Positions 1 through 64,000 of a stretch of 64,000 bases of DNA are shown here, one piece after another. The notes under the pieces were generated by a model, which had not been told where the DNA came from, did no database searches, and saw only the letters and a list, made by a program, of their open reading frames with translations. Positions within the stretch are counted from its first letter, which is position 1, and each line of letters opens with the position of its first letter. Source of the stretch: Cryobacterium sp. HLT2-28. GTDB lineage: Bacteria; Actinomycetota; Actinomycetes; Actinomycetales; Microbacteriaceae. A program made the translations under genes and the position numbers. The DNA is taken from the NCBI RefSeq assembly GCF_004402495.1, contig NZ_SOFH01000018.1:1-64000 (forward strand), written 5' to 3'.

Positions 1-270
1 GGGCGGGGCTGCGGCGGCGGGGGCTGCAGCGGCTGCTGCCGCGTCAGCGGGGGCGGCCTCGGTGGCCGGCGCCGCGGCATCCGTCGCCCCGGCGGCCGCC
101 TGGCCGCTCGCCGTCTGGTGGTAGCTCTCGAGGACGGGCCACCAGGACTCGTCTACCTGGTTCTTGTCGACGAGGTACCGTTCGTACAGCTCGTCGACGA
201 GCCACTCGTTCGCTCCGAATTCACCCGACGTGGTCTCATCGGATCCACTACCGGTCAACTGGCTTGACAC
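1..270 (-). CDS. kgd: 2-oxoglutarate dehydrogenase E1-type multifunctional enzyme (Kgd/OdhA), N-terminal part, cut by window edge
   Basis: Only the first 90 codons are inside the window; the gene runs off the left edge. Seen: residues 19-34 read GANEWLVDELYERYLV, followed by ESWW at 41-44 and then an Ala/Pro-rich linker. This is the characteristic N-terminus of the actinobacterial 2-oxoglutarate dehydrogenase E1 (Kgd/OdhA). In that family the protein combines an E2-like acyltransferase with a thiamine-diphosphate decarboxylase and acts in the TCA cycle. The start is GTG at 270; I see no strong Shine-Dalgarno. It is divergent from guaB1, with about 130 bp between the two starts that must hold both promoters. 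The catalytic parts lie outside the window. Confidence 0.9.
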   Translation of the reverse strand, partial: MSSQLTGSGSDETTSGEFGANEWLVDELYERYLVDKNQVDESWWPVLESYHQTASGQAAAGATDAAAPATEAAPADAAAAAAAPAAAAPP

Positions 271-388
271 AGCCGGTTCCCACTCTCTGCGTTGATTCTG
301 AATGTCCAGACGATGAAAAATCGCCGGTTCGGTCTGCCCGTCCAGCCTAATCCCCTCGGGCATGGCTGCGGGTATCCGCGCGGGGGGC

Positions 389-394
389 TAGCGT
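389..394 (+). promoter_or_regulatory. -10 box (TAGCGT) for leaderless guaB1
   Basis: TAGCGT ends 7 nt before the guaB1 ATG and there is no clear Shine-Dalgarno. That spacing would put the transcript start at or next to the start codon. No convincing -35 box is visible. Inferred from position and shared pattern with other genes in the window. Confidence 0.4.
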
Positions 395-401
395 TATTTC
401 C

Positions 402-1841
402 ATGCAGTTCTATGGAGCGGTACCCAGCCACGATCTCACCTACTCGGATGTCTTCCTGGTGCCCAGCCAATCAGGCATCCGGAGCCGTCTCGACGTCTCG
501 CTCGCGCCCGGTGACGGAACCGGCGCCACCATCCCCGTGGTCTCGGCGAACATGAACTCCGTGACCGGTCCGCGCCTGGCCGCGGCGCTCGCCCGGCGCG
601 GCGGCCTCGGCGTGCTGCCGCAGGACATGCACCTGCAGGAGCTGGATGCCGCGATCCGCTGGGTGAAGGACCAGTCGACCAGATTCGACACCCCGTTCGT
701 GTTCGGCCCGGCGGACACCGTGGCACTGGCCCTGCGGCAGGTTCCGCCGGTGGCCGGCCAGGGGCTTGTGATCAACGACGAGCACGGCACCTACCTGGGC
801 TGCATCGACGCCGCCCGCCTGGCCACGACGCTGTCCGACGCCCGGCTCGGGGACCTGCTGCACGGCCCGCTCACCTCCCTCGACGCCGACGACATCGAGG
901 GTCCGCGCCGCGCCTTCGACCTGATGACCGCGGCCGAGCTCGACTTCGCGCCGGTCCTGCACCACGGCAATATCGTGGGCACGCTCAGCCGCAAGAGCGC
1001 CCTGCGCTCCACCCTGTACCAGCCGGCCCTCGACGCGCAGGGGCGGCTCAGCGTGGCCGCCGCGATCGGGATCAACGGCGATGTGGCCGCCAAGGCGCGC
1101 GCCCTCGCGGCCGCCGGGGTCGACGTGCTCGTCCTGGACACCGCCCACGGGCACCAGGACGGCATGCTGCGCGCCCTGAAGACCGTCGCAGACCTCGACC
1201 TCGGCATCCCGATCGTGGCCGGCAACGTCGTCACCGCAGACGCCGTCGGCGACCTCGTCGGAGCCGGCGCCACCATCGTGAAGGTCGGCGTGGGTCCCGG
1301 CGCCATGTGCACGACCCGGATGATGACGGCGGTCGGGCGTCCGCAGTTCTCCGCGGTGCTGGAGACCGCCGCCGCCGCGCGGGAGCTCGGCGCGCACGTC
1401 TGGGCCGATGGCGGGGTGCGCTACCCGAGGGACGTGGCCCTCGCGCTCGCCGCGGGCGCGGCATCCGTCATGATCGGCTCCTGGTTCGCCGGCACGATCG
1501 AGGCGCCGGGCACGCTGGCAACGGATGCCGCGGGCGCCCTCTACAAGGAGAGCTGGGGGATGGCCTCCACTAAGGCCGTCCAGGAGCGCTTCGATCGGCT
1601 CGACCCGTACGAGCTGGCCCGCAAGACACTCTTCGCCGAGGGCATCTCGAGCTCGAAGATCTACCTGGACCCGCTGCGCCCCTCGCTCGAGGACCTGCTG
1701 GACATGATCACCTCCGGGGTGCGCAGCTCGTTCACCTACGCCGGCGCGACGAGCGTGGCGGAGTTCCACACCCGCTCGCTGGTCGGGATCCAATCCGCCG
1801 CCGGCTACGAGGAGGGCAAGGCGCTGCCCGTCTCCTGGTAG
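402..1841 (+). CDS. guaB1: GuaB1-family IMPDH/GMP reductase-type enzyme with CBS domain
   Basis: 479 aa. (beta/alpha)8-barrel enzyme of the IMP dehydrogenase/GMP reductase family with a CBS insertion at about residues 95-205. The catalytic loop reads GPGAMCTTRMMTAVGRP with nucleophile Cys303. DTAHGH (246-251) and GNVVTA (274-279) are the conserved barrel strands. The actinobacterial GuaB1 branch, distinct from true IMPDH, has been characterised in mycobacteria as a GMP reductase controlled through its CBS domain, so the likely role is GMP to IMP conversion in purine salvage. Calling it GMP reductase rather than IMPDH here is by family, not shown by the sequence. Single-gene unit, divergent from kgd. 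Confidence 0.9.
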   Translation: MQFYGAVPSHDLTYSDVFLVPSQSGIRSRLDVSLAPGDGTGATIPVVSANMNSVTGPRLAAALARRGGLGVLPQDMHLQELDAAIRWVKDQSTRFDTPFVFGPADTVALALRQVPPVAGQGLVINDEHGTYLGCIDAARLATTLSDARLGDLLHGPLTSLDADDIEGPRRAFDLMTAAELDFAPVLHHGNIVGTLSRKSALRSTLYQPALDAQGRLSVAAAIGINGDVAAKARALAAAGVDVLVLDTAHGHQDGMLRALKTVADLDLGIPIVAGNVVTADAVGDLVGAGATIVKVGVGPGAMCTTRMMTAVGRPQFSAVLETAAAARELGAHVWADGGVRYPRDVALALAAGAASVMIGSWFAGTIEAPGTLATDAAGALYKESWGMASTKAVQERFDRLDPYELARKTLFAEGISSSKIYLDPLRPSLEDLLDMITSGVRSSFTYAGATSVAEFHTRSLVGIQSAAGYEEGKALPVSW

Positions 1842-1965
1842 CCGGGCGCCGGTGAAACCGGGCGTGCCGGTATAGTTGAGGGAATAATGGACGACCCCCC
1901 TTCTGCGAAATCGCCCGGCCACCATTCCCGCCGCCCCACCGGACACTCGTCCGTGAACAGGGGCG

Positions 1966-3345
1966 GTGAACCGCGTGTTTGAGTGGCTGATGCTCGGCGT
2001 CGGGTTGACCCTGACCGTCGGCACCGGCCTGTTCGTGGCCAGCGAGTTCGCCCTGGTCAACCTCGACCGCTCCGACCTCGAGGCACGCCGCGACCGCGGT
2101 GAGACCCGCCTCGCCCTGACCATCGCCGCGCTCCGGATCACCTCGACGCACCTCTCCAGCGCGCAGCTCGGGATCACCCTGACCACCCTCCTCACCGGGT
2201 ACGCGATGGAGCCGGCGCTCAGCTCCCTGCTCACCGGCCCGCTGACGGGGCTGGGGCTTCCGGCGGGTGTCGTGCCCGTCGTGGCGACGACGCTCGCCGT
2301 GGTCATCGCCACGCTGGCGTCGATGATCATCGGTGAACTTGTGCCCAAGAACTTCGCCCTTGCCCTGCCGATCCAGACGGCGAAGCTCGTCATCCCGTTC
2401 CAGACCCTGTTCACGACCGTGTTCAAGCCGGCCGTGCTGGTGCTCAACGGCAGCGCCAACGGGGTGCTCCGCTCGATCGGGATCGAGCCCAAGGAGGAAC
2501 TCTCCGGGGCGCGAACGGCCGAGGAGCTGTCGTCGCTGGTACGCCGCTCGGCCAGCGCCGGCCTGCTCGAGAAGGACACCGCGACCCTGCTGCACCGCAC
2601 CCTGCTCTTCTCCGGCCACACCGCCTCCGACGTGATGACGCCGCGGCCGCGGGTGGCGAGCATCCAGCGCACCGACTCCGCCCAGGCCGTCATCGACCTT
2701 GCCCGGCAGACCGGCTACTCCCGCTTCCCCGTCGTCGACGAGGGCGTCGACGACATCGTCGGGATCGTGCACGTCAAGCAGGCCGTGGCCGTGCCCCGGC
2801 AACGCCGCGCGGATGTCCCCGTGTCGGCCCTGCAATCGGAGGCCGTGCGCGTGCCGGAGACCATGAAGCTCGACGGGCTGCTGGTCGAACTGCGCGGCCG
2901 CGGCTACCAGATGGCCGTCGTCGTCGATGAGTACGGCGGGACGGCCGGCGTGGCGACCCTCGAAGACCTCGTCGAGGAGCTCGTCGGCGAGGTGGCCGAC
3001 GAACACGACCGCGCCCGCGCGGGCGTCGTGCTCTCGACGGACTCCCTCACCTTCCCCGGCATGCTCCGGCCCGACGAGCTCCTCGAACGCACGGGCATCT
3101 CCGTGCCGGACGACGGACCGTACGAGACCGTCGCCGGGTTCGTGATGAGCGAACTCGGACGCCTCCCCGTTGTCGGCGACACCGTGAGCATCGATGAGGG
3201 CTTGTTCACGGTGGAACGCCTCGACGGCCGGCGGATCGACCGGTTGCGGTTCACGCCGGCCGTCGAACCGGGCAGCGGCGAACCGGGCAGCGTCGAACCC
3301 GGCAGCGGCGAAACGGGCAGTGGCGAAGGGAGCCCGAATGAGTGA
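1966..3345 (+). CDS. CNNM/HlyC-type hemolysin-family membrane protein (DUF21 + CBS pair + CorC_HlyC)
   Basis: 459 aa. N-terminal DUF21/CNNM membrane domain (first helix about 8-30, conserved VASEFALVN and GELVPKNFAL), then a CBS pair at about 215-330 (ending YGGTAGVATLEDLVEELVGE), then a CorC_HlyC domain. This is the full architecture of the CNNM/CorC family, linked to magnesium or cobalt transport; the hemolysin name is historical. Start is GTG at 1966 with a weak AGGGGC upstream; GTG 1975 is an alternative. Residues 433-452 are four copies of a 15-bp repeat (EPGSG-like), a disordered tail. Its stop overlaps the start of the next gene, so the pair is translationally coupled. Confidence 0.9.
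   Translation: MNRVFEWLMLGVGLTLTVGTGLFVASEFALVNLDRSDLEARRDRGETRLALTIAALRITSTHLSSAQLGITLTTLLTGYAMEPALSSLLTGPLTGLGLPAGVVPVVATTLAVVIATLASMIIGELVPKNFALALPIQTAKLVIPFQTLFTTVFKPAVLVLNGSANGVLRSIGIEPKEELSGARTAEELSSLVRRSASAGLLEKDTATLLHRTLLFSGHTASDVMTPRPRVASIQRTDSAQAVIDLARQTGYSRFPVVDEGVDDIVGIVHVKQAVAVPRQRRADVPVSALQSEAVRVPETMKLDGLLVELRGRGYQMAVVVDEYGGTAGVATLEDLVEELVGEVADEHDRARAGVVLSTDSLTFPGMLRPDELLERTGISVPDDGPYETVAGFVMSELGRLPVVGDTVSIDEGLFTVERLDGRRIDRLRFTPAVEPGSGEPGSVEPGSGETGSGEGSPNE
3262..3321 (+). repeat. Four 15-bp tandem repeats in the 3' end of the CNNM gene
   Basis: Four consecutive 15-bp units of the form GTCGAACCGGGCAGC / GGCGAACCGGGCAGC start at 3262, 3277, 3292 and 3307. They encode an acidic Gly/Ser/Pro tail (EPGSG, EPGSV, EPGSG, ETGSG) just before the stop codon. 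Confidence 0.9.
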
Positions 3346-4408
3346 CTGGGCCGGGATCGTCTGGCTGGTCGTGCTGCTCGCGGCCAACGCATTCTTCGTC
3401 GCGGCCGAGTTCGCGGTCATCTCGGCCCGCCGGTCGCAGATCGAGCCTCTGGCCGAGGCCGGGAAGGGGAGCGCCCGGACCGCGCTCTGGGCGATGGAGC
3501 ACGCCACCCTGATGCTGGCGACCACCCAGCTGGGTATCACCGTCTGTTCGCTGCTCATCCTGAACGTGTCGGAGCCGGCGATCCACCACCTGCTCGAGTA
3601 CCCGCTCGGACTGACCGGCCTGCCCGGCGAGGCGATCACCGCGATCGCCTTCGTGATCACCCTGCTCCTCGTCTCGTACCTGCACGTCGTGTTCGGTGAG
3701 ATGGTGCCGAAGAACCTGTCGTTCTCCATCCCCGACCGGGCCGTGCTCATCCTCGCCCCGCCGCTGGTCTTCTTCGGCCGAACGGTCAGGCCCGTGATCG
3801 TGGTGCTCAACGCCACGGCCAACCTGGTCCTGCGGCTGTTCCGGGTTCAGCCCAAGGACGAGGCGAACAGCACCTACACGCTGGACGAGGTCGCCACGAT
3901 CGTGTCCCAGTCGACCAGGGAGGGCGTGCTGCGCGACGGCACCGGCGCGCTCAGCGCCACCTTCGAGTTCACCACCCGCAAGGTGAAGGATGTCGCGGTG
4001 AACCTCGCCGACCTGATCAGCCTGCCCGAATCGGCCACCCCGGCCGACGTCGAGAAGGCGGTGACCAAGCACGGGTTCTCCCGCTATGTGCTCGTCACCG
4101 ATGGGGGCGAACCGACCGGCTACGTCCACCTGAAGGATGTCCTGGACCTGGACGGCGACGACCGCGCCGGTGCGGGCGGTCACGCGGCGGGCAGCTACGC
4201 CGAGCCGATCCCGGCCAAGCGCATCCGCCGGCTCGTCTCGATCTTCGAGGACACCGACCTCGAGGACGCCCTGGCCACGATGCGCCGCTCCGGCGCGCAC
4301 CTGGCCCGGTCGTTCACCGCGGTCGGCGCGACCGCGGGCGTCCTGTTCCTCGAGGACATCATCGAGGAGCTCGTCGGCGAAGTGCAGGACGCGACCCGGC
4401 GGCTCTGA
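3338..4408 (+). CDS. Second CNNM/HlyC-type membrane protein (DUF21 + CBS pair, no CorC domain)
   Basis: 356 aa. Paralogue of the preceding protein: DUF21 membrane domain (VAAEFAVISARRSQI, GEMVPKNLSF) followed by a CBS pair ending LEDIIEELVGEVQDATRRL. It stops directly after the CBS pair and lacks the C-terminal CorC_HlyC domain of its partner. The start is ATG 3338, chosen because it overlaps the upstream stop by 8 bp and has GAAGGG before it; a longer upstream frame exists but would overlap the first gene. Two adjacent genes with this long/short pairing are common in actinobacteria and suggest a heteromeric ion transporter; this is inference. Confidence 0.9.
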   Translation: MSDWAGIVWLVVLLAANAFFVAAEFAVISARRSQIEPLAEAGKGSARTALWAMEHATLMLATTQLGITVCSLLILNVSEPAIHHLLEYPLGLTGLPGEAITAIAFVITLLLVSYLHVVFGEMVPKNLSFSIPDRAVLILAPPLVFFGRTVRPVIVVLNATANLVLRLFRVQPKDEANSTYTLDEVATIVSQSTREGVLRDGTGALSATFEFTTRKVKDVAVNLADLISLPESATPADVEKAVTKHGFSRYVLVTDGGEPTGYVHLKDVLDLDGDDRAGAGGHAAGSYAEPIPAKRIRRLVSIFEDTDLEDALATMRRSGAHLARSFTAVGATAGVLFLEDIIEELVGEVQDATRRL

Positions 4409-4413
4409 CTGAA

Positions 4414-5505
4414 TCAGTCCTCCGGCCACCGGGCTCGCAGGTACTGCGGCGGCCAGTAGTCCAGGCTGACCCCGAGCTCGTGCGCGGCGCGAAGCGGGAA
4501 GTGCGGATCTCGCAGCAGCTCCCGGCCCAGCATGATCGCGTCGGCCTGGCCGGACGCGACGATCTGCTCGGCCTGCGCCGGGGTGGTGATCAGTCCGACC
4601 GCGCTGACCGGGACATCCGCCTCGGTCTTCACGTGCTGGGCCAGCGGAACCTGGTAGCCGGGCCCGAGCGGGATGCTCACCCCGGTGACGTTGCCGCCGG
4701 AGGAGATGTCGAAGAGGTCCGCCCCGGCCGCGGCCGCCCAGCCGGCGACCGTGGCGGTGTCGTCCTCATTCCAGCCGCCCGGCGCGTAGTCGGTGGCGGA
4801 GAAGCGCACGAACAAGGGATGACCGGGGCCGATCGCGTCGCGGACGGCCCTCACCACGGCGAGCAGCAACCGGGCGCGGTTCTCCAGCGAGCCGCCGTAC
4901 TCGTCGGTGCGCCGGTTGCTCAGCGGGGAGAGGAACTGGTGCAGAAGGTAGCCGTGGGCCGCATGGATTTCGACCAGGTCGAAGCCCGCGCCGATCGCGC
5001 GAGCGGCGGCCGCAGCGAAGTCGTCGACGATGTCCCGGATGCCGGCGGCGTCGAGCGCGACGGGAGGGTCATAGCCGGGGAACGGGACCGCCGACGCCGA
5101 CACGGTCGGCCAGCCGCCGGCATCCGCGGGCACGGTGCCGTGCTCGTCATGTCCCCAGGCCGGCCAGGTCGAGGCCTTGCGTCCCGCGTGCGCGAGCTGG
5201 ATGCCGGCCGCGGCGCCCTGCGAATGGATGAAGTCCACGATCCGCGCCCACGCCGCGGCCTGGGCGTCGTTCCAGATCCCGGTGTCCGCGTCGGTGATCC
5301 GGCCGTCGGGGCTGACCGCGCTCGCCTCGGCGACGACGAGGCCCGCGCCGCCCGCCGCCAGCTGGCCCAGGTGCATGAGGTGCCAGTCCCGGGGAACCCC
5401 GTCCTTCGCGAGGATCGAGTACTGGCACATCGGGGCCGCCCAGACCCGATTGCGAAACGTGACGCCGCGCAGAGTGAGCGGTTCGAACAGTGCGGCAGTG
5501 GCCAC
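4414..5505 (-). CDS. NADH:flavin oxidoreductase, YqjM-like old yellow enzyme
   Basis: 363 aa, a typical length for YqjM/NamA ene-reductases. FMN-dependent TIM-barrel enzyme that reduces activated C=C bonds with NAD(P)H. YqjM-class residues are present: Cys27 and Tyr29 in APMCQYS, the substrate-binding pair His181/His184 in EIHAAHGY, and DEYGGSLENR. Start is GTG 5505. It converges with the CNNM pair (5 bp between stops) and is divergent from nnrD. The physiological substrate cannot be read from the sequence. Confidence 0.9.
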   Translation of the reverse strand: MATAALFEPLTLRGVTFRNRVWAAPMCQYSILAKDGVPRDWHLMHLGQLAAGGAGLVVAEASAVSPDGRITDADTGIWNDAQAAAWARIVDFIHSQGAAAGIQLAHAGRKASTWPAWGHDEHGTVPADAGGWPTVSASAVPFPGYDPPVALDAAGIRDIVDDFAAAAARAIGAGFDLVEIHAAHGYLLHQFLSPLSNRRTDEYGGSLENRARLLLAVVRAVRDAIGPGHPLFVRFSATDYAPGGWNEDDTATVAGWAAAAGADLFDISSGGNVTGVSIPLGPGYQVPLAQHVKTEADVPVSAVGLITTPAQAEQIVASGQADAIMLGRELLRDPHFPLRAAHELGVSLDYWPPQYLRARWPED

Positions 5506-5566
5506 GGGGTCCCCCAGTATCGGTGCGGCCGCCCGATCTGACGGCCCGGATCTGTCCGAAACAACC

Positions 5567-5572
5567 TATCGT
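5567..5572 (+). promoter_or_regulatory. -10 box (TATCGT) for leaderless nnrD
   Basis: TATCGT lies exactly 6 nt before the nnrD ATG in the short divergent spacer, with no Shine-Dalgarno between. The geometry fits transcription starting at the start codon. Confidence 0.4.
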
Positions 5573-5578
5573 GAGTGC

Positions 5579-6457
5579 ATGGGCGAACCGCTGGACTGGC
5601 TGGAATGGGACGAGCGGCACGCGCGGGCCTGGATCGATGTTCCCCAGCCGGTCGACGACAAGTACAGCCGCGGCGTCCTCGGCGTGCGCACCGGGTCGAA
5701 GCAGTACCCGGGCGCCGCGGTGCTCGGGGTCGAGGCTGCCGCGCGCACCGGCGTGGGCATGGTGCGCTACCTGGGGCCGCGCCGGGCGACGAACCTCGTG
5801 CTCCAGCGCCGGCCGGAGGTCGTCACCGTTCCCGGCCGGGTGCAGGCGTGGCTGCTCGGTTCCGGCATGGATGCCGCCGCCCGCGACGACACGACCGCCA
5901 CCGCCCTGGTCGAGGCCCTCGCGGCCGGGCTGCCGACGGTGTGCGACGCCGGCGTGCTCGACCTGGTCGCGCACACCACCGGCCCCACCGTGGTCACCCC
6001 GCACTTCCGGGAACTGGCGGGGCTGCTCAGCCGGCGCGGAAAGCCGGTGACCGCGGCGGAGATCGCCGCCGCACCGGGGGAGTGGGCCGGCCGTGCCGCG
6101 ACCGACCTCGGCGTCACGGTGCTGCTCAAGGGCGCCGTCACCTTCGTCGCCTCGCCGGCCGGTGCCCGCCTCCGCGTCACCGGGGCGCCGGCCTGGCTGG
6201 CGACGGCCGGTTCAGGGGACGTGCTGGCCGGCATCCTCGGCGCACTGCTGGCCACGCACTCCGCCGCCATCGACACGGATGCCGACGCCCTCGTCGCCCT
6301 CGCCGCGACCGCGGCCCTGGTGCACGCGCTCGCCGCCGGTCGAGCGTCGGAGGGTGGTCCGATCACCGCCCTCGACGTGGCCGAGGCCGTCCCCGCCACG
6401 ATCGCGGCCCTCCTGGCGCCGACCTCCGGCGGCCGGCGCGCGGCCGCGCCCGCCTGA
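5579..6457 (+). CDS. nnrD: ADP-dependent NAD(P)H-hydrate dehydratase
   Basis: 292 aa, YjeF C-terminal/carbohydrate-kinase fold. It repairs hydrated NAD(P)H (NADHX/NADPHX) using ADP. Seen: GVRTGSKQYPGAAVLGVEAAARTG (residues 35-58, nucleotide-binding start), TVVTPHFRELAGLL, and the anion-hole motif AGSGDVLAGI with catalytic Asp214. Only the dehydratase domain is present; the epimerase domain often fused to it is absent here and must be elsewhere if present. The start ATG 5579 begins just before the conserved N-terminus; an upstream in-frame extension would run through the divergent promoter and overlap the flavoprotein gene. Confidence 0.9.
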   Translation: MGEPLDWLEWDERHARAWIDVPQPVDDKYSRGVLGVRTGSKQYPGAAVLGVEAAARTGVGMVRYLGPRRATNLVLQRRPEVVTVPGRVQAWLLGSGMDAAARDDTTATALVEALAAGLPTVCDAGVLDLVAHTTGPTVVTPHFRELAGLLSRRGKPVTAAEIAAAPGEWAGRAATDLGVTVLLKGAVTFVASPAGARLRVTGAPAWLATAGSGDVLAGILGALLATHSAAIDTDADALVALAATAALVHALAAGRASEGGPITALDVAEAVPATIAALLAPTSGGRRAAAPA

Positions 6458-6493
6458 CCGGGGAGCGAACATCACCCGTCGGGGTACTCCGTT

Positions 6494-7786
6494 GTGGGAA
6501 AGTTGACCGTGCCTGATCCCGCCGCCCGCGAGCCGATGCCCGAGCCGATGCCTGCGCCGACGGCGGAACGGCGAGGGGTGACGCTCGCCGCCCGGCTCGG
6601 GGCCGCGCCGCGGGCGATGCTCTGGGCCGGTTTCGTCCTCGTGCACCTCGCGCTGGCGCTGCTCTGCGTTCTCGCTCCGGGCTGGCCGCTCGGTGACGTG
6701 CAGAAGGTCTACTTCGGTTGGGCCACCGACGCCGCGGCCGGCACCTCGGTCGTCGGCATCGACACCGGCTTCGTCTATCCGATCCTCGCGGTCGTGCCGA
6801 TCTTCGCCTCCCTCGCATTCGGTCCGGCGCTCTACGTGGCAACCTGGCTGGGCGTCGTGACCCTGCTCGACGGGGTCGCGTTCGCGTTCCTGCTCGGGCG
6901 CGGCCGGGACCGGCGCGCGCTCCGGGCCGCCGGCTGGTGGCTGGCGTTCCTGGTGCTGCTCGGCCCGATCGCCCTGGCCCGGATCGACGCCGTCACCGCC
7001 TCGCTGGTGATCGTCGCTGTGCTCTGGGTGCGCGCGCGCCCGCTCGCGGCCACGGTTCTGCTCACCGTTTCCACCTGGGTGAAGATCTGGCCGATTGCCC
7101 TGATCGCGGCGCTCGTGGTGGTGTCGAGACGGCGTCGGCAGGTGGCCCTGGCGATGGCCGGCACCAGCGCGGTCATCGTCGGCGCCGCGCTGAGCCTCGG
7201 CAGCGGCTCGAACGTGTTCAGCTTCGTGACCGAGCAGACCAACCGGGGAATCCAGATCGAATCCCCGGTCGGCGGGATCTGGATGTGGCAGGCGGCCCTG
7301 CGCCTGCCGGGAACCTTCGTCTACTACGACCGGCAGATCCTGACCTACCAGGTCATCGGCCCGGGCACCGACGTCGCGATCGCCCTGATGAACCCCCTGC
7401 TCGTGATCGCGGTGGCCGGCGTGCTCCTACTCGGCTGGCAGGCCGCTCGCCGAGGAGCGGCCTGGGACCGGCTGTACCCTTCGTTGGTGCTGGCGCTGGT
7501 GCTGACCCTGATCCTGGCGAACAAGGTCGGGTCGCCGCAGTTCGTCTGCTGGCTCGCCGCGCCGGTCATCCTCGGGCTGCTCGTGCGGGGACGCGCGTGG
7601 CGGCTGCCGGCCGTGCTCGTCCTGGGCATCGCCGGGCTCACCCAGCTCGTCTACCCTTATCTGTACGGGGGGCTGCTCGTCGCCGATCCGGTCATGGTGC
7701 TGGTGCTGACGGCGCGCAACCTGCTCGAGGTCGTGCTGCTCGGCTGGGCGCTGAGGCAGGTGCGGCGCTCGGCCGCCCCGCACTGA
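6494..7786 (+). CDS. Polytopic membrane glycosyltransferase, GT87/DUF2029 family
   Basis: 430 aa. Multi-spanning membrane protein with a short cytoplasmic N-terminus rich in Pro/Met and about ten hydrophobic segments. Conserved GT87-like features are seen: TGFVYPILAVVPIFASLAFGP, an Arg-Asp pair in LARIDAVTASL, STWVKIWPIALI, and the late ILANKVGSPQFVCWLAAP. Related proteins use polyprenyl-phosphate sugars on the outer face of the membrane (for example PimE mannosyltransferases); the exact acceptor is unknown. The start is either GTG 6494 (given) or GTG 6509, which has GGGAAAG just upstream. Followed at 27 bp by the thiamine-binding protein gene. Confidence 0.8.
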   Translation: MGKLTVPDPAAREPMPEPMPAPTAERRGVTLAARLGAAPRAMLWAGFVLVHLALALLCVLAPGWPLGDVQKVYFGWATDAAAGTSVVGIDTGFVYPILAVVPIFASLAFGPALYVATWLGVVTLLDGVAFAFLLGRGRDRRALRAAGWWLAFLVLLGPIALARIDAVTASLVIVAVLWVRARPLAATVLLTVSTWVKIWPIALIAALVVVSRRRRQVALAMAGTSAVIVGAALSLGSGSNVFSFVTEQTNRGIQIESPVGGIWMWQAALRLPGTFVYYDRQILTYQVIGPGTDVAIALMNPLLVIAVAGVLLLGWQAARRGAAWDRLYPSLVLALVLTLILANKVGSPQFVCWLAAPVILGLLVRGRAWRLPAVLVLGIAGLTQLVYPYLYGGLLVADPVMVLVLTARNLLEVVLLGWALRQVRRSAAPH

Positions 7787-7813
7787 CCCGCTCCACAATC
7801 ACAAGGAGATCCC

Positions 7814-8149
7814 ATGCTCGTCGCATTCTCGGTCGCACCATCCGGCGGCCACGACCCGGACGGCTCGGTGCACAACGCCGTCGCCGCAGCGGTGCGGGTC
7901 GTGCGCGACTCCGGCCTGCCCAACCACACCGACTCGATGTTCACGACCATCGAGGGCGACTGGGACGAGGTGTTCGCCGTGGTCAAGGCGGCGACCGAGG
8001 CCGTCGGCGCCTGGGGGCCGCGGGTGTCCCTGGTGCTGAAGGCGGACATCCGGCCGGGCCGGACCGGCGAGCTGACGAGCAAGGTCGAGCGGCTCGAGGC
8101 GGCACTGGAAGCGGCCGCCGCGCCGCCCGACGGCGCGACCGGCCGGTAG
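7814..8149 (+). CDS. Thiamine-binding protein, MTH1187/YqgV family (DUF77)
   Basis: 111 aa. Small ferredoxin-like-fold protein of the DUF77 family (FSVAPSGG near the N-terminus; [19 protein letters not shown]-type core at about 38-56; [12 protein letters not shown]). Members bind thiamine and form tetramers; they are thought to buffer or sense cytosolic thiamine. Excellent Shine-Dalgarno AAGGAGA 6 nt before ATG 7814. It may be co-transcribed with the upstream glycosyltransferase. The C-terminus is a short Ala/Pro-rich tail. Confidence 0.85.
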
Positions 8150-8202
8150 CCTGGTTCGGCGGGCTGCACGTGCCCTCCGGCACCGAGGCGATCACCGTCG
8201 TC

Positions 8203-8226
8203 GGATGGCCGGATGGCCGGATGGCC
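8203..8226 (+). repeat. Three 8-bp tandem repeats GGATGGCC
   Basis: GGATGGCC occurs three times in a row at 8203, 8211 and 8219, in the spacer between the thiamine-binding protein gene and the convergent response regulator. Confidence 0.9.
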
Positions 8227-8249
8227 GGACGCCGTGATCGGCCCGGCCG

Positions 8250-8287
8250 GCCAGTGACCGCAGGCAGGGCCAGTGACCGCAGGCAGG
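8250..8287 (+). repeat. Two perfect 19-bp tandem repeats next to the response regulator stop
   Basis: GCCAGTGACCGCAGGCAGG is repeated exactly at 8250-8268 and 8269-8287, ending 1 bp before the stop codon of the response regulator. The spacer (8150-8288) holds nothing else that I can recognise. Confidence 0.9.
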
Positions 8288-8288
8288 T

Positions 8289-8975
8289 CTAGTCGGTCTG
8301 CAGGAGGATGCCGTCGTGGATGGCGCGCTTGCGCAGGGCCACCTTCGTGCCGACGTCGAACCCCGCGAGGCGGTACTTCTCGCGGATCCGCTTGAGGTAG
8401 GACTTCGCGGTCTCCTCGGAGATACCGAGCTGGTGGGCCACGGCCTTGACCGGCTCGCCCGCGCCGTACAGGGCCATCACCCGGCGCTCCTGGGCGCTCA
8501 GCCGAGGGGAGCCGCCGCTGGTGCCGGCGCTCAGCGCCTCGTCCAGCTCGGCCGAGATGTAGGACTCACCGTCGTAGGCCGCGCGGATCGCCTCGACGAT
8601 CATGTTCGCTTCCTCGCTCTTGACGAGGTAGCCGAGCGCGCCGGCCGCCAGCGCCTCGCGCACGAGGCCGGGCTCGGAATAGGTGCTCATCAGCACCGTC
8701 TTGACGCCGGCGGTCTTGAGGGTGGAGATCTTCAGGGAGACGGGGATGTTGTCCTTGAGGTCGAGGTCGAGGAGCACGACGTCGACGGGGAACTCGGGGT
8801 GGGTCAGCAGCTCCGGCCAGGTCGTGACGGCGGCGACCATGTTGATGTCGTCCGCAGCCCCCCTGATCCACTCGGTCAGGGCACCGAGGAGCATCCGATG
8901 ATCGTCGACCAGGGCCAACCGAATGGGATGCTCCCTGCTCGGCACTGCGATATTCGTCATTGTCATGTTCGTCAT
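8289..8975 (-). CDS. NarL/FixJ-family response regulator
   Basis: 228 aa. Receiver domain with the acidic pair Asp24-Asp25, phosphoacceptor Asp70 (VVLLDLDLKD), Ser/Thr in LMSTYS and Lys in YLVKSEE, followed by a LuxR-type helix-turn-helix (LSAQERRVMALYGAGEPVKAVA... ISEETAKSYLKRIREKY). Start ATG 8975 has AGGAGG 5 nt upstream. It is the last gene of the kinase locus, but an intrinsic terminator lies between it and the preceding gene, so its level may depend on read-through. The partner is most likely the histidine kinase at 10325-11494. Confidence 0.93.
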   Translation of the reverse strand: MTNMTMTNIAVPSREHPIRLALVDDHRMLLGALTEWIRGAADDINMVAAVTTWPELLTHPEFPVDVVLLDLDLKDNIPVSLKISTLKTAGVKTVLMSTYSEPGLVREALAAGALGYLVKSEEANMIVEAIRAAYDGESYISAELDEALSAGTSGGSPRLSAQERRVMALYGAGEPVKAVAHQLGISEETAKSYLKRIREKYRLAGFDVGTKVALRKRAIHDGILLQTD

Positions 8976-9005
8976 TGCTGCCTCCTACTGCCTTTGCACC
9001 CGACC

Positions 9006-9030
9006 AAAAAGCCCGACGGCTCTCCGTCGC
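9006..9030 (-). terminator. Intrinsic terminator between degenerate kinase and response regulator
   Basis: On the minus strand CGACGG-AGAG-CCGTCG (stem 6, loop 4) is followed by GGC and five T residues. It lies 6 bp after the stop of the degenerate-kinase gene and about 30 nt before the response regulator ATG. Confidence 0.7.
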
Positions 9031-9035
9031 AGACC

Positions 9036-10328
9036 TCAAGCATCCGCGGGATTGTCGATACTGCACTCGATCTCCACCCGGAGACTTCCGTCCCGGGTCG
9101 AATCGATGTGAGGACCGACTACTCGGATAGCTTGCCACGTCTCGGGGTCCACACGCCGCCGGGGAACACCCGTGGTGGTCAATTCGATTGGAAATCGTAA
9201 CTTCTGGCGGGCTCGCACGCCGTGGGTGGGCCTGATCGGGCCCAGTGAGAGCGACACTGCGGCCTCGGCGCGAGTCGTGTCGCTGATCAGGAGCCAAATC
9301 GTGCGGAGCAACGCGTCGCGCTGGGCCGGGTCGAGCAGCCCGGCCAGGCCCGCGGGATCGTGCAGGTTCACGGAGGGGCCGAGGAACTCCGACTCGGTGA
9401 TCGCATGGTGGAGCCAGGTCTCACGCCGGCCCTGGATCAGGTGCAGGCGCAGCTGGGTGGCGAGGGTGGAGGCCGTCGTCGACTTGTCGGCGCCGAGCGG
9501 AAGAGTGGTCCGGCCCTGGGCGACGTCGTCGAGCAGGGTTTCCGCGTCGAGGTCGATCCGCGCGAGTTCCTCGGAGGCGAGCATGCCCACCGCGAATTGC
9601 GGTTGGGAGACCGTGCTCTGCACGAGCACCAGGTCGAGTTCACGCTGGGCCATCCGGCGGAATGAGCGCACGATCGCGACTCCGAGCAGCGGAGGCATGA
9701 TGGCCAGGACTATCGCCAGCAGTTCCGGTGCGAGGGTGAACGGGTCGGGGCGGGACTCGGTGACGGCGCCGACGAACAGGACACCGGCCAGCACGACGGC
9801 CGAGGTGACGACGTCGCGGCCGCGACGCACCGTGACGAGGGCGATCAGCAGCGAACCGACCGCCGCGGCTGCCGTCGGGTACACCTCGGACCCGCCCGGT
9901 CCTCGAGAACCGGCCAGATCGAGCACGACCACGACGCTGCCGCTGGCCAGGGCCGCGGCGAACAGCCAGTCGGGCATCCGCGCCGACAGTTGTTGCACGG
10001 TGACCAGCGCGAGCGCCGTCGTCGCCATCAGCAGTGTCCAGGCCGCCAGGCTCGGCAGGGGGTTCGGGTAGTCGAACCATTGGATCATGAAGCGCCAGAA
10101 CAGGAACAGTGCGATGAACCCGCCGCTGAAGGACAGCCCGATGCCCAGGTGGCGGCCACCCAGGCCGCTCTGGTTCGCGCGGGTCGTCTTAACGGTGCGC
10201 TCCGGCCGGCGGAAGGTGCGCCGGCGATCCTGGCGTTCCTGGACCTCCTTGAGGCGGAGGTCCTTCCGGCTCGCCCCGGCGGCCCGGAGGTCGCCCAGCG
10301 GGACGTCGACGAGGTCGGGACCGATCAC
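9036..10328 (-). CDS. Unrecognised membrane protein resembling a degenerate sensor kinase
   Basis: 430 aa. I do not recognise a named family. Seen: a basic N-terminus, about six to seven hydrophobic segments between residues 60 and 225 (GGFIALFLFWRFMIQWF onward), then a cytoplasmic part. That part has a helical stretch (SEELARIDLDAETLLDDVAQ) and a region DPAQRDALLRTIWLLISDTTRAE that lines up with the N-box of HATPase domains but lacks the key Asn and Gly motifs, and ends GSLRVEIECSI like a HATPase C-terminus. No phosphorylatable His box is obvious. It begins with ATGA overlapping the stop of the histidine kinase, so the two are translationally coupled. Inference: a pseudokinase partner or regulator of the kinase. 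Confidence 0.6.
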   Translation of the reverse strand: MIGPDLVDVPLGDLRAAGASRKDLRLKEVQERQDRRRTFRRPERTVKTTRANQSGLGGRHLGIGLSFSGGFIALFLFWRFMIQWFDYPNPLPSLAAWTLLMATTALALVTVQQLSARMPDWLFAAALASGSVVVVLDLAGSRGPGGSEVYPTAAAAVGSLLIALVTVRRGRDVVTSAVVLAGVLFVGAVTESRPDPFTLAPELLAIVLAIMPPLLGVAIVRSFRRMAQRELDLVLVQSTVSQPQFAVGMLASEELARIDLDAETLLDDVAQGRTTLPLGADKSTTASTLATQLRLHLIQGRRETWLHHAITESEFLGPSVNLHDPAGLAGLLDPAQRDALLRTIWLLISDTTRAEAAVSLSLGPIRPTHGVRARQKLRFPIELTTTGVPRRRVDPETWQAIRVVGPHIDSTRDGSLRVEIECSIDNPADA

Positions 10329-11494
10329 TTCGGCACCTCCAACACCACGGTCGTGCCGGAACCGGGGGAGGAGAACAGCCTGGCGTTGCCGCCGACATCT
10401 CGCAGCCGGGCCACGACGGATTCGGCGAAGCCGAGTCGTTCGGCGCTCACTCCGAGCAGATCGAAGCCGACCCCGGCGTCGGTGACCATGGCGCGCACGG
10501 TGGTGTCGTCATCCGAGATCGTGACGTCGGCCCGGTCGACCCCGGCATGGCGGCGCACGTTCTCCAGGCACTCGCCCAGCGCGAGCAGGAACGAGTCGAG
10601 GACATCGCTGGGCAGCAGCACCTGCCCGCTGCCGTGCCAGTCCACCTCCAGTCCCATTCGGCCGAAGCGCTGCTTCACCGATTCCAGGGTGCTGCCCAGG
10701 GTCGACTCCGTGGCCGGCTCGAGGGTGTACACGCCGGAGCGACGCGGCGTCGGCAGGCCGCCCAGGCGCAACTGCCGCAACAGCCGGGCATCGTCCCCGG
10801 CCTGCTGGCGGAGCGCGGCGGGGCTGACGCCGACACCGGAGTGGGCGAGCAGGGTGAGGGTGGCCAGCACGGTGTCGTGCAGGAGCCTGGCGTCCTGGCG
10901 GCGCTGGGCCTCCAGTTCGCTGGCGTGCCGTTCGGCCAGGTGGGCCCGGCCGATCGCTGCGATGCGCTGCATCACCCGGGGCACGCTTTGGGCAACCCAC
11001 CAGCCCGCGAGGGCAATCGCGAACCAGCCGCAGATCGTGATGGCCAGCGGCACGATCGCCCCGGCGGAGGTGATCGTGGTGGCGAGGACGCTGGCCAGGA
11101 TGGCCGCGAACGACGCGAACAGCAGGATCAGCCGGCGGGTGCTGACGACCAGCACGAGCGCGACGGCGCTCGTCGCGGTCGCCGCGACGGTGCCGATGAC
11201 GGTCTCCTCGACCAGGTTCAAGCCGGGCGGCCCCTGGCCGGAGAAGCCGATCAGGAGGATGACTCCGATTCCGGAGAGCACGATCAGGATGACCCAGCGT
11301 ATCCGGCCGGACCGGCCGAGCAGGTACTGGCCGGCGACCATGAGGAGGAGCACCGGCAGGCAGCGGCCGAGCAGGTCCAGGCTGAGGCCGCCCGGGACGA
11401 GCATCACGACCAGCACCGCCACCGAACCGGCCAGGCCGGTCAGCCGGGCGGCTCTCCGCAGGAGGCGGTCGCGCTCTTTGAAGATTCGTTGCAT
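10325..11494 (-). CDS. Membrane sensor histidine kinase (NarX/DesK-like)
   Basis: 389 aa. About five to six transmembrane segments in residues 20-170 with no large extracellular domain, so it probably senses the membrane or an intramembrane signal. A coiled linker (RAHLAERHASELEAQRRQ) leads to the HisKA_3-type box DARLLHDTVLATL with His206. The HATPase domain has N-box LLALGECLENVRRHAG, G1 VTDAGVGFD, G2-like LGFAESVVARLRDVGG and the end SSPGSGTTVVLEVPK. Such kinases pair with NarL-type regulators, as found two genes downstream. First gene after a 99-bp spacer from the DUF4389 gene pair; its stop overlaps the next start (ATGA). Confidence 0.9.
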   Translation of the reverse strand: MQRIFKERDRLLRRAARLTGLAGSVAVLVVMLVPGGLSLDLLGRCLPVLLLMVAGQYLLGRSGRIRWVILIVLSGIGVILLIGFSGQGPPGLNLVEETVIGTVAATATSAVALVLVVSTRRLILLFASFAAILASVLATTITSAGAIVPLAITICGWFAIALAGWWVAQSVPRVMQRIAAIGRAHLAERHASELEAQRRQDARLLHDTVLATLTLLAHSGVGVSPAALRQQAGDDARLLRQLRLGGLPTPRRSGVYTLEPATESTLGSTLESVKQRFGRMGLEVDWHGSGQVLLPSDVLDSFLLALGECLENVRRHAGVDRADVTISDDDTTVRAMVTDAGVGFDLLGVSAERLGFAESVVARLRDVGGNARLFSSPGSGTTVVLEVPK

Positions 11495-11593
11495 GTCGCC
11501 TGGATTACTCCTCGTAATGCCCTATGAAGCACCATATCCGGCTCGAACCCGTTTTCTCGCGATCCGGGAGACACTGGTTCCTGCGATTGTGGG

Positions 11594-12274
11594 TCATCGG
11601 GCCGACTCGACCTGCTCCGGGTCGGTCCTGGTGCGGTCCGCGGGCTGGGAACCGAGCAGCCACACCAGCACGAGCCCGGACACCGCGGCCATGCTCGCCG
11701 CCATCAGGATCCCGGCGAGCACGCCGATCGCCACGATCAGCGGCAGGGGCTGGCCCGGCTGCCACAACGGCGTCGCGACCGCGAAGAAGACGCCGAGGCC
11801 CACGCACCAGGCCGCGGCGCTGCCGAGGATCCACCAGCCGCTGCGCGCGAGGTGGCGGCGCAGTTCGAGCCACTGCGCGAAGCCGATCGACGCCAACAGG
11901 AGCGTCCCGGCGACGGCCGCGGCGCCGACGACCAGCCCGGTCGGCCAGGCCGACCAGACGGCGGCCCACGTGCTCGGCAACAGACCGATGAACCAGGCGA
12001 ACGCGGCGGCGACGGCCGTTCCGCCGACCCAGGCGGCGCGGGACAGGGCCGGGATCGCGTCGCGGAGCACGTGCGCCTGCGCCCAGCCGAGCACGGCGCC
12101 CTCGACGGCGCCGGCGGCGACCAGGGCCGGGACATTGGCCGCGGGCAGGTCGCTCGTGACGAACTCGGCCAGCGTCGGGGCCAGGAATCCAACGCTCTCG
12201 CCCAGGCCGACCCAGAGCAGCCAACGACGGAACAACGGTGGGCGGGTGAGGGCCGGGTGCCGATGGCCGTTCAT
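11594..12274 (-). CDS. Membrane protein of unknown function, coupled to the DUF4389 gene
   Basis: 226 aa. About six hydrophobic segments over the whole length (LLWVGLGESVGFLAP, GAVEGAVLGWAQAHVL, AAAFAWFIGLL and so on), ending in a short polar tail. GESVGF and a conserved-looking GWAQ suggest a family seen widely in actinobacteria, but I cannot assign a function. Start ATG 12274 shares its A with the TGA stop of the DUF4389 gene (TGATG), a sign of coupled translation. It is followed after 99 bp by the histidine kinase on the same strand. Confidence 0.75.
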   Translation of the reverse strand: MNGHRHPALTRPPLFRRWLLWVGLGESVGFLAPTLAEFVTSDLPAANVPALVAAGAVEGAVLGWAQAHVLRDAIPALSRAAWVGGTAVAAAFAWFIGLLPSTWAAVWSAWPTGLVVGAAAVAGTLLLASIGFAQWLELRRHLARSGWWILGSAAAWCVGLGVFFAVATPLWQPGQPLPLIVAIGVLAGILMAASMAAVSGLVLVWLLGSQPADRTRTDPEQVESAR

Positions 12275-13791
12275 CAGGGCCGGGCCGCGGGGAGCGGCGG
12301 GTCGTCGGGGCCCTGCTCGAGTCGGCGGGCCGCGGGGAGCGGCGGGTCGTCGGGGCCCTGCTCGAGTCGGAAGGGCGGGTAGTCGTCCCGCATGAGCGCC
12401 GTGTACACCATGACCCGGAAGACCCAGCGGTCCAGGCCGAGGATCAGGTCGAACAGGGTGCGTCGCAGCCGACCGGTGAAGAGCAGGATCAGCCCGGAGA
12501 GCAGCACGAGCAGCCCGATCAGGGACGGCCCGGTGACGGCAGCGGTTCCGGCGCCCGCAGGCCAGTCCGCCGGTTGGGTGCGCCAGGACCAGGCGCTGCC
12601 GGTGATGACCGCCACGATCAGGAGGTGCGGCAACGCCAGCAGCCACCACTTGACGAGGACCAGTCCGTTGGACAGCCGCACGGGATAGTCGACCTGGAGA
12701 TCGGCCGGGTAGTCCGTCGCGGCGAGCGTGAACGGGGGGTACCGGTCGGTTCCGAGGGCCGAGTAGGAGTAGAACGCCACCCGCCAGCTCCAGCGCAGGA
12801 CCCCGACGTTGAAGGTGAACAGCGACGCGGGGTACCGTCCGGTGAACAGGATCGCGAAGCCGGCCACGACGGTGGTGACGAAGAAGGCGCACCAGAGGAA
12901 GAACAGCACGATCACGTGCGGAATGACCAGGAACCACTTCACCAGCCACAGCCACCGCGACAGCACCGGATCGGGTTCCCCGGTCAGCCGGGCCGGGTAG
13001 GTGCGCCATTCGTCGACCGGGTGGACGGCCGGCGGCATCGGGCCGGGCGGCGCGGGCCCAGACGCGAACGCCGGCGGTGCGGGCGGCGGGGTGGCCAATG
13101 GGGTGCCGGCCGGCGCAGCACCGGGCGGCACCGGGGCACCCCGGCCGAGCCCGATGGCCCCGAGCACGACCAGCGAGATCCCGAGCAGCAGCAGCAGGAT
13201 GCCGGCGATCACCAGCCCGATCGCGAGCGGCCCGAGCAGGCCCAACCGGGCGCCGGCGCGCAGCTGCACGGCCACGCGGGGGCTCGCATCCGTGTTCATC
13301 ACGACGACGGCCCAGGTGCCGGGCCGCACGTCCCAGACCACCTGTTGCGTTCCCGGCCCGGAGGCCGACACCGTCCACCAGCCCTGGTCGCCGGGGAGGG
13401 CGGGCCGTGCCGTGCCGGGGACATCGCGGTACTCCGTGCGGAACGGGGAGAAGCTCACGTCCACGAGTTCGGTGTGGTGCACCGCCGTGAGGTAGCGGTC
13501 CACCTCGGCCTGCGGTGCGATGCCGATGAACACGTCGCCGCCGGTGCTCGTGGCCTCCAGGCGGATGCTGGCGACACCGGCCGGGATCCCGGACGTGCCG
13601 GCGACGTCCAGTCTCGGCGAGGTGAGCGCGTAGGAGTCGGCGGAGAATGAGGCGGCCGGCGCGCTGAAGAAACCGTTGTCCGCCTGCTGTGAACTCGCCA
13701 CCGTGGCAGCAACGCCCCCGGTCAGCATGCCCAATCCGATCAGCGAGAACACCGTTCCGAGCACCAGCATGACGACGTAGGCGGGTTTCAT
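12274..13791 (-). CDS. DUF4389-repeat membrane protein
   Basis: 505 aa. Order seen: N-terminal membrane anchor (5-35), an extracytoplasmic region to about 185, a transmembrane helix, a Pro/Ala linker (PPGAAPAGTPLATPPPAPPA), then two DUF4389 units with the pattern R-Y-P-x-F...W-R-V-x-x-Y...D-x-Y-P-P-F (RYPASLFTF...DRYPPFTL and the C-terminal RDDYPPFRL). Function unknown; the domain is membrane-associated. I chose ATG 13791 because GAGAGG lies about 9 nt before it; the in-frame ATG at 13800 would sit directly on that site. The last 31 residues contain an exact 15-residue duplication. Confidence 0.85.
   Translation of the reverse strand: MKPAYVVMLVLGTVFSLIGLGMLTGGVAATVASSQQADNGFFSAPAASFSADSYALTSPRLDVAGTSGIPAGVASIRLEATSTGGDVFIGIAPQAEVDRYLTAVHHTELVDVSFSPFRTEYRDVPGTARPALPGDQGWWTVSASGPGTQQVVWDVRPGTWAVVVMNTDASPRVAVQLRAGARLGLLGPLAIGLVIAGILLLLLGISLVVLGAIGLGRGAPVPPGAAPAGTPLATPPPAPPAFASGPAPPGPMPPAVHPVDEWRTYPARLTGEPDPVLSRWLWLVKWFLVIPHVIVLFFLWCAFFVTTVVAGFAILFTGRYPASLFTFNVGVLRWSWRVAFYSYSALGTDRYPPFTLAATDYPADLQVDYPVRLSNGLVLVKWWLLALPHLLIVAVITGSAWSWRTQPADWPAGAGTAAVTGPSLIGLLVLLSGLILLFTGRLRRTLFDLILGLDRWVFRVMVYTALMRDDYPPFRLEQGPDDPPLPAARRLEQGPDDPPLPAARP
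12281..12370 (+). repeat. Perfect 45-bp tandem duplication in the DUF4389 gene 3' end
   Basis: 12281-12325 and 12326-12370 are identical 45-bp units. They are in frame and give the peptide RLEQGPDDPPLPAAR twice at the C-terminus. Zero divergence points to a recent event. Confidence 0.95.
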
Positions 13792-13854
13792 GGCGGCCAT
13801 CCTCTCGGGGGAATCACCCGATTTTCAACCTTTCCCTGAACGCCGCGGCTGTCA

Positions 13855-13887
13855 ACCCCTCGGCCGCCGTCACGGCGGCCGAGGGGT
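13855..13887 (-). terminator. Strong hairpin terminator after metX
   Basis: A perfect inverted repeat with 16-bp arms (ACCCCTCGGCCGCCGT / ACGGCGGCCGAGGGGT) around a single central C overlaps the metX stop codon. There is no long T-tract, as is usual in high-GC actinobacteria. It separates metX from the DUF4389 operon promoter region. Confidence 0.75.
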
Positions 13888-15089
13888 CAGTCGAGGAGCC
13901 GGCCCAGCTGGGCGCCGATCGCCGCGGTCTCGATCAGGAACCCGTCGTGGCCGTACCCCGACTCGAGCACGACAGGGTCGGCGCCGTCGATGTTGTGCCG
14001 AAGGTGCTCGGCGATCCGCCGCTGGCCCTCCACGGGGAACAGCCGGTCGCTGTCGATGCCGACCACCACGGTGCGGGCCGTCACCCGGCTGAGGGCTGCG
14101 GGGACACCGCCGCGACCGCGGCCGACGTCGTGCGAGTCCATGGCCTGCACGAGAGTGACGTAGCTGTTGGCGTCGAACCGGCGGGTGAACTTGTTGCCGT
14201 GGAAGTCGAGGTAGGACTCGACCGCGAACCGGCCGCCGGCCCCCAGCGGGCTGATCTCACTCTGCCAGCCGCGGTCGAACCTGAGGTTGAGCTCGGCGGG
14301 GCTGCGGTAGTTGAGCAGTGCCATCCGGCGGGCGAGGGCCAGGCCGCGGGTGGGTCCGTCGCCGTCGTCGGCGTCGTAGTAGTCCCCCGACCGGAACAGG
14401 GGGTCGGAGCGGATCGCCTCGATCTGCACCGAGTTCAAGGCGATCTGGTCGGCCGTCGTCACCGGCGGCGCGGCGAGGATGGCGAGGCGCGCCACGCGCT
14501 CGGGGGCCCCGATCGCCCACTCGAGGGCGTGCATCCCGCCCATCGAACCGCCGATGACGGCGGCCCAGCGGTCGATGCCGAGGCGGTCGCTGAAGGCACG
14601 CTGCGCGGCCACCTGGTCGCGGATGGTGAGGTACGGGAAACGGGTGCCCCATTCGCTGCCGTCGGGCGCCAGGGACGCGGGGCCGGTGCTGCCCTGGCAG
14701 CCGCCCAGCATGTTCGGCGCCACCACGAACCAGCGGTCGGTGTCGATGGCGAGCCCCGGGCCGACGATGCCGCCCCACCAGCCTGCCGTGACGTGGCCGT
14801 CGCCGGCGGCGCCGACCAGATGGCTGTCGCCGGTGAGCGCGTGCAGCACGAGCACGGCGTTGTGGCCGGAGGGGGAGAGCTCGCCCCAGGTCTCGAAGGC
14901 GAGGCGCACGGCGCCCAGGCTGCCGCCGGCCTCGAAACGGAGCGGGCCGACGTCGAGGAAGCGGCGGGAGCCGACGGGGTCACCGTCGCGCCAGGCGCCG
15001 GTCGCCGGGGGCTTGCCGAGGACCGAGCGCGCCTGGGCTTCAGTGACGAAGCTGGACGGGACCGTGTCTGCCGAGAATTGCCATTCCAT
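13887..15089 (-). CDS. metX: Homoserine O-acetyltransferase
   Basis: 400 aa, alpha/beta-hydrolase fold. It makes O-acetylhomoserine from homoserine and acetyl-CoA, the first committed step of methionine synthesis by direct sulfhydrylation. Seen: LVLHALTGDSHLVG (oxyanion region), MLGGCQGSTGP, nucleophile Ser182 in IGGSMGGMHALEW, the acid in GIDSDRLFP (Asp346/Asp348) and His381 in GYGHDGF. Start ATG 15089 with GGGGGCG just upstream. It lies 195 bp downstream of metY on the same strand, with a long inverted repeat in between, so both steps of the pathway are together. Confidence 0.95.
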   Translation of the reverse strand: MEWQFSADTVPSSFVTEAQARSVLGKPPATGAWRDGDPVGSRRFLDVGPLRFEAGGSLGAVRLAFETWGELSPSGHNAVLVLHALTGDSHLVGAAGDGHVTAGWWGGIVGPGLAIDTDRWFVVAPNMLGGCQGSTGPASLAPDGSEWGTRFPYLTIRDQVAAQRAFSDRLGIDRWAAVIGGSMGGMHALEWAIGAPERVARLAILAAPPVTTADQIALNSVQIEAIRSDPLFRSGDYYDADDGDGPTRGLALARRMALLNYRSPAELNLRFDRGWQSEISPLGAGGRFAVESYLDFHGNKFTRRFDANSYVTLVQAMDSHDVGRGRGGVPAALSRVTARTVVVGIDSDRLFPVEGQRRIAEHLRHNIDGADPVVLESGYGHDGFLIETAAIGAQLGRLLD

Positions 15090-15189
15090 ACGCCCCCATT
15101 CTGGCGAACCTCGAGGACCTCCGTCTGATTGTTACGCGCGAACTCGCGCGCAGCATCCGATGTCCCGCACCTTTCTTGGCCCGAGCCTC

Positions 15190-15274
15190 GTCGAATTCGA
15201 CGGAGATTTTGCCGAATTGACCCGGAAAACCGTGTTTCAGCCTCGGATCACGGAAAATCTCCGTCGAATTCGAC
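15190..15274 (-). repeat. Long inverted repeat between metY and metX
   Basis: The 21-bp arms 15190-15210 and 15254-15274 are perfect reverse complements (core TCGAATTCGACGGAGATTTT) around a 43-bp loop; each arm also contains the palindrome TCGAATTCGA. The spacer is otherwise empty. It could be a mobile REP/MITE-like element or an RNA hairpin affecting metX expression. Confidence 0.85.
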
Positions 15275-15283
15275 ACCCAGAGG

Positions 15284-16615
15284 CTAGGCGTTGGCGCGGG
15301 ATGCCACCACGACCGCGCGCGCCGCGGCCAGGCCGAGCTCGAGGTCGGCCTTGAGGTCGACGATGTTCTCGATGCCGACGGAGAGGCGCACGAGGCCGGG
15401 TGTGACTCCGGCCGTGAGCTGCTGCTCGGGCGTGAGCTGTGCGTGGGTGGTCGAGGCCGGGTGGATCACGAGCGAGCGCACGTCGCCGATGTTGGCCAGG
15501 TGGCTGAACAGCTCGAGGTTGTCGACCAGGGCGCGGCCGGCATCCACCCCGCCCTTGAGCTCGAACGAGAGCACCGCGCCGACGCCCTGCGGGGCGTACT
15601 TGTTGGCGGCGGCGTACCAGGGGCTCGTCGGCAGGCCGGCGTAGTTGACCGAGGCGATGTCCGGGTGGTTCTCGAGCCACTCGGCGATCTCCTGGGCGTT
15701 CTGCACGTGACGTTCGATCCGCAGGCTCAGGGTTTCGATGCCCTGGATGAGCTGCCAGGCGCTCGCCGGGGCGATCGCGGCACCCAGGTCGCGGAGCAGC
15801 TGCACCCGGGCCTTGATGATGTACGCGATGGGGTCGCCGACGGCGCCGGTGTAGCTGACCCCGTGGTAGGACGGGTCGGGTTCGGTCAGGCCGGGGAACT
15901 TCGCGACGTTCTTGGACCATTCGAAGCTGCCGCCGTCGACGATGACGCCGCCGATGACCGCGCCGTGGCCGCCGAGGAACTTGGTGGCCGAGTGGATGAC
16001 GATGTCGGCGCCGTGCTCGAACGGACGGATCAGGTAGGGGGTGGCGATCGTGTTGTCGACGATCAGCGGAACGCCTGCCTCATGGGCGACGCCGGCGACG
16101 AGGGAGATGTCGAGCACGTTGATCTTCGGGTTGCCGATGGTCTCCGCGAAGAAGAGCTTGGTGTTCGGGCGCACGGCGCGGGCCCACTCGGCCGCGTCGT
16201 CCTGGTTCTCGACGAACGTGGTCTCGATGCCGAGCTTGGCGAGCGTGTACTTGAAGAGGTTGTAGGTGCCGCCGTAGATCGAGCTGGACGAGACGATGTG
16301 GTCGCCGGCCTCGGCGATGTTCAGCACGGCGAAGGTCGACGCGGCCTGGCCGGACGCGAGCAGCAGCGCCGCGGTTCCGCGTTCGAGGGCGGCGACGCGC
16401 TCCTCGACGACGGCCTGGGTCGGGTTCATGATGCGGGTGTAGATGTTGCCGAATTCGGCCAGCGCGAACAGGTTCTGCGCGTGCTGCGCGTTGTTGAACA
16501 CATAGGACGTGGTCTGGTAGATCGGGGTGTTGCGGGCGTTCGTGGTGGGGTCGGGCCGGGCGCCGGAGTGAACCTGCTTGGTTTCGAACTTCCAGGCCTG
16601 TGCGTTGTCGCTCAT
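15284..16615 (-). CDS. metY: O-acetylhomoserine aminocarboxypropyltransferase (sulfhydrylase)
   Basis: 443 aa, the usual length for MetY. PLP enzyme of the Cys/Met metabolism family that makes homocysteine from O-acetylhomoserine and sulfide. Seen: [32 protein letters not shown], the PLP lysine in [15 protein letters not shown], and long family-specific insert [25 protein letters not shown]. Start ATG 16615 is preceded by a short leader with AGGGAGA. Its own promoter is visible upstream; metX follows on the same strand. Confidence 0.95.
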
Positions 16616-16672
16616 GAGGTGGTCTCCCTGATAATCCTCGACGAGCGTGGACCGTCCATCGCTCTGGGTGCG

Positions 16673-16702
16673 AGTTTAGGCATCCGCCCGGAGGGGTGGC
16701 AA
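16673..16702 (-). promoter_or_regulatory. Sigma-70-type promoter for metY
   Basis: On the minus strand TTGCCA and TAAACT are separated by 18 bp, about 58 nt upstream of the metY ATG. The resulting leader of about 50 nt is too short for a SAM riboswitch. Confidence 0.55.
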
Positions 16703-16755
16703 CGACCCGTGAAACACGGCGTCACACGCGGGGTGCCCCCATCGAACCGGCCGGA

Positions 16756-17871
16756 TCAGGGCTGTTCGGCGGGCGGCGGATCCATCGGCGGCAGCACGAT
16801 CGTCCCGGTGTGCGTCGACTCGTGCTTGCGGAACAGCCAGCGTGCCCGCGGCTCGATGATCGGCCGGAAGAGCCGCTTCACGATCGGGAGGGACAGCAGC
16901 ACGCTGATCCCCACGCTGAGCAGCAGCAGCGCCGGCAGCACCCAGGCCGGCTGCGCGCCGCCGAGCACCCCCGATTCACGCAGCGGGAAGAGCAGGAAGC
17001 TGTGCAGCAGGTAGATGTACATCGTCGCCGACCCCAGCGCGGTGAACCAGGTGGTGCTGCGCGGCACGAGCAGGAGGAACGCCATGATCAGGGCGAAGGC
17101 GAGGAGCATCAGGCCCAGGCGGATGCCGCCGGCCCAGAGCTGGTCGTAGCCGAACGTCGGGTAGGCCTCGCTGTAGAGCAGGAACTGGCGGATCTGCAGG
17201 GTGCGGAGGGCGTCGATGTTCAGGGCGATCACGCCCAGCAACGCCGAGAACAAGGTCAGGGCGGCGACCCGCCAGCGCCACACCTCGCCGACGCCGAGCT
17301 CGAGCCAGCGGGCGGTGAGCTTCCACTGGCGCAGCTTCCAGCCGAAGACGAAGAAGGGCAGCAGGCCCAGGGTGCGGGAGAGGGCGAAGGTGCCGTCGAT
17401 CGAGGTGATGTAGCCGGCCCCGATCGAGATCAGGATGCCGACCAGCAGCGGATAGCGCAGCAGCACCATGAACGGCAGCATGAGGCGCCAGACCAGCAGG
17501 GCGATCAGGAACCACAGCGTCCACGAGGCGCTGGAGTAGTCAAGGTTGAACTCGCCGCCCAGCAGCCACCGCACGAGAGTCCAGATCGTCTCGAACACCA
17601 CGTACGGGAAGACCACGTCGGTGATCAGCCGGTGCAGCTGCCGCGTGCCCGGGGGACCCGAGCGGGCGAAGTACCCGCTGACGGCGACGAAGAGCGGCAC
17701 GTGGAAGGCGTAGATGAACAGGTACGCCTCGTAGGCGACGTCCGACCCGTGGATGAGTTTGAGGATCGCGTGCCCCATCACCATGAGGGTGATGGCGATC
17801 CAGCGGGCGTTGTCCCAGAGGGGAACCCGCCGCTTCTTGACATGGGGCCTGCCGGCGACTCGTGCACTCAT
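16756..17871 (-). CDS. Acyltransferase-3 family membrane protein
   Basis: 371 aa. Integral membrane acyltransferase (OafA/NodX-like fold) with about ten hydrophobic segments. Family features: RVPLWDNARWIAITLMVMGHAI near the N-terminus, with the catalytic-type His in MGH, and FHVPLFVAVSGYFAR. Such enzymes acetylate or succinylate cell-surface sugars or lipids; the target is unknown. I chose ATG 17871 because GGGAGA lies about 9 nt upstream; the ATG at 17880 would sit directly on it. Divergent from the following SDR gene with only about 30 bp between. Confidence 0.85.
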   Translation of the reverse strand: MSARVAGRPHVKKRRVPLWDNARWIAITLMVMGHAILKLIHGSDVAYEAYLFIYAFHVPLFVAVSGYFARSGPPGTRQLHRLITDVVFPYVVFETIWTLVRWLLGGEFNLDYSSASWTLWFLIALLVWRLMLPFMVLLRYPLLVGILISIGAGYITSIDGTFALSRTLGLLPFFVFGWKLRQWKLTARWLELGVGEVWRWRVAALTLFSALLGVIALNIDALRTLQIRQFLLYSEAYPTFGYDQLWAGGIRLGLMLLAFALIMAFLLLVPRSTTWFTALGSATMYIYLLHSFLLFPLRESGVLGGAQPAWVLPALLLLSVGISVLLSLPIVKRLFRPIIEPRARWLFRKHESTHTGTIVLPPMDPPPAEQP

Positions 17872-17900
17872 CAGAGCCATTCTCCCAGCAGAATGGAGCA

Positions 17901-18680
17901 ATGGGTACAAGAAGAGTTGTCGTGACCGGTGCCAGCTCGGGAATCGGGGCCGCCACGGTGCGCCTGTTCCGTGAACGAGGCTGGGATGTCGTCGGTGTCG
18001 CCCGCCGGGCCGACCGCCTCGCCGTGCTCGCCGCGGAGACCGGGGCGGCGGTGTTCACGGCCGACCTGACGAGCCAGGCGGACGTCGACGCCCTGCGCGA
18101 CTTCCTCGCGGCATCCGGGCCGGTGCACGCGCTCGTCAACAACGCGGGCGGCGCGCTCGGGCTGGACAGCGTCGAGAACTCGTCGATCGACGACTGGGCC
18201 TGGATGTTCGAGATCAACGTGCTCGCGGTCAAACGGGTCACGAGCGCGCTGTTGCCGCTGCTCCGGGACGCGATCCGCGCGGATGCCGGTTCGGCCGACA
18301 TCGTCACGGTCACCTCGATCGCCGGGCACGTCGCCTACCTCGGCGGGGGCGGCTACAACGCGGCGAAATTCGCCGCGCACGCGCTGATGGAGGTGCTGCG
18401 ACTCGAACTCAACGGCGAACCGATCAGGGTGATCGAGGTTGCCCCCGGGATGGTCAAGACCGACGAATTCGGCCTCGTGCGGTTCGGCGGCGACGTCGAG
18501 AAGGCGGCTGCGGCGTATGCCGGGGTTCCGAATCCGCTCGTCGCGGAGGACATCGCGGAGACGATCGTGTCGAGCGTCGAACGCCCGGCCCACGTGAACC
18601 TGGACCTGATCACGATCAAGCCGGTCGCCCAGGCTGCGCCGACCCGGGTCGCTCGGGGGCCGCTCCTGCCGAAGGGCTGA
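17901..18680 (+). CDS. SDR-family oxidoreductase
   Basis: 259 aa classical short-chain dehydrogenase. Seen: NAD(P)-binding VVVTGASSGIGAATV, NNAGGALG, and the active site with Ser in VTSIAG and the YNAAK motif (Tyr/Lys). The cofactor-binding VARRADRL after the second strand favours NADPH. The start ATG 17901 has GGAG close upstream and begins right at the conserved fold. Substrate unknown. It converges with the alcohol dehydrogenase gene. Confidence 0.9.
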   Translation: MGTRRVVVTGASSGIGAATVRLFRERGWDVVGVARRADRLAVLAAETGAAVFTADLTSQADVDALRDFLAASGPVHALVNNAGGALGLDSVENSSIDDWAWMFEINVLAVKRVTSALLPLLRDAIRADAGSADIVTVTSIAGHVAYLGGGGYNAAKFAAHALMEVLRLELNGEPIRVIEVAPGMVKTDEFGLVRFGGDVEKAAAAYAGVPNPLVAEDIAETIVSSVERPAHVNLDLITIKPVAQAAPTRVARGPLLPKG

Positions 18681-18728
18681 GTCCTCCGGAAGGGGGCCGG
18701 CCGCCGGTGCGCGTCTACCGGTGTGCGA

Positions 18729-19784
18729 CTACGGGTGGACGATGATCTTCACCGCGGTGTCGTTGTGGTTGACGAGGGTGTCGAAGCCCTGCGAAATCAG
18801 GTCGTCCAGGGCGATCCGGCCCGTGATGAACGGCTTCAGGTCGATCGTGCCCGACTGCACCAGGGCAACGGTCTCCTCGTGGTCGCGCACGTAGGCGATG
18901 GTGCCGCGCAGGTCGATCTCCTTCAGGACGATCTTCTGCATGTCCACGGTGGCGGGGTGGCCCCAGATCGAGACGTTGACGAGCACTCCGGCCGGGCGCA
19001 GGGCGTCGAGCATGGCGTCGAGAACGGCGTTGACGCCCGCACACTCGAACGCCACATCGGTGCCGATGCCGCTGGTGATCTCCAGCACGCGAGCCTTGAG
19101 GTCCTCGACGGTCGGGTCGATCACGTAGTCGGCGACGCCGCTCGAGAGCGCCTTCGCCTTGCGGGCGGCACTGAGCTCGGAGATGATCGTGGTCACGCCG
19201 ATGCCCTTGAGGATGGCGGCCGTCAGCAGGCCGATCGGCCCGGCGCCGCCGACGATGGCGACGTCTCCGGCCTTCGCGCCGCTGCGGATCACGGCGTGGT
19301 GGGCGACCGAGAGAGGCTCGATCAGGGCGGCCTCGTCCAGTGGGATGTCGCCGATCGGGTGCACCCAGCGCTGGTCGACGACGACCTTCTCGCTCAGGCC
19401 GCCGCCGCCGCCGGCGAGGCCGATGAAGCCCATCTTCTCGCACAGGTGGTAGTTGCCGGCCGTGCAGGGGGGACATTCGTCGCAGACGAAGTACGGCTCC
19501 ACGACGACGTTGTCGCCGACGGCGAGTCCCGTGACACCCTCGCCGACCTCTTCGATGGTGCCGGAGAACTCGTGGCCCATGGTGACCGGGAGGGATTCGT
19601 GCGAGAGCGGATGCGGGTGGCCCGGGGCGGAGATGAAGATCGGGCCTTCGAGGTACTCGTGCAGGTCGGTGCCGCAGATGCCGCACCAGGCGACGGCGAT
19701 CTTCACCGTCCCGCTGCGGGTCGACGGTTCCTCGATGTTCTCGATTCGGACGTCTTCCCGGCCGTAGAAGCGCGCAGCTTTCAT
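18729..19784 (-). CDS. Zinc-dependent alcohol dehydrogenase, 2,3-butanediol dehydrogenase-like
   Basis: 351 aa MDR-superfamily enzyme. Seen: catalytic zinc site Cys in WCGICGTDLHEY and His-Glu in TMGHEFSG, the four-Cys structural zinc lobe CDECPPCTAGNYHLC, and the Rossmann motif VGGAGPIGLL. The HPHPLSHESLPVTMGHE region and overall pattern match (R,R)-butanediol dehydrogenases and related polyol dehydrogenases. Start ATG 19784 has GGAG about 9 nt upstream. Monocistronic; the upstream spacer also holds the prpE terminator. Confidence 0.88.
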   Translation of the reverse strand: MKAARFYGREDVRIENIEEPSTRSGTVKIAVAWCGICGTDLHEYLEGPIFISAPGHPHPLSHESLPVTMGHEFSGTIEEVGEGVTGLAVGDNVVVEPYFVCDECPPCTAGNYHLCEKMGFIGLAGGGGGLSEKVVVDQRWVHPIGDIPLDEAALIEPLSVAHHAVIRSGAKAGDVAIVGGAGPIGLLTAAILKGIGVTTIISELSAARKAKALSSGVADYVIDPTVEDLKARVLEITSGIGTDVAFECAGVNAVLDAMLDALRPAGVLVNVSIWGHPATVDMQKIVLKEIDLRGTIAYVRDHEETVALVQSGTIDLKPFITGRIALDDLISQGFDTLVNHNDTAVKIIVHP

Positions 19785-19859
19785 GGGGATCTTCTCCAGT
19801 GTTCATCGTGGGCTCGGCGCAGGCGAATGACCTGGCCCTCTAACCCGAGGACGACAGTA

Positions 19860-19890
19860 CTCCCCCCGACTGGGGGTCAGTCGAGGGGAG
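19860..19890 (-). terminator. Likely prpE terminator hairpin
   Basis: CTCCCCCCGAC-N9-GTCGAGGGGAG is an inverted repeat matching at 10 of 11 positions, in the 206-bp spacer downstream of prpE and upstream of the alcohol dehydrogenase. The rest of the spacer shows nothing recognisable. Confidence 0.5.
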
Positions 19891-19990
19891 CAGCGGTGCG
19901 GGTGGGGCGGGGCGACGAACCATCCGGGAGGGCGTCTTTCGTTGTTTCCTGCAGGGGGCTCCTTTGCTCCAATGAGGCTGGCGACGGATG

Positions 19991-21937
19991 CTACGGGGTG
20001 GCCTGGGGGGCGCCGGCCGCGCCGTGCACGGCCAGCTTGAGGGCGTCGAGGGTGGCCGGGTCCTCGATGGTGGGCGGCACCGTGTACGGCTCGCCGTCGA
20101 CGATCTGCCGGATGGTCTTGCGCAGGATCTTGCCCGAGCGGGTCTTCGGCAGCCGGTCGAGAATGGTCACGTCCCGGAACGCGGCTACCGGGCCGACATG
20201 CTCGCGCACGAGGGCGACGAGCTCCGTGGCGAGGGTGTCGTGGTCGATCGTCGCGCCGGCCTTCAGCGTGACGAAACCGGCGGCGCGCTGGCCCTTGAGC
20301 GGGTCGTGCACACCGAGCACCGCGCATTCGGCGACCGCCGGATGCAGGGTGAGCACCTCCTCGAGCGAGCCGGTGGAGAGCCGGTGGCCGGCCACGTTGA
20401 TCACATCATCGGTTCGGCCCATCACGTAGAGGTAGCCGTCGTCGTCGAAGTGGCCGGAGTCCCCGGTGGCGTAGAAACCGGGGAAGGCGGAGAGGTAGGC
20501 GCTGGCGAATCGTTCCTCGCTGCCCCAGATGCCGAGCAGGTTGCCCGGCGGCAGCGGCAGCCGGATGGCGATGTTGCCGTCCTTGCCGACCCGGCTGACC
20601 GGTCTGCCCTTCGAATCGAGGATGACGACGTCGTAACCGGGCACCGGGAAGGTGGCCGAACCCGGCTTCGTCTCCAGCTCGGCGATGCCGCGCGGGTTCG
20701 CGCAGATCGCCCAGCCGGTCTCGGTCTGCCACCAGTGGTCGACGACGGGACAGTGCAGGCCGTCGTTCGCCCAGTGGTACGTCTCCGGGTCGAGGCGCTC
20801 ACCGGCCAGGAACAGGCCGTGCAGGCTGGACACGTCGTACTTCTCGAGTTCGCGCAGCTCCGGGTCGACCCGGCGGATGGCGCGGATCGCGGTGGGCGCG
20901 GTGAACAGGACCTTCACCCTGTAGTCCTCGACCACGCGCCAGAACGCGCCGGCATCCGGGGTCCCGATCGGCTTGCCCTCGTAGATCACGGTGGTCGCCC
21001 CGACCAGCAGCGGGGCGTAGACGATATACGAGTGGCCGACCACCCAGCCCACGTCGGAGGCGGCCCAGAACACGTCGCCGGCCCCGGCCGCGTAGATGTT
21101 GCGCATCGACCAGGCCAGCGCGACGGCGTGGCCGCCGTTGTCGCGCACGATGCCCTTCGGGTTGCCCGTCGTCCCGGACGTGTAGAGGATGTACAGCGGG
21201 TCCTCGGAGCGGAGGGCCACCGGGTCGGCCGGCGTGGCCTTGGCCTCCTCGGTCGCCCAGTCCAGCCAGGCGACGCCGTCGGCGCCGGCGTAGTCGGCCG
21301 CACTGCCGGGGATCATCTCCCGGTCGCGCACGATCACCGTGCGCACCGAACCGGCGCTCTGGGCCAGGGCCCGCTGCACCAGGGGCAGGTATTCGACCGC
21401 GCGGCCGGGCTCCAGGCCCCCGGATGCCGTCACAATCACGGTCGGCCGGGCGTCGTCGATGCGCACGGCCAGCTCGCTCGCGGCGAAGCCGCCGAAGACG
21501 ACGGAGTGCACGGCGCCGATCCGCGCGCAGGCCAGCATCGCGACGATGGCCTCCGGGATCATCGGCAGGTAGACGATCACCCGGTCGCCCCGGCCGACGC
21601 CGTTCTCCCTGAGTACGCCGGCGAAGCGGGACACCCGGCCGAGGAGGTCGAGGTAGCTGATCCGGATCCGGGTGCCCGACATCGCGGAGTCGTAGATCAC
21701 GGCGGTCTGGGCGCCCCGCCCGGCGAGGACATGGCGGTCGAGGGCGTTATAGCTCGTGTTCAGCTCGCCGTCCGGGAACCAGCGCCAGGTTCCGGGGGAG
21801 CGCTCCTCGAGGGCGATCCGCGGCGGCGTGATCCAGTCGACGGCCTGCGCGGCCTCGAGCCAGAATTCGGCGCGGGTGTCGGCGTCGATGCTCCGCTGCC
21901 ACGTCTCGTGATAACCGACGGTTGAGTCGCGTGTCAT
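19991..21937 (-). CDS. prpE: Propionyl-CoA synthetase
   Basis: 648 aa ANL-superfamily acyl-CoA synthetase. It activates propionate to propionyl-CoA (acetate as a side substrate) and feeds the methylcitrate cycle encoded divergently. Seen: P-loop YTSGTTGNPKGIVRDNGGHA, WAASDVGWVVGHSYIVYAPLL, HWWQTETGW, YATGDSGHFDDDGYLYVMGR and the C-terminal catalytic lysine in RLPKTRSGKILR. These are PrpE-type rather than Acs-type variants. Start ATG 21937 with GGGGAGG 7 nt upstream; the in-frame ATG further up overlaps this ribosome site. A GntR-type operator lies 24 bp before the start. Confidence 0.93.
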   Translation of the reverse strand: MTRDSTVGYHETWQRSIDADTRAEFWLEAAQAVDWITPPRIALEERSPGTWRWFPDGELNTSYNALDRHVLAGRGAQTAVIYDSAMSGTRIRISYLDLLGRVSRFAGVLRENGVGRGDRVIVYLPMIPEAIVAMLACARIGAVHSVVFGGFAASELAVRIDDARPTVIVTASGGLEPGRAVEYLPLVQRALAQSAGSVRTVIVRDREMIPGSAADYAGADGVAWLDWATEEAKATPADPVALRSEDPLYILYTSGTTGNPKGIVRDNGGHAVALAWSMRNIYAAGAGDVFWAASDVGWVVGHSYIVYAPLLVGATTVIYEGKPIGTPDAGAFWRVVEDYRVKVLFTAPTAIRAIRRVDPELRELEKYDVSSLHGLFLAGERLDPETYHWANDGLHCPVVDHWWQTETGWAICANPRGIAELETKPGSATFPVPGYDVVILDSKGRPVSRVGKDGNIAIRLPLPPGNLLGIWGSEERFASAYLSAFPGFYATGDSGHFDDDGYLYVMGRTDDVINVAGHRLSTGSLEEVLTLHPAVAECAVLGVHDPLKGQRAAGFVTLKAGATIDHDTLATELVALVREHVGPVAAFRDVTILDRLPKTRSGKILRKTIRQIVDGEPYTVPPTIEDPATLDALKLAVHGAAGAPQATP

Positions 21938-21960
21938 TGTGAACCTCCCCATTGAAGCTC

Positions 21961-21974
21961 CTATGTATACATAG
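21961..21974. promoter_or_regulatory. GntR operator O1, perfect 14-bp palindrome
   Basis: CTATGTATACATAG is a perfect palindrome between prpE and gntR. Its core TGTATACA is shared with a second site 63 bp away. It probably overlaps the prpE promoter. Binding by the adjacent GntR protein is inferred. Confidence 0.75.
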
Positions 21975-22016
21975 AATGCTCGAAGTCTTGCATAGAACCC
22001 CCTCAAAGGGAATAAC

Positions 22017-22724
22017 ATGTGGTTTGTGTATACAGAAACCCCAACGTCGGGGACCACCGCACCAGTACGCGCCAGCGAGCGCGCCTACCGGCAGCTGCGG
22101 GGGGAGATCCTGGACGGGATCCTGCCCGCGGGCACCGGGCTGCTCGAGATCGAGCAATCGGCCCGGATCGGAGTGTCCCGCACGCCGTTGCGCGCCGCCA
22201 TCGCCCGGCTGATCGCCGACGGCCTCGTCGCCGGCCGGCCCGGTCGGGGCTTCATGGTCACCGAGATGTCGATGGACAGCATCCGCGAACTGTACGAGGT
22301 GCGCCGGGCCCTCGAGGAGCACGCCGCCCGGATCGCCGCCGACCGCCGCGACCCTGCCGTCTTCCTGGCGCTGCGGGACCAGTTCCTCGCCGCCCCCGAA
22401 CTGCTGGCCCAGGGCGAGACCGGCCTGCACCGCTACTACGACCTGATCGACGAGTTCGACGATGCCGTCGACGAGGCCGTCGACAACCCGTTCCTGGTCG
22501 GCGCGCTCGCCACCGTGCGCACCCACCTGGCCCGCATCCGCCGCCTGGCCAGGGGAAACCCGGCCCGGCTTCGCGCCGCGGCGGCCGAGCACCTGCTCAT
22601 CATCGACGCGATCATCGCCGGCGACACCTCGCTGGCGGCCCACGCCACCCACGTCCACCTCCAGCAGAGCCTCGCGAACGTCCTCGCGGCGATCCAGGGG
22701 CAGCCGACCGGCCCGGTCGCCTAA
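22017..22724 (+). CDS. GntR-family (FCD-type) regulator of propionate catabolism
   Basis: 235 aa. N-terminal winged helix (AYRQLRGEILDGILPAGTGLLE... ARIGVSRTPLRAAIARLIADGLV) followed by an all-helical FCD ligand-binding domain with the metal-binding type residues ELYEVRRALEEHAARIAA and His-rich helix HATHVHLQQSL. First gene before prpD-prpB-prpC and divergent from prpE, so it very probably controls both. The start is ATG 22017, or GTG 22026; either way the second operator sits inside the first codons, implying strong autoregulation. The effector is likely a methylcitrate-cycle intermediate (inference). Confidence 0.88.
   Translation: MWFVYTETPTSGTTAPVRASERAYRQLRGEILDGILPAGTGLLEIEQSARIGVSRTPLRAAIARLIADGLVAGRPGRGFMVTEMSMDSIRELYEVRRALEEHAARIAADRRDPAVFLALRDQFLAAPELLAQGETGLHRYYDLIDEFDDAVDEAVDNPFLVGALATVRTHLARIRRLARGNPARLRAAAAEHLLIIDAIIAGDTSLAAHATHVHLQQSLANVLAAIQGQPTGPVA
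22021..22040. promoter_or_regulatory. GntR operator O2, 20-bp near-perfect palindrome
   Basis: GGTTTGTGTATACAGAAACC matches its reverse complement at 18 of 20 positions. It shares TGTATACA with O1 and lies within codons 2-8 of the regulator. Centre-to-centre distance to O1 is 63 bp, six helical turns. Confidence 0.7.
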
Positions 22725-22739
22725 CCGAAAGGAACCACC

Positions 22740-24275
22740 GTGCAGCAGCACCACGTTCGTGTTCACCGCAGCGACGAGAACCTGGCCCGCACCGATCAGC
22801 TCGCCTGGAAGATCGCCGAATGCGCCGCCGACCCGGTGCCGGTCTCCGAGGAGGTGACCGAGATGATCATCAACCGGGTCATCGATAACGCCGCCGTCGC
22901 CGCAGCCTCCCTGACCCGGCGGCCCGTGGTCGCCGCCCGCTCGCAGGCGCTGGCCCATCCGCGGTCGTTCAACGGGGTGGGGTCGACCGTGTTCGGCGAA
23001 CAGCGCTCGCGCCGGGTGTCCCCGGAGTGGGCGGCCTGGGCGAACGGCGTGGCCGTGCGCGAACTGGACTACCACGACACGTTCCTCGCCGCCGAGTACT
23101 CGCACCCCGGTGACAACATCCCGCCGGTCGTCGCCGTGGCCCAGCACCTCGCCACCGCCCGCGGACTGACCGGGCGCGACCTCGTGCGCGGGATCGCGAC
23201 CGGCTACGAGGTGCAGATCGACCTGGTCAAGGCGATCAGCCTGCACGCCCACAAGATCGACCACGTCGCCCACCTCGGCCCGTCGGCCGCGGCCGGAATC
23301 GGCACGCTGCTCGGCCTCGACCCGGCGACGATCTTCCAGGCGGTCGGCCAGGCCCTGCACACGACGACCGCCACCAGGCAGTCCCGCAAGGGGGAGATCT
23401 CCAGCTGGAAGGCCTACGCGCCGGCCTTCGCCGGCAAGATGGCGGTCGAAGCCGTCGACCGCGCGATGCGGGGCGAAACCAGCCCGACGCCGATCTACGA
23501 GGGCGAGGACGGCGTGATCGCCTGGCTGCTCGACGGGCCGGATGCCGCGTATGAGGTGTCCCTGCCCGGTGCGGGCGAGGCGAAGCGGGCGATCCTGGAC
23601 AGCTATACCAAGGAGCACTCGGCCGAATACCAGGCCCAGGCCCTGATCGACCTGGCCCGCAAGCTCCACCGCGAGCACCCCGAACTGGCCGACCCGGCCA
23701 ATGTGGAATCCATCGTCATCCACACCAGCCACCACACCCACAACGTGATCGGCTCCGGGGCGAACGACCCCCAGAAATACGACCCGACCGCCAGCCGGGA
23801 GACCCTGGACCACTCGATCCCGTACATCTTCACGGTGGCCCTCCAGGACGGCAGCTGGCACCACGGGGATTCCTACCGGCCCGAGCGCGCCGGCCGCGCC
23901 GACACCGTCGCCCTCTGGAACCGGGTCACCACCACCGAAGACGCGGAATGGACCCGCCGGTACCACTCCCTCGACCCGGCCGAGAAGGCCTTCGGCGGCC
24001 GGGTCGAGATCCGGCTCACCGACGGCAGCCGCATCGTCGACGAGCTCGCGGTCGCCGACGCGCACCCGCTCGGCGCCCGGCCCTTCGGCCGCGCCGAGTA
24101 CGTCGACAAGTTCCGTGTGCTCGCCGCCGGCGTGCTGGAGGAAGGCGAGATCGTGCGCTTCCTCAGCGCCGCCGAACGGCTGCCGAGCCTGACCGCCGAC
24201 GAACTCGGCGAGCTCACCATCGTGGCCGCCAACGGCCTGCTCACCTCCCTCCCCACCCCGAACGGAATCTTCTGA
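22740..24275 (+). CDS. prpD: 2-methylcitrate dehydratase (MmgE/PrpD family)
   Basis: 511 aa. Dehydrates 2-methylcitrate in the methylcitrate cycle. Family features: [39 protein letters not shown] (active-site region), [51 protein letters not shown]. Start is GTG 22740 with AAAGGA 7 nt upstream, 15 bp after gntR. Its TGA overlaps the prpB ATG (TGATG), so the two are coupled. No prpF/acnD pair is present; this is the PrpD route. Confidence 0.95.
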
Positions 24276-25186
24276 TGCTCTACTCCGCCGTCACCCCCAC
24301 CCAGAAGCGCGCCGACTTCCGGGCGGCGCTCGCCTCCGACCGGCTGCTCCGTTTCCCCGGCGCGTTCAACCCGCTCTCGGCCCGGCTGATCGCGGCCAAG
24401 GGGTTCGAGGGCGTGTACATCTCCGGGGCGGTGCTGTCGGCCGACCTCGGCCTGCCCGACATCGGCCTGACCACCCTCACCGAGGTCGCCGGGCGCAGCC
24501 AGCAGATCAGCCGGATGACCGACCTTCCCACCATCGTCGACGCCGACACCGGCTTCGGCGAGCCGATGAACGTGGCGCGCACCATCCAGACCCTCGAAGA
24601 CGCGGGACTGGCCGGGATGCACATCGAGGACCAGGTGAACCCGAAGCGGTGCGGGCACCTCGACGGCAAGCAGGTCGTCGACGACGCAACGGCCGCCAAG
24701 CGCATCCGCGCGGCGGTCGACGCGCGTCGGGACCCGAACTTCCTGGTCATGGCGCGCACCGACATCCGTGCCGTCGACGGCCTGGCCGCCGCCGTCGACC
24801 GGGCGAAGAAGCTCGTCGACGCCGGCGCGGACGCGATCTTCCCCGAGGCGATGGCGTCGCTGGCCGAGTTCTCCGCGATCCGAGCCGCGGTCGACGTGCC
24901 GATCCTGGCGAACATGACCGAGTTCGGCAAAGGCGAACTGTTCACCGTGAAGCAGCTTGCCGACGTGGGGATGAACATGGTCATCTTCCCCGTCTCGCTC
25001 CTGCGCCTGGCCATGGGCGCGGCGGAGCGCGGTCTCGATACCATCGAGGCGGAGGGGTCGCTGACCTCGCTGCTGCCGCAGATGCAGCACCGGGCGGAAC
25101 TCTACGAACTGCTCGACTACCCGGCCTACAACCACTTCGACTCCGGGGTGTTCAACTTCACCCTCAACCCGAACCTTCCCTCGTAG
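24275..25186 (+). CDS. prpB: 2-methylisocitrate lyase
   Basis: 303 aa. Splits 2-methylisocitrate into pyruvate and succinate, the last step of the methylcitrate cycle. Isocitrate-lyase/PEP-mutase barrel: PGAFNPLSARLIAAKGFEGVYISG, metal-binding DADTGFGEP, catalytic Cys126 in VNPKRCGHLDGK, and ARTDIRAVDGL. Start ATG 24275 shares a base with the prpD stop. A longer upstream frame would overlap prpD and has no support. Confidence 0.95.
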   Translation: MLYSAVTPTQKRADFRAALASDRLLRFPGAFNPLSARLIAAKGFEGVYISGAVLSADLGLPDIGLTTLTEVAGRSQQISRMTDLPTIVDADTGFGEPMNVARTIQTLEDAGLAGMHIEDQVNPKRCGHLDGKQVVDDATAAKRIRAAVDARRDPNFLVMARTDIRAVDGLAAAVDRAKKLVDAGADAIFPEAMASLAEFSAIRAAVDVPILANMTEFGKGELFTVKQLADVGMNMVIFPVSLLRLAMGAAERGLDTIEAEGSLTSLLPQMQHRAELYELLDYPAYNHFDSGVFNFTLNPNLPS

Positions 25187-25203
25187 AAACGCAAAGGAGC
25201 GTC

Positions 25204-26334
25204 ATGACTCAGAACGAACCAACGGTTTTCAAGGGCCTCGCGGGGGTTGTCGTCGACAGGACCGCCGTGTCCAAGGTGAATCCGGACTCCAACTCACTGC
25301 TCTACCGCGGCTACCCCGTGCAGGAGCTGGCCGCACAGCGCAGCTTCGAGGAGGTTGCCTACCTGCTCTGGAACGGGGAACTGCCCACCGAGCACGAACT
25401 GGCCGACTTCGAGGAGCAGGAGCGGTCGCTGCGGCACCTGGCGCCCGCCGTGCGCCGGGTCATCGACGAACTGCCGGTGACCGCGCACCCGATGGACGTC
25501 GTGCGCACCGCGGTGAGCCTGATCGGCGCGGGCGACCCCCAGGTCGACGACTCGTCGCCGGAGGCCAACCGGGCGAAGGGGTTGCGCCTGTGGGCGCAGA
25601 TGCCGTCGATCGTCGCCTACGACCAGCGCCGCCGGCACGGACTGGACCTGATCGAGCCGCGCGACGACCTCGGCTATTCGGCGAACTTCCTGTTCATGGC
25701 GTTCGGCGAGGTGCCGGAGCTCATCGTCGTCGAGGCCTTCGACGTGTCGATGATCATGTACGCCGAGCACTCGTTCAACGCGTCCACGTTCACCGCCCGC
25801 GTGATCACCTCGACGATGTCCGACCTGCACTCCGCGATCACCGGCGCGATCGGCGCGCTCAAGGGCCCCTTGCACGGCGGCGCGAACGAGGCCGTCATGC
25901 ACATCTTCGACGAGATCGGTGCCGGCCCCGGCGCGGGGGAGCGGGCCGAGGCCTGGCTGAACCGAACCCTCGACGCCAAGCACAAGGTGATGGGCTTCGG
26001 GCACCGGGTCTACAAGCACGGCGACTCCCGGGTGCCGACCATGTACACGGCCCTGCTCACGCTGATCGAGCACTACGGCCGGCCCGACCTGCTCGAGCTC
26101 TACGGATCCCTCGCCGCGGCGATGGAGGCCCGCACGGGCATCCTGCCCAACCTCGACTACCCGTCGGGCCCGGCGTACCACCTGATGGGCTTCGACACCC
26201 TCACCTTCACGCCGATCTTCGTGGCGGCGAGGCTCACCGGCTGGACTGCCCACATCATCGAGCAGACCGCCGCGAACGCGCTCATCCGGCCCCTGTCGCT
26301 CTACAACGGCCATGAGGAGCGGCACCTTTCGTGA
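25204..26334 (+). CDS. prpC: 2-methylcitrate synthase
   Basis: 376 aa, type II citrate-synthase fold of the short bacterial PrpC class. Condenses propionyl-CoA with oxaloacetate. Seen: NSLLYRGYPVQELA, AEHSFNASTFTARV, the catalytic His in GPLHGGANEAVM, GFGHRVYKHGDSRV, and the catalytic Asp in LMGFDTLTFTPIF. Start ATG 25204 with AAAGGAG 4 nt upstream, 17 bp after prpB. Last gene of the gntR-prpDBC operon. It could also serve as a minor citrate synthase. Confidence 0.95.
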   Translation: MTQNEPTVFKGLAGVVVDRTAVSKVNPDSNSLLYRGYPVQELAAQRSFEEVAYLLWNGELPTEHELADFEEQERSLRHLAPAVRRVIDELPVTAHPMDVVRTAVSLIGAGDPQVDDSSPEANRAKGLRLWAQMPSIVAYDQRRRHGLDLIEPRDDLGYSANFLFMAFGEVPELIVVEAFDVSMIMYAEHSFNASTFTARVITSTMSDLHSAITGAIGALKGPLHGGANEAVMHIFDEIGAGPGAGERAEAWLNRTLDAKHKVMGFGHRVYKHGDSRVPTMYTALLTLIEHYGRPDLLELYGSLAAAMEARTGILPNLDYPSGPAYHLMGFDTLTFTPIFVAARLTGWTAHIIEQTAANALIRPLSLYNGHEERHLS

Positions 26335-26347
26335 CCTGCTCGTGACC

Positions 26348-26353
26348 TAGCAT
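26348..26353 (+). promoter_or_regulatory. -10 box (TAGCAT) for leaderless phosphoribosyltransferase gene
   Basis: TAGCAT is 6 nt before ATG 26360 and there is no Shine-Dalgarno, which suggests a separate leaderless promoter just after prpC. Confidence 0.4.
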
Positions 26354-26359
26354 TGGCAG

Positions 26360-26929
26360 ATGGCATTCGACGCGCATGACGCAGGCACAGACCTGACCGG
26401 GATTCAACGAGAAGTCCTCGACTGGAACGTCTTCGCCGACGCGGCCCGCACGCTGGCCGCGGAGGTTGTGGCCAGCGGCTACCAGACGGATGTCGTGATC
26501 GCCATCGCCCGCGGCGGCCTGCTGCTCGCGGGCGCGATGTCCTACGCCCTCGGCACCAAGAACTGCGGCAGCATCAACGTGCAGTTCTACACCGGCGTGG
26601 ACGAGCGGCTGCCGGAGCCGGTCCTGTCCGGCCCGATGCTCGACGCCCCGGCGCTCGCCGGGCTGCGCGTGCTGCTGGTCGACGACGTGTCCGACTCCGG
26701 GCACACCCTCGCGCTCGTCGTGGATCTGCTGCGCGAATGCGCGGCCGAGGTGCGCACGGCCACCCTCTACACGAAGCCGCGGACGGTGCTCGTCCCCGAC
26801 TACACCTGGCGGGAGACGGACCGCTGGATCGTCTTCCCGTGGTCGTCGCTGCCCGTGGTGGCCCCGGACGCCTCCGCGACCGTCCCCGTCGCCGCCGTCC
26901 TCGTCGCAGTCGAGGGAGTCCTCGCGTGA
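26360..26929 (+). CDS. PRTase-fold phosphoribosyltransferase
   Basis: 189 aa. Type I phosphoribosyltransferase fold with the PRPP-binding loop [18 protein letters not shown] (102-119) and an [19 protein letters not shown] strand-loop before it. The closest relatives I recall are hypoxanthine/xanthine-type enzymes acting on purine bases, but the specificity is not readable. The aromatic WIVFPWSS near the C-terminus fits the purine-stacking position of XPRT-like enzymes. Its stop overlaps the GTG of the next gene (GTGA). Confidence 0.85.
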
Positions 26930-27645
26930 GCGTGCACCTGGTCGGTGGCGGCTGGACGCCCGAACACGACCCCGCCGTCTACGCGCCGTTCCTGGTCGAG
27001 GCCACGGCGCGGGGAGTCGCCCTGGGCCGCACCGCGCCGCGGATCGCGATCATCGCCGTGCGCGATGGCGACGGCGCCGAACACGCGGCGAACCTCGTGG
27101 CCGCGGTCGGCGCCGCGGGCGAGCTCGAACCGAAGATCACCAGCCTCGCCCACGGCGCCCTCGCCGGCCTGCTCGCCGTCTCCGAGGTCGACGGCATCGT
27201 CATCGGCGGCGGGCTCACCTCGGCCTATCTCGCGGCGGTCGCCCCGATCGCGGGCGAGATCCGCCGCCAGGTGGCCGCCGGCATCCCGTACCTCGGGTTC
27301 TCCGCGGGCGCCATGATCGCGGCCGAGCGTGCCCTGATCGGCGGCTGGCGGATGGGCGGGGTCGAGGTGACCGCTCAGGATGCCGCCGAAGGCCTCGACG
27401 AGGTCACCATCGAACCCGGCATCGGGCTGCTCGACGTCACGGTCGAGGTGCACGCGGCGCAGTGGGGAACGCTCTCCCGGCTCGTCGCGGCCACCGAGGC
27501 CGGCCTGATCGACGGGGGACTGGCCATCGACGAGAGCACGGCCCTGATCGTGGGCGTCGGCGCCCTCAGCGTCGTCGGGGCCGGCAGCGTCTGGCGGGTC
27601 AGCCAGGCCGACGGCGGCGTGCTCGTCAGCACCTTCGGCGCCTGA
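26926..27645 (+). CDS. Peptidase S51/cyanophycinase-like protein
   Basis: 239 aa, class I glutamine-amidotransferase-like fold of the peptidase E/cyanophycinase group. Seen: [12 protein letters not shown] at the N-terminus, [15 protein letters not shown], and the nucleophile elbow [12 protein letters not shown] with Ser in GFSAGA. Members are serine exopeptidases or cyanophycinase relatives; the substrate here is unknown. GTG start 26926 overlaps the preceding stop, so it is coupled to the phosphoribosyltransferase. Confidence 0.8.
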
Positions 27646-27656
27646 GCCGCTCCCCG

Positions 27657-28346
27657 GTGCCGTCGACAACGCTGGAGACGCTCGCCCGCTCCGGCGCGAT
27701 CGATCCGGGCTGGGCGCGGGCGCTCGAGCCGGTGTCGGACGAGGTCGCGGCGATGGACGGGTTCCTCAGCGCCGAGACCGCGGCCGGGCGCCCGTGGCTT
27801 CCGCCGGCCGGCACGGTCTTCCGGGCGTTCCGGGACCCGTTCGACGCCGTGTCGGTGCTCATCCTCGGCCAGGACCCGTATCCGACACCGGGGCATCCGA
27901 TCGGCCTCGCCTTCGCGGTGGAGCGACACGTGCGCCCGCTGCCGCAGAGCCTCCGGAACATCGCCGCGGAGCTGCGCGACGACGTGGGCGTCACGGCCGC
28001 CAACGGAGACCTCTCGCCCTGGGCCGACCAGGGCGTGCTGCTGCTCAACCGGGTGCTCACCGTGCAGGCGGGGATCTCGGGGTCGCACCGGCGGCGCGGC
28101 TGGGAGAGGATCACCGAGCAGGCCATCCGGGCGCTCGTCGCGAGGAGGCGCCCCCTGGTCGCGATCCTCTGGGGCAGGGATGCCGGCCAGGCCCGGCCGC
28201 TGCTCGGCGACACGCCCGTGATCGAGTCCGCGCACCCGAGCCCGCTGTCGGCGCGCCGCGGGTTCTTCGGGTCCCGGCCGTTCAGCCGGGCGAACGACTG
28301 CCTCGTGGCGGCCGGGGCGGCCCCGGTGGACTGGTCGCTCGGGTAA
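27657..28346 (+). CDS. ung: Uracil-DNA glycosylase
   Basis: 229 aa, family 1 UDG length. Removes uracil from DNA in base-excision repair. Seen: water-activating Asp73 in [33 protein letters not shown], and the leucine-loop motif [22 protein letters not shown] with His193. The position after GQDPY is Pro rather than the His of E. coli Ung, which I believe is common in actinobacteria. Start is GTG 27657, 11 bp after the previous stop, with no strong ribosome site. Confidence 0.93.
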
Positions 28347-28376
28347 TCTGGAATCTTCCGGGGTGAGGAGTAGTAC

Positions 28377-28955
28377 GTGCTTGAAGAGGAATACCAGCCG
28401 CGCCGACAGCTGCCCCGGCACCTCCGGCCGCGGCCGGAGGTCGAGGCCCCGTTCGAATACACGATGCGCGACGCCCAGATCACGGACCTGCCGTACATCC
28501 GCGAGATCTACAACTACTACGTCGCCAACAGCACGGTGACCTTCGACGTCGACCCGATGACCCTCGCCGCGTGGCGGAGCAAGTTCTACTACCTCGGCAA
28601 ACTCGGGATGCCGTTCATCGTGGCCGTGTCGCCGGCCGGGCAGATCCTCGGCTACGCGCTCGTCAGCCCCTGGAAAGAGAAGCGGGCCTACCGGTTCACG
28701 GTCGAGAACTCGATCTACCTCGGCGCGGCCTCCACCGGCAAGGGCCTCGGCCGGGTGCTGCTGGGGGAACTGATCACCCGGTCGAAGACGGCCGGCCTCA
28801 AGGAGATCATCGCGGTGATCGCCGATCAGGGCGCCGACGCCTCGATCACGTTGCACCGCGACTACGGCTTCGAGGAGATCGGCCGGATGGGCAAGGTCGG
28901 CTACAAGTTCGACCGCTGGCTCGGCACCGTGCTGATGCAGAAGAGCCTCAAGTAG
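28377..28955 (+). CDS. GNAT-family acetyltransferase, phosphinothricin-acetyltransferase-like
   Basis: 192 aa. GNAT domain from about residue 30: MRDAQITDLPYIREIYNYYVANSTVTFD, GYALVSPWKEKRAYRFTVENSIYL, and the acetyl-CoA loop STGKGLGRVLLGELI. The opening and the Y-x-Y-V-x-N-S-x-V-T-F pattern resemble the Pat/MnaT subgroup that acetylates amino acids or their analogues. Residues 1-28 are a basic extra N-terminus not typical of the family. GTG start 28377 with GAGGAG upstream; TAATCT at 28344-28349 may be its -10 box within the end of ung. Confidence 0.85.
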   Translation: MLEEEYQPRRQLPRHLRPRPEVEAPFEYTMRDAQITDLPYIREIYNYYVANSTVTFDVDPMTLAAWRSKFYYLGKLGMPFIVAVSPAGQILGYALVSPWKEKRAYRFTVENSIYLGAASTGKGLGRVLLGELITRSKTAGLKEIIAVIADQGADASITLHRDYGFEEIGRMGKVGYKFDRWLGTVLMQKSLK

Positions 28956-28967
28956 GACCGGCGCGGG

Positions 28968-29792
28968 TCAGGCGGTCGGACCCGAGCGGTTCATCCGGCC
29001 CACCACGGTGACGACCGTGCGATGGGGGAGCCGGCCGGCAACCTGGGCGAACACGGAGTTGCGCAGGCCGCTCACCGCGTGCGGCGGGGTGGACGCCCGG
29101 TCGAGGGCCGTGAACGTGGTGCGCATGACGTCGGCCACCGTGAGCAGGTCCCGGTAGGAGTCGGCGCTGCGCCCGGCGACCTCGAAGAACTCGGTGTCCA
29201 CCGGGCCGGGGCAGATCGCCGTGACCTTGAGGCCCGACTGCCTGGTCTCGTACCAGAGCGCCTCCGTGAAGCTGAGCACATAGGCCTTCGTCGCAGCGTA
29301 GACGGCCATCTTCGGCACCGGCTGGAACGCCGCGGTGCTCGCCAGGTTCACCAGGGCGGCGCCGGCCGGGTGGGCCCGGCTGGCCCGGAGCAGGTCGGGC
29401 AGCAACGCCCGGGTGAGCGCGGTGAGCGCCGTGACGTTGAGCGAAACCTCCTCGGAGAGCCGCACCGGGTCGGTGTCGGCCAGGGTACCGTAGGTGGCGA
29501 AACCCGCGTTGTTGACGAGCGTGCCGACGGTGATGCCGCGGGTGTGCAGGTCGGCGACCAGCTCGGCGACGGCGCCCGGCGCGGCGAGGTCGAGCGGGAT
29601 CACCGTCGACACCGTGCCGTACTTCTCGGCCAGTTCGACGGCCAGGCCCTCGAGACGGTCCTGGCGCCGGGCGGTGAGCACGAGGTCGGCCCCGCGCTCG
29701 GCGAGCTCGCGCGCGAAACCGGCACCTAGCCCGCTCGAGGCCCCCGTGACGAGGGCGACGGTTCCGATCGGGTTGAACACTCTGTTTCTCAT
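28968..29792 (-). CDS. SDR-family oxidoreductase
   Basis: 274 aa classical SDR: VALVTGASSGLGAGFARELA, NNAGFATYG, catalytic Ser in VNLASTAAF and YAATKAYV. LTARRQDRL suggests NADPH. The C-terminal segment after the fold (AQVAGRLPHRTVVTVVGRMN) resembles the DltE/YqjQ-type SDRs. TAGCCT (29799-29804 on the minus strand) lies 6 nt before the ATG, a leaderless arrangement. Divergent from the small hypothetical gene at 29832. Substrate unknown. Confidence 0.88.
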   Translation of the reverse strand: MRNRVFNPIGTVALVTGASSGLGAGFARELAERGADLVLTARRQDRLEGLAVELAEKYGTVSTVIPLDLAAPGAVAELVADLHTRGITVGTLVNNAGFATYGTLADTDPVRLSEEVSLNVTALTALTRALLPDLLRASRAHPAGAALVNLASTAAFQPVPKMAVYAATKAYVLSFTEALWYETRQSGLKVTAICPGPVDTEFFEVAGRSADSYRDLLTVADVMRTTFTALDRASTPPHAVSGLRNSVFAQVAGRLPHRTVVTVVGRMNRSGPTA

Positions 29793-29819
29793 GGTTTCAG
29801 GCTAGCGAGTCGGCCCGCG

Positions 29820-29825
29820 TACAGT
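29820..29825 (+). promoter_or_regulatory. -10 box (TACAGT) for leaderless gene at 29832
   Basis: TACAGT is 6 nt before ATG 29832. The divergent SDR has its own TAGCCT at the same distance, so both genes in this 39-bp spacer appear leaderless. Confidence 0.4.
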
Positions 29826-29831
29826 CGAGGG

Positions 29832-30188
29832 ATGACCGATGCCCCCCTCGACCTGCCCGAACGGCACACGGTACTGCGTTCCTTCGCCGGCCACCTCGAC
29901 GCCGCCCCGACCGTCGTCTACCCGCGTCTGCTGCGGGCACTCGAGCCCCGCGCCGGGGCCGGCGGCCGGTTCCTCTCCGACCCGGCGCAGCGACTGATCG
30001 TGGTGCAGGGCGGTTGGTGGTACCGCGGCGAGTACCGGGTGCTCGAGGAGGATTCCGGCTCCGTCGTGCAGTACGAGATCATCAACGTGGCCCAGGTCGC
30101 ACACTGGGCCGGCACCTGGGCGGCGCGTTCGGTGCTCACCGCGGCGCCCCGGGCGTTCCAGGCCCTCCTGACCGGAATCGGGGCCTGA
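29832..30188 (+). CDS. Small protein of unknown function
   Basis: 118 aa, soluble. I do not recognise a family with certainty. The pattern (an N-terminal helix pair, then QRLIVVQGGWWYRGEYRVLEEDSGSVVQYEIINVA and a C-terminal amphipathic helix) resembles SRPBCC/START-like ligand-binding folds. Good coding statistics, positioned 5 bp before the amidase gene, so probably co-transcribed with it. Confidence 0.65.
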   Translation: MTDAPLDLPERHTVLRSFAGHLDAAPTVVYPRLLRALEPRAGAGGRFLSDPAQRLIVVQGGWWYRGEYRVLEEDSGSVVQYEIINVAQVAHWAGTWAARSVLTAAPRAFQALLTGIGA

Positions 30189-30193
30189 CCGGC

Positions 30194-31621
30194 ATGACCG
30201 AGCCACACGAACTGACCGCCCTTGAGCAATGGCAGGCCCTCCAGCGCGGCGAGTTCAGCCCCTCCGAGCTGACCCGGCACTTCCTGGCCCGGATCAAGGC
30301 GGCCAACCCCGCCCTCGGCGCGTTCGTCACCGTCACCGCGGAGGCCGCGCAGGCGCGGGCCCGTCACCTCGAAGAGCACGTGCCGCAGACGGCGCCGCTC
30401 TGGGGACTCCCGTTCGCCGACAAGGACCTCCAGCTCCGCGCCGGGGTGCCCGCCCGGTTCGGCTCCCGGCTGATGCGGGACTTCGTTCCCGCGGAGTCCG
30501 ACGACCTCGTGGCCGCGCTCGACGCGGCCGGCGGGGTGAGCCTCGGCAAGACCAGCACTCCGGAGTTCGGCCTGCCCGCCTACACCGAGAGCCTGGCGGC
30601 CGCCCCTGCCCGCAACCCCTGGAATCCCGACCTCGGCGCCGGGGGATCGAGCGGCGGGGCGGCGGTCGCCGTCGCGGCGCGCCTGCTCCCGTTCGCCCCC
30701 GGCTCCGACGGCGGCGGATCGATTCGCATTCCGGCCGCGGCATGCGGCCTGGTCGGACTCAAGCCGTCCCGCGGCCGGGTGCCGGCCGCGTCCGGGATCG
30801 ACACGCTCGGCGGCCTCAGCGTCGGCGGGCCGCTGGCGAGGACCGTGGCGGATGCCGCGCTGCTGCTGGACGCGATGATCACTCCCCGGGGCGGGCATCC
30901 GTCGCACCCGTTCGCCCTCCGCGCCCCCGGCGAGGAGGCCCCGCTGCTGGCGGCGGCCGTGCGCGGGGACGGCCGGTTCCAGCTCGGGGTGATGACCACC
31001 TCGGCCTGGGACGGTGACTACCCGATCGACCTCGCACCCGAGGCGATGGCGGCCCTTGACCTCGCCGTCGCCGAGTTCGCCGCCATCGGGCACGGCCTGG
31101 AGGAGACGGCGCTCACCCCGGACGAGAGCTACGCGCCGGCCTTCCGCACGATCTGGCAGGCCGGGGCCGCGAGCATCCCGGCCGAGACCGAGGAGGAGCT
31201 GCTGCTGCTCGAGCCGCTCACCCGGTGGCTCGTCGGCCGGGGCCGCGCCCTCTCGGCGCGCACCCTGGCCGAGGCGCTCGCCGCGCTCGCCGCCTACGAA
31301 CGGTCGTTCATCGGCCAGCTGTCCCGCTTCGACGCCGTGCTCACCCCGGCGCTGGCGATGACACCGCGCCCGGTGGGCTGGTACGACCGGGAGGACGGCG
31401 AGGCGAACTTCGCCCAGCAGGTGCGGTACACCCCGTTCACGTCGATGGTGAACGTGGCCGGGCTGCCGGCCATCGTGCTGCCGGTGCTGCAGACCGAGGG
31501 CGGCCTGCCGATGGGCGTGCAGCTGATCGGCCGGCCGGGCGGCGAGGCCACCCTGCTGGCCCTCGGCGCCCAGCTCGAGCGGCGCCTGCGCTGGCAGCAC
31601 CGGGTGCCGCCCGAGCGGTGA
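30194..31621 (+). CDS. Amidase-signature family amidase
   Basis: 475 aa. Amidase-signature enzyme with the Ser-cisSer-Lys triad: Lys77 in PFADKDLQ, Ser152 in the Gly-rich GAGGSSGGAAVAVAA, and nucleophile Ser176 in SDGGGSIRIPA. Hydrolyses C-N bonds of amides; not part of a gatCAB operon, so not the tRNA amidotransferase. Start ATG 30194 follows the preceding gene by 5 bp; a longer upstream frame would overlap that gene. Substrate unknown. Confidence 0.9.
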   Translation: MTEPHELTALEQWQALQRGEFSPSELTRHFLARIKAANPALGAFVTVTAEAAQARARHLEEHVPQTAPLWGLPFADKDLQLRAGVPARFGSRLMRDFVPAESDDLVAALDAAGGVSLGKTSTPEFGLPAYTESLAAAPARNPWNPDLGAGGSSGGAAVAVAARLLPFAPGSDGGGSIRIPAAACGLVGLKPSRGRVPAASGIDTLGGLSVGGPLARTVADAALLLDAMITPRGGHPSHPFALRAPGEEAPLLAAAVRGDGRFQLGVMTTSAWDGDYPIDLAPEAMAALDLAVAEFAAIGHGLEETALTPDESYAPAFRTIWQAGAASIPAETEEELLLLEPLTRWLVGRGRALSARTLAEALAALAAYERSFIGQLSRFDAVLTPALAMTPRPVGWYDREDGEANFAQQVRYTPFTSMVNVAGLPAIVLPVLQTEGGLPMGVQLIGRPGGEATLLALGAQLERRLRWQHRVPPER

Positions 31622-31645
31622 GGATGGTGCGGCCAGGGGGCCGGC

Positions 31646-31672
31646 CGGCCGGACGCCCGAACGTTCCGGCCG
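31646..31672. terminator. Bidirectional hairpin between amidase and MMPL gene
   Basis: CGGCCGGA-N11-TCCGGCCG is a perfect 8-bp stem in the 57-bp spacer between two convergent genes, suited to end both transcripts. Confidence 0.5.
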
Positions 31673-31678
31673 ACCAGG

Positions 31679-33742
31679 TCAGCTCCGCGGGGCTCGCGCT
31701 GCCGGGCGGGACGGGAACCAGAAGCGGTCGCCGGTGAGGAAGACCAGAGCGGGCACCACCAGCGTGCGCACGACGAGGGTGTCCAGCAGCACGCCGATGC
31801 AGACGATCACGCCGATCTGGGTGAGGGCGACCACGGGCAGGACGCCGAGGACGGCGAACACCGCGGCGATCAGGATGCCGGCGCTGGTGATGACGGCGCC
31901 GGTGGAGGAGAGGGCGCGCACCATTCCCTCCTTCGTGCCGTGATGCTGGGCCTCCTCCCTGGCCCGGGTGGTCAGGAAGATGTTGTAGTCCACCCCGAGC
32001 GCCACCAGGAACAGGAACGCGAACAGCACGACGTTGGTGTTGAAGGCGGGGAAGCCCATCAGGTTCTGGAAGATCGCGTTGGAGGCGCCCAGGCTGGCGA
32101 AGAACGTCGCGAGCACGCTCACGATCAGGAGCACCGGCGCGACCAGCGAACGGAGCAGGATGGCCAGGATGCCGAAGACGATGGCGAGGATCATCGGGAT
32201 GATCAGGTCCTGGTCGGCCTGCGCGCTCGTGCGGTTGTCGAGCGCGGTGGCATCGCTGCCGCCGACCAGCGACTCGGAGACCGCACCGGAGGCATCCGCG
32301 TAGCCGGCGCGCAGCGCGGCGAGGGTGCCGAAGGTCGCTTCACTGCCCGGCTCGCTCGCCAGCGAGAGGTTCAGCCGGGTGCGGCCGTTCGCGCTCTCGC
32401 CCGGCTGCACGGCCTCGACCCCGGTCGTGGCGGAAGCGAGGTCCGCGGCCTCGGCGGCCTCGGCATCCGGGGCCAGGACGACGGTCTGGCTGGTCAGGCC
32501 GGCCGAGAAGGACCGGTCGACGATCTTCTGCGCCTGCACCGACTCCGGGTTGCCGAGCAGCTGGTCGGCCTGGGAGAGGCCGACGGATGCCCCGAGCAGG
32601 CCGAGGCTGAGCGCCCCGATGCCGGCGATCGAGGTGACCACGATCAGGGCGGGCCGGCGGGCGACGCCGCGGCCGAGCCGGGTCCAGAAGCCCTCGCGGG
32701 CCGGCTCGAGGCCGGCCTGGAAGCGGGGGACGAACGGCCAGAACAGGCCGCGGCCGCAGACCACGAGCGCGGCGGGCAGCACGATCAGGGCGAAGAGGAT
32801 GGCCACGACGACGCCGATGGCGCAGGCGAAGCCCAGCGCCCGGTTGCCGGAGAGCTCGGCGAAGAGCAGGGTGAGCAGGCTGAGCGCCACCGTGCCGCCG
32901 CTGGCGGCGATCGCCGGTCCGGCGCTGCGCACGGCGGTGAGCATGGCCGCGTTGCGGTTTTCCGCCCGGAGCAGTTCCTCCCGGTAGCGGGCGACGAGCA
33001 GCAGGGCATAGTTCGTGCCGGCCCCGAAGACCAGGACGGACTGGATGCCGGACACCGACGGGTCGAGCACGATGCCGAACGGTCCGGCGAGGGCGCCGAC
33101 CACGACCGTGGACAGGCCGTCGGCCAGGCCGACCACGACCAGGGGCACGATCCAGAGCACGGGGCTGCGGTAGGTGACGATCAGGAGCACCGCGACGACG
33201 ATCACGGTGACGAGGAGGAGCCGGAGGTCGGCACCGGCGAACGCGTTGGTGATGTCGGACTGGAAGCCGACCGGACCGGTGACGTAGGCGGTGAGCCCGG
33301 TCGGGAGGTCGGACGAGGCCGCCGAGCGGATGTCCGTCGCGGTCTTCCCGATGTCGGCGGTCGCCTTCTTCGCCTCGAGCGGCACCACGCTGATGGCGGC
33401 CCGCTTGTCATCGCTGAACCGCGGCGTCGTCGCCCGGGGGGCGGTGGACTGCTCGCCGAGCGCGGCAGCCCGGTCGGTGATCGCCGTGACGTCGGCGGCG
33501 GAGAGGTCGGCGCCCGTCCGGCTCCACACCACGATCGCGGAGGTCTGCTTGGCCGAGGGGAAGTCCGCGAGGAGCTTGTCGACCTGGGCGGCCTGGCTCG
33601 AACTCGGCAGCCCGGAGGTCGGGAAGTCCTCTGACTTGTCCTGCGGCAGCAGGCTGAACAGCAGCCCGACGGCGACCGCGGTCCCGGCGAGAACGAGCCA
33701 GGCCGTGCGTCGACCGGTGATGAACCGCAGGATTGCGATCAC
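31679..33742 (-). CDS. MMPL-family RND transporter
   Basis: 687 aa. Two repeats of a membrane unit, each with a first helix, an extracytoplasmic domain and a five-helix bundle, as in MmpL/HpnN-type RND exporters. Typical motifs: FGAGTNYALLLVARYREEL and the second-half counterpart FLFLVALGVDYNIFLTTRAREE, where the conserved Asp/Tyr pair lies in the proton-relay helices. I place the start at GTG 33742 because GGAGG is 6-7 nt upstream; the longer TTG frame starts on that site. Divergent from a MarR gene with an operator between, so it is probably a regulated drug or lipid exporter. Confidence 0.9.
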   Translation of the reverse strand: MIAILRFITGRRTAWLVLAGTAVAVGLLFSLLPQDKSEDFPTSGLPSSSQAAQVDKLLADFPSAKQTSAIVVWSRTGADLSAADVTAITDRAAALGEQSTAPRATTPRFSDDKRAAISVVPLEAKKATADIGKTATDIRSAASSDLPTGLTAYVTGPVGFQSDITNAFAGADLRLLLVTVIVVAVLLIVTYRSPVLWIVPLVVVGLADGLSTVVVGALAGPFGIVLDPSVSGIQSVLVFGAGTNYALLLVARYREELLRAENRNAAMLTAVRSAGPAIAASGGTVALSLLTLLFAELSGNRALGFACAIGVVVAILFALIVLPAALVVCGRGLFWPFVPRFQAGLEPAREGFWTRLGRGVARRPALIVVTSIAGIGALSLGLLGASVGLSQADQLLGNPESVQAQKIVDRSFSAGLTSQTVVLAPDAEAAEAADLASATTGVEAVQPGESANGRTRLNLSLASEPGSEATFGTLAALRAGYADASGAVSESLVGGSDATALDNRTSAQADQDLIIPMILAIVFGILAILLRSLVAPVLLIVSVLATFFASLGASNAIFQNLMGFPAFNTNVVLFAFLFLVALGVDYNIFLTTRAREEAQHHGTKEGMVRALSSTGAVITSAGILIAAVFAVLGVLPVVALTQIGVIVCIGVLLDTLVVRTLVVPALVFLTGDRFWFPSRPAARAPRS

Positions 33743-33763
33743 ATTTTCCTCCAATGAGCCTTA

Positions 33764-33782
33764 TTGCTAAGCATCCTAGCTA
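33764..33782. promoter_or_regulatory. Likely MarR operator
   Basis: Imperfect inverted repeat TTGCTAAG-CAT-CCTAGCTA in the 62-bp spacer between the divergent MMPL and MarR genes. It overlaps the expected -35 region of the MarR promoter (-10 TAGTAT at 33792-33797). Confidence 0.5.
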
Positions 33783-33804
33783 TGTTTGCACTAGTATGAC
33801 CGTT

Positions 33805-34404
33805 ATGGATCAGCGCCGCAACTCAGTTCCCGACGCCGCGCGCGGCGTCGGAGACGCCGCAGGCGAGACCGGCGTGAACGACTCCGGCTTCAATGACATC
33901 GGCGTCAATGACATCGGCGTCAATGACATCGGCCTGCCCCGCTCCGGCGGGATCGGCAATCAACTGCGCAAGATCGTGACGCTCTCCCGGGACTTCGAGC
34001 GCCACGTCGGCGCCGCCCTCACGGTGAACCCGACCGACCTGTCCGCGATGGAGCACCTGATGGTCTCCGGGTCACTCACCCCGAGCGAACTCTCCCGGCG
34101 CCTGGACATCTCCACGGCGGCGACGACCCTGGTCGTGGACCGCCTGGTCACGCTGGGTCATGCCCAGCGGCATCCGCACGCCTCCGACCGGCGGAAGGTC
34201 GTCGTCGTGCCCGCCGCGGCCTCCGTGGCGAAGGCCGTGGACGAGCTGATGCCCGTCATCGGCGGAGTCGCCTCGCTCACCCAGGAGCTCTCGCCCGAGG
34301 AGCGGGTCGTCATCGAGGCCTTCCTCACCCGGGTGGTGGGTGTCTACGAGTCCGCGCTCGCCCCCGACCGGGCACTCGATGTCGGCGGGCCGTCCGCCGA
34401 GTAA
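33805..34404 (+). CDS. MarR-family transcriptional regulator
   Basis: 199 aa. Winged-helix MarR core from about residue 55: LSAMEHLMVSGSLTPSELSRRLDISTAATTLVVDRLVTLGHAQRHPHASDRR, with the wing Asp-Arg pair ASDRRKVVV. The N-terminal 50 residues are an unusual polar extension containing three exact NDIG repeats. I chose ATG 33805, since TAGTAT lies 7 nt upstream; ATG 33796 is possible. Likely a repressor of the divergent MMPL exporter and of itself. Confidence 0.88.
   Translation: MDQRRNSVPDAARGVGDAAGETGVNDSGFNDIGVNDIGVNDIGLPRSGGIGNQLRKIVTLSRDFERHVGAALTVNPTDLSAMEHLMVSGSLTPSELSRRLDISTAATTLVVDRLVTLGHAQRHPHASDRRKVVVVPAAASVAKAVDELMPVIGGVASLTQELSPEERVVIEAFLTRVVGVYESALAPDRALDVGGPSAE
33889..33933 (+). 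repeat. Three 15-bp tandem repeats in the marR 5' end
   Basis: TTCAATGACATCGGC followed by two exact copies of GTCAATGACATCGGC (33904, 33919). A degenerate fourth copy precedes them at 33874. They encode F/V-NDIG pentapeptides before the DNA-binding domain. Confidence 0.9.
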
Positions 34405-34432
34405 CCGGAGGCCGGAGTTCCGAGCCCTGTCA

Positions 34433-34480
34433 TGGGTTCATGCAGCCGTGGGTTCATGCAGCCATGGGTTCATGCAGGGT
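34433..34480 (+). repeat. Three 16-bp direct repeats upstream of the Fur box
   Basis: TGGGTTCATGCAGCCG, TGGGTTCATGCAGCCA and TGGGTTCATGCAGGGT run head to tail, ending 4 bp before the Fur-type operator. 16 bp is not a multiple of three or of a helical turn. No protein-coding role. Confidence 0.9.
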
Positions 34481-34484
34481 GCCC

Positions 34485-34507
34485 TTATTTTGAGCAATTC
34501 AAAATAA
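34485..34507. promoter_or_regulatory. Fur/PerR-type operator
   Basis: TTATTTTGA-GCAAT-TCAAAATAA has perfect 9-bp arms and is the most AT-rich motif around. It lies just upstream of TAGCGT (34512-34517), the likely -10 box 7 nt before the fur start, so a bound repressor would block the promoter. Confidence 0.8.
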
Positions 34508-34524
34508 CGGCTAGCGTGGGGGAC

Positions 34525-35067
34525 ATGACGGCGACCGAGGTGACGCAGACCGAGGTGACGCAGCGGAGCGCCGAGGCCTCCGGCCCCGCGCCGGTTCCCG
34601 CCGCGGACGCGCTCGTCGAGAGCATCCGTGCCGCCGGACTCAAAGTCACCGCGCCGCGCCTGGCCGTGCTGCGCGCGCTGGCCGACGCGCCGCATTCGAG
34701 CGCCGACCGGTTGTTCACCGTCGTGCGCGCCGAACTCCCGGGCACCTCGCTCCAGGCCGTCTACGGGGTGCTCGCCGCGTTCACCGACGCCGGGCTCGCC
34801 CGCAAGATCGAACCGTCAGGCTCCGCGGCCCTGTTCGAACGCCGGGTCGGCGACAACCACCACCACATCGTCTGCACCCGCTGCGGCACCGTGCGCGATG
34901 TCGACTGCGCCGTCGGCGAGGCACCCTGCCTGACGCCCGACGACGCCGCCGGCTTCGCAGTGCGTGCCGCCGAGGTGACCTATTGGGGCCTGTGCCCCGC
35001 CTGCCAGGTCGAACTGGCCACCACTCGTACCGGACCACCACTGCTGTCGAACAAAGGAGCACGATGA
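34525..35067 (+). CDS. Fur-family metalloregulator
   Basis: 180 aa. Winged helix ([31 protein letters not shown]... [24 protein letters not shown]) plus a metal-binding dimerisation domain with [12 protein letters not shown] and a second CPAC pair for structural zinc. The pairing with catalase and the operator upstream indicate a peroxide sensor of the FurA/PerR/CatR type. Start ATG 34525 with GGGGG upstream and a -10 box 7 nt before it; further upstream in-frame ATGs lie in the repeats and operator. Stop overlaps the catalase start (ATGA). Confidence 0.93.
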
Positions 35068-36560
35068 CTATCAAGCCCACCACCACCCAGACGGGAACGC
35101 CCGTCGCCAGCGACGAGCACTCCCTGACCGTTGGAACCGACGGAGTCACAGCCCTGCACGACCGCTACCTGGTCGAGAAGCTCGCCCAGTTCAACCGCGA
35201 GCGCATCCCGGAGCGCATCGTCCACGCCAAGGGCGGCGGGGCGCACGGCACGTTCGAGGTCACCGGTGACGTCTCCGCATACACCCGCGCCGCGGTCTTC
35301 CAGCCCGGCACCACCACCGACACGCTGCAGCGCTTCTCCAGCGTCGCCGGCGAGCAGGGCAGCCCCGATACCTGGCGCGACGTGCGCGGCTTCTCGGTGA
35401 AGTTCTACACGGCCGAGGGCAACTACGACATCGTCGGCAACAACACCCCCGTCTTCTTCATCCGCGACGGCATCAAGTTCCCCGACTTCATCCACTCCCA
35501 GAAGCGCCTGCCGGGTTCCGGTCTCCGCGACGCCACGATGCAGTGGGACTTCTGGACCCTCTCTCCCGAGTCCGCGCACCAGGTGACCTACCTGATGGGC
35601 GACCGCGGCCTGCCGCGTTCCTGGCGCGAGATGCCCGGCTTCGGCTCGCACACCTACCAGTGGATCAACGCCGAGGGCGAGCGCTTCTGGGTGAAGTACC
35701 ACTTCACCTCCAACCAGGGCAACATCGAGATGGAGGGCTCGGAGGCCGAACTCATCGCCGGCGCCGACGCCGACTACTACCGCCGCGACCTGCACGACGC
35801 CATCGAGGCCGGCGACTTCCCGTCCTGGGACGTCTCGGTGCAGATCATGCCCTACGAAGACGGCAAGACCTACCGCTTCAACCCGTTCGACATCACCAAG
35901 GTGTGGCCGCACGCCGACTACCCGCTGGTCAAGATCGGCACGCACACCCTCAACCGCAACCCGCAGAACTTCTTCGCCGAGATCGAGCAGGCCGCGTTCT
36001 CGCCGGCCAACTTCGTGCCCGGCATCGCGGCGAGCCCCGACAAGATGCTGATGGCGCGCATCTTCTCCTACCCCGACGCGCAGCGCTACCGCGTCGGTAC
36101 CAACTTCGCCGAGCTGCCGGTGAACGCGCCGAAGGCGCCGGTGAATAGCTACTCGCAGGATGGCGCGGCGCGCCACCACTACAACGCCCCGGAGGCGCCG
36201 AACTACGCCCCGAACTCGCTCGGCGGCCCCGTCGCCGACCCGCTCCTCGCGGCGGAAGGCGGCTGGGAGAACGACGGCGAACTGCTCCGTGCCGCCGCGC
36301 GGCTGCGCAGTGAGGACAGCGACTTCGGCCAGGCCGGCACGCTCTACCGCGACGTCTACGACGATGCGGCCAAGGCTCGGTTCCTGGACACCATCACCGG
36401 CGCCATCAGCGGCGTCGAGCGCCCCGAGGTCACCGAGCGGGCCATCGGCTACTGGACCAGCGTGGACGCCGACCTCGGTGCGAAGCTCCGGGCGAACCTC
36501 GCGGCCTGGGCCGAGGCAGACCTGCTGGCCGAGGCATCAGCGGGCTACGCCGCCGAGTAG
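35064..36560 (+). CDS. katA: Monofunctional heme catalase
   Basis: 498 aa, small-subunit catalase. Converts hydrogen peroxide to water and oxygen. Seen: the distal-site [19 protein letters not shown] with essential His, [27 protein letters not shown] with essential Asn, and the proximal heme-ligand region [17 protein letters not shown] (Tyr). Start ATG 35064 has AAAGGAG 6 nt upstream and overlaps the fur stop. Co-regulated with fur from the Fur-box promoter, so it is expected to be induced by peroxide. Confidence 0.96.
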
Positions 36561-36585
36561 TCCAAAGCCGCCGGGTAGCACTGAC

Positions 36586-36623
36586 GGGAACGCCCGGCCT
36601 CCTCGCGGAGGCCGGGCGTTCCC
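36586..36623. terminator. Strong hairpin terminator after catalase
   Basis: Perfect 16-bp stem GGGAACGCCCGGCCTC / GAGGCCGGGCGTTCCC with a 6-nt loop, between the convergent catalase and DUF302 genes. Confidence 0.85.
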
Positions 36624-36661
36624 GGTTCTGCCGAAGGGCCTCGACGACCGCGGCCCCAGCG

Positions 36662-37075
36662 TCACACGGGCGGGAGCAGGGTGGTGAGCGCAGCCCGCAG
36701 GCGGGCGTCGGCCTCGGCCGCGACGTCCTTGATCTCCGGCGCGTGGCTCAGCTCCACCATGATGGCCGGGTTGATCGCCTGCACCGTGGTCTGGGCGGCG
36801 CCGGGCGCGCGCCGCACCACCACGTTGCAGGGCAGCAGCGCCCCGATGCTCGGGTCGGCGGCGATCGCCCGGCTGGCGAGCTGCGGGTTGCAGGCGCCGA
36901 GGATGAGATAGTCACCCACCGCATCCGCCTGTTCCGCACCGAGTTTCGCGGTGAAGGTGGCGTGCACGTCGATCTCGGACAGCACCCCGAACCCCTGGTC
37001 GGCCAGGGCGGCCCTGATCAGGCGAACGGCCTCGTCGAATGAAGCATCCACGGTGATGGTGTGTGCGTAGCTCAT
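36662..37075 (-). CDS. DUF302-domain protein
   Basis: 137 aa single-domain DUF302 protein. The family signature is visible: VDASFDEAVRLIRAALADQGFGVLSEIDVHATF, DYLILGACNPQLASRAIAADPSIGALLPCNVVVR. The conserved Cys residues in GACNP and LPCNV are present. The biochemical role is unsettled; members often sit next to redox or metal-stress genes, as here near catalase. Start ATG 37075 with GGAGAAGG upstream. Confidence 0.9.
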   Translation of the reverse strand: MSYAHTITVDASFDEAVRLIRAALADQGFGVLSEIDVHATFTAKLGAEQADAVGDYLILGACNPQLASRAIAADPSIGALLPCNVVVRRAPGAAQTTVQAINPAIMVELSHAPEIKDVAAEADARLRAALTTLLPPV

Positions 37076-37098
37076 TGTCCTTCTCCTCTGCTGGTTGG

Positions 37099-37941
37099 TT
37101 ACTCCGGTACCGGCGCGGCCGATTCGTGGGTCATGGCCTCGCTGCGAGCCCAGAGGGCGGCGGCCAGGGCCGGGTCGTACGCCTGCGGGTTCGCCTTCTG
37201 CACCACGCGCTTCTCGTAGTACTCACCCGAGATCCAGTCGGTGCCCGGCGTCGCCGTGGCCAGCCAGGTCAGCGTGTCGGCGCCCTGCTCCGGCGGCATC
37301 AGGAAGCGCTTCAGCGGGGTGCGGTAGATCAGGCGCATGACGCTCGTCGAGTCGGCGGCGAAACCTGTCGCGACCACGCCGGGGTGGAACGCGGCGGCGG
37401 AGATGCCCTGGTCGTGGTAGCGGTGGTGCAGCTCCCGGGTGAAGAGGATGTTGGCCAGCTTGGCGTTCCCGTAGGCCCGGTTCGGCGAGTAGGAACGCTC
37501 CGCGTCGAGGTCGTCGAGGTCGAACTTGCCGAAGACGCTGTTCGCGGCGCTGGAGGTGTTGACCACGGTGGCCGAACTCTCGCTGAGCCGGTCGATCAGG
37601 AGCGTCGTCAACAGGAACGGAGCGAGGTGATTGACCTGGAAGGTCTTCTCATGGCCGTCCACGGTGAGCTCGCGGGTGCCCATGATGCCGCCGGCGTTGT
37701 TGGCCAGGACATCGATCCGCGGGTAGCGCTCCCGCAGTTCGGCTGCGAGGGTGCGCACCTCGTCCAGCCGGGCGAAGTCGGCCACGAAGTAGTCCACGTC
37801 GAGGTCATCGGCGATCGACGCCGTCTTGGCGGGGGAGCGCCCCACGATCACGACGTGCTCGCCGTCCGCGCTGAGTTTGCGGGCGGCGGCGGCCCCGATG
37901 CCGTCGCTGGCGCCGGTGATGATGATCGTTCGCTTACTCAT
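37099..37941 (-). CDS. SDR-family oxidoreductase, retinol-dehydrogenase-like
   Basis: 280 aa. SDR fold: TIIITGASDGIGAAAARKLS, NNAGGIMG, catalytic Ser in VVNTSSAAN and YGNAKLAN. The NHLAPFLLTTLL segment and the later FHPGVVATGF match the retinol dehydrogenase/WWOX-like subgroup. Start ATG 37941 has GGGGGAAC upstream and overlaps the stop of the preceding gene (ATGA). Substrate unknown. Confidence 0.88.
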   Translation of the reverse strand: MSKRTIIITGASDGIGAAAARKLSADGEHVVIVGRSPAKTASIADDLDVDYFVADFARLDEVRTLAAELRERYPRIDVLANNAGGIMGTRELTVDGHEKTFQVNHLAPFLLTTLLIDRLSESSATVVNTSSAANSVFGKFDLDDLDAERSYSPNRAYGNAKLANILFTRELHHRYHDQGISAAAFHPGVVATGFAADSTSVMRLIYRTPLKRFLMPPEQGADTLTWLATATPGTDWISGEYYEKRVVQKANPQAYDPALAAALWARSEAMTHESAAPVPE

Positions 37942-38312
37942 CTGTGTTCCCCCTGGGCGAGGTAGCCGCCCCTGTCGAGTCCGGCTTCGATTTCGAACCG
38001 GTTCCGGAGCGGATTGCGGCCGGCCACCAGGTAGAGCAGCGGGAAGACCATCCCGTACCGCTGCCACTGGCGTTTGTGCACGGCCTCGTGTTCCAGGATC
38101 CGGTCGGTGACGTTCTGGTCGGTCAGGTAGCAGCCGCCCACGCAGGAACCGCCGCGACCGAAGGCCCAGGCGGGCATCCCGCGGAAGACCACGAGGCCGC
38201 CGCGGCGTTCGACCCGGCCGGTGCTCCAGACGGAGCCCCAGACCAGGCCGACCAGGGTGGCGTACAGGTAGCCGGCCCGGCTGACGGGGGAATCGAAGAG
38301 GATGCTGCGCAC
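37938..38312 (-). CDS. Small membrane-associated protein with HEXXH motif
   Basis: 124 aa from GTG 38312, or 139 aa from GTG 38357; the start is uncertain. Seen: an N-terminal hydrophobic segment SRAGYLYATLVGLVWGSVW, a Gly/Cys stretch GRGGSCVGGCYL, and HEAVHKRQWQRYG, a zinc-metallopeptidase-like HEXXH, followed by another hydrophobic stretch FPLLYLVAGRNPLRNRFEIEA. The Glu in FEIEA could be a third ligand, as in gluzincins. I recall similar proteins in Microbacteriaceae without assigned function. Translation is coupled to the downstream SDR. Confidence 0.65.
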   Translation of the reverse strand: MRSILFDSPVSRAGYLYATLVGLVWGSVWSTGRVERRGGLVVFRGMPAWAFGRGGSCVGGCYLTDQNVTDRILEHEAVHKRQWQRYGMVFPLLYLVAGRNPLRNRFEIEAGLDRGGYLAQGEHR

Positions 38313-38390
38313 CTCCCCAGCGTAGGCGCTATCGGCGACCGAGGCCCGCGGGATCACCCGCGGCCCGGCCCGACCCAGCTGATCAGACGG

Positions 38391-39395
38391 TCATCTCGAG
38401 TGGCCGGAATCGTTCGGTTCCTCCGCCGTGAGCGAACCGGCGTGGGCGCGTGCGGTTGGGTCTCGGCGCACCTTGACCAGGCTGGCAACGGTCGTCACGG
38501 TCAGGACGACGCCGATGACGATGAGGCTGAGGTTGGTGCTGACCTCCGGTACTCGGTCGTCGAGGCCATGCCCCCAGTGCAGCACGAGCTTGACGCCGAT
38601 GAAGGCCAGGATGATTGCCAGACCGGTGGAGAGGTAGACGAGGCGGTCCAGGAGCCCCTTGACGAGGAAGTAGAGTGCGCGGAGCCCGAGAAGGGCGAAG
38701 GCGTTCGCGGTGAAGACGATGTACGGTTCGTCGGTGATCCCGAAGATCGCCGGGATCGAGTCAAGCGCAAACAGGAGGTCCGTGCTGCCGATGGCCAGCA
38801 GCACGATGAAGAGCGGCGTCACCGCTCGGCGGCCGTCCAGGCGTGAGAACAAGCGGCCGCCGTCGTACTCGTCGGTGACCGTCAGGCCGCGACGGGCCAC
38901 GCGCACCAGTACGTTGTCCTGCACATCCGGGTCCACATCGCGGTGCCGGTAGAGCTGGACGGCCGTGAAGATCAGCACCAGACCGAAGATCAGGAACATG
39001 AAGGAGAAGAGCGAGAGCAATGCGGCACCGAGCGCGATGAAGATCGCTCGCATGACCAGGGCCAGCGCGATGCCGAAGATGAGTACCTTCTGCTGGTACT
39101 TAGCGGGCACGGCGAAGGTCGTCATGATGATTACGAAGACGAAAAGGTTGTCGATGGAGAGGCTTTTCTCCACGATGTAACCGGCGAAGTATTCCGCACC
39201 GAATTCCCACCCCACCTGCGCGGCCAAGACCAGGCCGAAGCCGATGGCCACGGCAATGTAGAGAATCGACGAGATCACTGCTTCGCGGAACTTGACCTCG
39301 TGCGGCCGGGCAGCAGCGAGACCCAGGTCCAGGGCGAGCAGCCCCAGGATGACGGCGATGGTGAGCGCCCAGCGGAGCGTGGTCACTTCGAGCAT
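38391..39395 (-). CDS. TerC-family membrane protein
   Basis: 334 aa with about nine transmembrane segments. Characteristic TerC/Alx motifs: EKSLSIDNLFVFVIIMTTFAVP and IGSTDLLFALDSIPAIFGIT, whose acidic residues are the presumed metal site. Members export manganese or load exported metalloenzymes; the tellurite-resistance name is historical. Start ATG 39395 has GGGAAGG upstream; longer forms are unlikely. Slightly less GC-rich than its neighbours. The leader holds two overlapping hairpins. Confidence 0.92.
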   Translation of the reverse strand: MLEVTTLRWALTIAVILGLLALDLGLAAARPHEVKFREAVISSILYIAVAIGFGLVLAAQVGWEFGAEYFAGYIVEKSLSIDNLFVFVIIMTTFAVPAKYQQKVLIFGIALALVMRAIFIALGAALLSLFSFMFLIFGLVLIFTAVQLYRHRDVDPDVQDNVLVRVARRGLTVTDEYDGGRLFSRLDGRRAVTPLFIVLLAIGSTDLLFALDSIPAIFGITDEPYIVFTANAFALLGLRALYFLVKGLLDRLVYLSTGLAIILAFIGVKLVLHWGHGLDDRVPEVSTNLSLIVIGVVLTVTTVASLVKVRRDPTARAHAGSLTAEEPNDSGHSR

Positions 39396-39453
39396 GGGTG
39401 GCCTTCCCGTTGATTGAGACGAGTCCGGCGTCCACCGGGAATCGTTCACCCAG

Positions 39454-39459
39454 AATATA
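39454..39459 (-). promoter_or_regulatory. Possible -10 box (TATATT) for terC
   Basis: TATATT on the minus strand, 59 nt upstream of the terC ATG, is the most AT-rich hexamer in the spacer. No good -35 box accompanies it. Confidence 0.3.
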
Positions 39460-39519
39460 GGGATGGGACGGCAACCACGCGCTCTCGGGTCCACCGTCCG
39501 GATCTGTGCCGATACGCTC

Positions 39520-39587
39520 CCTGCGCCTCGTGGCGCAGGTTTGAGAAGCGGGCGGGCGGTACACCGTGCGCCGGCTTCGCAAACCTG
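39520..39587 (-). other. Two mutually exclusive hairpins upstream of terC
   Basis: CCTGCGCC-TCGT-GGCGCAGG (39520-39539) and CAGGTTTGAGAAGC with GCTTCGCAAACCTG (39536-39549 and 39574-39587, 13 of 14 pairs) share the bases 39536-39539, so only one can form at a time. They lie in the 270-bp spacer before terC. Confidence 0.55.
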
Positions 39588-39665
39588 AGCCGCGAGCTGG
39601 TTCCGCCTTCGGCAGACCGGACGGCCGCGGGCCGAAGAGCTCGGACTACGGGTCGGCGGTCCGGG

Positions 39666-41120
39666 TCACGGCCGGCCGTACTCCTCGAGCAGGCGCAGCC
39701 AGACCTCGCTCATCGTCGGGTAACTCGGAACGGCATGCCAGAGCCTGCCGATCGGAACCTCGCCGACCACGGCGATGGTGGCCGCGTGCAGGAGCTCAGC
39801 GACGTCCTGGCCGACGAAGGTGACCCCGAGCAGCACCTCCCGGTCGAGGTCGACGATCGCCCTGGCCGTTCCGGTGTAGCCGTCGGCGTGCACGCTCGAC
39901 CCGGCGACCCAGCCCAGGTTGTAGTCGAGCACCCGGATGCGGTGTCCGGCCTTCTCCGCGGCCGCCTGGGTCAGCCCGACCGACGCGACCTCGGGGTCGC
40001 CGAAGGTCACCTGGGGGACCGCGGCGTGGTCGGCCGTGGCGACGTGGGTTCCCCAGGGTGCGTCATCGACCGGCCGGCCGGCGGCCCGCGCCGCGATCAC
40101 ATCGCCGGCCGCCCTGGCCTGGTACTTCCCCTGGTGGGTGAGCAGGGCGCGGTGGTTGACGTCCCCGGTCGCGTACAGCCACTGCCCGGCCAGCTCCGGC
40201 GCGGCTCCCCGCACGAGCATGGTGTCGTCGACCGTGAGCCAGTCGCCCGGGGTGAGGCCGACCGTCTCAAGGCCGAGGTCACCGGTGTGCGGCACCCGGC
40301 CGGTGGCGACCAGCACCTCGGCGGCGGTGACGGTGGTTCCGTCGTCGAGGGTGAGCGCGACCCGGCCGTCCTCGGTGCGCACCGCGCTGGTCGTGGACAC
40401 CCCGGTGAGCACGGTGACGCCGCTCTCCCGGAGCGAGGTCGTGACGAGGTCCCCGGCGAACGGTTCCATCCCGCCGAGCAGGCGGCGGCGCACGACCAGG
40501 GTGACGTGGGCGCCGAGGGCGGCGTACGCGGTGGCCATCTCGACCGCGACGACGCCCCCGCCGATGACGGCGAGGCCCGCCGGGATGCTCCGGGCGCTGG
40601 TGGCCTCCCGGCTGGTCCACGGTGCGACGTGGGCCAGGCCGGGGATGTCGGGCAGCAGCGCGGCGGAACCGGTGCTCACGACCACGGCGTGCGCCGCCGT
40701 CAGCACGGTCGTGCTGCCGTCCGGGTGGGTCACGGTCACCTCGCGCACCCCGGTCAGCCGGGCGTGGCCGCGCACCAGGTCGATTCCGGCCTTCGCCAGC
40801 CACCTCACCTGGCCCTCGTCCGACCAGTTGCTCGTGAAGGAGTCCCGGCGGCGCAGCACGGCCGCGACATCCAGCTCGCCGGTGACGGCCTCGGCCGCGC
40901 CGCCGACGCGCCGGGCGGCGGTCACGGCGGCCCCGCTGCGCAGCAGCGCCTTCGACGGCATGCACGCCCAGTAGGAGCATTCGCCGCCGACCAGTTCGCT
41001 CTCGACGATCACCGTGCGCAGGCCGCCCTGCACCGTGCGGTCGGCGACGTTCTCGCCCACCGCCCCGGCGCCGATCACGATCACGTCGTAGTCCGTGCTG
41101 CTGTCGGTCGGTTCTGCCAT
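39666..41120 (-). CDS. Flavoprotein disulfide-reductase family protein (lipoamide dehydrogenase/mercuric reductase-like)
   Basis: 484 aa. FAD-binding VIVIGAGAVGENVADR, redox-active pair Cys48/Cys53 in GGECSYWACMPSK, NAD-binding VIGGGVVAVEMATAYAALG, ATGDVN for FAD, and the dimer interface region. The C-terminal active-site His of dihydrolipoyl dehydrogenase and glutathione reductase (HPT.SE) is replaced: the segment reads PSYPTMSEVW with Tyr467 at that place. So it belongs to the GGECSYWACMPSK subgroup with unknown disulfide substrate. Start ATG 41120 with AGGAGA upstream. It is downstream of the crotonase gene on the same strand. Confidence 0.88.
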   Translation of the reverse strand: MAEPTDSSTDYDVIVIGAGAVGENVADRTVQGGLRTVIVESELVGGECSYWACMPSKALLRSGAAVTAARRVGGAAEAVTGELDVAAVLRRRDSFTSNWSDEGQVRWLAKAGIDLVRGHARLTGVREVTVTHPDGSTTVLTAAHAVVVSTGSAALLPDIPGLAHVAPWTSREATSARSIPAGLAVIGGGVVAVEMATAYAALGAHVTLVVRRRLLGGMEPFAGDLVTTSLRESGVTVLTGVSTTSAVRTEDGRVALTLDDGTTVTAAEVLVATGRVPHTGDLGLETVGLTPGDWLTVDDTMLVRGAAPELAGQWLYATGDVNHRALLTHQGKYQARAAGDVIAARAAGRPVDDAPWGTHVATADHAAVPQVTFGDPEVASVGLTQAAAEKAGHRIRVLDYNLGWVAGSSVHADGYTGTARAIVDLDREVLLGVTFVGQDVAELLHAATIAVVGEVPIGRLWHAVPSYPTMSEVWLRLLEEYGRP

Positions 41121-41159
41121 GGCTGTTCTCCTGACTGCGGGGCGGGGTGGTGGTGGTGG

Positions 41160-41966
41160 TCAGCGACCGACGAAGGCCGCCGGCGTGCGGGTGAGGAACG
41201 ACTCCATGCCGATCCGGGAATCCTCGGTCACGGCGAGGCGGGCCAGGGCCGGCTGCAGTTGCGCCTCGGCAGCGCCGTCGCCGTCCCGCACCGCGGTGCG
41301 GGCGTTCGCGAGAGTCGCCTGCACCGCGAGCGGCGCCTGGCCGGCGACGCGCTCGGCCAGTTCGAGGGCGCGCTCGAATTGGGTGCCGTCCGGCACGACC
41401 TCCTGCACCAGACCGATCCGGTGGGCCTCGGCCGCATCGAACATGTCGCCGGTGAGGATCCAGCGCATCGCGTTCCCCCAACCCGCGGTCCGCGGGAACC
41501 GGATGGTGGCGCCGCCGAAGGGGAGGATGCCCCGGGCCACCTCGATCTGCCCGAACCGGCTGGACTCGGCCGCGATCGAGATGTCGCTGGCCAGCATGAG
41601 TTCGATGCCGAGGGTGAGGCAGGTGCCCTGCACGGCCATCACGACGGGCTTGGACAGCGTCCGGCCATCGACCTGCCAGGGATGGATTCCGCCCTCCGGC
41701 ACCATATCGAGGCCGTCCGGGCCGAGACGCGGCCCGATATCGGCCAGATCGAGTCCGGCGGTGAAGTGGTCCCCGACCGCATAGACCAGGCCGACCCGCA
41801 GCTCAGGATCGCGTTCGAGCTCCCCGTAGGCGAGGGCGAGCTGCTGCAGCAGGGCGAGGTCGGCGGCGTTGCGCTTCTCCGGCCGGTTGAACCCGATCAG
41901 GAACACGTGTCCCCGCCGCTCGGTGATGATCCTCGGCTGGTCGGAAACGGGGTTCTGCAGACTCAC
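41160..41966 (-). CDS. Crotonase/enoyl-CoA hydratase-like protein
   Basis: 268 aa, crotonase fold. Seen: FLIGFNRPEKRNA, oxyanion-hole strand VYAVGDHFTAGLDL and GTCLTLGIELMLASDISIAAESSRFGQIEVARGILPFGG. One Glu is at the usual place (GIEL), but the second catalytic Glu is not evident, so it may not be a classical hydratase. Start is GTG 41966 with a strong AAAGGAGG upstream. Followed at 39 bp by the flavoprotein, possibly as an operon. Confidence 0.87.
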   Translation of the reverse strand: MSLQNPVSDQPRIITERRGHVFLIGFNRPEKRNAADLALLQQLALAYGELERDPELRVGLVYAVGDHFTAGLDLADIGPRLGPDGLDMVPEGGIHPWQVDGRTLSKPVVMAVQGTCLTLGIELMLASDISIAAESSRFGQIEVARGILPFGGATIRFPRTAGWGNAMRWILTGDMFDAAEAHRIGLVQEVVPDGTQFERALELAERVAGQAPLAVQATLANARTAVRDGDGAAEAQLQPALARLAVTEDSRIGMESFLTRTPAAFVGR

Positions 41967-42080
41967 GGATGCCTCCTTTGGCGTCGTGACGCTCGGCGCG
42001 TCGGTCCCATGCTACGGGGCGGATGCGGCGGGACGGATGCCGCGGGTCGCGCTGTGCGGGTGCGCCGGCGGACTCCCCGG

Positions 42081-42914
42081 TCAGCGGGTGAGAGCTCCGA
42101 TGATCCGGAGGATGCTCGGCAGGTCGTCGGCGGCCGCCTCGGGTGAGGCAGGCGCGAAGCCGGCGATGGTCGCCCCGGCGAGGGTGAACTCGCCACGCAG
42201 CGCGGTGATCGCGCGGTTGAGCGCGTCGAGGCTCAGGCCGAACGGCATCAGGTCGGCCAGCCCGGCCAGGGTGGCCGGATCGAGCACATCGAGGTCGATG
42301 TGCAGGTAGAACGAACTCGCCCCGGTGGCGCGCACCGCGGCGACAAGGACATCGGGGGAGGTGAGGTCGTCGATGGACAGCGTCGCCACCGAGCGTTCCT
42401 GGATGAGCTCGGCCTCGGCCGGGTCGATGTCACGCGCCCCGCCGAGGATGACCCGCTCCAGCGGCACCCGGTCGTCGCCGGTCAGCGCCAGGCCGTCGGT
42501 GCCCTCGCCGATGATGGCGCGCAGCACCATGCCGTTGAACGCGCCGGACGGAGACGTCTCCGCCGTGTGCAGGTCAGGGTGCGCGTCGAGCCAGACCAGG
42601 GCGAGTTCGCCCGGATGCTGCCGGGCGGCGTGTTCGACGGAGGCGAGGGACACCCCGCAGTCACCGCCGATCGTCAGCACCGGCGTCGTCGTGGTGCGCA
42701 GCAATGACGCCAGGCGCTCGCGCACCATGACCAGGGTGGAGAACCGGTCGATCCCGGTGTCGAGGGCATCGCCTGCCTCGACCGGGACGGGGACCTCCCG
42801 CGTCGCGGACGAGGGAAGATCCCCTCGGATGGCCTCCGCCCCGTCACTCAGGCGCATCGCGCGAGGAGAAACCGAACCCTGCCACTGCGGTACAACAACG
42901 AAGGTGGGAGCCAT
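42081..42914 (-). CDS. Arginase/agmatinase-superfamily protein
   Basis: 277 aa ureohydrolase fold. Two metal-binding motifs are intact: WLDAHPDLHT (Asp110, His112, Asp114) and YLHIDLDVLDP. The first motif, GGDHS in true arginases, reads GGDCGVSL, so one manganese ligand is Cys86 instead of His. This variant may use one or two metals differently and act on another guanidino compound. CATACT (42921-42926 on the minus strand) lies 6 nt before ATG 42914, a leaderless arrangement; a longer frame exists but is less likely. Confidence 0.85.
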   Translation of the reverse strand: MAPTFVVVPQWQGSVSPRAMRLSDGAEAIRGDLPSSATREVPVPVEAGDALDTGIDRFSTLVMVRERLASLLRTTTTPVLTIGGDCGVSLASVEHAARQHPGELALVWLDAHPDLHTAETSPSGAFNGMVLRAIIGEGTDGLALTGDDRVPLERVILGGARDIDPAEAELIQERSVATLSIDDLTSPDVLVAAVRATGASSFYLHIDLDVLDPATLAGLADLMPFGLSLDALNRAITALRGEFTLAGATIAGFAPASPEAAADDLPSILRIIGALTR

Positions 42915-43003
42915 ACCCTCAGTATGCTCCCCTCCGCTTGCGGCGCGCGAGCGGGTGGACCGCGTGTGCGGCACCCGATCGCCTGGCCGGCTTCCCGCGC
43001 CGG

Positions 43004-43735
43004 CTACTTCTCGATCTCGCTCGCGCCCCCGGCCTTGAGCGCGGCCAGCCGGGCGTCGACCTCGGTGAGCTCGCCGAGGTCCTCGAGGCTCTCGAACTGG
43101 GCGTCGAGGCTGGATGCGGCCAGCTCGCTGGCGCCGCGAACCCGGGCCTCCTCGCGGCGGATCTTGTCCTCGAACCGGGAGACCTCGCTGGTCGGGTCCA
43201 TGATGTCGATGCTCTTGACGGCATCCATCACCTTGGTCTGGGCCTCGGCGGTCTTCGACCGGGCGATCAGTTCATTTCGCTTGGAGGCAAGCTGGTTCAG
43301 CTTCTCCTTCATGGCATTGAGCCCGTTCTTGAGCTGGGCGACGACGGCCGACTGGGACGCGATCTGGGGCTCGGCGATCTTCGCCTCCTTCTCGGACTGC
43401 AGCTGGCGGCCGAGGGCCACCTTTGCCAGGTTGTCGAACCGGTCGGCGTCGGCGGCGGCGCCCGCGGCACGCAGCTCGTCCGCCTTGCGGCTAGCGGCCA
43501 GCGCCTTGCCGCCCCATTCGGTGGCCGCTTCCACGTCTTCTCGGTGGTCGTCCTCGAGCAGGCGCAGGTTGCCGATGGTTTCGGCGATGGCGCTCTCGGC
43601 GTCGGCGATGCTGTTGGTGTAGTCGCGCACCATCTGGTCGAGCATGAGCTTCGGATCCTCGGCGGAATCCAGGAGCGCATTGATGTTTGCCTTCGCGAGC
43701 TGGGCGATGCGGCCGAAGATGGACTGTTTTGTCAT
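43004..43735 (-). CDS. pspA: PspA/IM30 (ESCRT-III-like) membrane-stress protein
   Basis: 243 aa. Almost entirely long amphipathic helices: N-terminal MTKQSIFGRIAQLAKANINALLDSAEDP membrane-binding helix, DPKLMLDQMVRDYTNSI, and the coiled-coil hairpin to about residue 215. Typical PspA/LiaH/Vipp1 proteins polymerise on damaged membranes. Start ATG 43735 has AAAGGA about 8 nt upstream. Downstream of the TPM-domain protein gene on the same strand, about 110 bp away, suggesting a shared envelope-stress role. Confidence 0.93.
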   Translation of the reverse strand: MTKQSIFGRIAQLAKANINALLDSAEDPKLMLDQMVRDYTNSIADAESAIAETIGNLRLLEDDHREDVEAATEWGGKALAASRKADELRAAGAAADADRFDNLAKVALGRQLQSEKEAKIAEPQIASQSAVVAQLKNGLNAMKEKLNQLASKRNELIARSKTAEAQTKVMDAVKSIDIMDPTSEVSRFEDKIRREEARVRGASELAASSLDAQFESLEDLGELTEVDARLAALKAGGASEIEK

Positions 43736-43844
43736 TGCAATGTCCTTTCGAGGAACAGACGGGGGTGAGACCATTCTGTCGGTGTGTGCTGGGCGAATGT
43801 GCCGGTTATGAGTGAAAACGTCGATGACGGATGCCGCGCTGAAC

Positions 43845-45947
43845 CTAGAACCTGCCCCCGCCTCCCCGCCGTGAACGGGTGGCCGCCCCGCCGAATCCGC
43901 CGGGGATGCCGAAGCCGCCGCCCCCGCCGCGGCGTCCGCCCCCGCCGCCTCCTCCGAAGATGCCGCCGCCCCCGCCGCCGCCTCCGCCGAGGATCGAGTT
44001 GATGATGATGCCCCCGAGAATGGCGCCCATCATGCCGTTGCCGCCCCCACCGCGGTTGCCGCCTCCGCCCGCGAAGACGTCGCCGAGCCCGCCGGCCGCC
44101 TGGCCGCCCGAGAACCCGTTGACGTCGTTCCGGGCGAGGGCGATGGCGTTCGCGGCCAGGGAGTTGGCCCGGGCGGCGGCGGCGAGGGCGGCATCCGGGT
44201 TGACGGCGCTCGCCGACTCCGCCTCGACCAGGAGGCGCCCGGCCTCGGCGAGGCGGGTGCGTGCCTCCGCACCGACCGCGCCCCGCCGGGCCGTGATGAA
44301 GTCCTCGGCGGCGGAGACCTGGGCGCGGGCGGCCAGCAGGTTCTGGTTCAGGGCGGCCTGGGCGCGCTGGGCGCTCGCCACGGCGTCGCGCACGCCCTGC
44401 AGGGCCGCATCCATCCGGGTGTTGGCGGCCTCGAGCCTCTGCATCAGTTCGAGCGGGTTGATCCGGGCGGTCGAGAGCCGGCCGGTCACCTCGCCGATGG
44501 CCTGCTCGGTCGCGGCGATCACGCCGGGCAGGGCGCCGGAGGCGGAGGTGTCCGCAGGCAGCCCGCTGGCGGTGACCAGGTCGGCCTGCAGCTCGGCGAG
44601 GGTCGAAGCCACGCTGGCGGTGGCGGTCTGCAGGTCCGTGCCGAGCCGGTCGACGGCGTCGAGCAGCAGCCTGGCCTGATCGACCGATTCCTCGGCCGCG
44701 CGCACCCCCACGGCGGCGGCGGCGGTCTCCCCGGCGCTCAGGCGGGTGTTCGCCTCGGCCAGGGCTGCCCCGGCGAACGCGATCCGTTCGCGCGCCTGGC
44801 GCGGGTTGTCCGAGACAGTGGCGATCGCGTTGTCGGTGTACCGGGCGGTCAGGGTGGCCAGGGCCGCGTCGGCCGAGGTGACGCGCGCCTCGATCGCGGC
44901 GGCCTCCTGGGTTGCCGCTGCGACGGCCTCCGGAGCCTTCTTCTCCAGTTGCCGGAGCTCGTCGAAGTCGTCGGTCTGTTCGTCGAGGGCCGTGTTTGCC
45001 CGGGTGCAGAGGTCGATGATCCCGGCATACCAGTCCCGCTGCTGGGCCTCCGAGTCCGGCTCGGAGTCGTCGAGCCGCTGCTGCAGGGTGAACGCCTCGG
45101 TGAGTTGCGCCTTCGCGGCCGCCAGGGCGGTCTGGAACGCGCCGGTCGCCGCGGAACCGTACTGGGCGATGGCGAAGCCGAGTTCCTGCTCGCTCGACTT
45201 CACCGCGTCATCCGTCTGCACCAGCGCGCTCGCCGCGCGGCGCTTCAGCTCCGCGGTCGGCAGGGCCGGCAGGCCCGTCGGCGGCACGCCGGCAGGCGGA
45301 AGCTGGGCCTTCCTTCTGCCGCGCACGATGAAGAAGACCACGGCGCCCACGAAGAGGAGACCGATCACGATCAGGATCACCAGGATGACGCCGATCGATC
45401 CGCCGCCTCCCTGGCCGGGGGTGGCATCGCCCGGGGTGATCTGCGGGGCGGTGATGGCGGTGCCCTTGATGCCGGCGCGGAGGCCGTTCGCCGCCCCGAT
45501 GGCCGCGCCGGCCCAGTCGTTGACCCGAAGGGCCGGCTCGATCGCGACGGTCTCGACCTCACGGAGCTGGGCGTCGGTGAGGGCGAAGTCGGGGGCGACC
45601 GACAACTGGTATTCCCGGTCGCCGGTGGCGATGGCCAGCAGCACGTCGTTGGTGCCGAGACCGTTGTCATCGGCGGTCTTGTCCGCCCACTGCTGGCGGT
45701 CGGCCACCCCGGTGAACGCGTCGACGTAGACCACGAAGAGGTCGGTGCGGGTATCGGCGTAGAGCGTGTCGAGGGCGGCGGTAACCTCGGCGCTGCGCGC
45801 GGTGACGGCGCCGACCTTGTCCGCGATGTGGCTCGCGCCGAAGGTGACGGGGTCTTCGGCCCAGGCAAGGGTGGGGGCGGAGAGGACGGGGACGGCGAAA
45901 GCGAACAGGGCCGCCACTGCGACAGGGATCAACCACCGTGACCGCAT
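43845..45947 (-). CDS. TPM-domain envelope protein with coiled-coil and glycine-rich tail
   Basis: 700 aa. Signal peptide 1-30 (cleavage near AWA-EDP), an extracytoplasmic TPM domain (40-165; TDLFVVYVDAFTGVADRQQWADKT, NDVLLAIATGDREYQLSV), a transmembrane helix at about 185-208, then a large cytoplasmic helical region (220-620) of PspA-like heptads, and a C-terminus with long Gly runs and scattered Arg (from about 625). TPM domains are acid-phosphatase-like or assembly factors. The partner pspA gene follows. Start ATG 45947; the Gly-rich tail is low complexity but in frame. Confidence 0.9.
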   Translation of the reverse strand: MRSRWLIPVAVAALFAFAVPVLSAPTLAWAEDPVTFGASHIADKVGAVTARSAEVTAALDTLYADTRTDLFVVYVDAFTGVADRQQWADKTADDNGLGTNDVLLAIATGDREYQLSVAPDFALTDAQLREVETVAIEPALRVNDWAGAAIGAANGLRAGIKGTAITAPQITPGDATPGQGGGGSIGVILVILIVIGLLFVGAVVFFIVRGRRKAQLPPAGVPPTGLPALPTAELKRRAASALVQTDDAVKSSEQELGFAIAQYGSAATGAFQTALAAAKAQLTEAFTLQQRLDDSEPDSEAQQRDWYAGIIDLCTRANTALDEQTDDFDELRQLEKKAPEAVAAATQEAAAIEARVTSADAALATLTARYTDNAIATVSDNPRQARERIAFAGAALAEANTRLSAGETAAAAVGVRAAEESVDQARLLLDAVDRLGTDLQTATASVASTLAELQADLVTASGLPADTSASGALPGVIAATEQAIGEVTGRLSTARINPLELMQRLEAANTRMDAALQGVRDAVASAQRAQAALNQNLLAARAQVSAAEDFITARRGAVGAEARTRLAEAGRLLVEAESASAVNPDAALAAAARANSLAANAIALARNDVNGFSGGQAAGGLGDVFAGGGGNRGGGGNGMMGAILGGIIINSILGGGGGGGGGIFGGGGGGGRRGGGGGFGIPGGFGGAATRSRRGGGGRF

Positions 45948-46181
45948 GGGCCCACATCCTCACAAACCGTCGATTTGCTGGTGTTACTCGTGCCGAGCAT
46001 AGAACGGTCTGGCGTTTCGCGTCCAGGAACCTGCGGGGTGCTTTCGCCGGGCGGAGCGAGCAGCCGGCCGGCCGGGTGCCGCTCCGATCCGCACTGTTTC
46101 GCACTGTTACGGGGTGGCTGGCGGGATCCCGGTCCAGTCTCCAGACTGGTGGAACCACAACGACCGACAGCGGAGGCGAAC

Positions 46182-47000
46182 ATGAGCAGGCACTCCTCGC
46201 CGTCACAGCGCTCCTCCGGGCAGGTCTCGTCCGGGCAGGTCTCGTCCGAGGACCTTCCCCGCCTCGCCATCGTCGAGGTCACCCGCCACCGCCCGGACCG
46301 GCCGGCCTACCACGCCAAGGTCCAGGTGCTCAACGCCTCCGCGGTCTCCGCCGGAGAGCAGGGCGGTTGGCGAGTCACTCGTCTCGCGGCCGCCGACATG
46401 ACCCCGGCGGAACTGCTCGCGGCGACGGATGACAGCGACGCCATCCTGATCATGGGCGGCGAGGACATCACCCCCCGGTTCTACGGCGGCGCCGACGGCT
46501 ATGAGGGCGAGACCCGGCACTACGACGCGGCCGACGACGGCCAGATCGCCCTCGTGCACCGTGCCGTGGAGCGGGACACCCCGCTCCTCGGAATCTGCCG
46601 CGGGCTGCAGATCATCAACGTCGCCCTCGGCGGCGGCATCGTGCAGCACATCGAGGACGGCATCCACCGAAACGTGAACGTGCCGGTCGACCAGATCCTG
46701 CGCGAGCACCCCGTCGAGCTCCTCGGCGGCAGCGGACTACTCGACAGCCTCGGCTCCGTCGCCGTCTCGGTGCAGAGCGCCCACCACCAGAGCGTCGGCC
46801 GGCTCGGCGCCGGACTGGTCCCCGCGGCGATCGCCCCGGACGGCCTCGTCGAGGCGGTCGAACACGAGTCGGCGCCGATCACCGGAGTGCAGTGGCACCC
46901 CGAGGCGCCGGATGCCCCGGCCGAGCAGCTGCCGCTCCTCCTCGCGGCCCTGCAGCGCCAGGTTGCCGACGCACGCCTCGCCGATCTCGTCGCGGCCTGA
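46182..47000 (+). CDS. Gamma-glutamyl-gamma-aminobutyrate hydrolase family (peptidase C26, PuuD-like)
   Basis: 272 aa, class I glutamine-amidotransferase fold acting as a hydrolase. Nucleophile Cys139 in LLGICRGLQIINVALGG, His/Glu in GVQWHPEAP, and ILIMGGEDITPRFYGG. PuuD-like enzymes release GABA from gamma-glutamyl-GABA in putrescine breakdown; the substrate here is unproven. Start ATG 46182 has GGAGG 5 nt upstream; the N-terminal 22 residues are a Ser/Gln-rich extension with an exact 15-bp duplication. No other polyamine genes are adjacent. Confidence 0.88.
   Translation: MSRHSSPSQRSSGQVSSGQVSSEDLPRLAIVEVTRHRPDRPAYHAKVQVLNASAVSAGEQGGWRVTRLAAADMTPAELLAATDDSDAILIMGGEDITPRFYGGADGYEGETRHYDAADDGQIALVHRAVERDTPLLGICRGLQIINVALGGGIVQHIEDGIHRNVNVPVDQILREHPVELLGGSGLLDSLGSVAVSVQSAHHQSVGRLGAGLVPAAIAPDGLVEAVEHESAPITGVQWHPEAPDAPAEQLPLLLAALQRQVADARLADLVAA
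46215..46244 (+). repeat. Two 15-bp tandem repeats in the hydrolase 5' end
   Basis: TCCGGGCAGGTCTCG occurs twice in a row (46215, 46230), giving SGQVS SGQVS in the extra N-terminal segment. Confidence 0.9.
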
Positions 47001-47187
47001 TCTACTTGTACTGCCCAGCCTGATCGAATTGCGGCCTGATCGAATACCGGTCTGACTTCGTGGGGTCTGACCTCCGACCTGACGATTCACCGGGTTCGGG
47101 AATTCGAGGCCCCGGTCGGAGGGTTGGGGTCAGGGTGAGGTGCGCACCATCATCCGCGCACCGCCCCCGACAGAAGGAGAACCCGGA

Positions 47188-48033
47188 ATGACGGCAGCAG
47201 TCTTAACAGTCCCCACCCTCGTGCTCAACAACGGGCAGGCGATCCCTCAGCTCGGTTTCGGCGTGTTCCAGATCGACCCGGCCGACACCAGGCGCGCCAC
47301 GCTGGCAGCGCTGGAGGTCGGCTACCGCCACATCGACACCGCCGAGATGTACGGCAACGAGCAGGGCGTCGGCGAGGCCGTGCGTGAATCCGGGCTCGAC
47401 CGCTCCGAGGTGTTCGTCACCAGCAAGCTCAACAACGGCTTCCACAAGCGGGAGGACGCCCTCGCGGCGTTCGACACGAGCCTGTCCACCCTCGGGCTCG
47501 ACTATCTCGACCTGTTCCTGATCCACTGGCCGCTGCCGGCCGTCGGCGACTTCGTCGAGACCTGGAAGGCACTGGAGGAGATGCACGCCTCCGGACGGGT
47601 GAAGACCATCGGCGTCTCCAACTTCCAGCAGCACCACCTGCAGCGCCTCTTCGACGAGACCGGCACCGTTCCCGCGGTCAACCAGATCGAGGTGCACCCC
47701 TACCTCACCCAGGACGACCTGCGCGCGTTCAACACGGCGCACGGCATCGCGACCGAGGCCTGGTCGCCGATCGCCCAGGGCAAGGTGCTCGGCGATCCCG
47801 TCATCACGGCGATCGCCGACCGGGTCGGCCGCTCCGCCGCCCAGGTCACCCTGCGCTGGCACCTGCAGCGCGGCGACATCGTCTTCCCGAAGTCGGTGAC
47901 CCGCGGCCGGGTCGAGGAGAACTTCGCCCTCTTCGACTTCGAACTCACCGCTGACGACGTCGCCGCCATCACGGCGCTGAACCGGGACGAGCGCACCGGT
48001 CCGAACCCGGACGAGTTCAACTACATCCCGTAA
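47188..48033 (+). CDS. Aldo/keto reductase
   Basis: 281 aa. NADPH-dependent TIM-barrel reductase of the 2,5-diketogluconate reductase type. Catalytic tetrad: Asp50 and Tyr55 (YRHIDTAEMYGNE), Lys80 (VFVTSKL), His113 (FLIHWPLP). VKTIGVSNF, VNQIEVHPYL and FPKSVTRGRVEENF are the other signatures. Start ATG 47188 with AAGGAGA upstream. The spacer before it (47001-47187) has only degenerate CCTGATCGAAT copies. Confidence 0.93.
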   Translation: MTAAVLTVPTLVLNNGQAIPQLGFGVFQIDPADTRRATLAALEVGYRHIDTAEMYGNEQGVGEAVRESGLDRSEVFVTSKLNNGFHKREDALAAFDTSLSTLGLDYLDLFLIHWPLPAVGDFVETWKALEEMHASGRVKTIGVSNFQQHHLQRLFDETGTVPAVNQIEVHPYLTQDDLRAFNTAHGIATEAWSPIAQGKVLGDPVITAIADRVGRSAAQVTLRWHLQRGDIVFPKSVTRGRVEENFALFDFELTADDVAAITALNRDERTGPNPDEFNYIP

Positions 48034-48065
48034 CGGCTAACGGCTAACGGCTGACGGCTGAGGGC
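48031..48065. repeat. Five 7-bp tandem repeats filling the gap between two convergent stops
   Basis: TAACGGC three times, then TGACGGC and TGAGGGC. The array begins with the TAA stop of the aldo/keto reductase and ends one base before the stop of the convergent PLP enzyme. Confidence 0.9.
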
Positions 48066-49283
48066 TCACAGGAACGTCGCGGCGAGGGCTGCGGAGAGGT
48101 CGGCGACGAGGTCGTCGGCGTCTTCCAGCCCCACCGAGAGGCGCAGGTGCCCGAACTCGCGGAACTCCGGCGGGTAGGCCGCCACCCTCGGGCCGGAGGC
48201 GTCGACGTGCACGATCAGGGTCTCGTCGTGCCCGAGCGACACGGCCGAGGTGATCACCCGCAGGTTCGACACGAACCGGTTCTGGGTCGCCGCGTCGCCG
48301 GTCACCGCGAACGCCATCATGCCGCCGAACCCCCGGCCGAACTGACGCACCGCGACGGCGTGCTGCGGATGCGACGCCAGCCCCGGGTAGGCGACGTAGG
48401 CCACCCGCGGGTCGGCCTCGAGGAACTCGGCGACCAGCTGCGCCGACGCGCAGTGCTGGCGCAGCCGAAGCGGCAGGGTGACCGAGCCGCGCATGATCAG
48501 CCAGGCGTTGAACGGGCTGATCACGCCGCCTACGTCGACCATGGCGTCGAGCTTGATCCGGCGGATCAGGTCGGCGCGGCCGATGACTGCGCCGCCCATC
48601 GCGTCGCCGTGCCCGTTGATGTACTTCGTCAGCGAGTGCACGACGAGGTCGGCGCCCAGCGCGAGCGGTCTGAACAGCGGCGGGGGAGTGAAGGTGTTGT
48701 CGATCGAGAGCAGGGCCCCGGCCGCGTGGGCGATCTCGGCGATGGCCGCGACATCCGTCACCTTGGTCGTCGGGTTGCCCACCGACTCGATGTGCACCAG
48801 CCGGGTTTCCGGGCGAATGGCCGCCAGCACGGCGGCCAGGTCGGTCGGGTCGACGAAGCTGGCCTGGATGCCGTACTTCTCCGGCAGCAGCTCGGTGAAC
48901 AGCCGGTAGACGGCCTCGTAGGTCACGTCGGCGACGACGACGTGGTCACCGGTCTTCAGCAGCGTGAAGAAGATCGCGTGCAGGGCAGCCACGCCGCTCG
49001 CGAGGGCGACGGCGTCCTCGCCGCCCTCGAGCACGGCGAGCTTGCGCTGCAGTCCCAGCTGGTTGGCGCCGCTGTTGCGGGTGTACAGGGGAACGTCGGT
49101 GCCCGACCAGCTCAGGGCCGCGGGGTCCTCGGGGAGCGCATAGGAATTCGCCATCACGATGGGCGTGCGGAGCGCGCCGGACCCGGCATCGATCTCGTTG
49201 CCGGCGTGCACCGACTGGGTGGCGAACCCGAGGCTCTGCGGGTCGTGCTTATCGGGTCGGGCCTGGGTGCGCGGCGAGGTCAT
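48066..49283 (-). CDS. Cys/Met-metabolism PLP enzyme (cystathionine gamma-synthase/methionine gamma-lyase-like)
   Basis: 405 aa fold-type I PLP enzyme. Seen: LYTRNSGANQLGLQRKLAVLEGGEDAVALASGVAAL, ESVGNPTTKVTD, and the PLP lysine in DLVVHSLTKYINGHGD. It is the second such enzyme in the window and is not next to metX, so a trans-sulfuration or gamma-lyase role is as likely as sulfhydrylation. The N-terminal YTRNSGANQ differs from the YSRxxNPT of standard family members. TAGGTT (49290-49295, minus strand) is 6 nt before the ATG, suggesting a leaderless transcript. Confidence 0.87.
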   Translation of the reverse strand: MTSPRTQARPDKHDPQSLGFATQSVHAGNEIDAGSGALRTPIVMANSYALPEDPAALSWSGTDVPLYTRNSGANQLGLQRKLAVLEGGEDAVALASGVAALHAIFFTLLKTGDHVVVADVTYEAVYRLFTELLPEKYGIQASFVDPTDLAAVLAAIRPETRLVHIESVGNPTTKVTDVAAIAEIAHAAGALLSIDNTFTPPPLFRPLALGADLVVHSLTKYINGHGDAMGGAVIGRADLIRRIKLDAMVDVGGVISPFNAWLIMRGSVTLPLRLRQHCASAQLVAEFLEADPRVAYVAYPGLASHPQHAVAVRQFGRGFGGMMAFAVTGDAATQNRFVSNLRVITSAVSLGHDETLIVHVDASGPRVAAYPPEFREFGHLRLSVGLEDADDLVADLSAALAATFL

Positions 49284-49324
49284 GGTTCCAACCTACGGGT
49301 GGACGCTGCCGCGCGCCGGAACGT

Positions 49325-49330
49325 TACGCT
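49325..49330 (+). promoter_or_regulatory. -10 box (TACGCT) for leaderless DUF1294 gene
   Basis: TACGCT lies 7 nt before ATG 49338, in the 54-bp divergent spacer shared with the PLP enzyme. Confidence 0.4.
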
Positions 49331-49337
49331 CGTCTAC

Positions 49338-49775
49338 ATGGCCCAGGACAGAAGACGCCGCACGCCGCGGCGGCGGACCCTGAGCCGTCGGCCGGCCTCG
49401 CCCAGATCAGGGTCAGGCGCGGGCGCATACCTCGCCATTCCGGCGTTCGTCGTGGTCTGCCTGGTGCTGAACGCAATCTGGCCGCTGTCGGTCTGGGTCG
49501 CGGGTGGCTACCTAGCGGCGAGCGTGTGCTGCTTCGTGGCCTATGCGGTGGACAAATCAGCGGCGACGGCAGGCCGCTGGCGAGTGCCGGAGAGCACCCT
49601 CCTCGTCTGGGGTGCCGTGGGCGGCTGGCCCGGCGCCATCGTCGCCCAGCAGACCCTCCGCCACAAGACCAAGAAGGCGAGCTTCCGTTCCGCCTTCTGG
49701 GGGACCGTTGTGCTGAACGTCGTCGCCTTCGTCGGGCTGGCCTCGCTGCTGTTGTCGGGAGTGATGGCCGGATAA
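49338..49775 (+). CDS. DUF1294 membrane protein
   Basis: 145 aa. A basic Arg-rich N-terminus (residues 5-24) is followed by four hydrophobic segments and the DUF1294 signature AYAVDKSAATAGRWRVPESTLLVWGAVGGWPGAIVAQQTLRHKTKK. In many bacteria this domain is fused to a cold-shock domain; here it stands alone with only a basic tail. Function unknown. Confidence 0.88.
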   Translation: MAQDRRRRTPRRRTLSRRPASPRSGSGAGAYLAIPAFVVVCLVLNAIWPLSVWVAGGYLAASVCCFVAYAVDKSAATAGRWRVPESTLLVWGAVGGWPGAIVAQQTLRHKTKKASFRSAFWGTVVLNVVAFVGLASLLLSGVMAG

Positions 49776-49810
49776 CGCTGTGCGGGCGGTCATCGAGGTC
49801 GAACGACAGA

Positions 49811-49866
49811 GGTCTCGGCGGGCCCGCTCGCCGTCGGTGGTCGAGCCGGTGGAGCCGGTCGAGACC
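49811..49866. repeat. REP-like intergenic palindrome
   Basis: GGTCTCG and CGAGACC bracket a spacer containing GGTCGAGCCGGTGGAGCC. Words such as GGTCGAGCCxGTCGAGACC are, as I recall, common repeated extragenic elements in actinobacteria. Single copy in this window. Confidence 0.35.
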
Positions 49867-49876
49867 CGACGGGCGG

Positions 49877-50458
49877 TCAGACCAACGGGAGCAACTCCGC
49901 GGTGCTGGTCACCGTGGCGAAGCCTCCGGCGGCCAGGTTCAGGGCGGTCATCCGCATGACCTCGTCCGCCGTGGCCGACAGAGGGGCCCCGTTCCGCGGC
50001 CCCAGCTCGACCAGGCCGAAGGTGCGGGTGGCGTCCAGGGGAACGATCACGTCGTAGCCGAGGTTGCCGCCCATCCGGGCGGTGGTCTCCACACACATAT
50101 TGGTCTGGATGCCGCAGATCACAAGCTGGTGGATGCCCTGCCGACCGAGCCACTGGTGCAGGTCGGGGTCGCCGATGAAGGCCGAGTTCACATTCTTGGT
50201 CACCAGCAGGCTGGCCGGGAGCGCGGCGATGCTCGGTTTCAGCGCGTTCCCCGGCTTCCCCGGATGGAGCGACGACCCCGCACTCTTGCTGTCGTGGCGC
50301 ACGACGACGATCGGCCGGCCGGTCGAGATCCAGGCTGTTGCGAGGGCGTCGATGTTGGCCTCGCAGCCGAGATTGGTGGTGGAGCCCCACTCGGACTCGT
50401 CGAATCCCTGCTGCACATCGATGATGACGAGTGCCGCGTTCGTGTCAATGCTGGTCAT
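49877..50458 (-). CDS. Isochorismatase-family cysteine hydrolase
   Basis: 193 aa. Catalytic triad visible: Asp in ALVIIDVQQGF, Lys in VTKNVNSAFIG, Cys in CGIQTNMCVETTAR. Family members hydrolyse nicotinamide, isochorismate, ureas or other amides; no neighbour points to one. Start ATG 50458; a longer frame upstream starts inside the 165-bp spacer and has no support. The spacer (50459-50623) shows nothing else. Confidence 0.9.
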   Translation of the reverse strand: MTSIDTNAALVIIDVQQGFDESEWGSTTNLGCEANIDALATAWISTGRPIVVVRHDSKSAGSSLHPGKPGNALKPSIAALPASLLVTKNVNSAFIGDPDLHQWLGRQGIHQLVICGIQTNMCVETTARMGGNLGYDVIVPLDATRTFGLVELGPRNGAPLSATADEVMRMTALNLAAGGFATVTSTAELLPLV

Positions 50459-50623
50459 TCCTCCATCAAACCCCCTTTCGGCGGTCTCGCGCACCGTGGC
50501 GGGCATCCGTTTCGGACCAGGACCACCTGCCCCGTCCGGCGCCGGTTCCACGCTGCGTCCCAAGACGAGCAGAGTGATTCCCTTCGACATCCCCATCGAC
50601 GATCCCGACCGTGCCGATGCCGG

Positions 50624-51361
50624 CTATCCGGGAAGGATCCGCAACCCGATCGACGTGGTGATCGGCTCCCGCTGCCCGCCGGAGTGCACGATGTGCGAAC
50701 CGTCGACGGTGAGCTGGCTGGCGTGACAGCGGAGGGCGGCGGTCACCGTGGACAGGTGCCGGTCGAGCACAAACCACTCGCCGTCGGCGGCTGGCTCGTG
50801 CAGGATCTCCGCGAACGGCGTACCCACCGCGCGGCACGCGGCGAGTGCGGCATCGTGCATCCGCACATGGTCGGGGTGCCCGTAGCCCCCTCCACTGTCG
50901 TAACTGACGACGAGCGCCGGCCGCTGCGCCAGGATGAGGGCCGCGACATCCGCCGCCACCTCAGCCAGGGGTGCGATCGCGAGGGCGTCGCCGTCGACGT
51001 CGCGCGCGGGGCCGGCCAATCCCGGGCGGATCCAGGTCATGCCCGAGTCTCGGTAGCGGCGCGGGGCCAGGCCGGCTGCCCGGGCGGGCGGCTCACCGAG
51101 CCAGAATCGGTCGGCGACCCCGAGCGCGGCCGTGGCCCGCTGCAACTCCTGTTCGCGTGCCGTGGTCAGCGCGGCCGTGCCCTCGAGGCCCGAGAGCGGC
51201 CCCGGAACGACCTCACCACGTTCGCCGCGGGAGGCGGTGAGTAGCGACACCCGGATGCCGTGAGCGACCAGTTCCGCGATCAGGGCGCCGGTGGAGATCG
51301 TCTCATCGTCGGGGTGAGCGTGCACGAAGAGCACGGAGGCGCCCAGGCCCAGCAGGCTCAC
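50624..51361 (-). CDS. PIG-L family deacetylase, MshB-like
   Basis: 245 aa. LmbE/PIG-L zinc deacetylase: metal ligands in FVHAHPDDET (His16, Asp19) and GGGYGHPDHVRMHD. It overlaps the stop of the MshA-like glycosyltransferase (ATGA). In mycothiol synthesis MshA makes N-acetylglucosaminyl-inositol phosphate and MshB deacetylates the product, so this pairing fits MshB. Other PIG-L substrates are possible; the TASRGERGEVVPG loop resembles MshB's. Confidence 0.82.
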   Translation of the reverse strand: MSLLGLGASVLFVHAHPDDETISTGALIAELVAHGIRVSLLTASRGERGEVVPGPLSGLEGTAALTTAREQELQRATAALGVADRFWLGEPPARAAGLAPRRYRDSGMTWIRPGLAGPARDVDGDALAIAPLAEVAADVAALILAQRPALVVSYDSGGGYGHPDHVRMHDAALAACRAVGTPFAEILHEPAADGEWFVLDRHLSTVTAALRCHASQLTVDGSHIVHSGGQREPITTSIGLRILPG

Positions 51362-52587
51362 GCGATCGCGAGGTGCTGGTGGTGGTCGGCGCCGGGGTCG
51401 GTGAGAGCACGGTAGACGACCAGCAGGCCTGCGGCCGAGCGGGGCCAGTCCAGGTCTTCCGCGTGCTCGCGCCCCGCGACGGACAGGCGCCTGGCCAGGC
51501 CGGGGTTCGACAGGATCGTGTTGATGGCGCCGGCCCAGGCGGCGGGGTCGCGCGACTCGAGCACCACACCGGTGTCGCCGTGGAGGACGGCCTCGCGCAG
51601 GCCGCCGGATGCCGCGGCGACCACGGGCACGCCGCTCGCCGCGCCTTCGAGGGCGACCAGGCCGAACGTCTCGGAGTGGGAGGGGATGAGCACCACGCGA
51701 GCATCGCGCAGCAGCGCGGCCAGCGCGATCCGGGACTGCGGGCCGACGAACCGCACTCCGGCTCCGATCCCGTTCCTGGCCGCGAGCGCCGTGAGCTCGT
51801 CGACGTATCCGTTGAAGTCGGCCGAGGCGTCCCCGGCGATGACCAGCTCGGGGCGCACTGCTTCCGGGACCGCCGCGATCGCCTCGATCGCCAGGTCAAG
51901 GCCCTTCAGCGGTTGCAGACGCGCGGCCACGACGGCATAGCCGCGGCCCGTGGCGGGTTCCGGCGCGGTCGGACGGAAGAGGCTCCCGTCGACGCCCGGC
52001 GGCACGATGGCGACACGGTCCGGTGAGCCGCCGAGGCGTTCCACCACGGTCTCGGCCTCGGCAGCGCTGATCGCCACGACGGCGTCGGATTCGCGGGCGA
52101 GCCAGGCCTCTCCGGCCATCCGCCCGGGGGATTCCGGGCGTTCCCCGGCGGACAGCGGGGTGGACTCGTCGGCCGCGATGCTGTGGAAGCTCTGCACATG
52201 GGGCACCCCGCGGAGGCGGGCGAGGGGCAGGGCAGCCATCCCGGAGAACCAGTGGTGGGAGTGGTAGATGTCGTAGGGGCCGAGGGCGCTCATCCGCACA
52301 CGGAACTCGTCGATGAACGCCTCGTGGTCGCCCTTCGCCACGGGTTCCGCCGGGCCGGCGTCGAGGTACCGCAGGGTGACCCCCGGGGTGAGCTGCACAT
52401 TGCCGGCCAGTTCGAATGACGATCGCCGGGTGAGGATGTCCACGGTGTGGCCGGCCGCGGCCAGGGCCTCCGCCTGGTGGCGGACCACGACGTTCATGCC
52501 GCCGGCATCGCCCGAACCGGGTTCCGCGCCCGGCGAGGTGTGCAGGCAGACGAGCGCGATGTGGAGGGGAGGCAACGGGTGAGACAC
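51358..52587 (-). CDS. GT4-family glycosyltransferase, MshA-like
   Basis: 409 aa, GT-B fold. The nucleotide-independent N-terminal motif GDAGGMNVVVRH (27-38), YHSHHWFSG, VPPGVDGSLFRP, RLQPLKGLDLAIEA and the EX7E donor motif SHSETFGLVALEGAASG match MshA, the first enzyme of mycothiol synthesis, more than sucrose-phosphate or trehalose synthases. The start is GTG 52587, with TACGAT exactly 6 nt upstream. It is coupled to a deacetylase, as expected for mshA-mshB. The fit is inferred from motifs and context. Confidence 0.82.
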   Translation of the reverse strand: MSHPLPPLHIALVCLHTSPGAEPGSGDAGGMNVVVRHQAEALAAAGHTVDILTRRSSFELAGNVQLTPGVTLRYLDAGPAEPVAKGDHEAFIDEFRVRMSALGPYDIYHSHHWFSGMAALPLARLRGVPHVQSFHSIAADESTPLSAGERPESPGRMAGEAWLARESDAVVAISAAEAETVVERLGGSPDRVAIVPPGVDGSLFRPTAPEPATGRGYAVVAARLQPLKGLDLAIEAIAAVPEAVRPELVIAGDASADFNGYVDELTALAARNGIGAGVRFVGPQSRIALAALLRDARVVLIPSHSETFGLVALEGAASGVPVVAAASGGLREAVLHGDTGVVLESRDPAAWAGAINTILSNPGLARRLSVAGREHAEDLDWPRSAAGLLVVYRALTDPGADHHQHLAIA

Positions 52588-52668
52588 CAGAAGATCGTAG
52601 CCCAGCAGATTCGGCGTTCTCTGGGAAGTATTCCCCCGCGCCCGCAGCTCGGCGGATAGGCTGCGGGA

Positions 52669-53196
52669 ATGGGGACCAGGGGAAAATTCTGGAAGGTCGG
52701 CCCGACAATTGCGTTGGCCGTGTCGGTTTCAGTGATCCTGTTCGTGGTCGTGATCATCAGCCTTAACCTGCGCACGGACAGGCCGACCACCCGCGCAGGC
52801 GTGATCGAGGAAGTGCTGGTCGACGTCGATTCGATCGCGGCGACGCTCCCCGCGGGCACCGTCGTGTCCACCTCGGACGCGAGCGCGGGCTCCGACTGCC
52901 CGGACGGCAGCGGCGGGGAAGAGGTCGCCGTGTCCCGCACGATGACCGTCGGGCCCGACTTCGACCGCTATGCCTGGGTCGACAGCGTCGCCCGGCACTA
53001 TGAGGGAATGGGCTGGAGCGTCACCGCGAAGACCCTGGACAACCGGGACCACATCGCACTCAAACTCGTCGGCCAGCACCTCCTGACCTACCGGGTCACC
53101 GTCACGGACGAGACCGGCGTCCCGCAGGTGATCATCCGCTCCACCTCCCGGTGCACGGAGCCGGCGACTTCCATGAGAACCGGAGAAAACCGATGA
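52669..53196 (+). CDS. Small membrane-anchored protein of unknown function
   Basis: 175 aa. One N-terminal transmembrane helix (about 11-34, TIALAVSVSVILFVVVIISL) followed by an extracytoplasmic mixed domain with two Cys residues (SDCPDGSGG and STSRCTE) that could form a disulfide. I do not recognise the family. TAGGCT is 6 nt before ATG 52669 (leaderless). Its stop overlaps the start of the SnoaL-like gene by 4 bp. Confidence 0.7.
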   Translation: MGTRGKFWKVGPTIALAVSVSVILFVVVIISLNLRTDRPTTRAGVIEEVLVDVDSIAATLPAGTVVSTSDASAGSDCPDGSGGEEVAVSRTMTVGPDFDRYAWVDSVARHYEGMGWSVTAKTLDNRDHIALKLVGQHLLTYRVTVTDETGVPQVIIRSTSRCTEPATSMRTGENR

Positions 53197-53576
53197 GCAC
53201 CGATCACACCCCGGTCACTCGGGCCCTTGAGGCCTACGGAGCCGCCGTCCGCGCGAAGGATGTCGACGCGTTCGTCGACATCCATGCCGATGACGTGCAC
53301 GTCTTCGACGCGTGGGGCCGGTGGGAGCACGTCGGCATCGCCGCCTGGCGGGCGATGGCGACCGAGTGGTTCGGCTCCCTGGGCGCCGAGCTGGTCGACG
53401 TGGCCTTCACCGAGGTGCGCTCCTCCATCGGCGGCGACGTCGCCTTCGCGTCCGCCGCCGTGACGTATGCCGCGACGTCGGCGGCAGGGGAGCCCCTGCG
53501 CTCGATGACGAACCGCATCACCGCTAGGCGGCGGCCGCAAGCCCTGCCGCGAGCGGTGTCGTCGGCCTGCCGATGA
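53193..53576 (+). CDS. SnoaL-like/NTF2-fold protein, apparently 3'-truncated
   Basis: 127 aa. NTF2-like start: VTRALEAYGAAVRAKDVDAFVDIHADDVHVFDAWGRWEHVG, FTEVRSSIGGDVAFASAAVTYAATSAAGEPLRSMTNRIT. In homologues I know, the last strand continues with a Trp-containing segment ending in a conserved HEHTS-like motif; here it switches after MTNRIT into an unrelated Arg-rich tail (ARRRPQALPRAVSSACR) read antisense through the end of the neighbouring reductase gene. So about 30 C-terminal residues seem lost. ATG 53193 has GGAGAAAA upstream. Confidence 0.7.
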   Translation: MSTDHTPVTRALEAYGAAVRAKDVDAFVDIHADDVHVFDAWGRWEHVGIAAWRAMATEWFGSLGAELVDVAFTEVRSSIGGDVAFASAAVTYAATSAAGEPLRSMTNRITARRRPQALPRAVSSACR

Positions 53577-54378
53577 GGCGAGCAAGGTCCCCGCTGGTCT
53601 CGCCGAGCAGGCCGTCACGGATGTTGGCGTCGAGCCCGACGACGAATCCCACCGTGCCCTCGTCCAGCCCGAAGCCCGCGAGCAGTTCCGCGTGCTCCGC
53701 CGGTGCGAGGTTGCGGAAGGCCACGTCCGTGCCGATCAGTGTTCCGATCGTCGCCGCTAGTTCGGCGAAGTCCCAGGCATGGTCGCCCGAGAGCTCGAGG
53801 GTGCGACCGGCGAGGGAGCCGTCCAGGAGGGCGACCGCCGCGGCATCCGCGTAGTCGGCCCGGCTGGCGCTGGCGACCCGCCCTGAGCCGACGCTCGCGA
53901 CGATCTCGCCTGACTGGCGCGCCTTCTCGATCTCCCCGGCGTAGTTCTCGGTGTACCAGCCGTTGCGGAGGATCGTGAACGGAACCCCGGACGCGACCAG
54001 GAACTCCTCGGTCGCCTTGTGCTCGGGCGCCAGCAGCAGGTCCGAGGTGGTGGCCTGGGGTGCGCTCGTGTACACGATGCGGCCCACGCCGGCCTTCCTG
54101 GCCGCCGTGATCACGGTCGAGTGTTGGAGGAAGCGCCGGCCGAGTTCGGAGCCGGACACCAGGGCGAGCACGTCGCCGGGCCCCACGACCGCCGTCACCG
54201 TCTCGGGCCGCGCATAGTCGAGCACGGCCGTCCTCACGCCGAGGGCGGCCAGCGCCGCCAGCTTGCCCTCGTTTCGGGCAGTGGCGATGATGTCGGCGGG
54301 AGCCGCGCCCCGGGCGAGCAGGGACTCGATGATGAGACGGCCGAGGTGGCCGGAGGTTGCCGTGACGATGTATGACAT
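53524..54378 (-). CDS. NmrA/QorB-like NAD(P)-binding quinone reductase
   Basis: 284 aa atypical SDR. Seen: Rossmann motif VTATSGHLGRLIIESLL, ATARNEGKLAALAALG, RIVYTSAPQA, and ILRNGWYTENY as in QorB/YtfG quinone reductases. The C-terminus GRPTTPLAAGLAAAA looks natural. Its last 53 bp overlap the truncated SnoaL-like gene. Divergent from an HxlR regulator that likely controls it, an arrangement known for quinone-responsive QorR/YodB-type pairs. Confidence 0.88.
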   Translation of the reverse strand: MSYIVTATSGHLGRLIIESLLARGAAPADIIATARNEGKLAALAALGVRTAVLDYARPETVTAVVGPGDVLALVSGSELGRRFLQHSTVITAARKAGVGRIVYTSAPQATTSDLLLAPEHKATEEFLVASGVPFTILRNGWYTENYAGEIEKARQSGEIVASVGSGRVASASRADYADAAAVALLDGSLAGRTLELSGDHAWDFAELAATIGTLIGTDVAFRNLAPAEHAELLAGFGLDEGTVGFVVGLDANIRDGLLGETSGDLARLIGRPTTPLAAGLAAAA

Positions 54379-54458
54379 GGGATGCCCTTTCGGTTGCTTG
54401 CCGGTGTCAACGAACGGCCGGTTCCATTACTTCCCCAACGCGGGTACCCCCTTTTTTG

Positions 54459-54464
54459 TAAGCT
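54459..54464 (+). promoter_or_regulatory. -10 box (TAAGCT) for leaderless hxlR-type gene
   Basis: TAAGCT lies exactly 6 nt before ATG 54471. The spacer to the divergent reductase is about 90 bp and should carry the regulator's binding site, but I see no convincing palindrome. Confidence 0.45.
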
Positions 54465-54470
54465 ACCCAC

Positions 54471-54848
54471 ATGAAGGTAAGTTTTGAGGTTTCCCGCGCC
54501 CGGCCCGGCGCGGTCGGCGGCCTGTATCCGGCGAAGTGCGCCACCCGCACGGTTCTCGACCATGTGACCAGCAAATGGGGCGTGCTGGTGCTGCTGGCGC
54601 TCGAGCAGGACTCCCTCCGCTGGGGTGAACTGCGGCGGTCCATCGAGGGCATCAGTGAGAAGATGCTCGCGTCGACCCTGCGCACGCTCGAGGCGGACGG
54701 TTTCGTCAACCGGGAGGCGCAGGCAACCATCCCGCCGCGCGTCGACTATGAACTGACCGAGCGGGGCCGGCAGGTCACCCGCCGCCTGCTGCCGCTGATG
54801 GACTGGATCGCCGACAACGCCGACGAGATCGTGGCGCCAGGAGAGTGA
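54471..54848 (+). CDS. HxlR-family transcriptional regulator
   Basis: 125 aa. Winged-helix HxlR protein: CATRTVLDHVTSKWGVLVLLALEQDSLRWGELRRSIEGISEKMLASTLRTLEADGFVNREA and VDYELTERGRQ. The Cys in AKCATR near the N-terminus matches the redox-sensing Cys of YodB/QorR relatives. Likely regulates the divergent reductase in response to quinones or aldehydes (inference). Confidence 0.9.
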   Translation: MKVSFEVSRARPGAVGGLYPAKCATRTVLDHVTSKWGVLVLLALEQDSLRWGELRRSIEGISEKMLASTLRTLEADGFVNREAQATIPPRVDYELTERGRQVTRRLLPLMDWIADNADEIVAPGE

Positions 54849-54854
54849 AGCGAC

Positions 54855-55787
54855 CTAACGGGTCGTGACGGTGCCGCCGAGTGAGGCGATGGCGCGCAGC
54901 GCTCGGGGGCCGGCAGCGAACCAGGCCACGACCATCACGGCCAGCGACGCAGCGAAGATCCAGAACCCGGTCCAGCCTTCGTCACTCGTCGCCGCGTACA
55001 TGTGGTTCAGATTGCGGAGGGCGCCGGTCGCGAGAACCAGCGTGACGTGCACCGCGATGAAGACCAGGAAGAAGACCATCACGCCGACATGCACGACCCG
55101 GGTCGCGGCGATCGGGACCAGTCTGCTGAGCCTGCGCGACGTCCAGAGCGGTGACAGTCGGATGCCGGTGGCGAGGGCGAGAGGCGCGGCCACGAACACG
55201 ATGCTGAAGTAACTCAGCGTCTGCAGGGCGTTGTAGTTGACCCAGCCGTCGCCGACGGGCCAGCCGAGTGACGCGTACTGGATCAGCGCGGAGACGGCGT
55301 TCGGGAAGATGTCCCAGCTGACCGGCACGATCCGCAGCCACTGGCCGGTGGCGAAGAGCAGCACGTAGAAGAGCAGCCCGTTGAGCGCCCAGAGGGCGTC
55401 GACGGTGAGGTGCAGCCAGACGTTGATTCCCATCCGGGTCGGTGCCCGCCGGGTGCGCAGGGCGCCGGTGTTCCGCCGGGTCCAGAACACGGTCGGACGC
55501 CCGGCCGTGCGCACCTGCCAGCCCGAGCGCACGATGAACAGGATGAAGAAGACGTTCAGGCCGTGCTGCCAGGCCAGCCAGGAAGGAAAACCGACGGGTG
55601 TCCCGGCCGGCAGCGCGGAGGCACCGGGATAGTCGACCAGGAAGGACTCGACCGCGGGCAGGGCGCGAATGCCCTTCGCGGCGAGCACGGCCGCGGCAAG
55701 GGAGAGGACCGCGACGGGCACGGCCCAGGCCAGGGTGAACCGGATGCTCCGGCCCGACCCGAAGAGCCGGGAGTTCTCCGCGGTCAC
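54855..55787 (-). CDS. Cytochrome b561/b6-type membrane protein
   Basis: 310 aa. Four to six transmembrane segments with His residues suited to bind two b hemes: SWLAWQHGLNV, INVWLHLTVDALW, TRVVHVGVMVFFL, FIAVHVTLVLA. This matches membrane cytochrome b subunits that pass electrons to molybdenum enzymes of the sulfite-oxidase/nitrate-reductase kind. No such catalytic subunit is adjacent. Start is GTG 55787. The spacer upstream (55788-56000) shows nothing recognisable. Confidence 0.82.
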   Translation of the reverse strand: MTAENSRLFGSGRSIRFTLAWAVPVAVLSLAAAVLAAKGIRALPAVESFLVDYPGASALPAGTPVGFPSWLAWQHGLNVFFILFIVRSGWQVRTAGRPTVFWTRRNTGALRTRRAPTRMGINVWLHLTVDALWALNGLLFYVLLFATGQWLRIVPVSWDIFPNAVSALIQYASLGWPVGDGWVNYNALQTLSYFSIVFVAAPLALATGIRLSPLWTSRRLSRLVPIAATRVVHVGVMVFFLVFIAVHVTLVLATGALRNLNHMYAATSDEGWTGFWIFAASLAVMVVAWFAAGPRALRAIASLGGTVTTR

Positions 55788-56000
55788 CGTTCGCCCCGCC
55801 GGGCGATCGAGTTGTGCGGCATGAAGTCGGGTCTTCCTGGTCAGGCGGAAACGGTCGGCTGGCCGGCGCGCGGGGCGCCGACTATGCCATCATCGACCAT
55901 TTCGTCCTCCGGGGCGCGTTCGCTTCGTAAAGCAACGAAACCTGGGTGTCCCGATGGGTGGAGCCGCGAAGTCGCAGCCCTCCCGCGCACGGCGGTTTCC

Positions 56001-57050
56001 CTAGTGCGGCCGGAGAACGATTTTGCCGATGTGCCGGCGTTCGGCGAACTCCTTCTGGGCGTCCGCGATCTCGGCCAGGGGGAATGTGCTGCTGATCTGA
56101 GGCCGGACCTGGCCGTCGCGAGCGAGCCCGACCAGCCGGCGGAAATGGACCCGTGTGTGCATGGAAGAACCGATCAGCTGCACATTATGGAGGTAAAGGC
56201 GGCGCAGGTCGAACTCGACGACCGGCCCGGCCACGGCGCCGGCGATCACCCAGCGGCCGTTGTCGCGGAGCAGCGGCATCATCGCGGCGAGCCCTGGCCC
56301 GCCGGCGATGTCGGCAACCACGTCCAGACCGAGGGGGGCCGCGGCACGGATCCGGGCCAGGACGTCGGGTGAATCCCGGTTGAAGACCTGGGCAGCCCCG
56401 TTCGCGAGCACGGCGTCGCCTTTGGACCCGCTGGTGAGCGCCAGTACGTGCGCTCCTCGAGCCGCCGCGAGCTGGACCAGCGCGAGTCCGACGCCCCCGG
56501 AGGAGCCCGTCACGAGCACCGTCTCGCCCGAGCGCGCGCTCGCGCGCTCCAGCATCCCGATCGCGGTGCCGAACGCGACCGGCAGGCACGCCAACTGCTC
56601 GTCGGACAGCGGCGAGTCCTGCACGTCGTGCGCATGCGAGGCAGCCACGGCGACGTACTGTGCGAACCCGCCGTCGGCCTCGCTGCCGAGGTAGCCCACC
56701 GGTGACGCGTCGTCGTCATCGGAGCCGTAGAGAGCCGGGTCGACGAGCACGCGGCGCCCCACCGGGTCACCGGTCACGCCCGGACCGACCTCCACGACGA
56801 CGCCGGCGATGTCGCCGCCCTGGATGCGCGGGAAATCGAACGCGCCCAGCCACCCGGCCTGCGCCGCCGGGTCGTCGGGCAGCCCGTATGCGCCCTGACG
56901 GGTCCATAAATCGGTGTTGTTGACCGCAGCCGCAGTGACTTTCACCAGTACCTGACCGTGTTGCGGCCGGGGGCGGGGCCAATCGTGGTGCAGCTCGAGT
57001 GCGTCGGGGCCGCCGAATCTGGTCAGTACGGCTGCGGTCATGGTGTCCAT
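56001..57050 (-). CDS. Zinc-independent MDR oxidoreductase (quinone oxidoreductase-like)
   Basis: 349 aa. Medium-chain dehydrogenase without the zinc ligands: VKVTAAAVNNTDLWTRQGAYG, GGDIAGVVVEVG, and the NADPH-binding VTGSSGGVGLALVQLAAARGAHV. The ALYGSDDDD stretch is an unusual acidic loop. CAGGCT is 6 nt before the ATG. Likely reduces quinones or enones. Confidence 0.87.
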   Translation of the reverse strand: MDTMTAAVLTRFGGPDALELHHDWPRPRPQHGQVLVKVTAAAVNNTDLWTRQGAYGLPDDPAAQAGWLGAFDFPRIQGGDIAGVVVEVGPGVTGDPVGRRVLVDPALYGSDDDDASPVGYLGSEADGGFAQYVAVAASHAHDVQDSPLSDEQLACLPVAFGTAIGMLERASARSGETVLVTGSSGGVGLALVQLAAARGAHVLALTSGSKGDAVLANGAAQVFNRDSPDVLARIRAAAPLGLDVVADIAGGPGLAAMMPLLRDNGRWVIAGAVAGPVVEFDLRRLYLHNVQLIGSSMHTRVHFRRLVGLARDGQVRPQISSTFPLAEIADAQKEFAERRHIGKIVLRPH

Positions 57051-57130
57051 CGGTCAAGCCTGCCAGCCTCGGCGGGCTTGTGCGAAAGCAGCCTCGCGGC
57101 GGAGGCGCGGTGAGACGCCCGGAAGCCCGG

Positions 57131-57763
57131 TCAGCAGGTTGCGAGCATGGAGGTGATCGCGTTCTTCTCGGCGGCGTCCATGGACAGGCCCCAGCCGTAT
57201 TTCACGTGCACGACGTGCTTGGCGTAGGTGCAGCGGTACGAGGCCAGCGGCGGCTGCCATTCCGCCGCGTCCCGGTCGGATTTCGAGGCGTTGACGTTGT
57301 CGGTCACCGCGATCAGCTGGCCGTCGCCAAGGCTGTTGGCGAACTGCTGGCGCTTGCTGGTGGTCCAGGTTGCCGCCCCGGACCCCCACGCCTCGGACAG
57401 GGCGACCACGTGGTCGATGTCGACGTCCGACGACGCGTAGTTCCAGGTGCCGTCGTAGACCGAGTACCAGCTGCCCGAGGTTGCCGAGCAGGTCGAACTG
57501 GTCACGACACCGACGCCGTCACGCTTGAGCACCGTCTCCCGGGTGTCGCAGCTGCCCGACTGCGTGGACCAGTGCGGGAAGAGGTCCCGGGAGTAACCGG
57601 CGGAACTCGTCTCGACCTCGGTCGGGATCGCAGCCAGCTCGCTGTTGATCGTGCCGAGTGCCGGCGGGTCAGGCGGAGAGGCGAAGGCCTGGGCGGCCGT
57701 CAGCTGCGTCGCCACAACGACAAGTGCGCCGACCAGGATCAGGGCGGGGGATGGGTGTTTCAT
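57131..57763 (-). CDS. Secreted HNH-family nuclease (DUF1524/GmrSD-like fold)
   Basis: 210 aa with an N-terminal signal peptide (1-28, cleavage after AFA). The nuclease core is SSDVDIDHVVALSEAWGSGA (His118 in DIDHV) and DNVNASKSDRDAAEWQPP (Asn158, Lys161, Asp163), typical for the HNH/betabetaalpha-metal DUF1524 group. Two to four Cys residues probably form disulfides outside the cell. Likely an extracellular nuclease for nutrient scavenging or competition; no immunity gene is adjacent. ATG 57763 with GAGGAG upstream. Confidence 0.9.
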   Translation of the reverse strand: MKHPSPALILVGALVVVATQLTAAQAFASPPDPPALGTINSELAAIPTEVETSSAGYSRDLFPHWSTQSGSCDTRETVLKRDGVGVVTSSTCSATSGSWYSVYDGTWNYASSDVDIDHVVALSEAWGSGAATWTTSKRQQFANSLGDGQLIAVTDNVNASKSDRDAAEWQPPLASYRCTYAKHVVHVKYGWGLSMDAAEKNAITSMLATC

Positions 57764-57878
57764 GAGGGCTCCTCGGTTCGACCGTGAACCGGGAATGGCG
57801 GTTCAACGGGTTACCTCGATCCTCTCGGCTGGCCCTTTCGCGCCGCTGGTCCCATCGGGTGAACACCCGGCGACCGCT

Positions 57879-58844
57879 CTACGCCACTGCGGCCAGTGCG
57901 GCCAGTGCGGCCAGGGTGTCTCGGGCGCGGGTCAGGGACGACCCGAGCCCCCATTCGACGGCCAACCGATCCAGTTCGGCTGCCCGTTCGCCGGGGCCGA
58001 CCCGGATGCGCGCGTCGAAGTCGGGCAGGTCGAGGTCGCGGACGACCCTCACCACGGCCGGGGCGACCCTGAGGTAGGCGGAGGCGGCGGCGATCCTGGC
58101 TCGCACGGGCGCGGCCATCCCCGACGCGGGGTCTGCCGCTGCCGCGACGATCCCGTCGAGGCTGCCGAAGCTGGCCAGCAACGCGGCCGCCGTCTTCTCG
58201 CCGACGCCGGGCACGCCGGGCAGCCCATCGGAGGCGTCGCCGCGCATCGCGGCGAAGTCCGCGTACTGCGCCGGGCTGACTCCGTACTTGGCCCGGAGCG
58301 TGACATCCGTCAGGATCTCCAGCCGGGCCATGCCGCGCCCGGTGTAGATCACCCGCACGCTGCGGGAGTCGTCGACCAGTTGGAAAAGGTCCCGATCCCC
58401 GGTGACGACGTCCACCGGAAGCCGGGAATGCGAGGCCAGCGTGCCGATGACATCGTCCGCCTCGTGGTCCGGGGCGCCGATCACCGGCACCCCGAGCGCG
58501 CCGAGCACCTCACGGATGACCGGGACCTGAGGAACGAGCAAGTCCGGAACGTCCTCGATCGGGTGGCCGACGGCATCCGCCGGCTGCGCAGCGGCGACCC
58601 GGTGGGTCTTGTAGGTGGGAATCAGGTCCACCCGCCAACCGGGGCGCCAGTCGTCGTCCCAGCAGGCCACGATTTCGGTCGGCCGGAACTCCGAGGCGAG
58701 CCGGGCGATGATGTCGAGCAGCCCCCGGACGGCGTTCACGGGCGCGCCGTTCGGCGCCTGCACGGAATCGGGCACCCCGTGGAAGGCACGGAAGTACAGG
58801 GCGGCGGTGTCGAGGAGCATCAGGCGCTCGCGGTGATCGGTCAC
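57879..58844 (-). CDS. 5'-3' exonuclease (FEN/PolA-exo family)
   Basis: 321 aa. Stand-alone homologue of the N-terminal exonuclease of DNA polymerase I: LMLLDTAALYFRAFHG, WDDDWRPGWRVDLIPTYKTHR, APDHEADDVIGTLA, VVTGDRDLFQLVDD and the helix-3-turn-helix GLPGVPGVGEKTAAALLASFGS. The acidic metal ligands are present. I start it at GTG 58844; TTG 58868 is the outer limit. The last codons (LAALAALA) are a 9-bp tandem repeat. Confidence 0.9.
   Translation of the reverse strand: MTDHRERLMLLDTAALYFRAFHGVPDSVQAPNGAPVNAVRGLLDIIARLASEFRPTEIVACWDDDWRPGWRVDLIPTYKTHRVAAAQPADAVGHPIEDVPDLLVPQVPVIREVLGALGVPVIGAPDHEADDVIGTLASHSRLPVDVVTGDRDLFQLVDDSRSVRVIYTGRGMARLEILTDVTLRAKYGVSPAQYADFAAMRGDASDGLPGVPGVGEKTAAALLASFGSLDGIVAAAADPASGMAAPVRARIAAASAYLRVAPAVVRVVRDLDLPDFDARIRVGPGERAAELDRLAVEWGLGSSLTRARDTLAALAALAAVA
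57888..57914 (+). repeat. Three 9-bp tandem repeats in the exonuclease 3' end
   Basis: TGCGGCCAG three times in a row (57888, 57897, 57906), coding for Leu-Ala-Ala repeats at the extreme C-terminus. Confidence 0.9.
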
Positions 58845-58873
58845 GGCGGCATCATCCCACACCGGCAATCTGA

Positions 58874-59014
58874 ATGCGATCGACCCCGCCAGATGATGAA
58901 CAATCGGGAGATTGGGCCTTCGGCTCCCTGTTCATCCTCGGCTTTCCCCTCGCCGCGACCTGTGCAGGAATCGGTGCGGCGCAGCACTCGGAGCGTGGGC
59001 AGCTGCAGGCGTGA
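58874..59014 (+). CDS. Possible small single-pass membrane protein (46 aa)
   Basis: 46 codons from ATG 58874. A polar start (MRSTPPDDEQSGDW) is followed by a clean hydrophobic segment (AFGSLFILGFPLAATCAGIGAA) and a polar end. It sits between two convergent/divergent genes without overlap, and its TGA abuts the stop of the next gene. There is no Shine-Dalgarno, so this could be chance; unrecognised. Confidence 0.35.
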   Translation: MRSTPPDDEQSGDWAFGSLFILGFPLAATCAGIGAAQHSERGQLQA

Positions 59015-59659
59015 TCATCCGATAGCGGATTGATCCGTTCGGCTCATGTCGCCCGTCGCCGGGGCAGAACCCGTCGGGCCGTACCGCAGGAGAACAGTGC
59101 CCTTCCTCGACGGGGCCGCGGCGCTGAGCAGTTCAAGGGACAGGGGTGGTCCGTCGGCGGTGAAGAGGCGTTTGCCGGGACCGAGCACGATCGGGTAGAC
59201 CCACAGATTCAACTGGTCGAACAGGCCGTCGGCGACGAGAGTGCGGGCGAAGTCGATGCTGCCGATCACGTGGATCTCCCGGTGTCGCTCGCGCAGAACA
59301 CCCATTTCCGCGGCGAGGTCGCGGCCGAGCAGATGCGAGTCGCGCCAGGCGAGCTCCGGCGCGCCCCGCGAGGCGACGTACTTGGGGATCGCGTCGAACT
59401 TGCGAGCGATGTCGGCGTCGGGTCCCTCGAGGTGATGCGGCCAGTAGCCGGCGAAAATGTCGTAGGTGCGCCGTCCGAGCACCAGCGCGTCCATCGCGTG
59501 GATCCCCTCCGCTATCTGGGCGCCGTCGGTGTCGTCAATCAGGGGCGCCTGCCAGCCGCCGAAGGCGAATCCGCCGTCGGTGTCTTCGTCGGGGCCGCCG
59601 GGAGCCTGGGCGACCCCGTCGAGCGTAGTGAAGAGGTCGATGTGAATACGACCGGTCAT
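59015..59659 (-). CDS. Dihydrofolate-reductase-fold protein (RibD C-terminal family)
   Basis: 214 aa. RibD_C/YyaP-type fold: HIDLFTTLDGVAQAPGGPDEDTDGGFAFGGWQAPL, MDALVLGRRTYDIFAGYWP, IHVIGSIDFARTLVADGLFDQLNLWVYPIVLGPGKRLF. These stand-alone proteins bind NADPH and are found in many soil bacteria; reactions are mostly unknown. Start ATG 59659 with AGGAGA upstream. Confidence 0.9.
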   Translation of the reverse strand: MTGRIHIDLFTTLDGVAQAPGGPDEDTDGGFAFGGWQAPLIDDTDGAQIAEGIHAMDALVLGRRTYDIFAGYWPHHLEGPDADIARKFDAIPKYVASRGAPELAWRDSHLLGRDLAAEMGVLRERHREIHVIGSIDFARTLVADGLFDQLNLWVYPIVLGPGKRLFTADGPPLSLELLSAAAPSRKGTVLLRYGPTGSAPATGDMSRTDQSAIG

Positions 59660-59751
59660 GGAGATCTCCTATCGTCGCGGCAGGACGCCGTGTTCACGTC
59701 GCATGACGCGACCAACGCCGTACGGCTTCCTAACGTCTAAGGGAACGACAC

Positions 59752-60162
59752 CTAGCTGACGGCTCTCTCCAGCAACGCCACCAGTCGCTTCTGATCGGCG
59801 GCGGTCAGCCTGGTCACGGCGTAGGAGCTCGGCCAGAAATTGCCTTCGTCGAGGTTCGCGTCCTGCTGAAAGCCGATGGTGGCGTACCTCCCCTTGAACT
59901 TGGCGGCGCTCTGGAAGAACACCACGACCTTGCCGTCAGCGTTGGTGTAGGCCGGCATGCCGTACCACGTCTTTGACCCGAGAATGGTGTGGCCCTTGAC
60001 CAGTTGGTGCAGGGTCTCGGCCAACTCCTTATCCGTGCCGGTCAGCTCGGCGATCGCGGCAAGGCATGCTGCCTCCAGGTCGGCGCCCTCCTGTGCGGCC
60101 TTTGCTTCGGCCGCTGCTGCTCGCATTGCTGCCTTTTCCTCTTTACTGAAGGCGGTGCTCAT
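59752..60162 (-). CDS. YdhG/DUF1801-like small protein
   Basis: 136 aa. An N-terminal Ala/Glu helix (KEEKAAMRAAAAEAKAAQEG) followed by a compact domain with SKTWYGMPAYTNADGKVVVFFQSAAKFKGRYATIGF, close to the DUF1801/YdhG fold shared with frataxin-like iron-binding proteins. Real function unknown. ATG 60162 with AAAGGA upstream. Confidence 0.82.
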   Translation of the reverse strand: MSTAFSKEEKAAMRAAAAEAKAAQEGADLEAACLAAIAELTGTDKELAETLHQLVKGHTILGSKTWYGMPAYTNADGKVVVFFQSAAKFKGRYATIGFQQDANLDEGNFWPSSYAVTRLTAADQKRLVALLERAVS

Positions 60163-60352
60163 GGTCTGTTCCTTTCAACTGTCGGGTCTACGCCGCAACT
60201 CTAGGCGGAACCAGATGGGCGTGCTTCCTTGATCCTGCTCGGCTTGGTTGGCATCCGTGCAATGCGACCAGGCAGTTCGGTGAGGTGACCCCGGCTGGGT
60301 CGGGTGGTTTCGGGCATTCACTCAGTACTTCGCTGCTGCCCGTGCGCTCGGA

Positions 60353-60524
60353 TCAGGCGGCCAAGTGAAACGTGCTCGCGAAGCGGTCGAGGAGGTCGTC
60401 GCGGCCGCGCAGAACCTCGACCACACCGGTCGCGATCGCGAACGATGAGCAGCGACCAGCGCTCACCGATCAGCTCGACGGCCCGCGTTATCCCATCGAA
60501 CTGGCCGTAGTCGCGTGCAGCCAC
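60353..60524 (-). pseudogene. Broken hxlR-type regulator
   Basis: From GTG 60524 the frame reads DYGQFDGITRAVELIGERWSLLIVRD, the clear start of an HxlR winged helix, then loses homology. A +1 frame from there continues (GRDDLLDRFASTFHLAA) to TGA at 60353. An intact HxlR protein would be about twice as long, so this is a frameshifted, truncated remnant just downstream of the VOC gene. Confidence 0.65.
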
Positions 60525-60529
60525 CGACC

Positions 60530-60958
60530 TCAGGCCTGCTGGTTCTCGACGGCAGGGATGTCAGCCGCGGCCGGGTCGAACCAGCCGAACTCGATGGCAT
60601 TGCCGTCCGGGTCAGTCAGTCCTCGCTGGTACATGAAGCCGTAGTCGGCGGCGGGGCGGGGCTCAGCGGCACCGGCCGCAAGACCGTCGGTGGCCGCCTT
60701 GTCGACGGCTTCGCGCGTGTCGAGGTAGATCGATGTCGACGCCGACGGGTTCACCGCGGGATCGCCGATGGGGAGGTCGGTGAAGGTTTGGAAGAACTCG
60801 CGGAGCATCAGCATCAAGAAGCTGTGTCCCTCTTCAACAATGAAGCAGGCGGCGTTGTGGTCACTCATCCGCGGGTTGAAAGTGAGACCGATCGCCTCGT
60901 AGAACGCCTTCGAGCGCTCAAGGTCGGTCACAGGCAGGCCGACGAATACTGCAGTCAT
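60530..60958 (-). CDS. VOC-family protein (glyoxalase/bleomycin-resistance fold)
   Basis: 142 aa. Two betaalphabetabetabeta units: VFVGLPVTDLERSKAFYEAIGLTFNPRM and YGFMYQRGLTDPDGNAIEFGWFDP. The SFLMLMLREFF segment is typical of the PhnB/glyoxalase-like group with unknown substrates. ATG 60958. Probably formed an operon with the broken hxlR gene behind it. Confidence 0.88.
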   Translation of the reverse strand: MTAVFVGLPVTDLERSKAFYEAIGLTFNPRMSDHNAACFIVEEGHSFLMLMLREFFQTFTDLPIGDPAVNPSASTSIYLDTREAVDKAATDGLAAGAAEPRPAADYGFMYQRGLTDPDGNAIEFGWFDPAAADIPAVENQQA

Positions 60959-60998
60959 GGTTCTCCCTCTCGTGAGTCGGTATGTTGACGATGTCGAT

Positions 60999-61490
60999 TC
61001 AGAACGTGAGCATCATGGTGTCCGACTTGCCGACCCGTCCCGCGATGACGAAGCCGTTACTCACGTACAGGGCGCGGGCTCGTTCGTTCTCGTCTTCGAC
61101 ACTCAAACTCAGTCCCTGGAGGCCACGATCCGCTGCGGCCCGGATGGTCTGCTCCAGAAGAACGCGGCCCACGCCTTGCCCTCGATGAGTACTTGCCACG
61201 CCCATGCCTAATTCAGGGATGCCTTCGTCAACGAATCCGTATCCGGGATCGTCGGCCGTCATGAACCTCGCCCAGGTCGCGCCGACCGGATTGCCCTCTG
61301 CCTCGTGTGCCAGGAAACCGAAGTCTGAGCTTCGTTTCCAATCGGAGAGGTAATGCCAAATATCGGGGTTTTTCATGATCGATTGCAGAGTTGCGGGTGG
61401 CTGGTCTTGGCGCCAGTTGACTGCTTCCAGCAGCATCGCGGCGAGAAAGTCGATGTCCTCAGTGGCAGCATCGCGGATGTGCACTGTCAT
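60999..61490 (-). CDS. GNAT-family N-acetyltransferase
   Basis: 163 aa. GNAT fold: IRDAATEDIDFLAAMLLEAVNW, the acetyl-CoA loop MGVASTHRGQGVGRVLLEQTI, and SLSVEDENERARALYVSNGF. Codon use is less GC-rich than the left part of the window. AGGAAC precedes ATG 61490. Acceptor unknown. The spacer to the next gene (61491-61678) shows nothing recognisable. Confidence 0.88.
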   Translation of the reverse strand: MTVHIRDAATEDIDFLAAMLLEAVNWRQDQPPATLQSIMKNPDIWHYLSDWKRSSDFGFLAHEAEGNPVGATWARFMTADDPGYGFVDEGIPELGMGVASTHRGQGVGRVLLEQTIRAAADRGLQGLSLSVEDENERARALYVSNGFVIAGRVGKSDTMMLTF

Positions 61491-61678
61491 GGCGCTGTTC
61501 CTCAGTTCCCAAAAGTGGCTATGTCGACTTGTCGACGTGGTTTGCGCGCTTAGCGATGGAACATGCCTCGAGTGTTGCAGTCATTACGCGTGACGTCCAG
61601 TCACGACCCTCGGGTTCTGTCTGGGCGTCAACGAACTTCTACCGGAAGTGCCTCCGTCAATGCGGCTCCCTTCATCAA

Positions 61679-62440
61679 TCACGAGCTCGGTCGCGAGAGC
61701 GCTTGCTCCCAAGCAGTTCGATTTTGGCTGACGTATTCGGTCGCGTCACGCCAGAAATCGCCGTGTCCGCTCTCGTACATATCCGCCCAGGGTTGGAGAC
61801 CGGTCTCGTGTGAGGTGCGCAGTAGTTCGAACATAGCGGCGGTCCGCTTCGCCATCGTTGCTGGAAGCGCGTCGCGGAGCGCGGTGTCGGCCTCGTACCC
61901 TTCGACCAAAGCACGCAGCCTGAGTCCAGCGGACTCGACGGGTTCACCGGCAACGAGCATGCCAAAGGCTTGGGCCGCGTACGCCAGGTCCCACAGTCGA
62001 GTGCTCGGTCCTGCACCATCCCAATCTATGAAAACCCAGCGATCCCCGATGACAAGGTTCCACGGCGCGAGGTCGTTGTGACACATCAGGTTCGGGTCGT
62101 CAACTGGCAGCAGCATCTCCCAGCCATCAGGGTCGGGAATTGGAACAGATTCACTCGCATCGTGGATACGGCGGATCATCTGCCCGACGCGTCGCAGATC
62201 GTCGGTGCCTAGCGGCATCTGATCCAACGCCATCACGCCTTCGACAAATTCGACAGATTGCCGGCCGGACTCGTCGCGGCCGAGCGGCCGTGGAGCATCT
62301 ACACCGTGCGAACGGAGCTCTGCAAGATAGCTCTGCATGACCGAGGTATTGCTGATCCAGGGCTTTCGGACAGTGTCGCCCACTCGCACAACAGCGCCTG
62401 ACGCGTTGCCTCCAGTGAGTTCCAGTTCGTCCTCGCCCAT
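61679..62440 (-). CDS. Aminoglycoside-phosphotransferase-like kinase
   Basis: 253 aa. APH/choline-kinase fold, catalytic loop MCHNDLAPWNLVIG with Asp123 and the metal site FIDWDGAG with Asp139. The N-terminal lobe (ASGAVVRVGDTVRKPW) is short, as in the APH-like proteins common on actinobacterial chromosomes. Resistance is possible but not implied. TAGCGT is 6 nt before ATG 62440 (leaderless). Divergent from the ribbon-helix-helix gene. Confidence 0.85.
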   Translation of the reverse strand: MGEDELELTGGNASGAVVRVGDTVRKPWISNTSVMQSYLAELRSHGVDAPRPLGRDESGRQSVEFVEGVMALDQMPLGTDDLRRVGQMIRRIHDASESVPIPDPDGWEMLLPVDDPNLMCHNDLAPWNLVIGDRWVFIDWDGAGPSTRLWDLAYAAQAFGMLVAGEPVESAGLRLRALVEGYEADTALRDALPATMAKRTAAMFELLRTSHETGLQPWADMYESGHGDFWRDATEYVSQNRTAWEQALSRPSS

Positions 62441-62513
62441 GCCATCACGCTACCGTCCTGAAGTCGAACCGCTTTCGGAACCCTATCGACACTGGTGTCA
62501 CTGGTGATACCGC

Positions 62514-62723
62514 GTGTCCATGCCAATGACCCTTCGCTTGACCGATGATGAGGCCGACGCCCTGCGTCGCCGTGCCGAGTACGAGAGGCGGTCCATGCAG
62601 GACGTCGCCAAGCAGGCAGTGCGTGAATACGTCGAGAACCACAGCCGACAGGACCTGCTGGGCAGTGTCCTTGACGAGGAGCTCCCGCGCTACGCCGAAG
62701 CGCTTGACCGCCTCGGCAAGTGA
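62514..62723 (+). CDS. Ribbon-helix-helix antitoxin-like protein
   Basis: 69 aa from GTG 62514 (ATG 62520 possible). CopG/MetJ-type fold: MTLRLTDDEADALRRRAEYERRSMQDVAKQAVREYVENHSR, then an acidic tail. This matches antitoxins paired with Doc/Fic-type toxins. Its stop overlaps the GTG of a remnant that begins like Doc, so this is probably what is left of a toxin-antitoxin module. Confidence 0.8.
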   Translation: MSMPMTLRLTDDEADALRRRAEYERRSMQDVAKQAVREYVENHSRQDLLGSVLDEELPRYAEALDRLGK

Positions 62724-62809
62724 TCTACCTCACCTGGCGGGCGCGAGAGTTGCAAACGCTTCATCGCCAAGACAAGTCGTTTGCCTGCCACGAGTCTCAC
62801 CAGGAGTGA
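62720..62809 (+). pseudogene. Remnant of a Doc-type toxin gene
   Basis: GTG 62720 overlaps the antitoxin stop (GTGA) and the frame starts VIYLT, as Doc toxins do, then continues without homology to TGA at 62807. Only 29 codons remain; the HxFx(D/N)GNKR catalytic motif is absent. Evidence rests on five residues plus the coupled position. Confidence 0.45.
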
Positions 62810-63540
62810 GGTTTTGGGGGCGCTCGTTCGGGTGCGGCACAGGAACGGCCGGCTGGCTTCTCAAGCGTTCAGACCAGGGTCAGCGCCCGGTTTCGAAGCC
62901 GAAGGTCAGCACTTGGCACCAATCATGAGATGGAGGCCGCGCGCTGAAGCCGGTCTTCGCGGGGAGAACTCTCCGGATCGGCGCGGACGTCCTAAAACAC
63001 ACCTTGCTCAACCCACCTAAAGCGGCCGCAAGCCGGACGGCCACTACGACAGAGTCGGGGCTAAACCACCAGCGGCCGAGAATGCCGATGCTGTGTCACT
63101 TGGGAAGGTCCCGCGGAACGTCCACGGCGCTCGCAAACAGGGGCAGCGATGCCAGACCGGTTACTGCTCCGTGGTCATTTCTTCCGACCGCGCCAAGTAG
63201 CCAGCCCATGGCGGCGTCCTCGGTCGGTCTCCACCCAGCCCTCCTTCTCGATCTCGCCTCGGAGTTTGAGCAGGCTCTCGGTCGTCTTGGGTGCAAAGGT
63301 CTCGTCCGGAGCTGTCGGGGTGACCGCACGGGCGACGCAAACAAGTCACTCTTGTGCCGGACTTCGCCGCCGCCCCGGCCGCGGAATCGGAGGGTCATGT
63401 TGCTCGGCGCTTGCCCCGCCCAACGGTCTGATGAGTCATCACGACACTCATCGAGCGCGCCGGGCCGCTTCCCTGGACAGGCTGAGGCGGCGCCCGGAAT
63501 TCTCCTATGCTGGGTGCCCAGGTGGGAGTACGGTCGGGCC
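62810..63540. other. Gene-poor stretch with possible gene remnants
   Basis: About 730 bp without a convincing gene. The minus frame 63178-63345 (stop at 63175) encodes 56 protein-like residues (TTESLLKLRGEIEKEGW... then HGLATWRGRKK) but has no start codon, so it may be the 3' end of a lost gene. TATGCT at 63506-63511 may be a -10 box for the following secreted hydrolase. I see no RNA gene here. Confidence 0.4.
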
Positions 63541-64000
63541 ATGAAACCACAAACCCGATTCCTGTCCAGCGCCCTCGCCGTCGTCTTCGCCGTTTCGGCA
63601 GTGGTCGCTGCCGGTGGCCTTCCGGCCTCCGCCGCGCCCGCGGCCCCGGTCAACAAATACGTCGCCCTGGGTGACTCCTACGCGGCGGGGCAAGGCGGTG
63701 GTGGCTACACGGGCAGCTGCCTGCAAAGTCCGAACGGCTACCCGGCGGTGCTGGATGCGGTCAAGGGGACCAACCTGCTGCGCAACGTAAGCTGCAGCTC
63801 GGCCACGACCGTCGACGTCACCTCCACCCAGTTGTCGGCCCTGAACCGGGGGACCACGCTGGTCACCCTGACCGTGGGGGGTAACGACCTCAACGTCGCC
63901 GGCGTCGCGGCGGCGTGTGCCTCGGCGGACGTGGCGGCGTGCGGGGCTGCCATCTCCTCGGCCGGGGATTTGCTCTACTCCGGTGAGCTGATAGTCCGTC
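63541..64000 (+). CDS. Secreted SGNH/GDSL-type hydrolase, cut by window edge
   Basis: First 153 codons of a secreted esterase/lipase; the gene runs off the right edge. Signal peptide about 1-32 (ALAVVFAVSAVVAAGGLPASA), then block I YVALGDSYAAGQGG with nucleophile Ser46, and block III VTLTVGGNDLNV. Cys residues in GSCLQSP, VSCSSA and AACASADVAACGA fit disulfides known in actinobacterial SGNH lipases. Substrate unknown. The Asp-His part of the triad lies outside the window. Confidence 0.9.
   Translation, partial: MKPQTRFLSSALAVVFAVSAVVAAGGLPASAAPAAPVNKYVALGDSYAAGQGGGGYTGSCLQSPNGYPAVLDAVKGTNLLRNVSCSSATTVDVTSTQLSALNRGTTLVTLTVGGNDLNVAGVAAACASADVAACGAAISSAGDLLYSGELIVR

Follow-up and report, generated by a model that had tools for sequence, protein, structure and literature searches.

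The locus analyzed here raises the question of what a membrane protein does that is encoded between a membrane histidine kinase (HK) and its response regulator, and that resembles a kinase itself. Pseudo-histidine-kinases are known from few cases, and the window (the whole stretch of 64,000 nucleotides of Cryobacterium sp. HLT2-28 DNA that was analyzed) appears to hold a genetically fixed pair of kinase and pseudokinase, with the following features:

13887-15089, minus strand: metX-like upstream neighbor, outside the signaling unit
10325-11494, minus strand: HK, membrane histidine kinase of 389 aa with intact catalytic boxes
10325-10328, minus strand: GTGA overlap, the start of the middle gene lying over the HK stop
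9036-10328, minus strand: middle protein, a predicted pseudo-histidine-kinase of 430 aa with six membrane segments
8289-8975, minus strand: NarL/LuxR-type response regulator of 228 aa, with Response_reg and GerE domains (Pfam)

The three-gene arrangement given by the first-pass annotation stands, with all genes on the minus strand, while the four-base overlap that it had given as ATGA reads GTGA. The start codon of the middle gene is GTG, its next in-frame ATG, GTG or TTG start is residue 81, and 60 bp separate its stop from the start of the regulator. Matches to all three proteins were present in 101 of 101 loci first collected (from two partly overlapping sources, the window itself being L001), with the HK match split or partial in L044, L054 and L098 and the middle match split in L070. 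The gene at 13887-15089, which from its sequence we take to encode a homoserine O-acetyltransferase, lies upstream of HK on the same strand in 68 of 71 loci. The neighbors hint at control of methionine or thiamine genes, but shared gene order by itself does not count as evidence for it. Dyads are enriched upstream of HK, the best occurring in 19 of 47 sequences versus 7 in one shuffle; because several of these upstream stretches contain the end of the metX-like gene, we claim no regulator-binding motif.

HK matches PF02518 with 29.6 bits (cut-off 26.4). Its H-box (LLHDTVLATL), N-box (ECLENVRRHA) and G-box (DAGVGFD) are conserved in an alignment of 113 orthologues and paralogues, with the His in 110 rows, the N-box Asn in 111 and the G-box residues in 112-113. 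The H-box segment LHDTVLATL resembles that of HisKA_3 kinases; HisKA_3 is not among the Pfam matches up to E 10, in a search whose filters drop weak matches. The regulator keeps the receiver Asp70 in all 112 aligned rows and is 73-89% identical to its best matches in those other genomes of the family where it occurs. By the HK boxes, the receiver Asp and the LuxR-type HTH, the two proteins are a NarL-type pair.

The middle protein, in turn, does not qualify as an active histidine kinase by phospho-His, N-box Asn or DxGxG box. At the position aligned by eye with the phospho-His of HK (by profile in the outsiders introduced below), 96 of 111 rows have Leu and not one has His; in the window protein, helix 334-349 is free of Asn and a DxGxG box is not seen. 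It matched no Pfam family at E 10, HATPase_c included, and none of NCBIfam at E 1. Two AlphaFold2 models, whose confidence is moderate (pLDDT 71 and 68; pTM 0.45 and 0.57), predict a DHp-like hairpin at about 243-312 and a HATPase-fold (CA) domain at about 303-427, without an ATP lid. Histidine-kinase CA domains account for 49 of the 50 VIA matches listed for the whole-protein model (best Z 9.9, rmsd 2.5, 108 residues) and for all 50 listed for residues 223-430 (best Z 9.8, rmsd 2.9, 109 residues), where a Z of about 10 is only moderately above the 7-8 that the tool usually reaches at best when a model has no clear match. All 14 Foldseek matches of residues 223-430 at E <= 0.001 were histidine-kinase CA domains as well; no Foldseek match of the whole-protein model reached 0.001. 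It is chiefly the CA part that these structure matches span. The cytoplasmic part had been described in the first-pass annotation as a dimerization-like helix with a HATPase-like region devoid of Asn and Gly motifs, and the models agree on both counts: the fold predicted for residues 223-430 is HATPase-like, with histidine kinases as its best structure matches, and N- and G-boxes are not seen. The middle protein is thus predicted to combine a DHp hairpin with a HATPase (CA) fold that has lost its catalytic residues.

ChpT, the HK-like phosphotransferase 4qpj and Spo0B were also among the structure matches, and the middle protein could accordingly be a phosphotransferase of the ChpT or Spo0B type, in which a DHp hairpin with a dead CA domain relays phosphate. 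We consider this very improbable, as no conserved His is found on the first DHp-like helix, and His308, which lies close to where the second helix ends and is present in 101 of 111 rows, is replaced in the other ten (Ile 5, Asn 2, Leu 2, Thr 1). HK and regulator moreover look complete without a relay, and the trio has no second receiver gene.

The profile comparisons suggest how a kinase-like protein came to lie here. Intermediates are needed, because comparing the window family directly with its own HK gave no significant match in the cytoplasmic part (prob 0.15). The alignments of the first comparison between window family and HK left out L118-L122; those used for the column counts and the later profile comparisons include the L118-L122 sequences found by BLAST. 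The middle family matched divergent middle proteins of the same taxonomic family (prob 99.8, E 8e-29) as well as outsiders, which are either separate proteins or the C-terminal halves of fusions (prob 96.9, E 1.3e-10), and the cytoplasmic part of the outsiders matched the DHp-CA part of HKs (prob 84.8, E 6.6e-6, with prob 0.06-0.19 in the unrelated-half controls). Window family and outsiders match best in their membrane parts (prob 94.8), the cytoplasmic parts alone giving prob 16 and E 0.0016; pseudokinase and HK membrane parts did not match significantly (prob 3 for the outsiders, 15 for the window family). What links middle protein and HK is hence the membrane part of the pseudokinases themselves, together with the intermediates and the fold. 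The outsider profile also matches genuine HKs in whole genomes (E 2.4e-19 in G438, 1.8e-17 in G430), which makes duplication of an HK the most likely origin of the pseudokinase, and it matches the HK half of a fused protein (E 3.8e-14). A sequence search of the PDB returned no match for the window family and three weak rows for the outsiders, namely the sensor kinase 7zp0 (E 0.064) and two rows for fimbrial constructs (E 0.0016 and E 0.08), which we regard as chance matches. In a plasmid search, neither P0001 nor the C-terminal half of L162, a fused protein, had a match.

Among 150 genomes of the Microbacteriaceae, the middle gene was found in 106 (105 convincing), the regulator in 106 and HK in 105, and the three sets differ only at G100 (weak middle match) and G113 (regulator at a contig end). 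The middle gene, whose absence from the locus in relatives would have spoken against the first-pass annotation, is therefore shared, and the 105 genomes with a convincing copy are the same 105 that hold HK at the thresholds used. In four divergent paralogous loci (L112, L113, L115 and L117) the regulator is divergently transcribed and HK and middle gene stay adjacent; since this adjacency is kept where the regulator diverges, we regard the middle protein as a partner of HK rather than of the regulator. The middle gene is under purifying selection, with an HK-like dN/dS of 0.07-0.22 versus eight Cryobacterium loci (HK 0.08-0.18). A decaying HK duplicate without a role would fit the missing catalytic motifs, but this reading is practically negligible and contradicted by the low dN/dS, by the presence of the gene in all sampled family genomes with HK, and by fusions outside the family.

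By the profile comparisons, the middle protein is part of a wider actinobacterial family whose scanned members neither Pfam nor NCBIfam recognizes. The window-family profile itself gave matches in nine of 345 genomes of the class, eight of them in the window's own family and the ninth (G459) short and weak; the wider family surfaced only via an HK search. In three further taxonomic families, divergent relatives adjoin a related HK; these are 8 loci, each with the order HK-pseudokinase-regulator. In a fourth family, a single reading frame encodes HK and pseudokinase as a fusion. Among the best 60 of 79 outsider places, 41 are fused, 9 adjacent, 3 at contig ends and 7 without an HK above the cut-off, and in 8 of the 9 adjacent loci the regulator lies directly downstream, which is the gene order of the window. 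The class searches score few candidates per genome, so that genome counts are lower bounds; in the outsider-profile search, at least four of 40 genomes (G204, G300, G430 and G438) were counted only through an HK match. The kinase-pseudokinase design is not confined to the window locus.

Because the two proteins are neighbors or fused in related bacteria, the live kinase is probably under the control of the dead copy, and the fusions outside the family strengthen the link of the middle protein to the kinase; association in genomes, or even fusion, is no proof that the two touch or that one controls the other. From gene anatomy, predicted fold, residue loss, co-inheritance, gene order, fusions and purifying selection we infer physical contact, gating and sensing in the membrane, and posit that the locus probably encodes an obligate kinase-pseudokinase complex with a NarL-type regulator, in which the dead subunit gates the live HK. 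The middle protein would be an HK descendant that lost phospho-His, N-box, G-boxes and ATP lid and retained the membrane helices, the DHp-like hairpin and the CA fold. It most likely pairs with HK via membrane and DHp helices, as a hetero-dimer or a higher complex, and would set the kinase state of HK when a change is sensed in or at the membrane, with the ATP, phospho-His and phospho-Asp chemistry left to HK alone.

The hydropathy profiles show only short loops between the membrane segments of HK and between the six hydrophobic segments of the middle protein. Together with the profile match to the outsiders, strongest in the membrane part, this is consistent with a LiaF-type membrane sensor or inhibitor that exerts control via the membrane parts and whose HATPase-like end is a scaffold. 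We regard this as unlikely, since the cytoplasmic part is better conserved than the whole middle protein (mean column identity 70% versus 53% in the same 50 sequences) and a mere scaffold would hardly need such conservation. A LiaF-type C-terminal domain was not recognized in the middle protein (Pfam E 10, NCBIfam E 1).

A further reading concerns shut-off. HisKA_3 kinases usually carry Gln, the phosphatase residue, at D+4 of the H-box, and in HK this position is Ala211, with Ala in 108 of 113 rows (orthologues and paralogues). HK might be a one-way kinase without this Gln, and the middle protein a phosphatase limb that dephosphorylates the regulator or makes HK do so. Gln or His at D+4 was found in 2 of 60 partnered HKs (both His) versus 37 of 46 HKs without a recognized partner, counted after removal of exact duplicate rows, with near-copies remaining, and with L159 and L121 set as partnered by hand (their partners are weak, and the gene calls come from a simple script, no gene finder). 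The DHp-like helix of the window family also contains a conserved DxxxE pattern (D259 in 110 and E263 in 108 of 111 rows), and a chrS-Q191A strain of Corynebacterium glutamicum is called phosphatase deficient (PMC9491836). The association with a partner is, however, confounded by ancestry, the partnered HKs forming few clades, and an independent-pair test was without power (3 pairs on starred branches, p = 1). Six HKs with Ala (L161, L164, L168, L273, L274 and L293) have no recognized partner, and DxxxE was not seen at the aligned place in the outsider pseudokinases. As ancestry can explain the association, the statistical tie between loss of the phosphatase Gln and having a partner was dropped, and we hold a phosphatase limb to be a minor possibility.

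The gated complex that we favor has partial counterparts among known systems. DivL has a recognizable kinase core with Tyr replacing His and is not known to be operon-fixed with its kinase. This natural pseudo-histidine-kinase of Caulobacter controls the separate active kinase CckA (PMC9430884, PMC4211667, PMC5361649, PMC9491836). The middle protein, likewise proposed to act on a separate active kinase, differs in lacking His, N/G boxes and lid, and in its fixed gene order or fusion. RetS, like DesK, was among the structure matches of the middle protein; it is a hybrid that carries receiver domains and is encoded apart from GacS. RetS-GacS of Pseudomonas is reported as a case of one kinase-like protein controlling another via hetero-oligomers (PMC9491836). 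Such control is what we propose here, but no receiver domain was recognized by Pfam in the middle protein. In evolved C. glutamicum, a ChrS pseudokinase is reported to promote signaling via the paralogous kinase HrrS; it is a laboratory frameshift mutant, and in two-hybrid assays the native ChrS-HrrS pair interacted and the truncated form did not (PMC9491836). The middle protein is also from an actinobacterium, but is a natural conserved gene. LiaF is not known to have a kinase fold, and the middle protein matches no Pfam family. The likeness to LiaF-LiaS-LiaR (VraT-VraS-VraR) lies in the three components, an accessory protein beside HK and regulator (PMC3543457, PMC7191749). Two kinase-related genes beside one regulator, as in the window, are also found in HK1-HK2-TcrA, though the window HK has everything and the middle protein nothing. 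That system of Mycobacterium tuberculosis is a split kinase, one protein having the CA part and the other the His. DesK-DesR shares the membrane HK and NarL-type regulator and, to our knowledge, is without a pseudokinase partner. Kinase-gating pseudo-histidine-kinases are thus known (DivL, RetS), and the operon-fixed or fused pair appears to be a new form of them; no description of operon or fusion was found among the matches listed from the open-licence literature searched, which does not prove its absence.

The pair occurs in 105 of the 150 genomes sampled from one family and in four other families. It offers clean material for asking how the state of a live kinase subunit is set by a dead one, its natural fusions would fix the kinase:pseudokinase stoichiometry, and it points to a protein family blank in Pfam and NCBIfam for the members scanned. 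We put forward tentatively, as a possibility, that Actinobacteria hold a standing class of obligate complexes of live and dead kinases, adjacent or double-headed, in which the live kinase is without the phosphatase Gln and the dead one governs shut-off. If true, this asymmetric-kinase class, with chemistry and control divided between live and dead subunits, would give bacteria a counterpart to the kinase-pseudokinase pairs of eukaryotes that has not been described as a family. Six ORFs (710-758 aa) among the best 60 outsiders contained no HK recognized by profile; in the one that was read, L238, the His box (IHN) is kept and the CA domain is absent. In a second Cryobacterium pair (L118, L155), Asn replaces the phospho-His of the HK. 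Pairing with a fully active kinase is therefore not universal.

Three consecutive genes on the minus strand, in the order histidine kinase (HK), middle gene and NarL-type regulator, make up the trio:

10325-11494, minus strand, HK, 389 aa
9036-10328, minus strand, middle protein, 430 aa
8289-8975, minus strand, regulator, 228 aa

The HK and the middle gene share four bases, which read GTGA and not ATGA as given in the first-pass annotation. After the GTG start, the next in-frame ATG, GTG or TTG of the middle gene lies at residue 81, inside the first membrane stretch. Identity of the middle gene is 97% in Cryobacterium sp. MP_M3 and 96% in C. algoritolerans, the nearest named relatives of the window genome G000, which comprises 3.7 Mb in 32 contigs. 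The matches of many relatives begin only at about residue 37-51, indicating that conservation is poor over the first 40 residues.

According to its predicted fold, the middle protein is a pseudo-histidine-kinase. It matched no Pfam family at E up to 10 and no NCBIfam family at E up to 1. Hydropathy gave six membrane segments, in line with the 430-aa membrane protein described earlier. In an AlphaFold2 model (50 sequences, pLDDT 71) these are followed by long helices to residue 270 and a second helix at 280-312. The elements after that run strand, helix, two strands, helix, two strands, as in an HK HATPase (CA) domain, except that no lid intervenes after strand three, before the final helix; residues 223-430 modelled alone kept this order (pLDDT 68). 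A Foldseek search of the PDB with residues 223-430 returned 14 matches at E <= 0.001, all of them kinase-type (LvrB, phytochrome, DosS, NtrB, RetS, AgrC, DesK, CpxA), a term that in our structure-match counts takes in CheA, ETR1, phytochromes and ChpT. With the whole protein no match reached 0.001; NtrB and DosS came closest (E about 0.002). VIA, on whose scale Z 7-8 is typical of models without a clear match according to the tool's warning, gave a best Z of 9.9 for the whole protein (HprS, rmsd 2.5, 108 residues; 49 of the 50 rows listed kinase-type) and 9.8 for residues 223-430 (50/50 listed). Both models, which are of middling confidence, support the HATPase-like region and dimerisation-like helix proposed in the first-pass annotation. 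The position aligned by eye with the phospho-His of the HK is Leu in 96 of 111 rows and His in none, and in the window protein the N-box helix lacks Asn and DxGxG is absent, as had been claimed for the Asn/Gly motifs.

HK and regulator look ordinary in sequence. The HK has a Pfam HATPase_c match above cut-off, with HisKA_3 absent from its listed matches, and the regulator matches Response_reg and GerE. Across 113 HK rows (112 loci including paralogues, plus the window), His206 is present in 110 (the exceptions being two gaps and one Asn), the N-box Asn in 111 and the G-box residues in 112-113, which agrees with the normal membrane kinase reported before; Asp70 of the regulator is present in 112/112 rows.

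HK and middle gene are a family-wide pair. Among 150 genomes of the window's own taxonomic family, the HK was found in 105 (E <= 1e-30), the middle gene in 106 (E <= 1e-3) and the regulator in 106 (E <= 1e-70). The presence lists differ only at G113, where the regulator lies at a contig end, and at G100, whose middle-gene match (4.4e-4) looks like chance. Comparison of the three lists revealed no family genome with the HK but without the middle gene, which was convincing wherever the HK was present (105/150). Many of the listed genomes without a convincing middle gene are small, and full-sized ones also occur, for example in genus g85, where a match was absent from all nine genomes listed. Related HKs of three g85 genomes (L273, L274, L293) read HDSVLAAL. 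In the other family genomes the regulator's best match is 73-89% identical, that of the HK 43-68% (leaving aside two shorter pieces of G009) and that of the middle protein 31-64%; dN/dS is similar for middle gene and HK.

The chromosomal place of the trio is conserved as well. In window 5135-17600 and loci L031-L101 the order is metY-like, metX-like, HK, middle gene and regulator, followed on the opposite strand by genes for a thiamine-binding protein (PF01910), a membrane protein and a NAXD-like protein; the metY-like, metX-like and NAXD-like names are our presumption. Of 71 loci, 68 have the metX-like gene upstream, on the strand of the trio, and 69 have the gene for the thiamine-binding protein past the regulator. 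Between metX-like gene and HK the window also carries a gene for a DUF4389 membrane protein (12274-13800), with a relative in 21/71 loci. In L076, L078-L085 and L099 (Clavibacter, Naasia, Amnibacterium, Planctomonas and an uncultured relative), an additional NarL-type regulator with 39-42% identity to that of the window is located immediately upstream of the HK, at about 2.4-4.7 kb of these loci.

Outside the family, the HK profile A3 matched 168 of 296 genomes of the wider actinobacterial class (E <= 1e-15). Downstream of good matches, families f23, f26 and f41 have unrecognised membrane proteins adjoining the HK, and f24 has continuous reading frames of about 770-950 aa that encode an HK in their N-terminal half; at L161, L164, L168, L170, L173 and L174 of the same set no such neighbour was seen downstream. 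Three fused proteins scanned with Pfam have one HATPase each, in the first half. The separate proteins and fused C-terminal halves together (the outsiders) matched the window family in profile comparison (prob 96.9, E 1.3e-10, 278 columns). Their profile, A5, found 79 places in 40 of 296 class genomes (E <= 1e-6), at least four of these genomes entering only via a match to an HK. The best 60 places comprise 41 fusions of HK and pseudokinase, nine adjacent pairs, three at contig ends and seven without an HK over cut-off, one of which (L256) shows in-frame HK boxes (35 bits) when read by eye. The regulator follows directly in eight of the nine adjacent cases (f23, f26, f41), which is the window's gene order; the ninth is L230 from f24. 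The other six of these seven, at L238, L239, L241, L242, L245 and L257, are ORFs of 710-758 aa in which the profile recognised no HK beside the pseudokinase half. L238, the one of the six that was read, keeps a His box (IHN) and lacks a CA domain. Fused forms of this kind count against a uniform picture.

Sequence comparison supports well that the outsiders descend from an HK. In searches of whole genomes A5, trimmed to contain no HK half, matched genuine HKs (G438 2.4e-19, G430 1.8e-17, G300 9.1e-17, G204 2.7e-13) and the HK portions of fusions (3.8e-14 to 6e-7), and the cytoplasmic parts of outsiders and HK align with prob 84.8 (E 6.6e-6), against 0.06-0.19 for unrelated halves compared as controls. 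For the window protein, HK descent is reached through intermediates and fold: the cytoplasmic part of its family scored prob 0.15 against the HK (divergent in-family middles 0.05) and weakly, at prob 16, against the outsiders, whereas the intermediate steps link outsiders with divergent in-family middles (prob 70, E 4e-5) and those middles with the window family (prob 98.7, E 4e-16). Membrane parts of pseudokinases and HKs gave weak or absent similarity (prob 3 and 15). In a quickly built tree of 106 HKs the partnered label needs five changes, at least three on starred branches, which amounts to few origins or losses.

We posit that the HK would carry out the chemistry and that the pseudokinase most probably joins it in a single complex, setting its state, because the two have dimerisation (DHp)-like and CA-like parts in common, their genes overlap, and in some bacteria they form a single chain. 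Since hydropathy gave short loops between the membrane segments of both proteins, sensing may, as a guess, take place inside the membrane. Position D+4 of the H-box is Q or H in 2/60 rows of partnered HKs versus 37/46 without a recognised partner, as if partnered HKs had given up a built-in phosphatase; this sequence-based lead must be weighed against ancestry, which by itself could explain the contrast. Known examples of an HK controlled by a pseudokinase are DivL, RetS and, in PMC9491836, an evolved ChrS of C. glutamicum. Among the open-licence papers listed in literature searches, none was seen to describe a natural HK-pseudokinase pair that is fixed in an operon or fused.

Some family genomes contain divergent second copies (L112-L117), in which HK and middle gene are once more neighbours. 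In L112, L113, L115 and L117 the regulator is divergently transcribed upstream of the HK, which argues that the HK is the partner of the middle protein. Pairs that have diverged further occur at L118, L119, L121, L155, L156 and L158-L160, the partners of L159 and L121 being weakly scored. In two genomes of the window's genus (L118, L155) the second-pair HK reads LLNDTTVAQL at the H-box, with Asn replacing the phospho-His, and keeps the N-box Asn and DAGRGF, with the pseudokinase alongside. This second Cryobacterium pair likewise counts against a uniform picture. The window genome's own second pair (G000:C27, L156 3395-6527) has its HK frame split in two, unlike that of genus mate G078 (L155), which is in one frame, and reads LNQDTTLNEL at the H-box.
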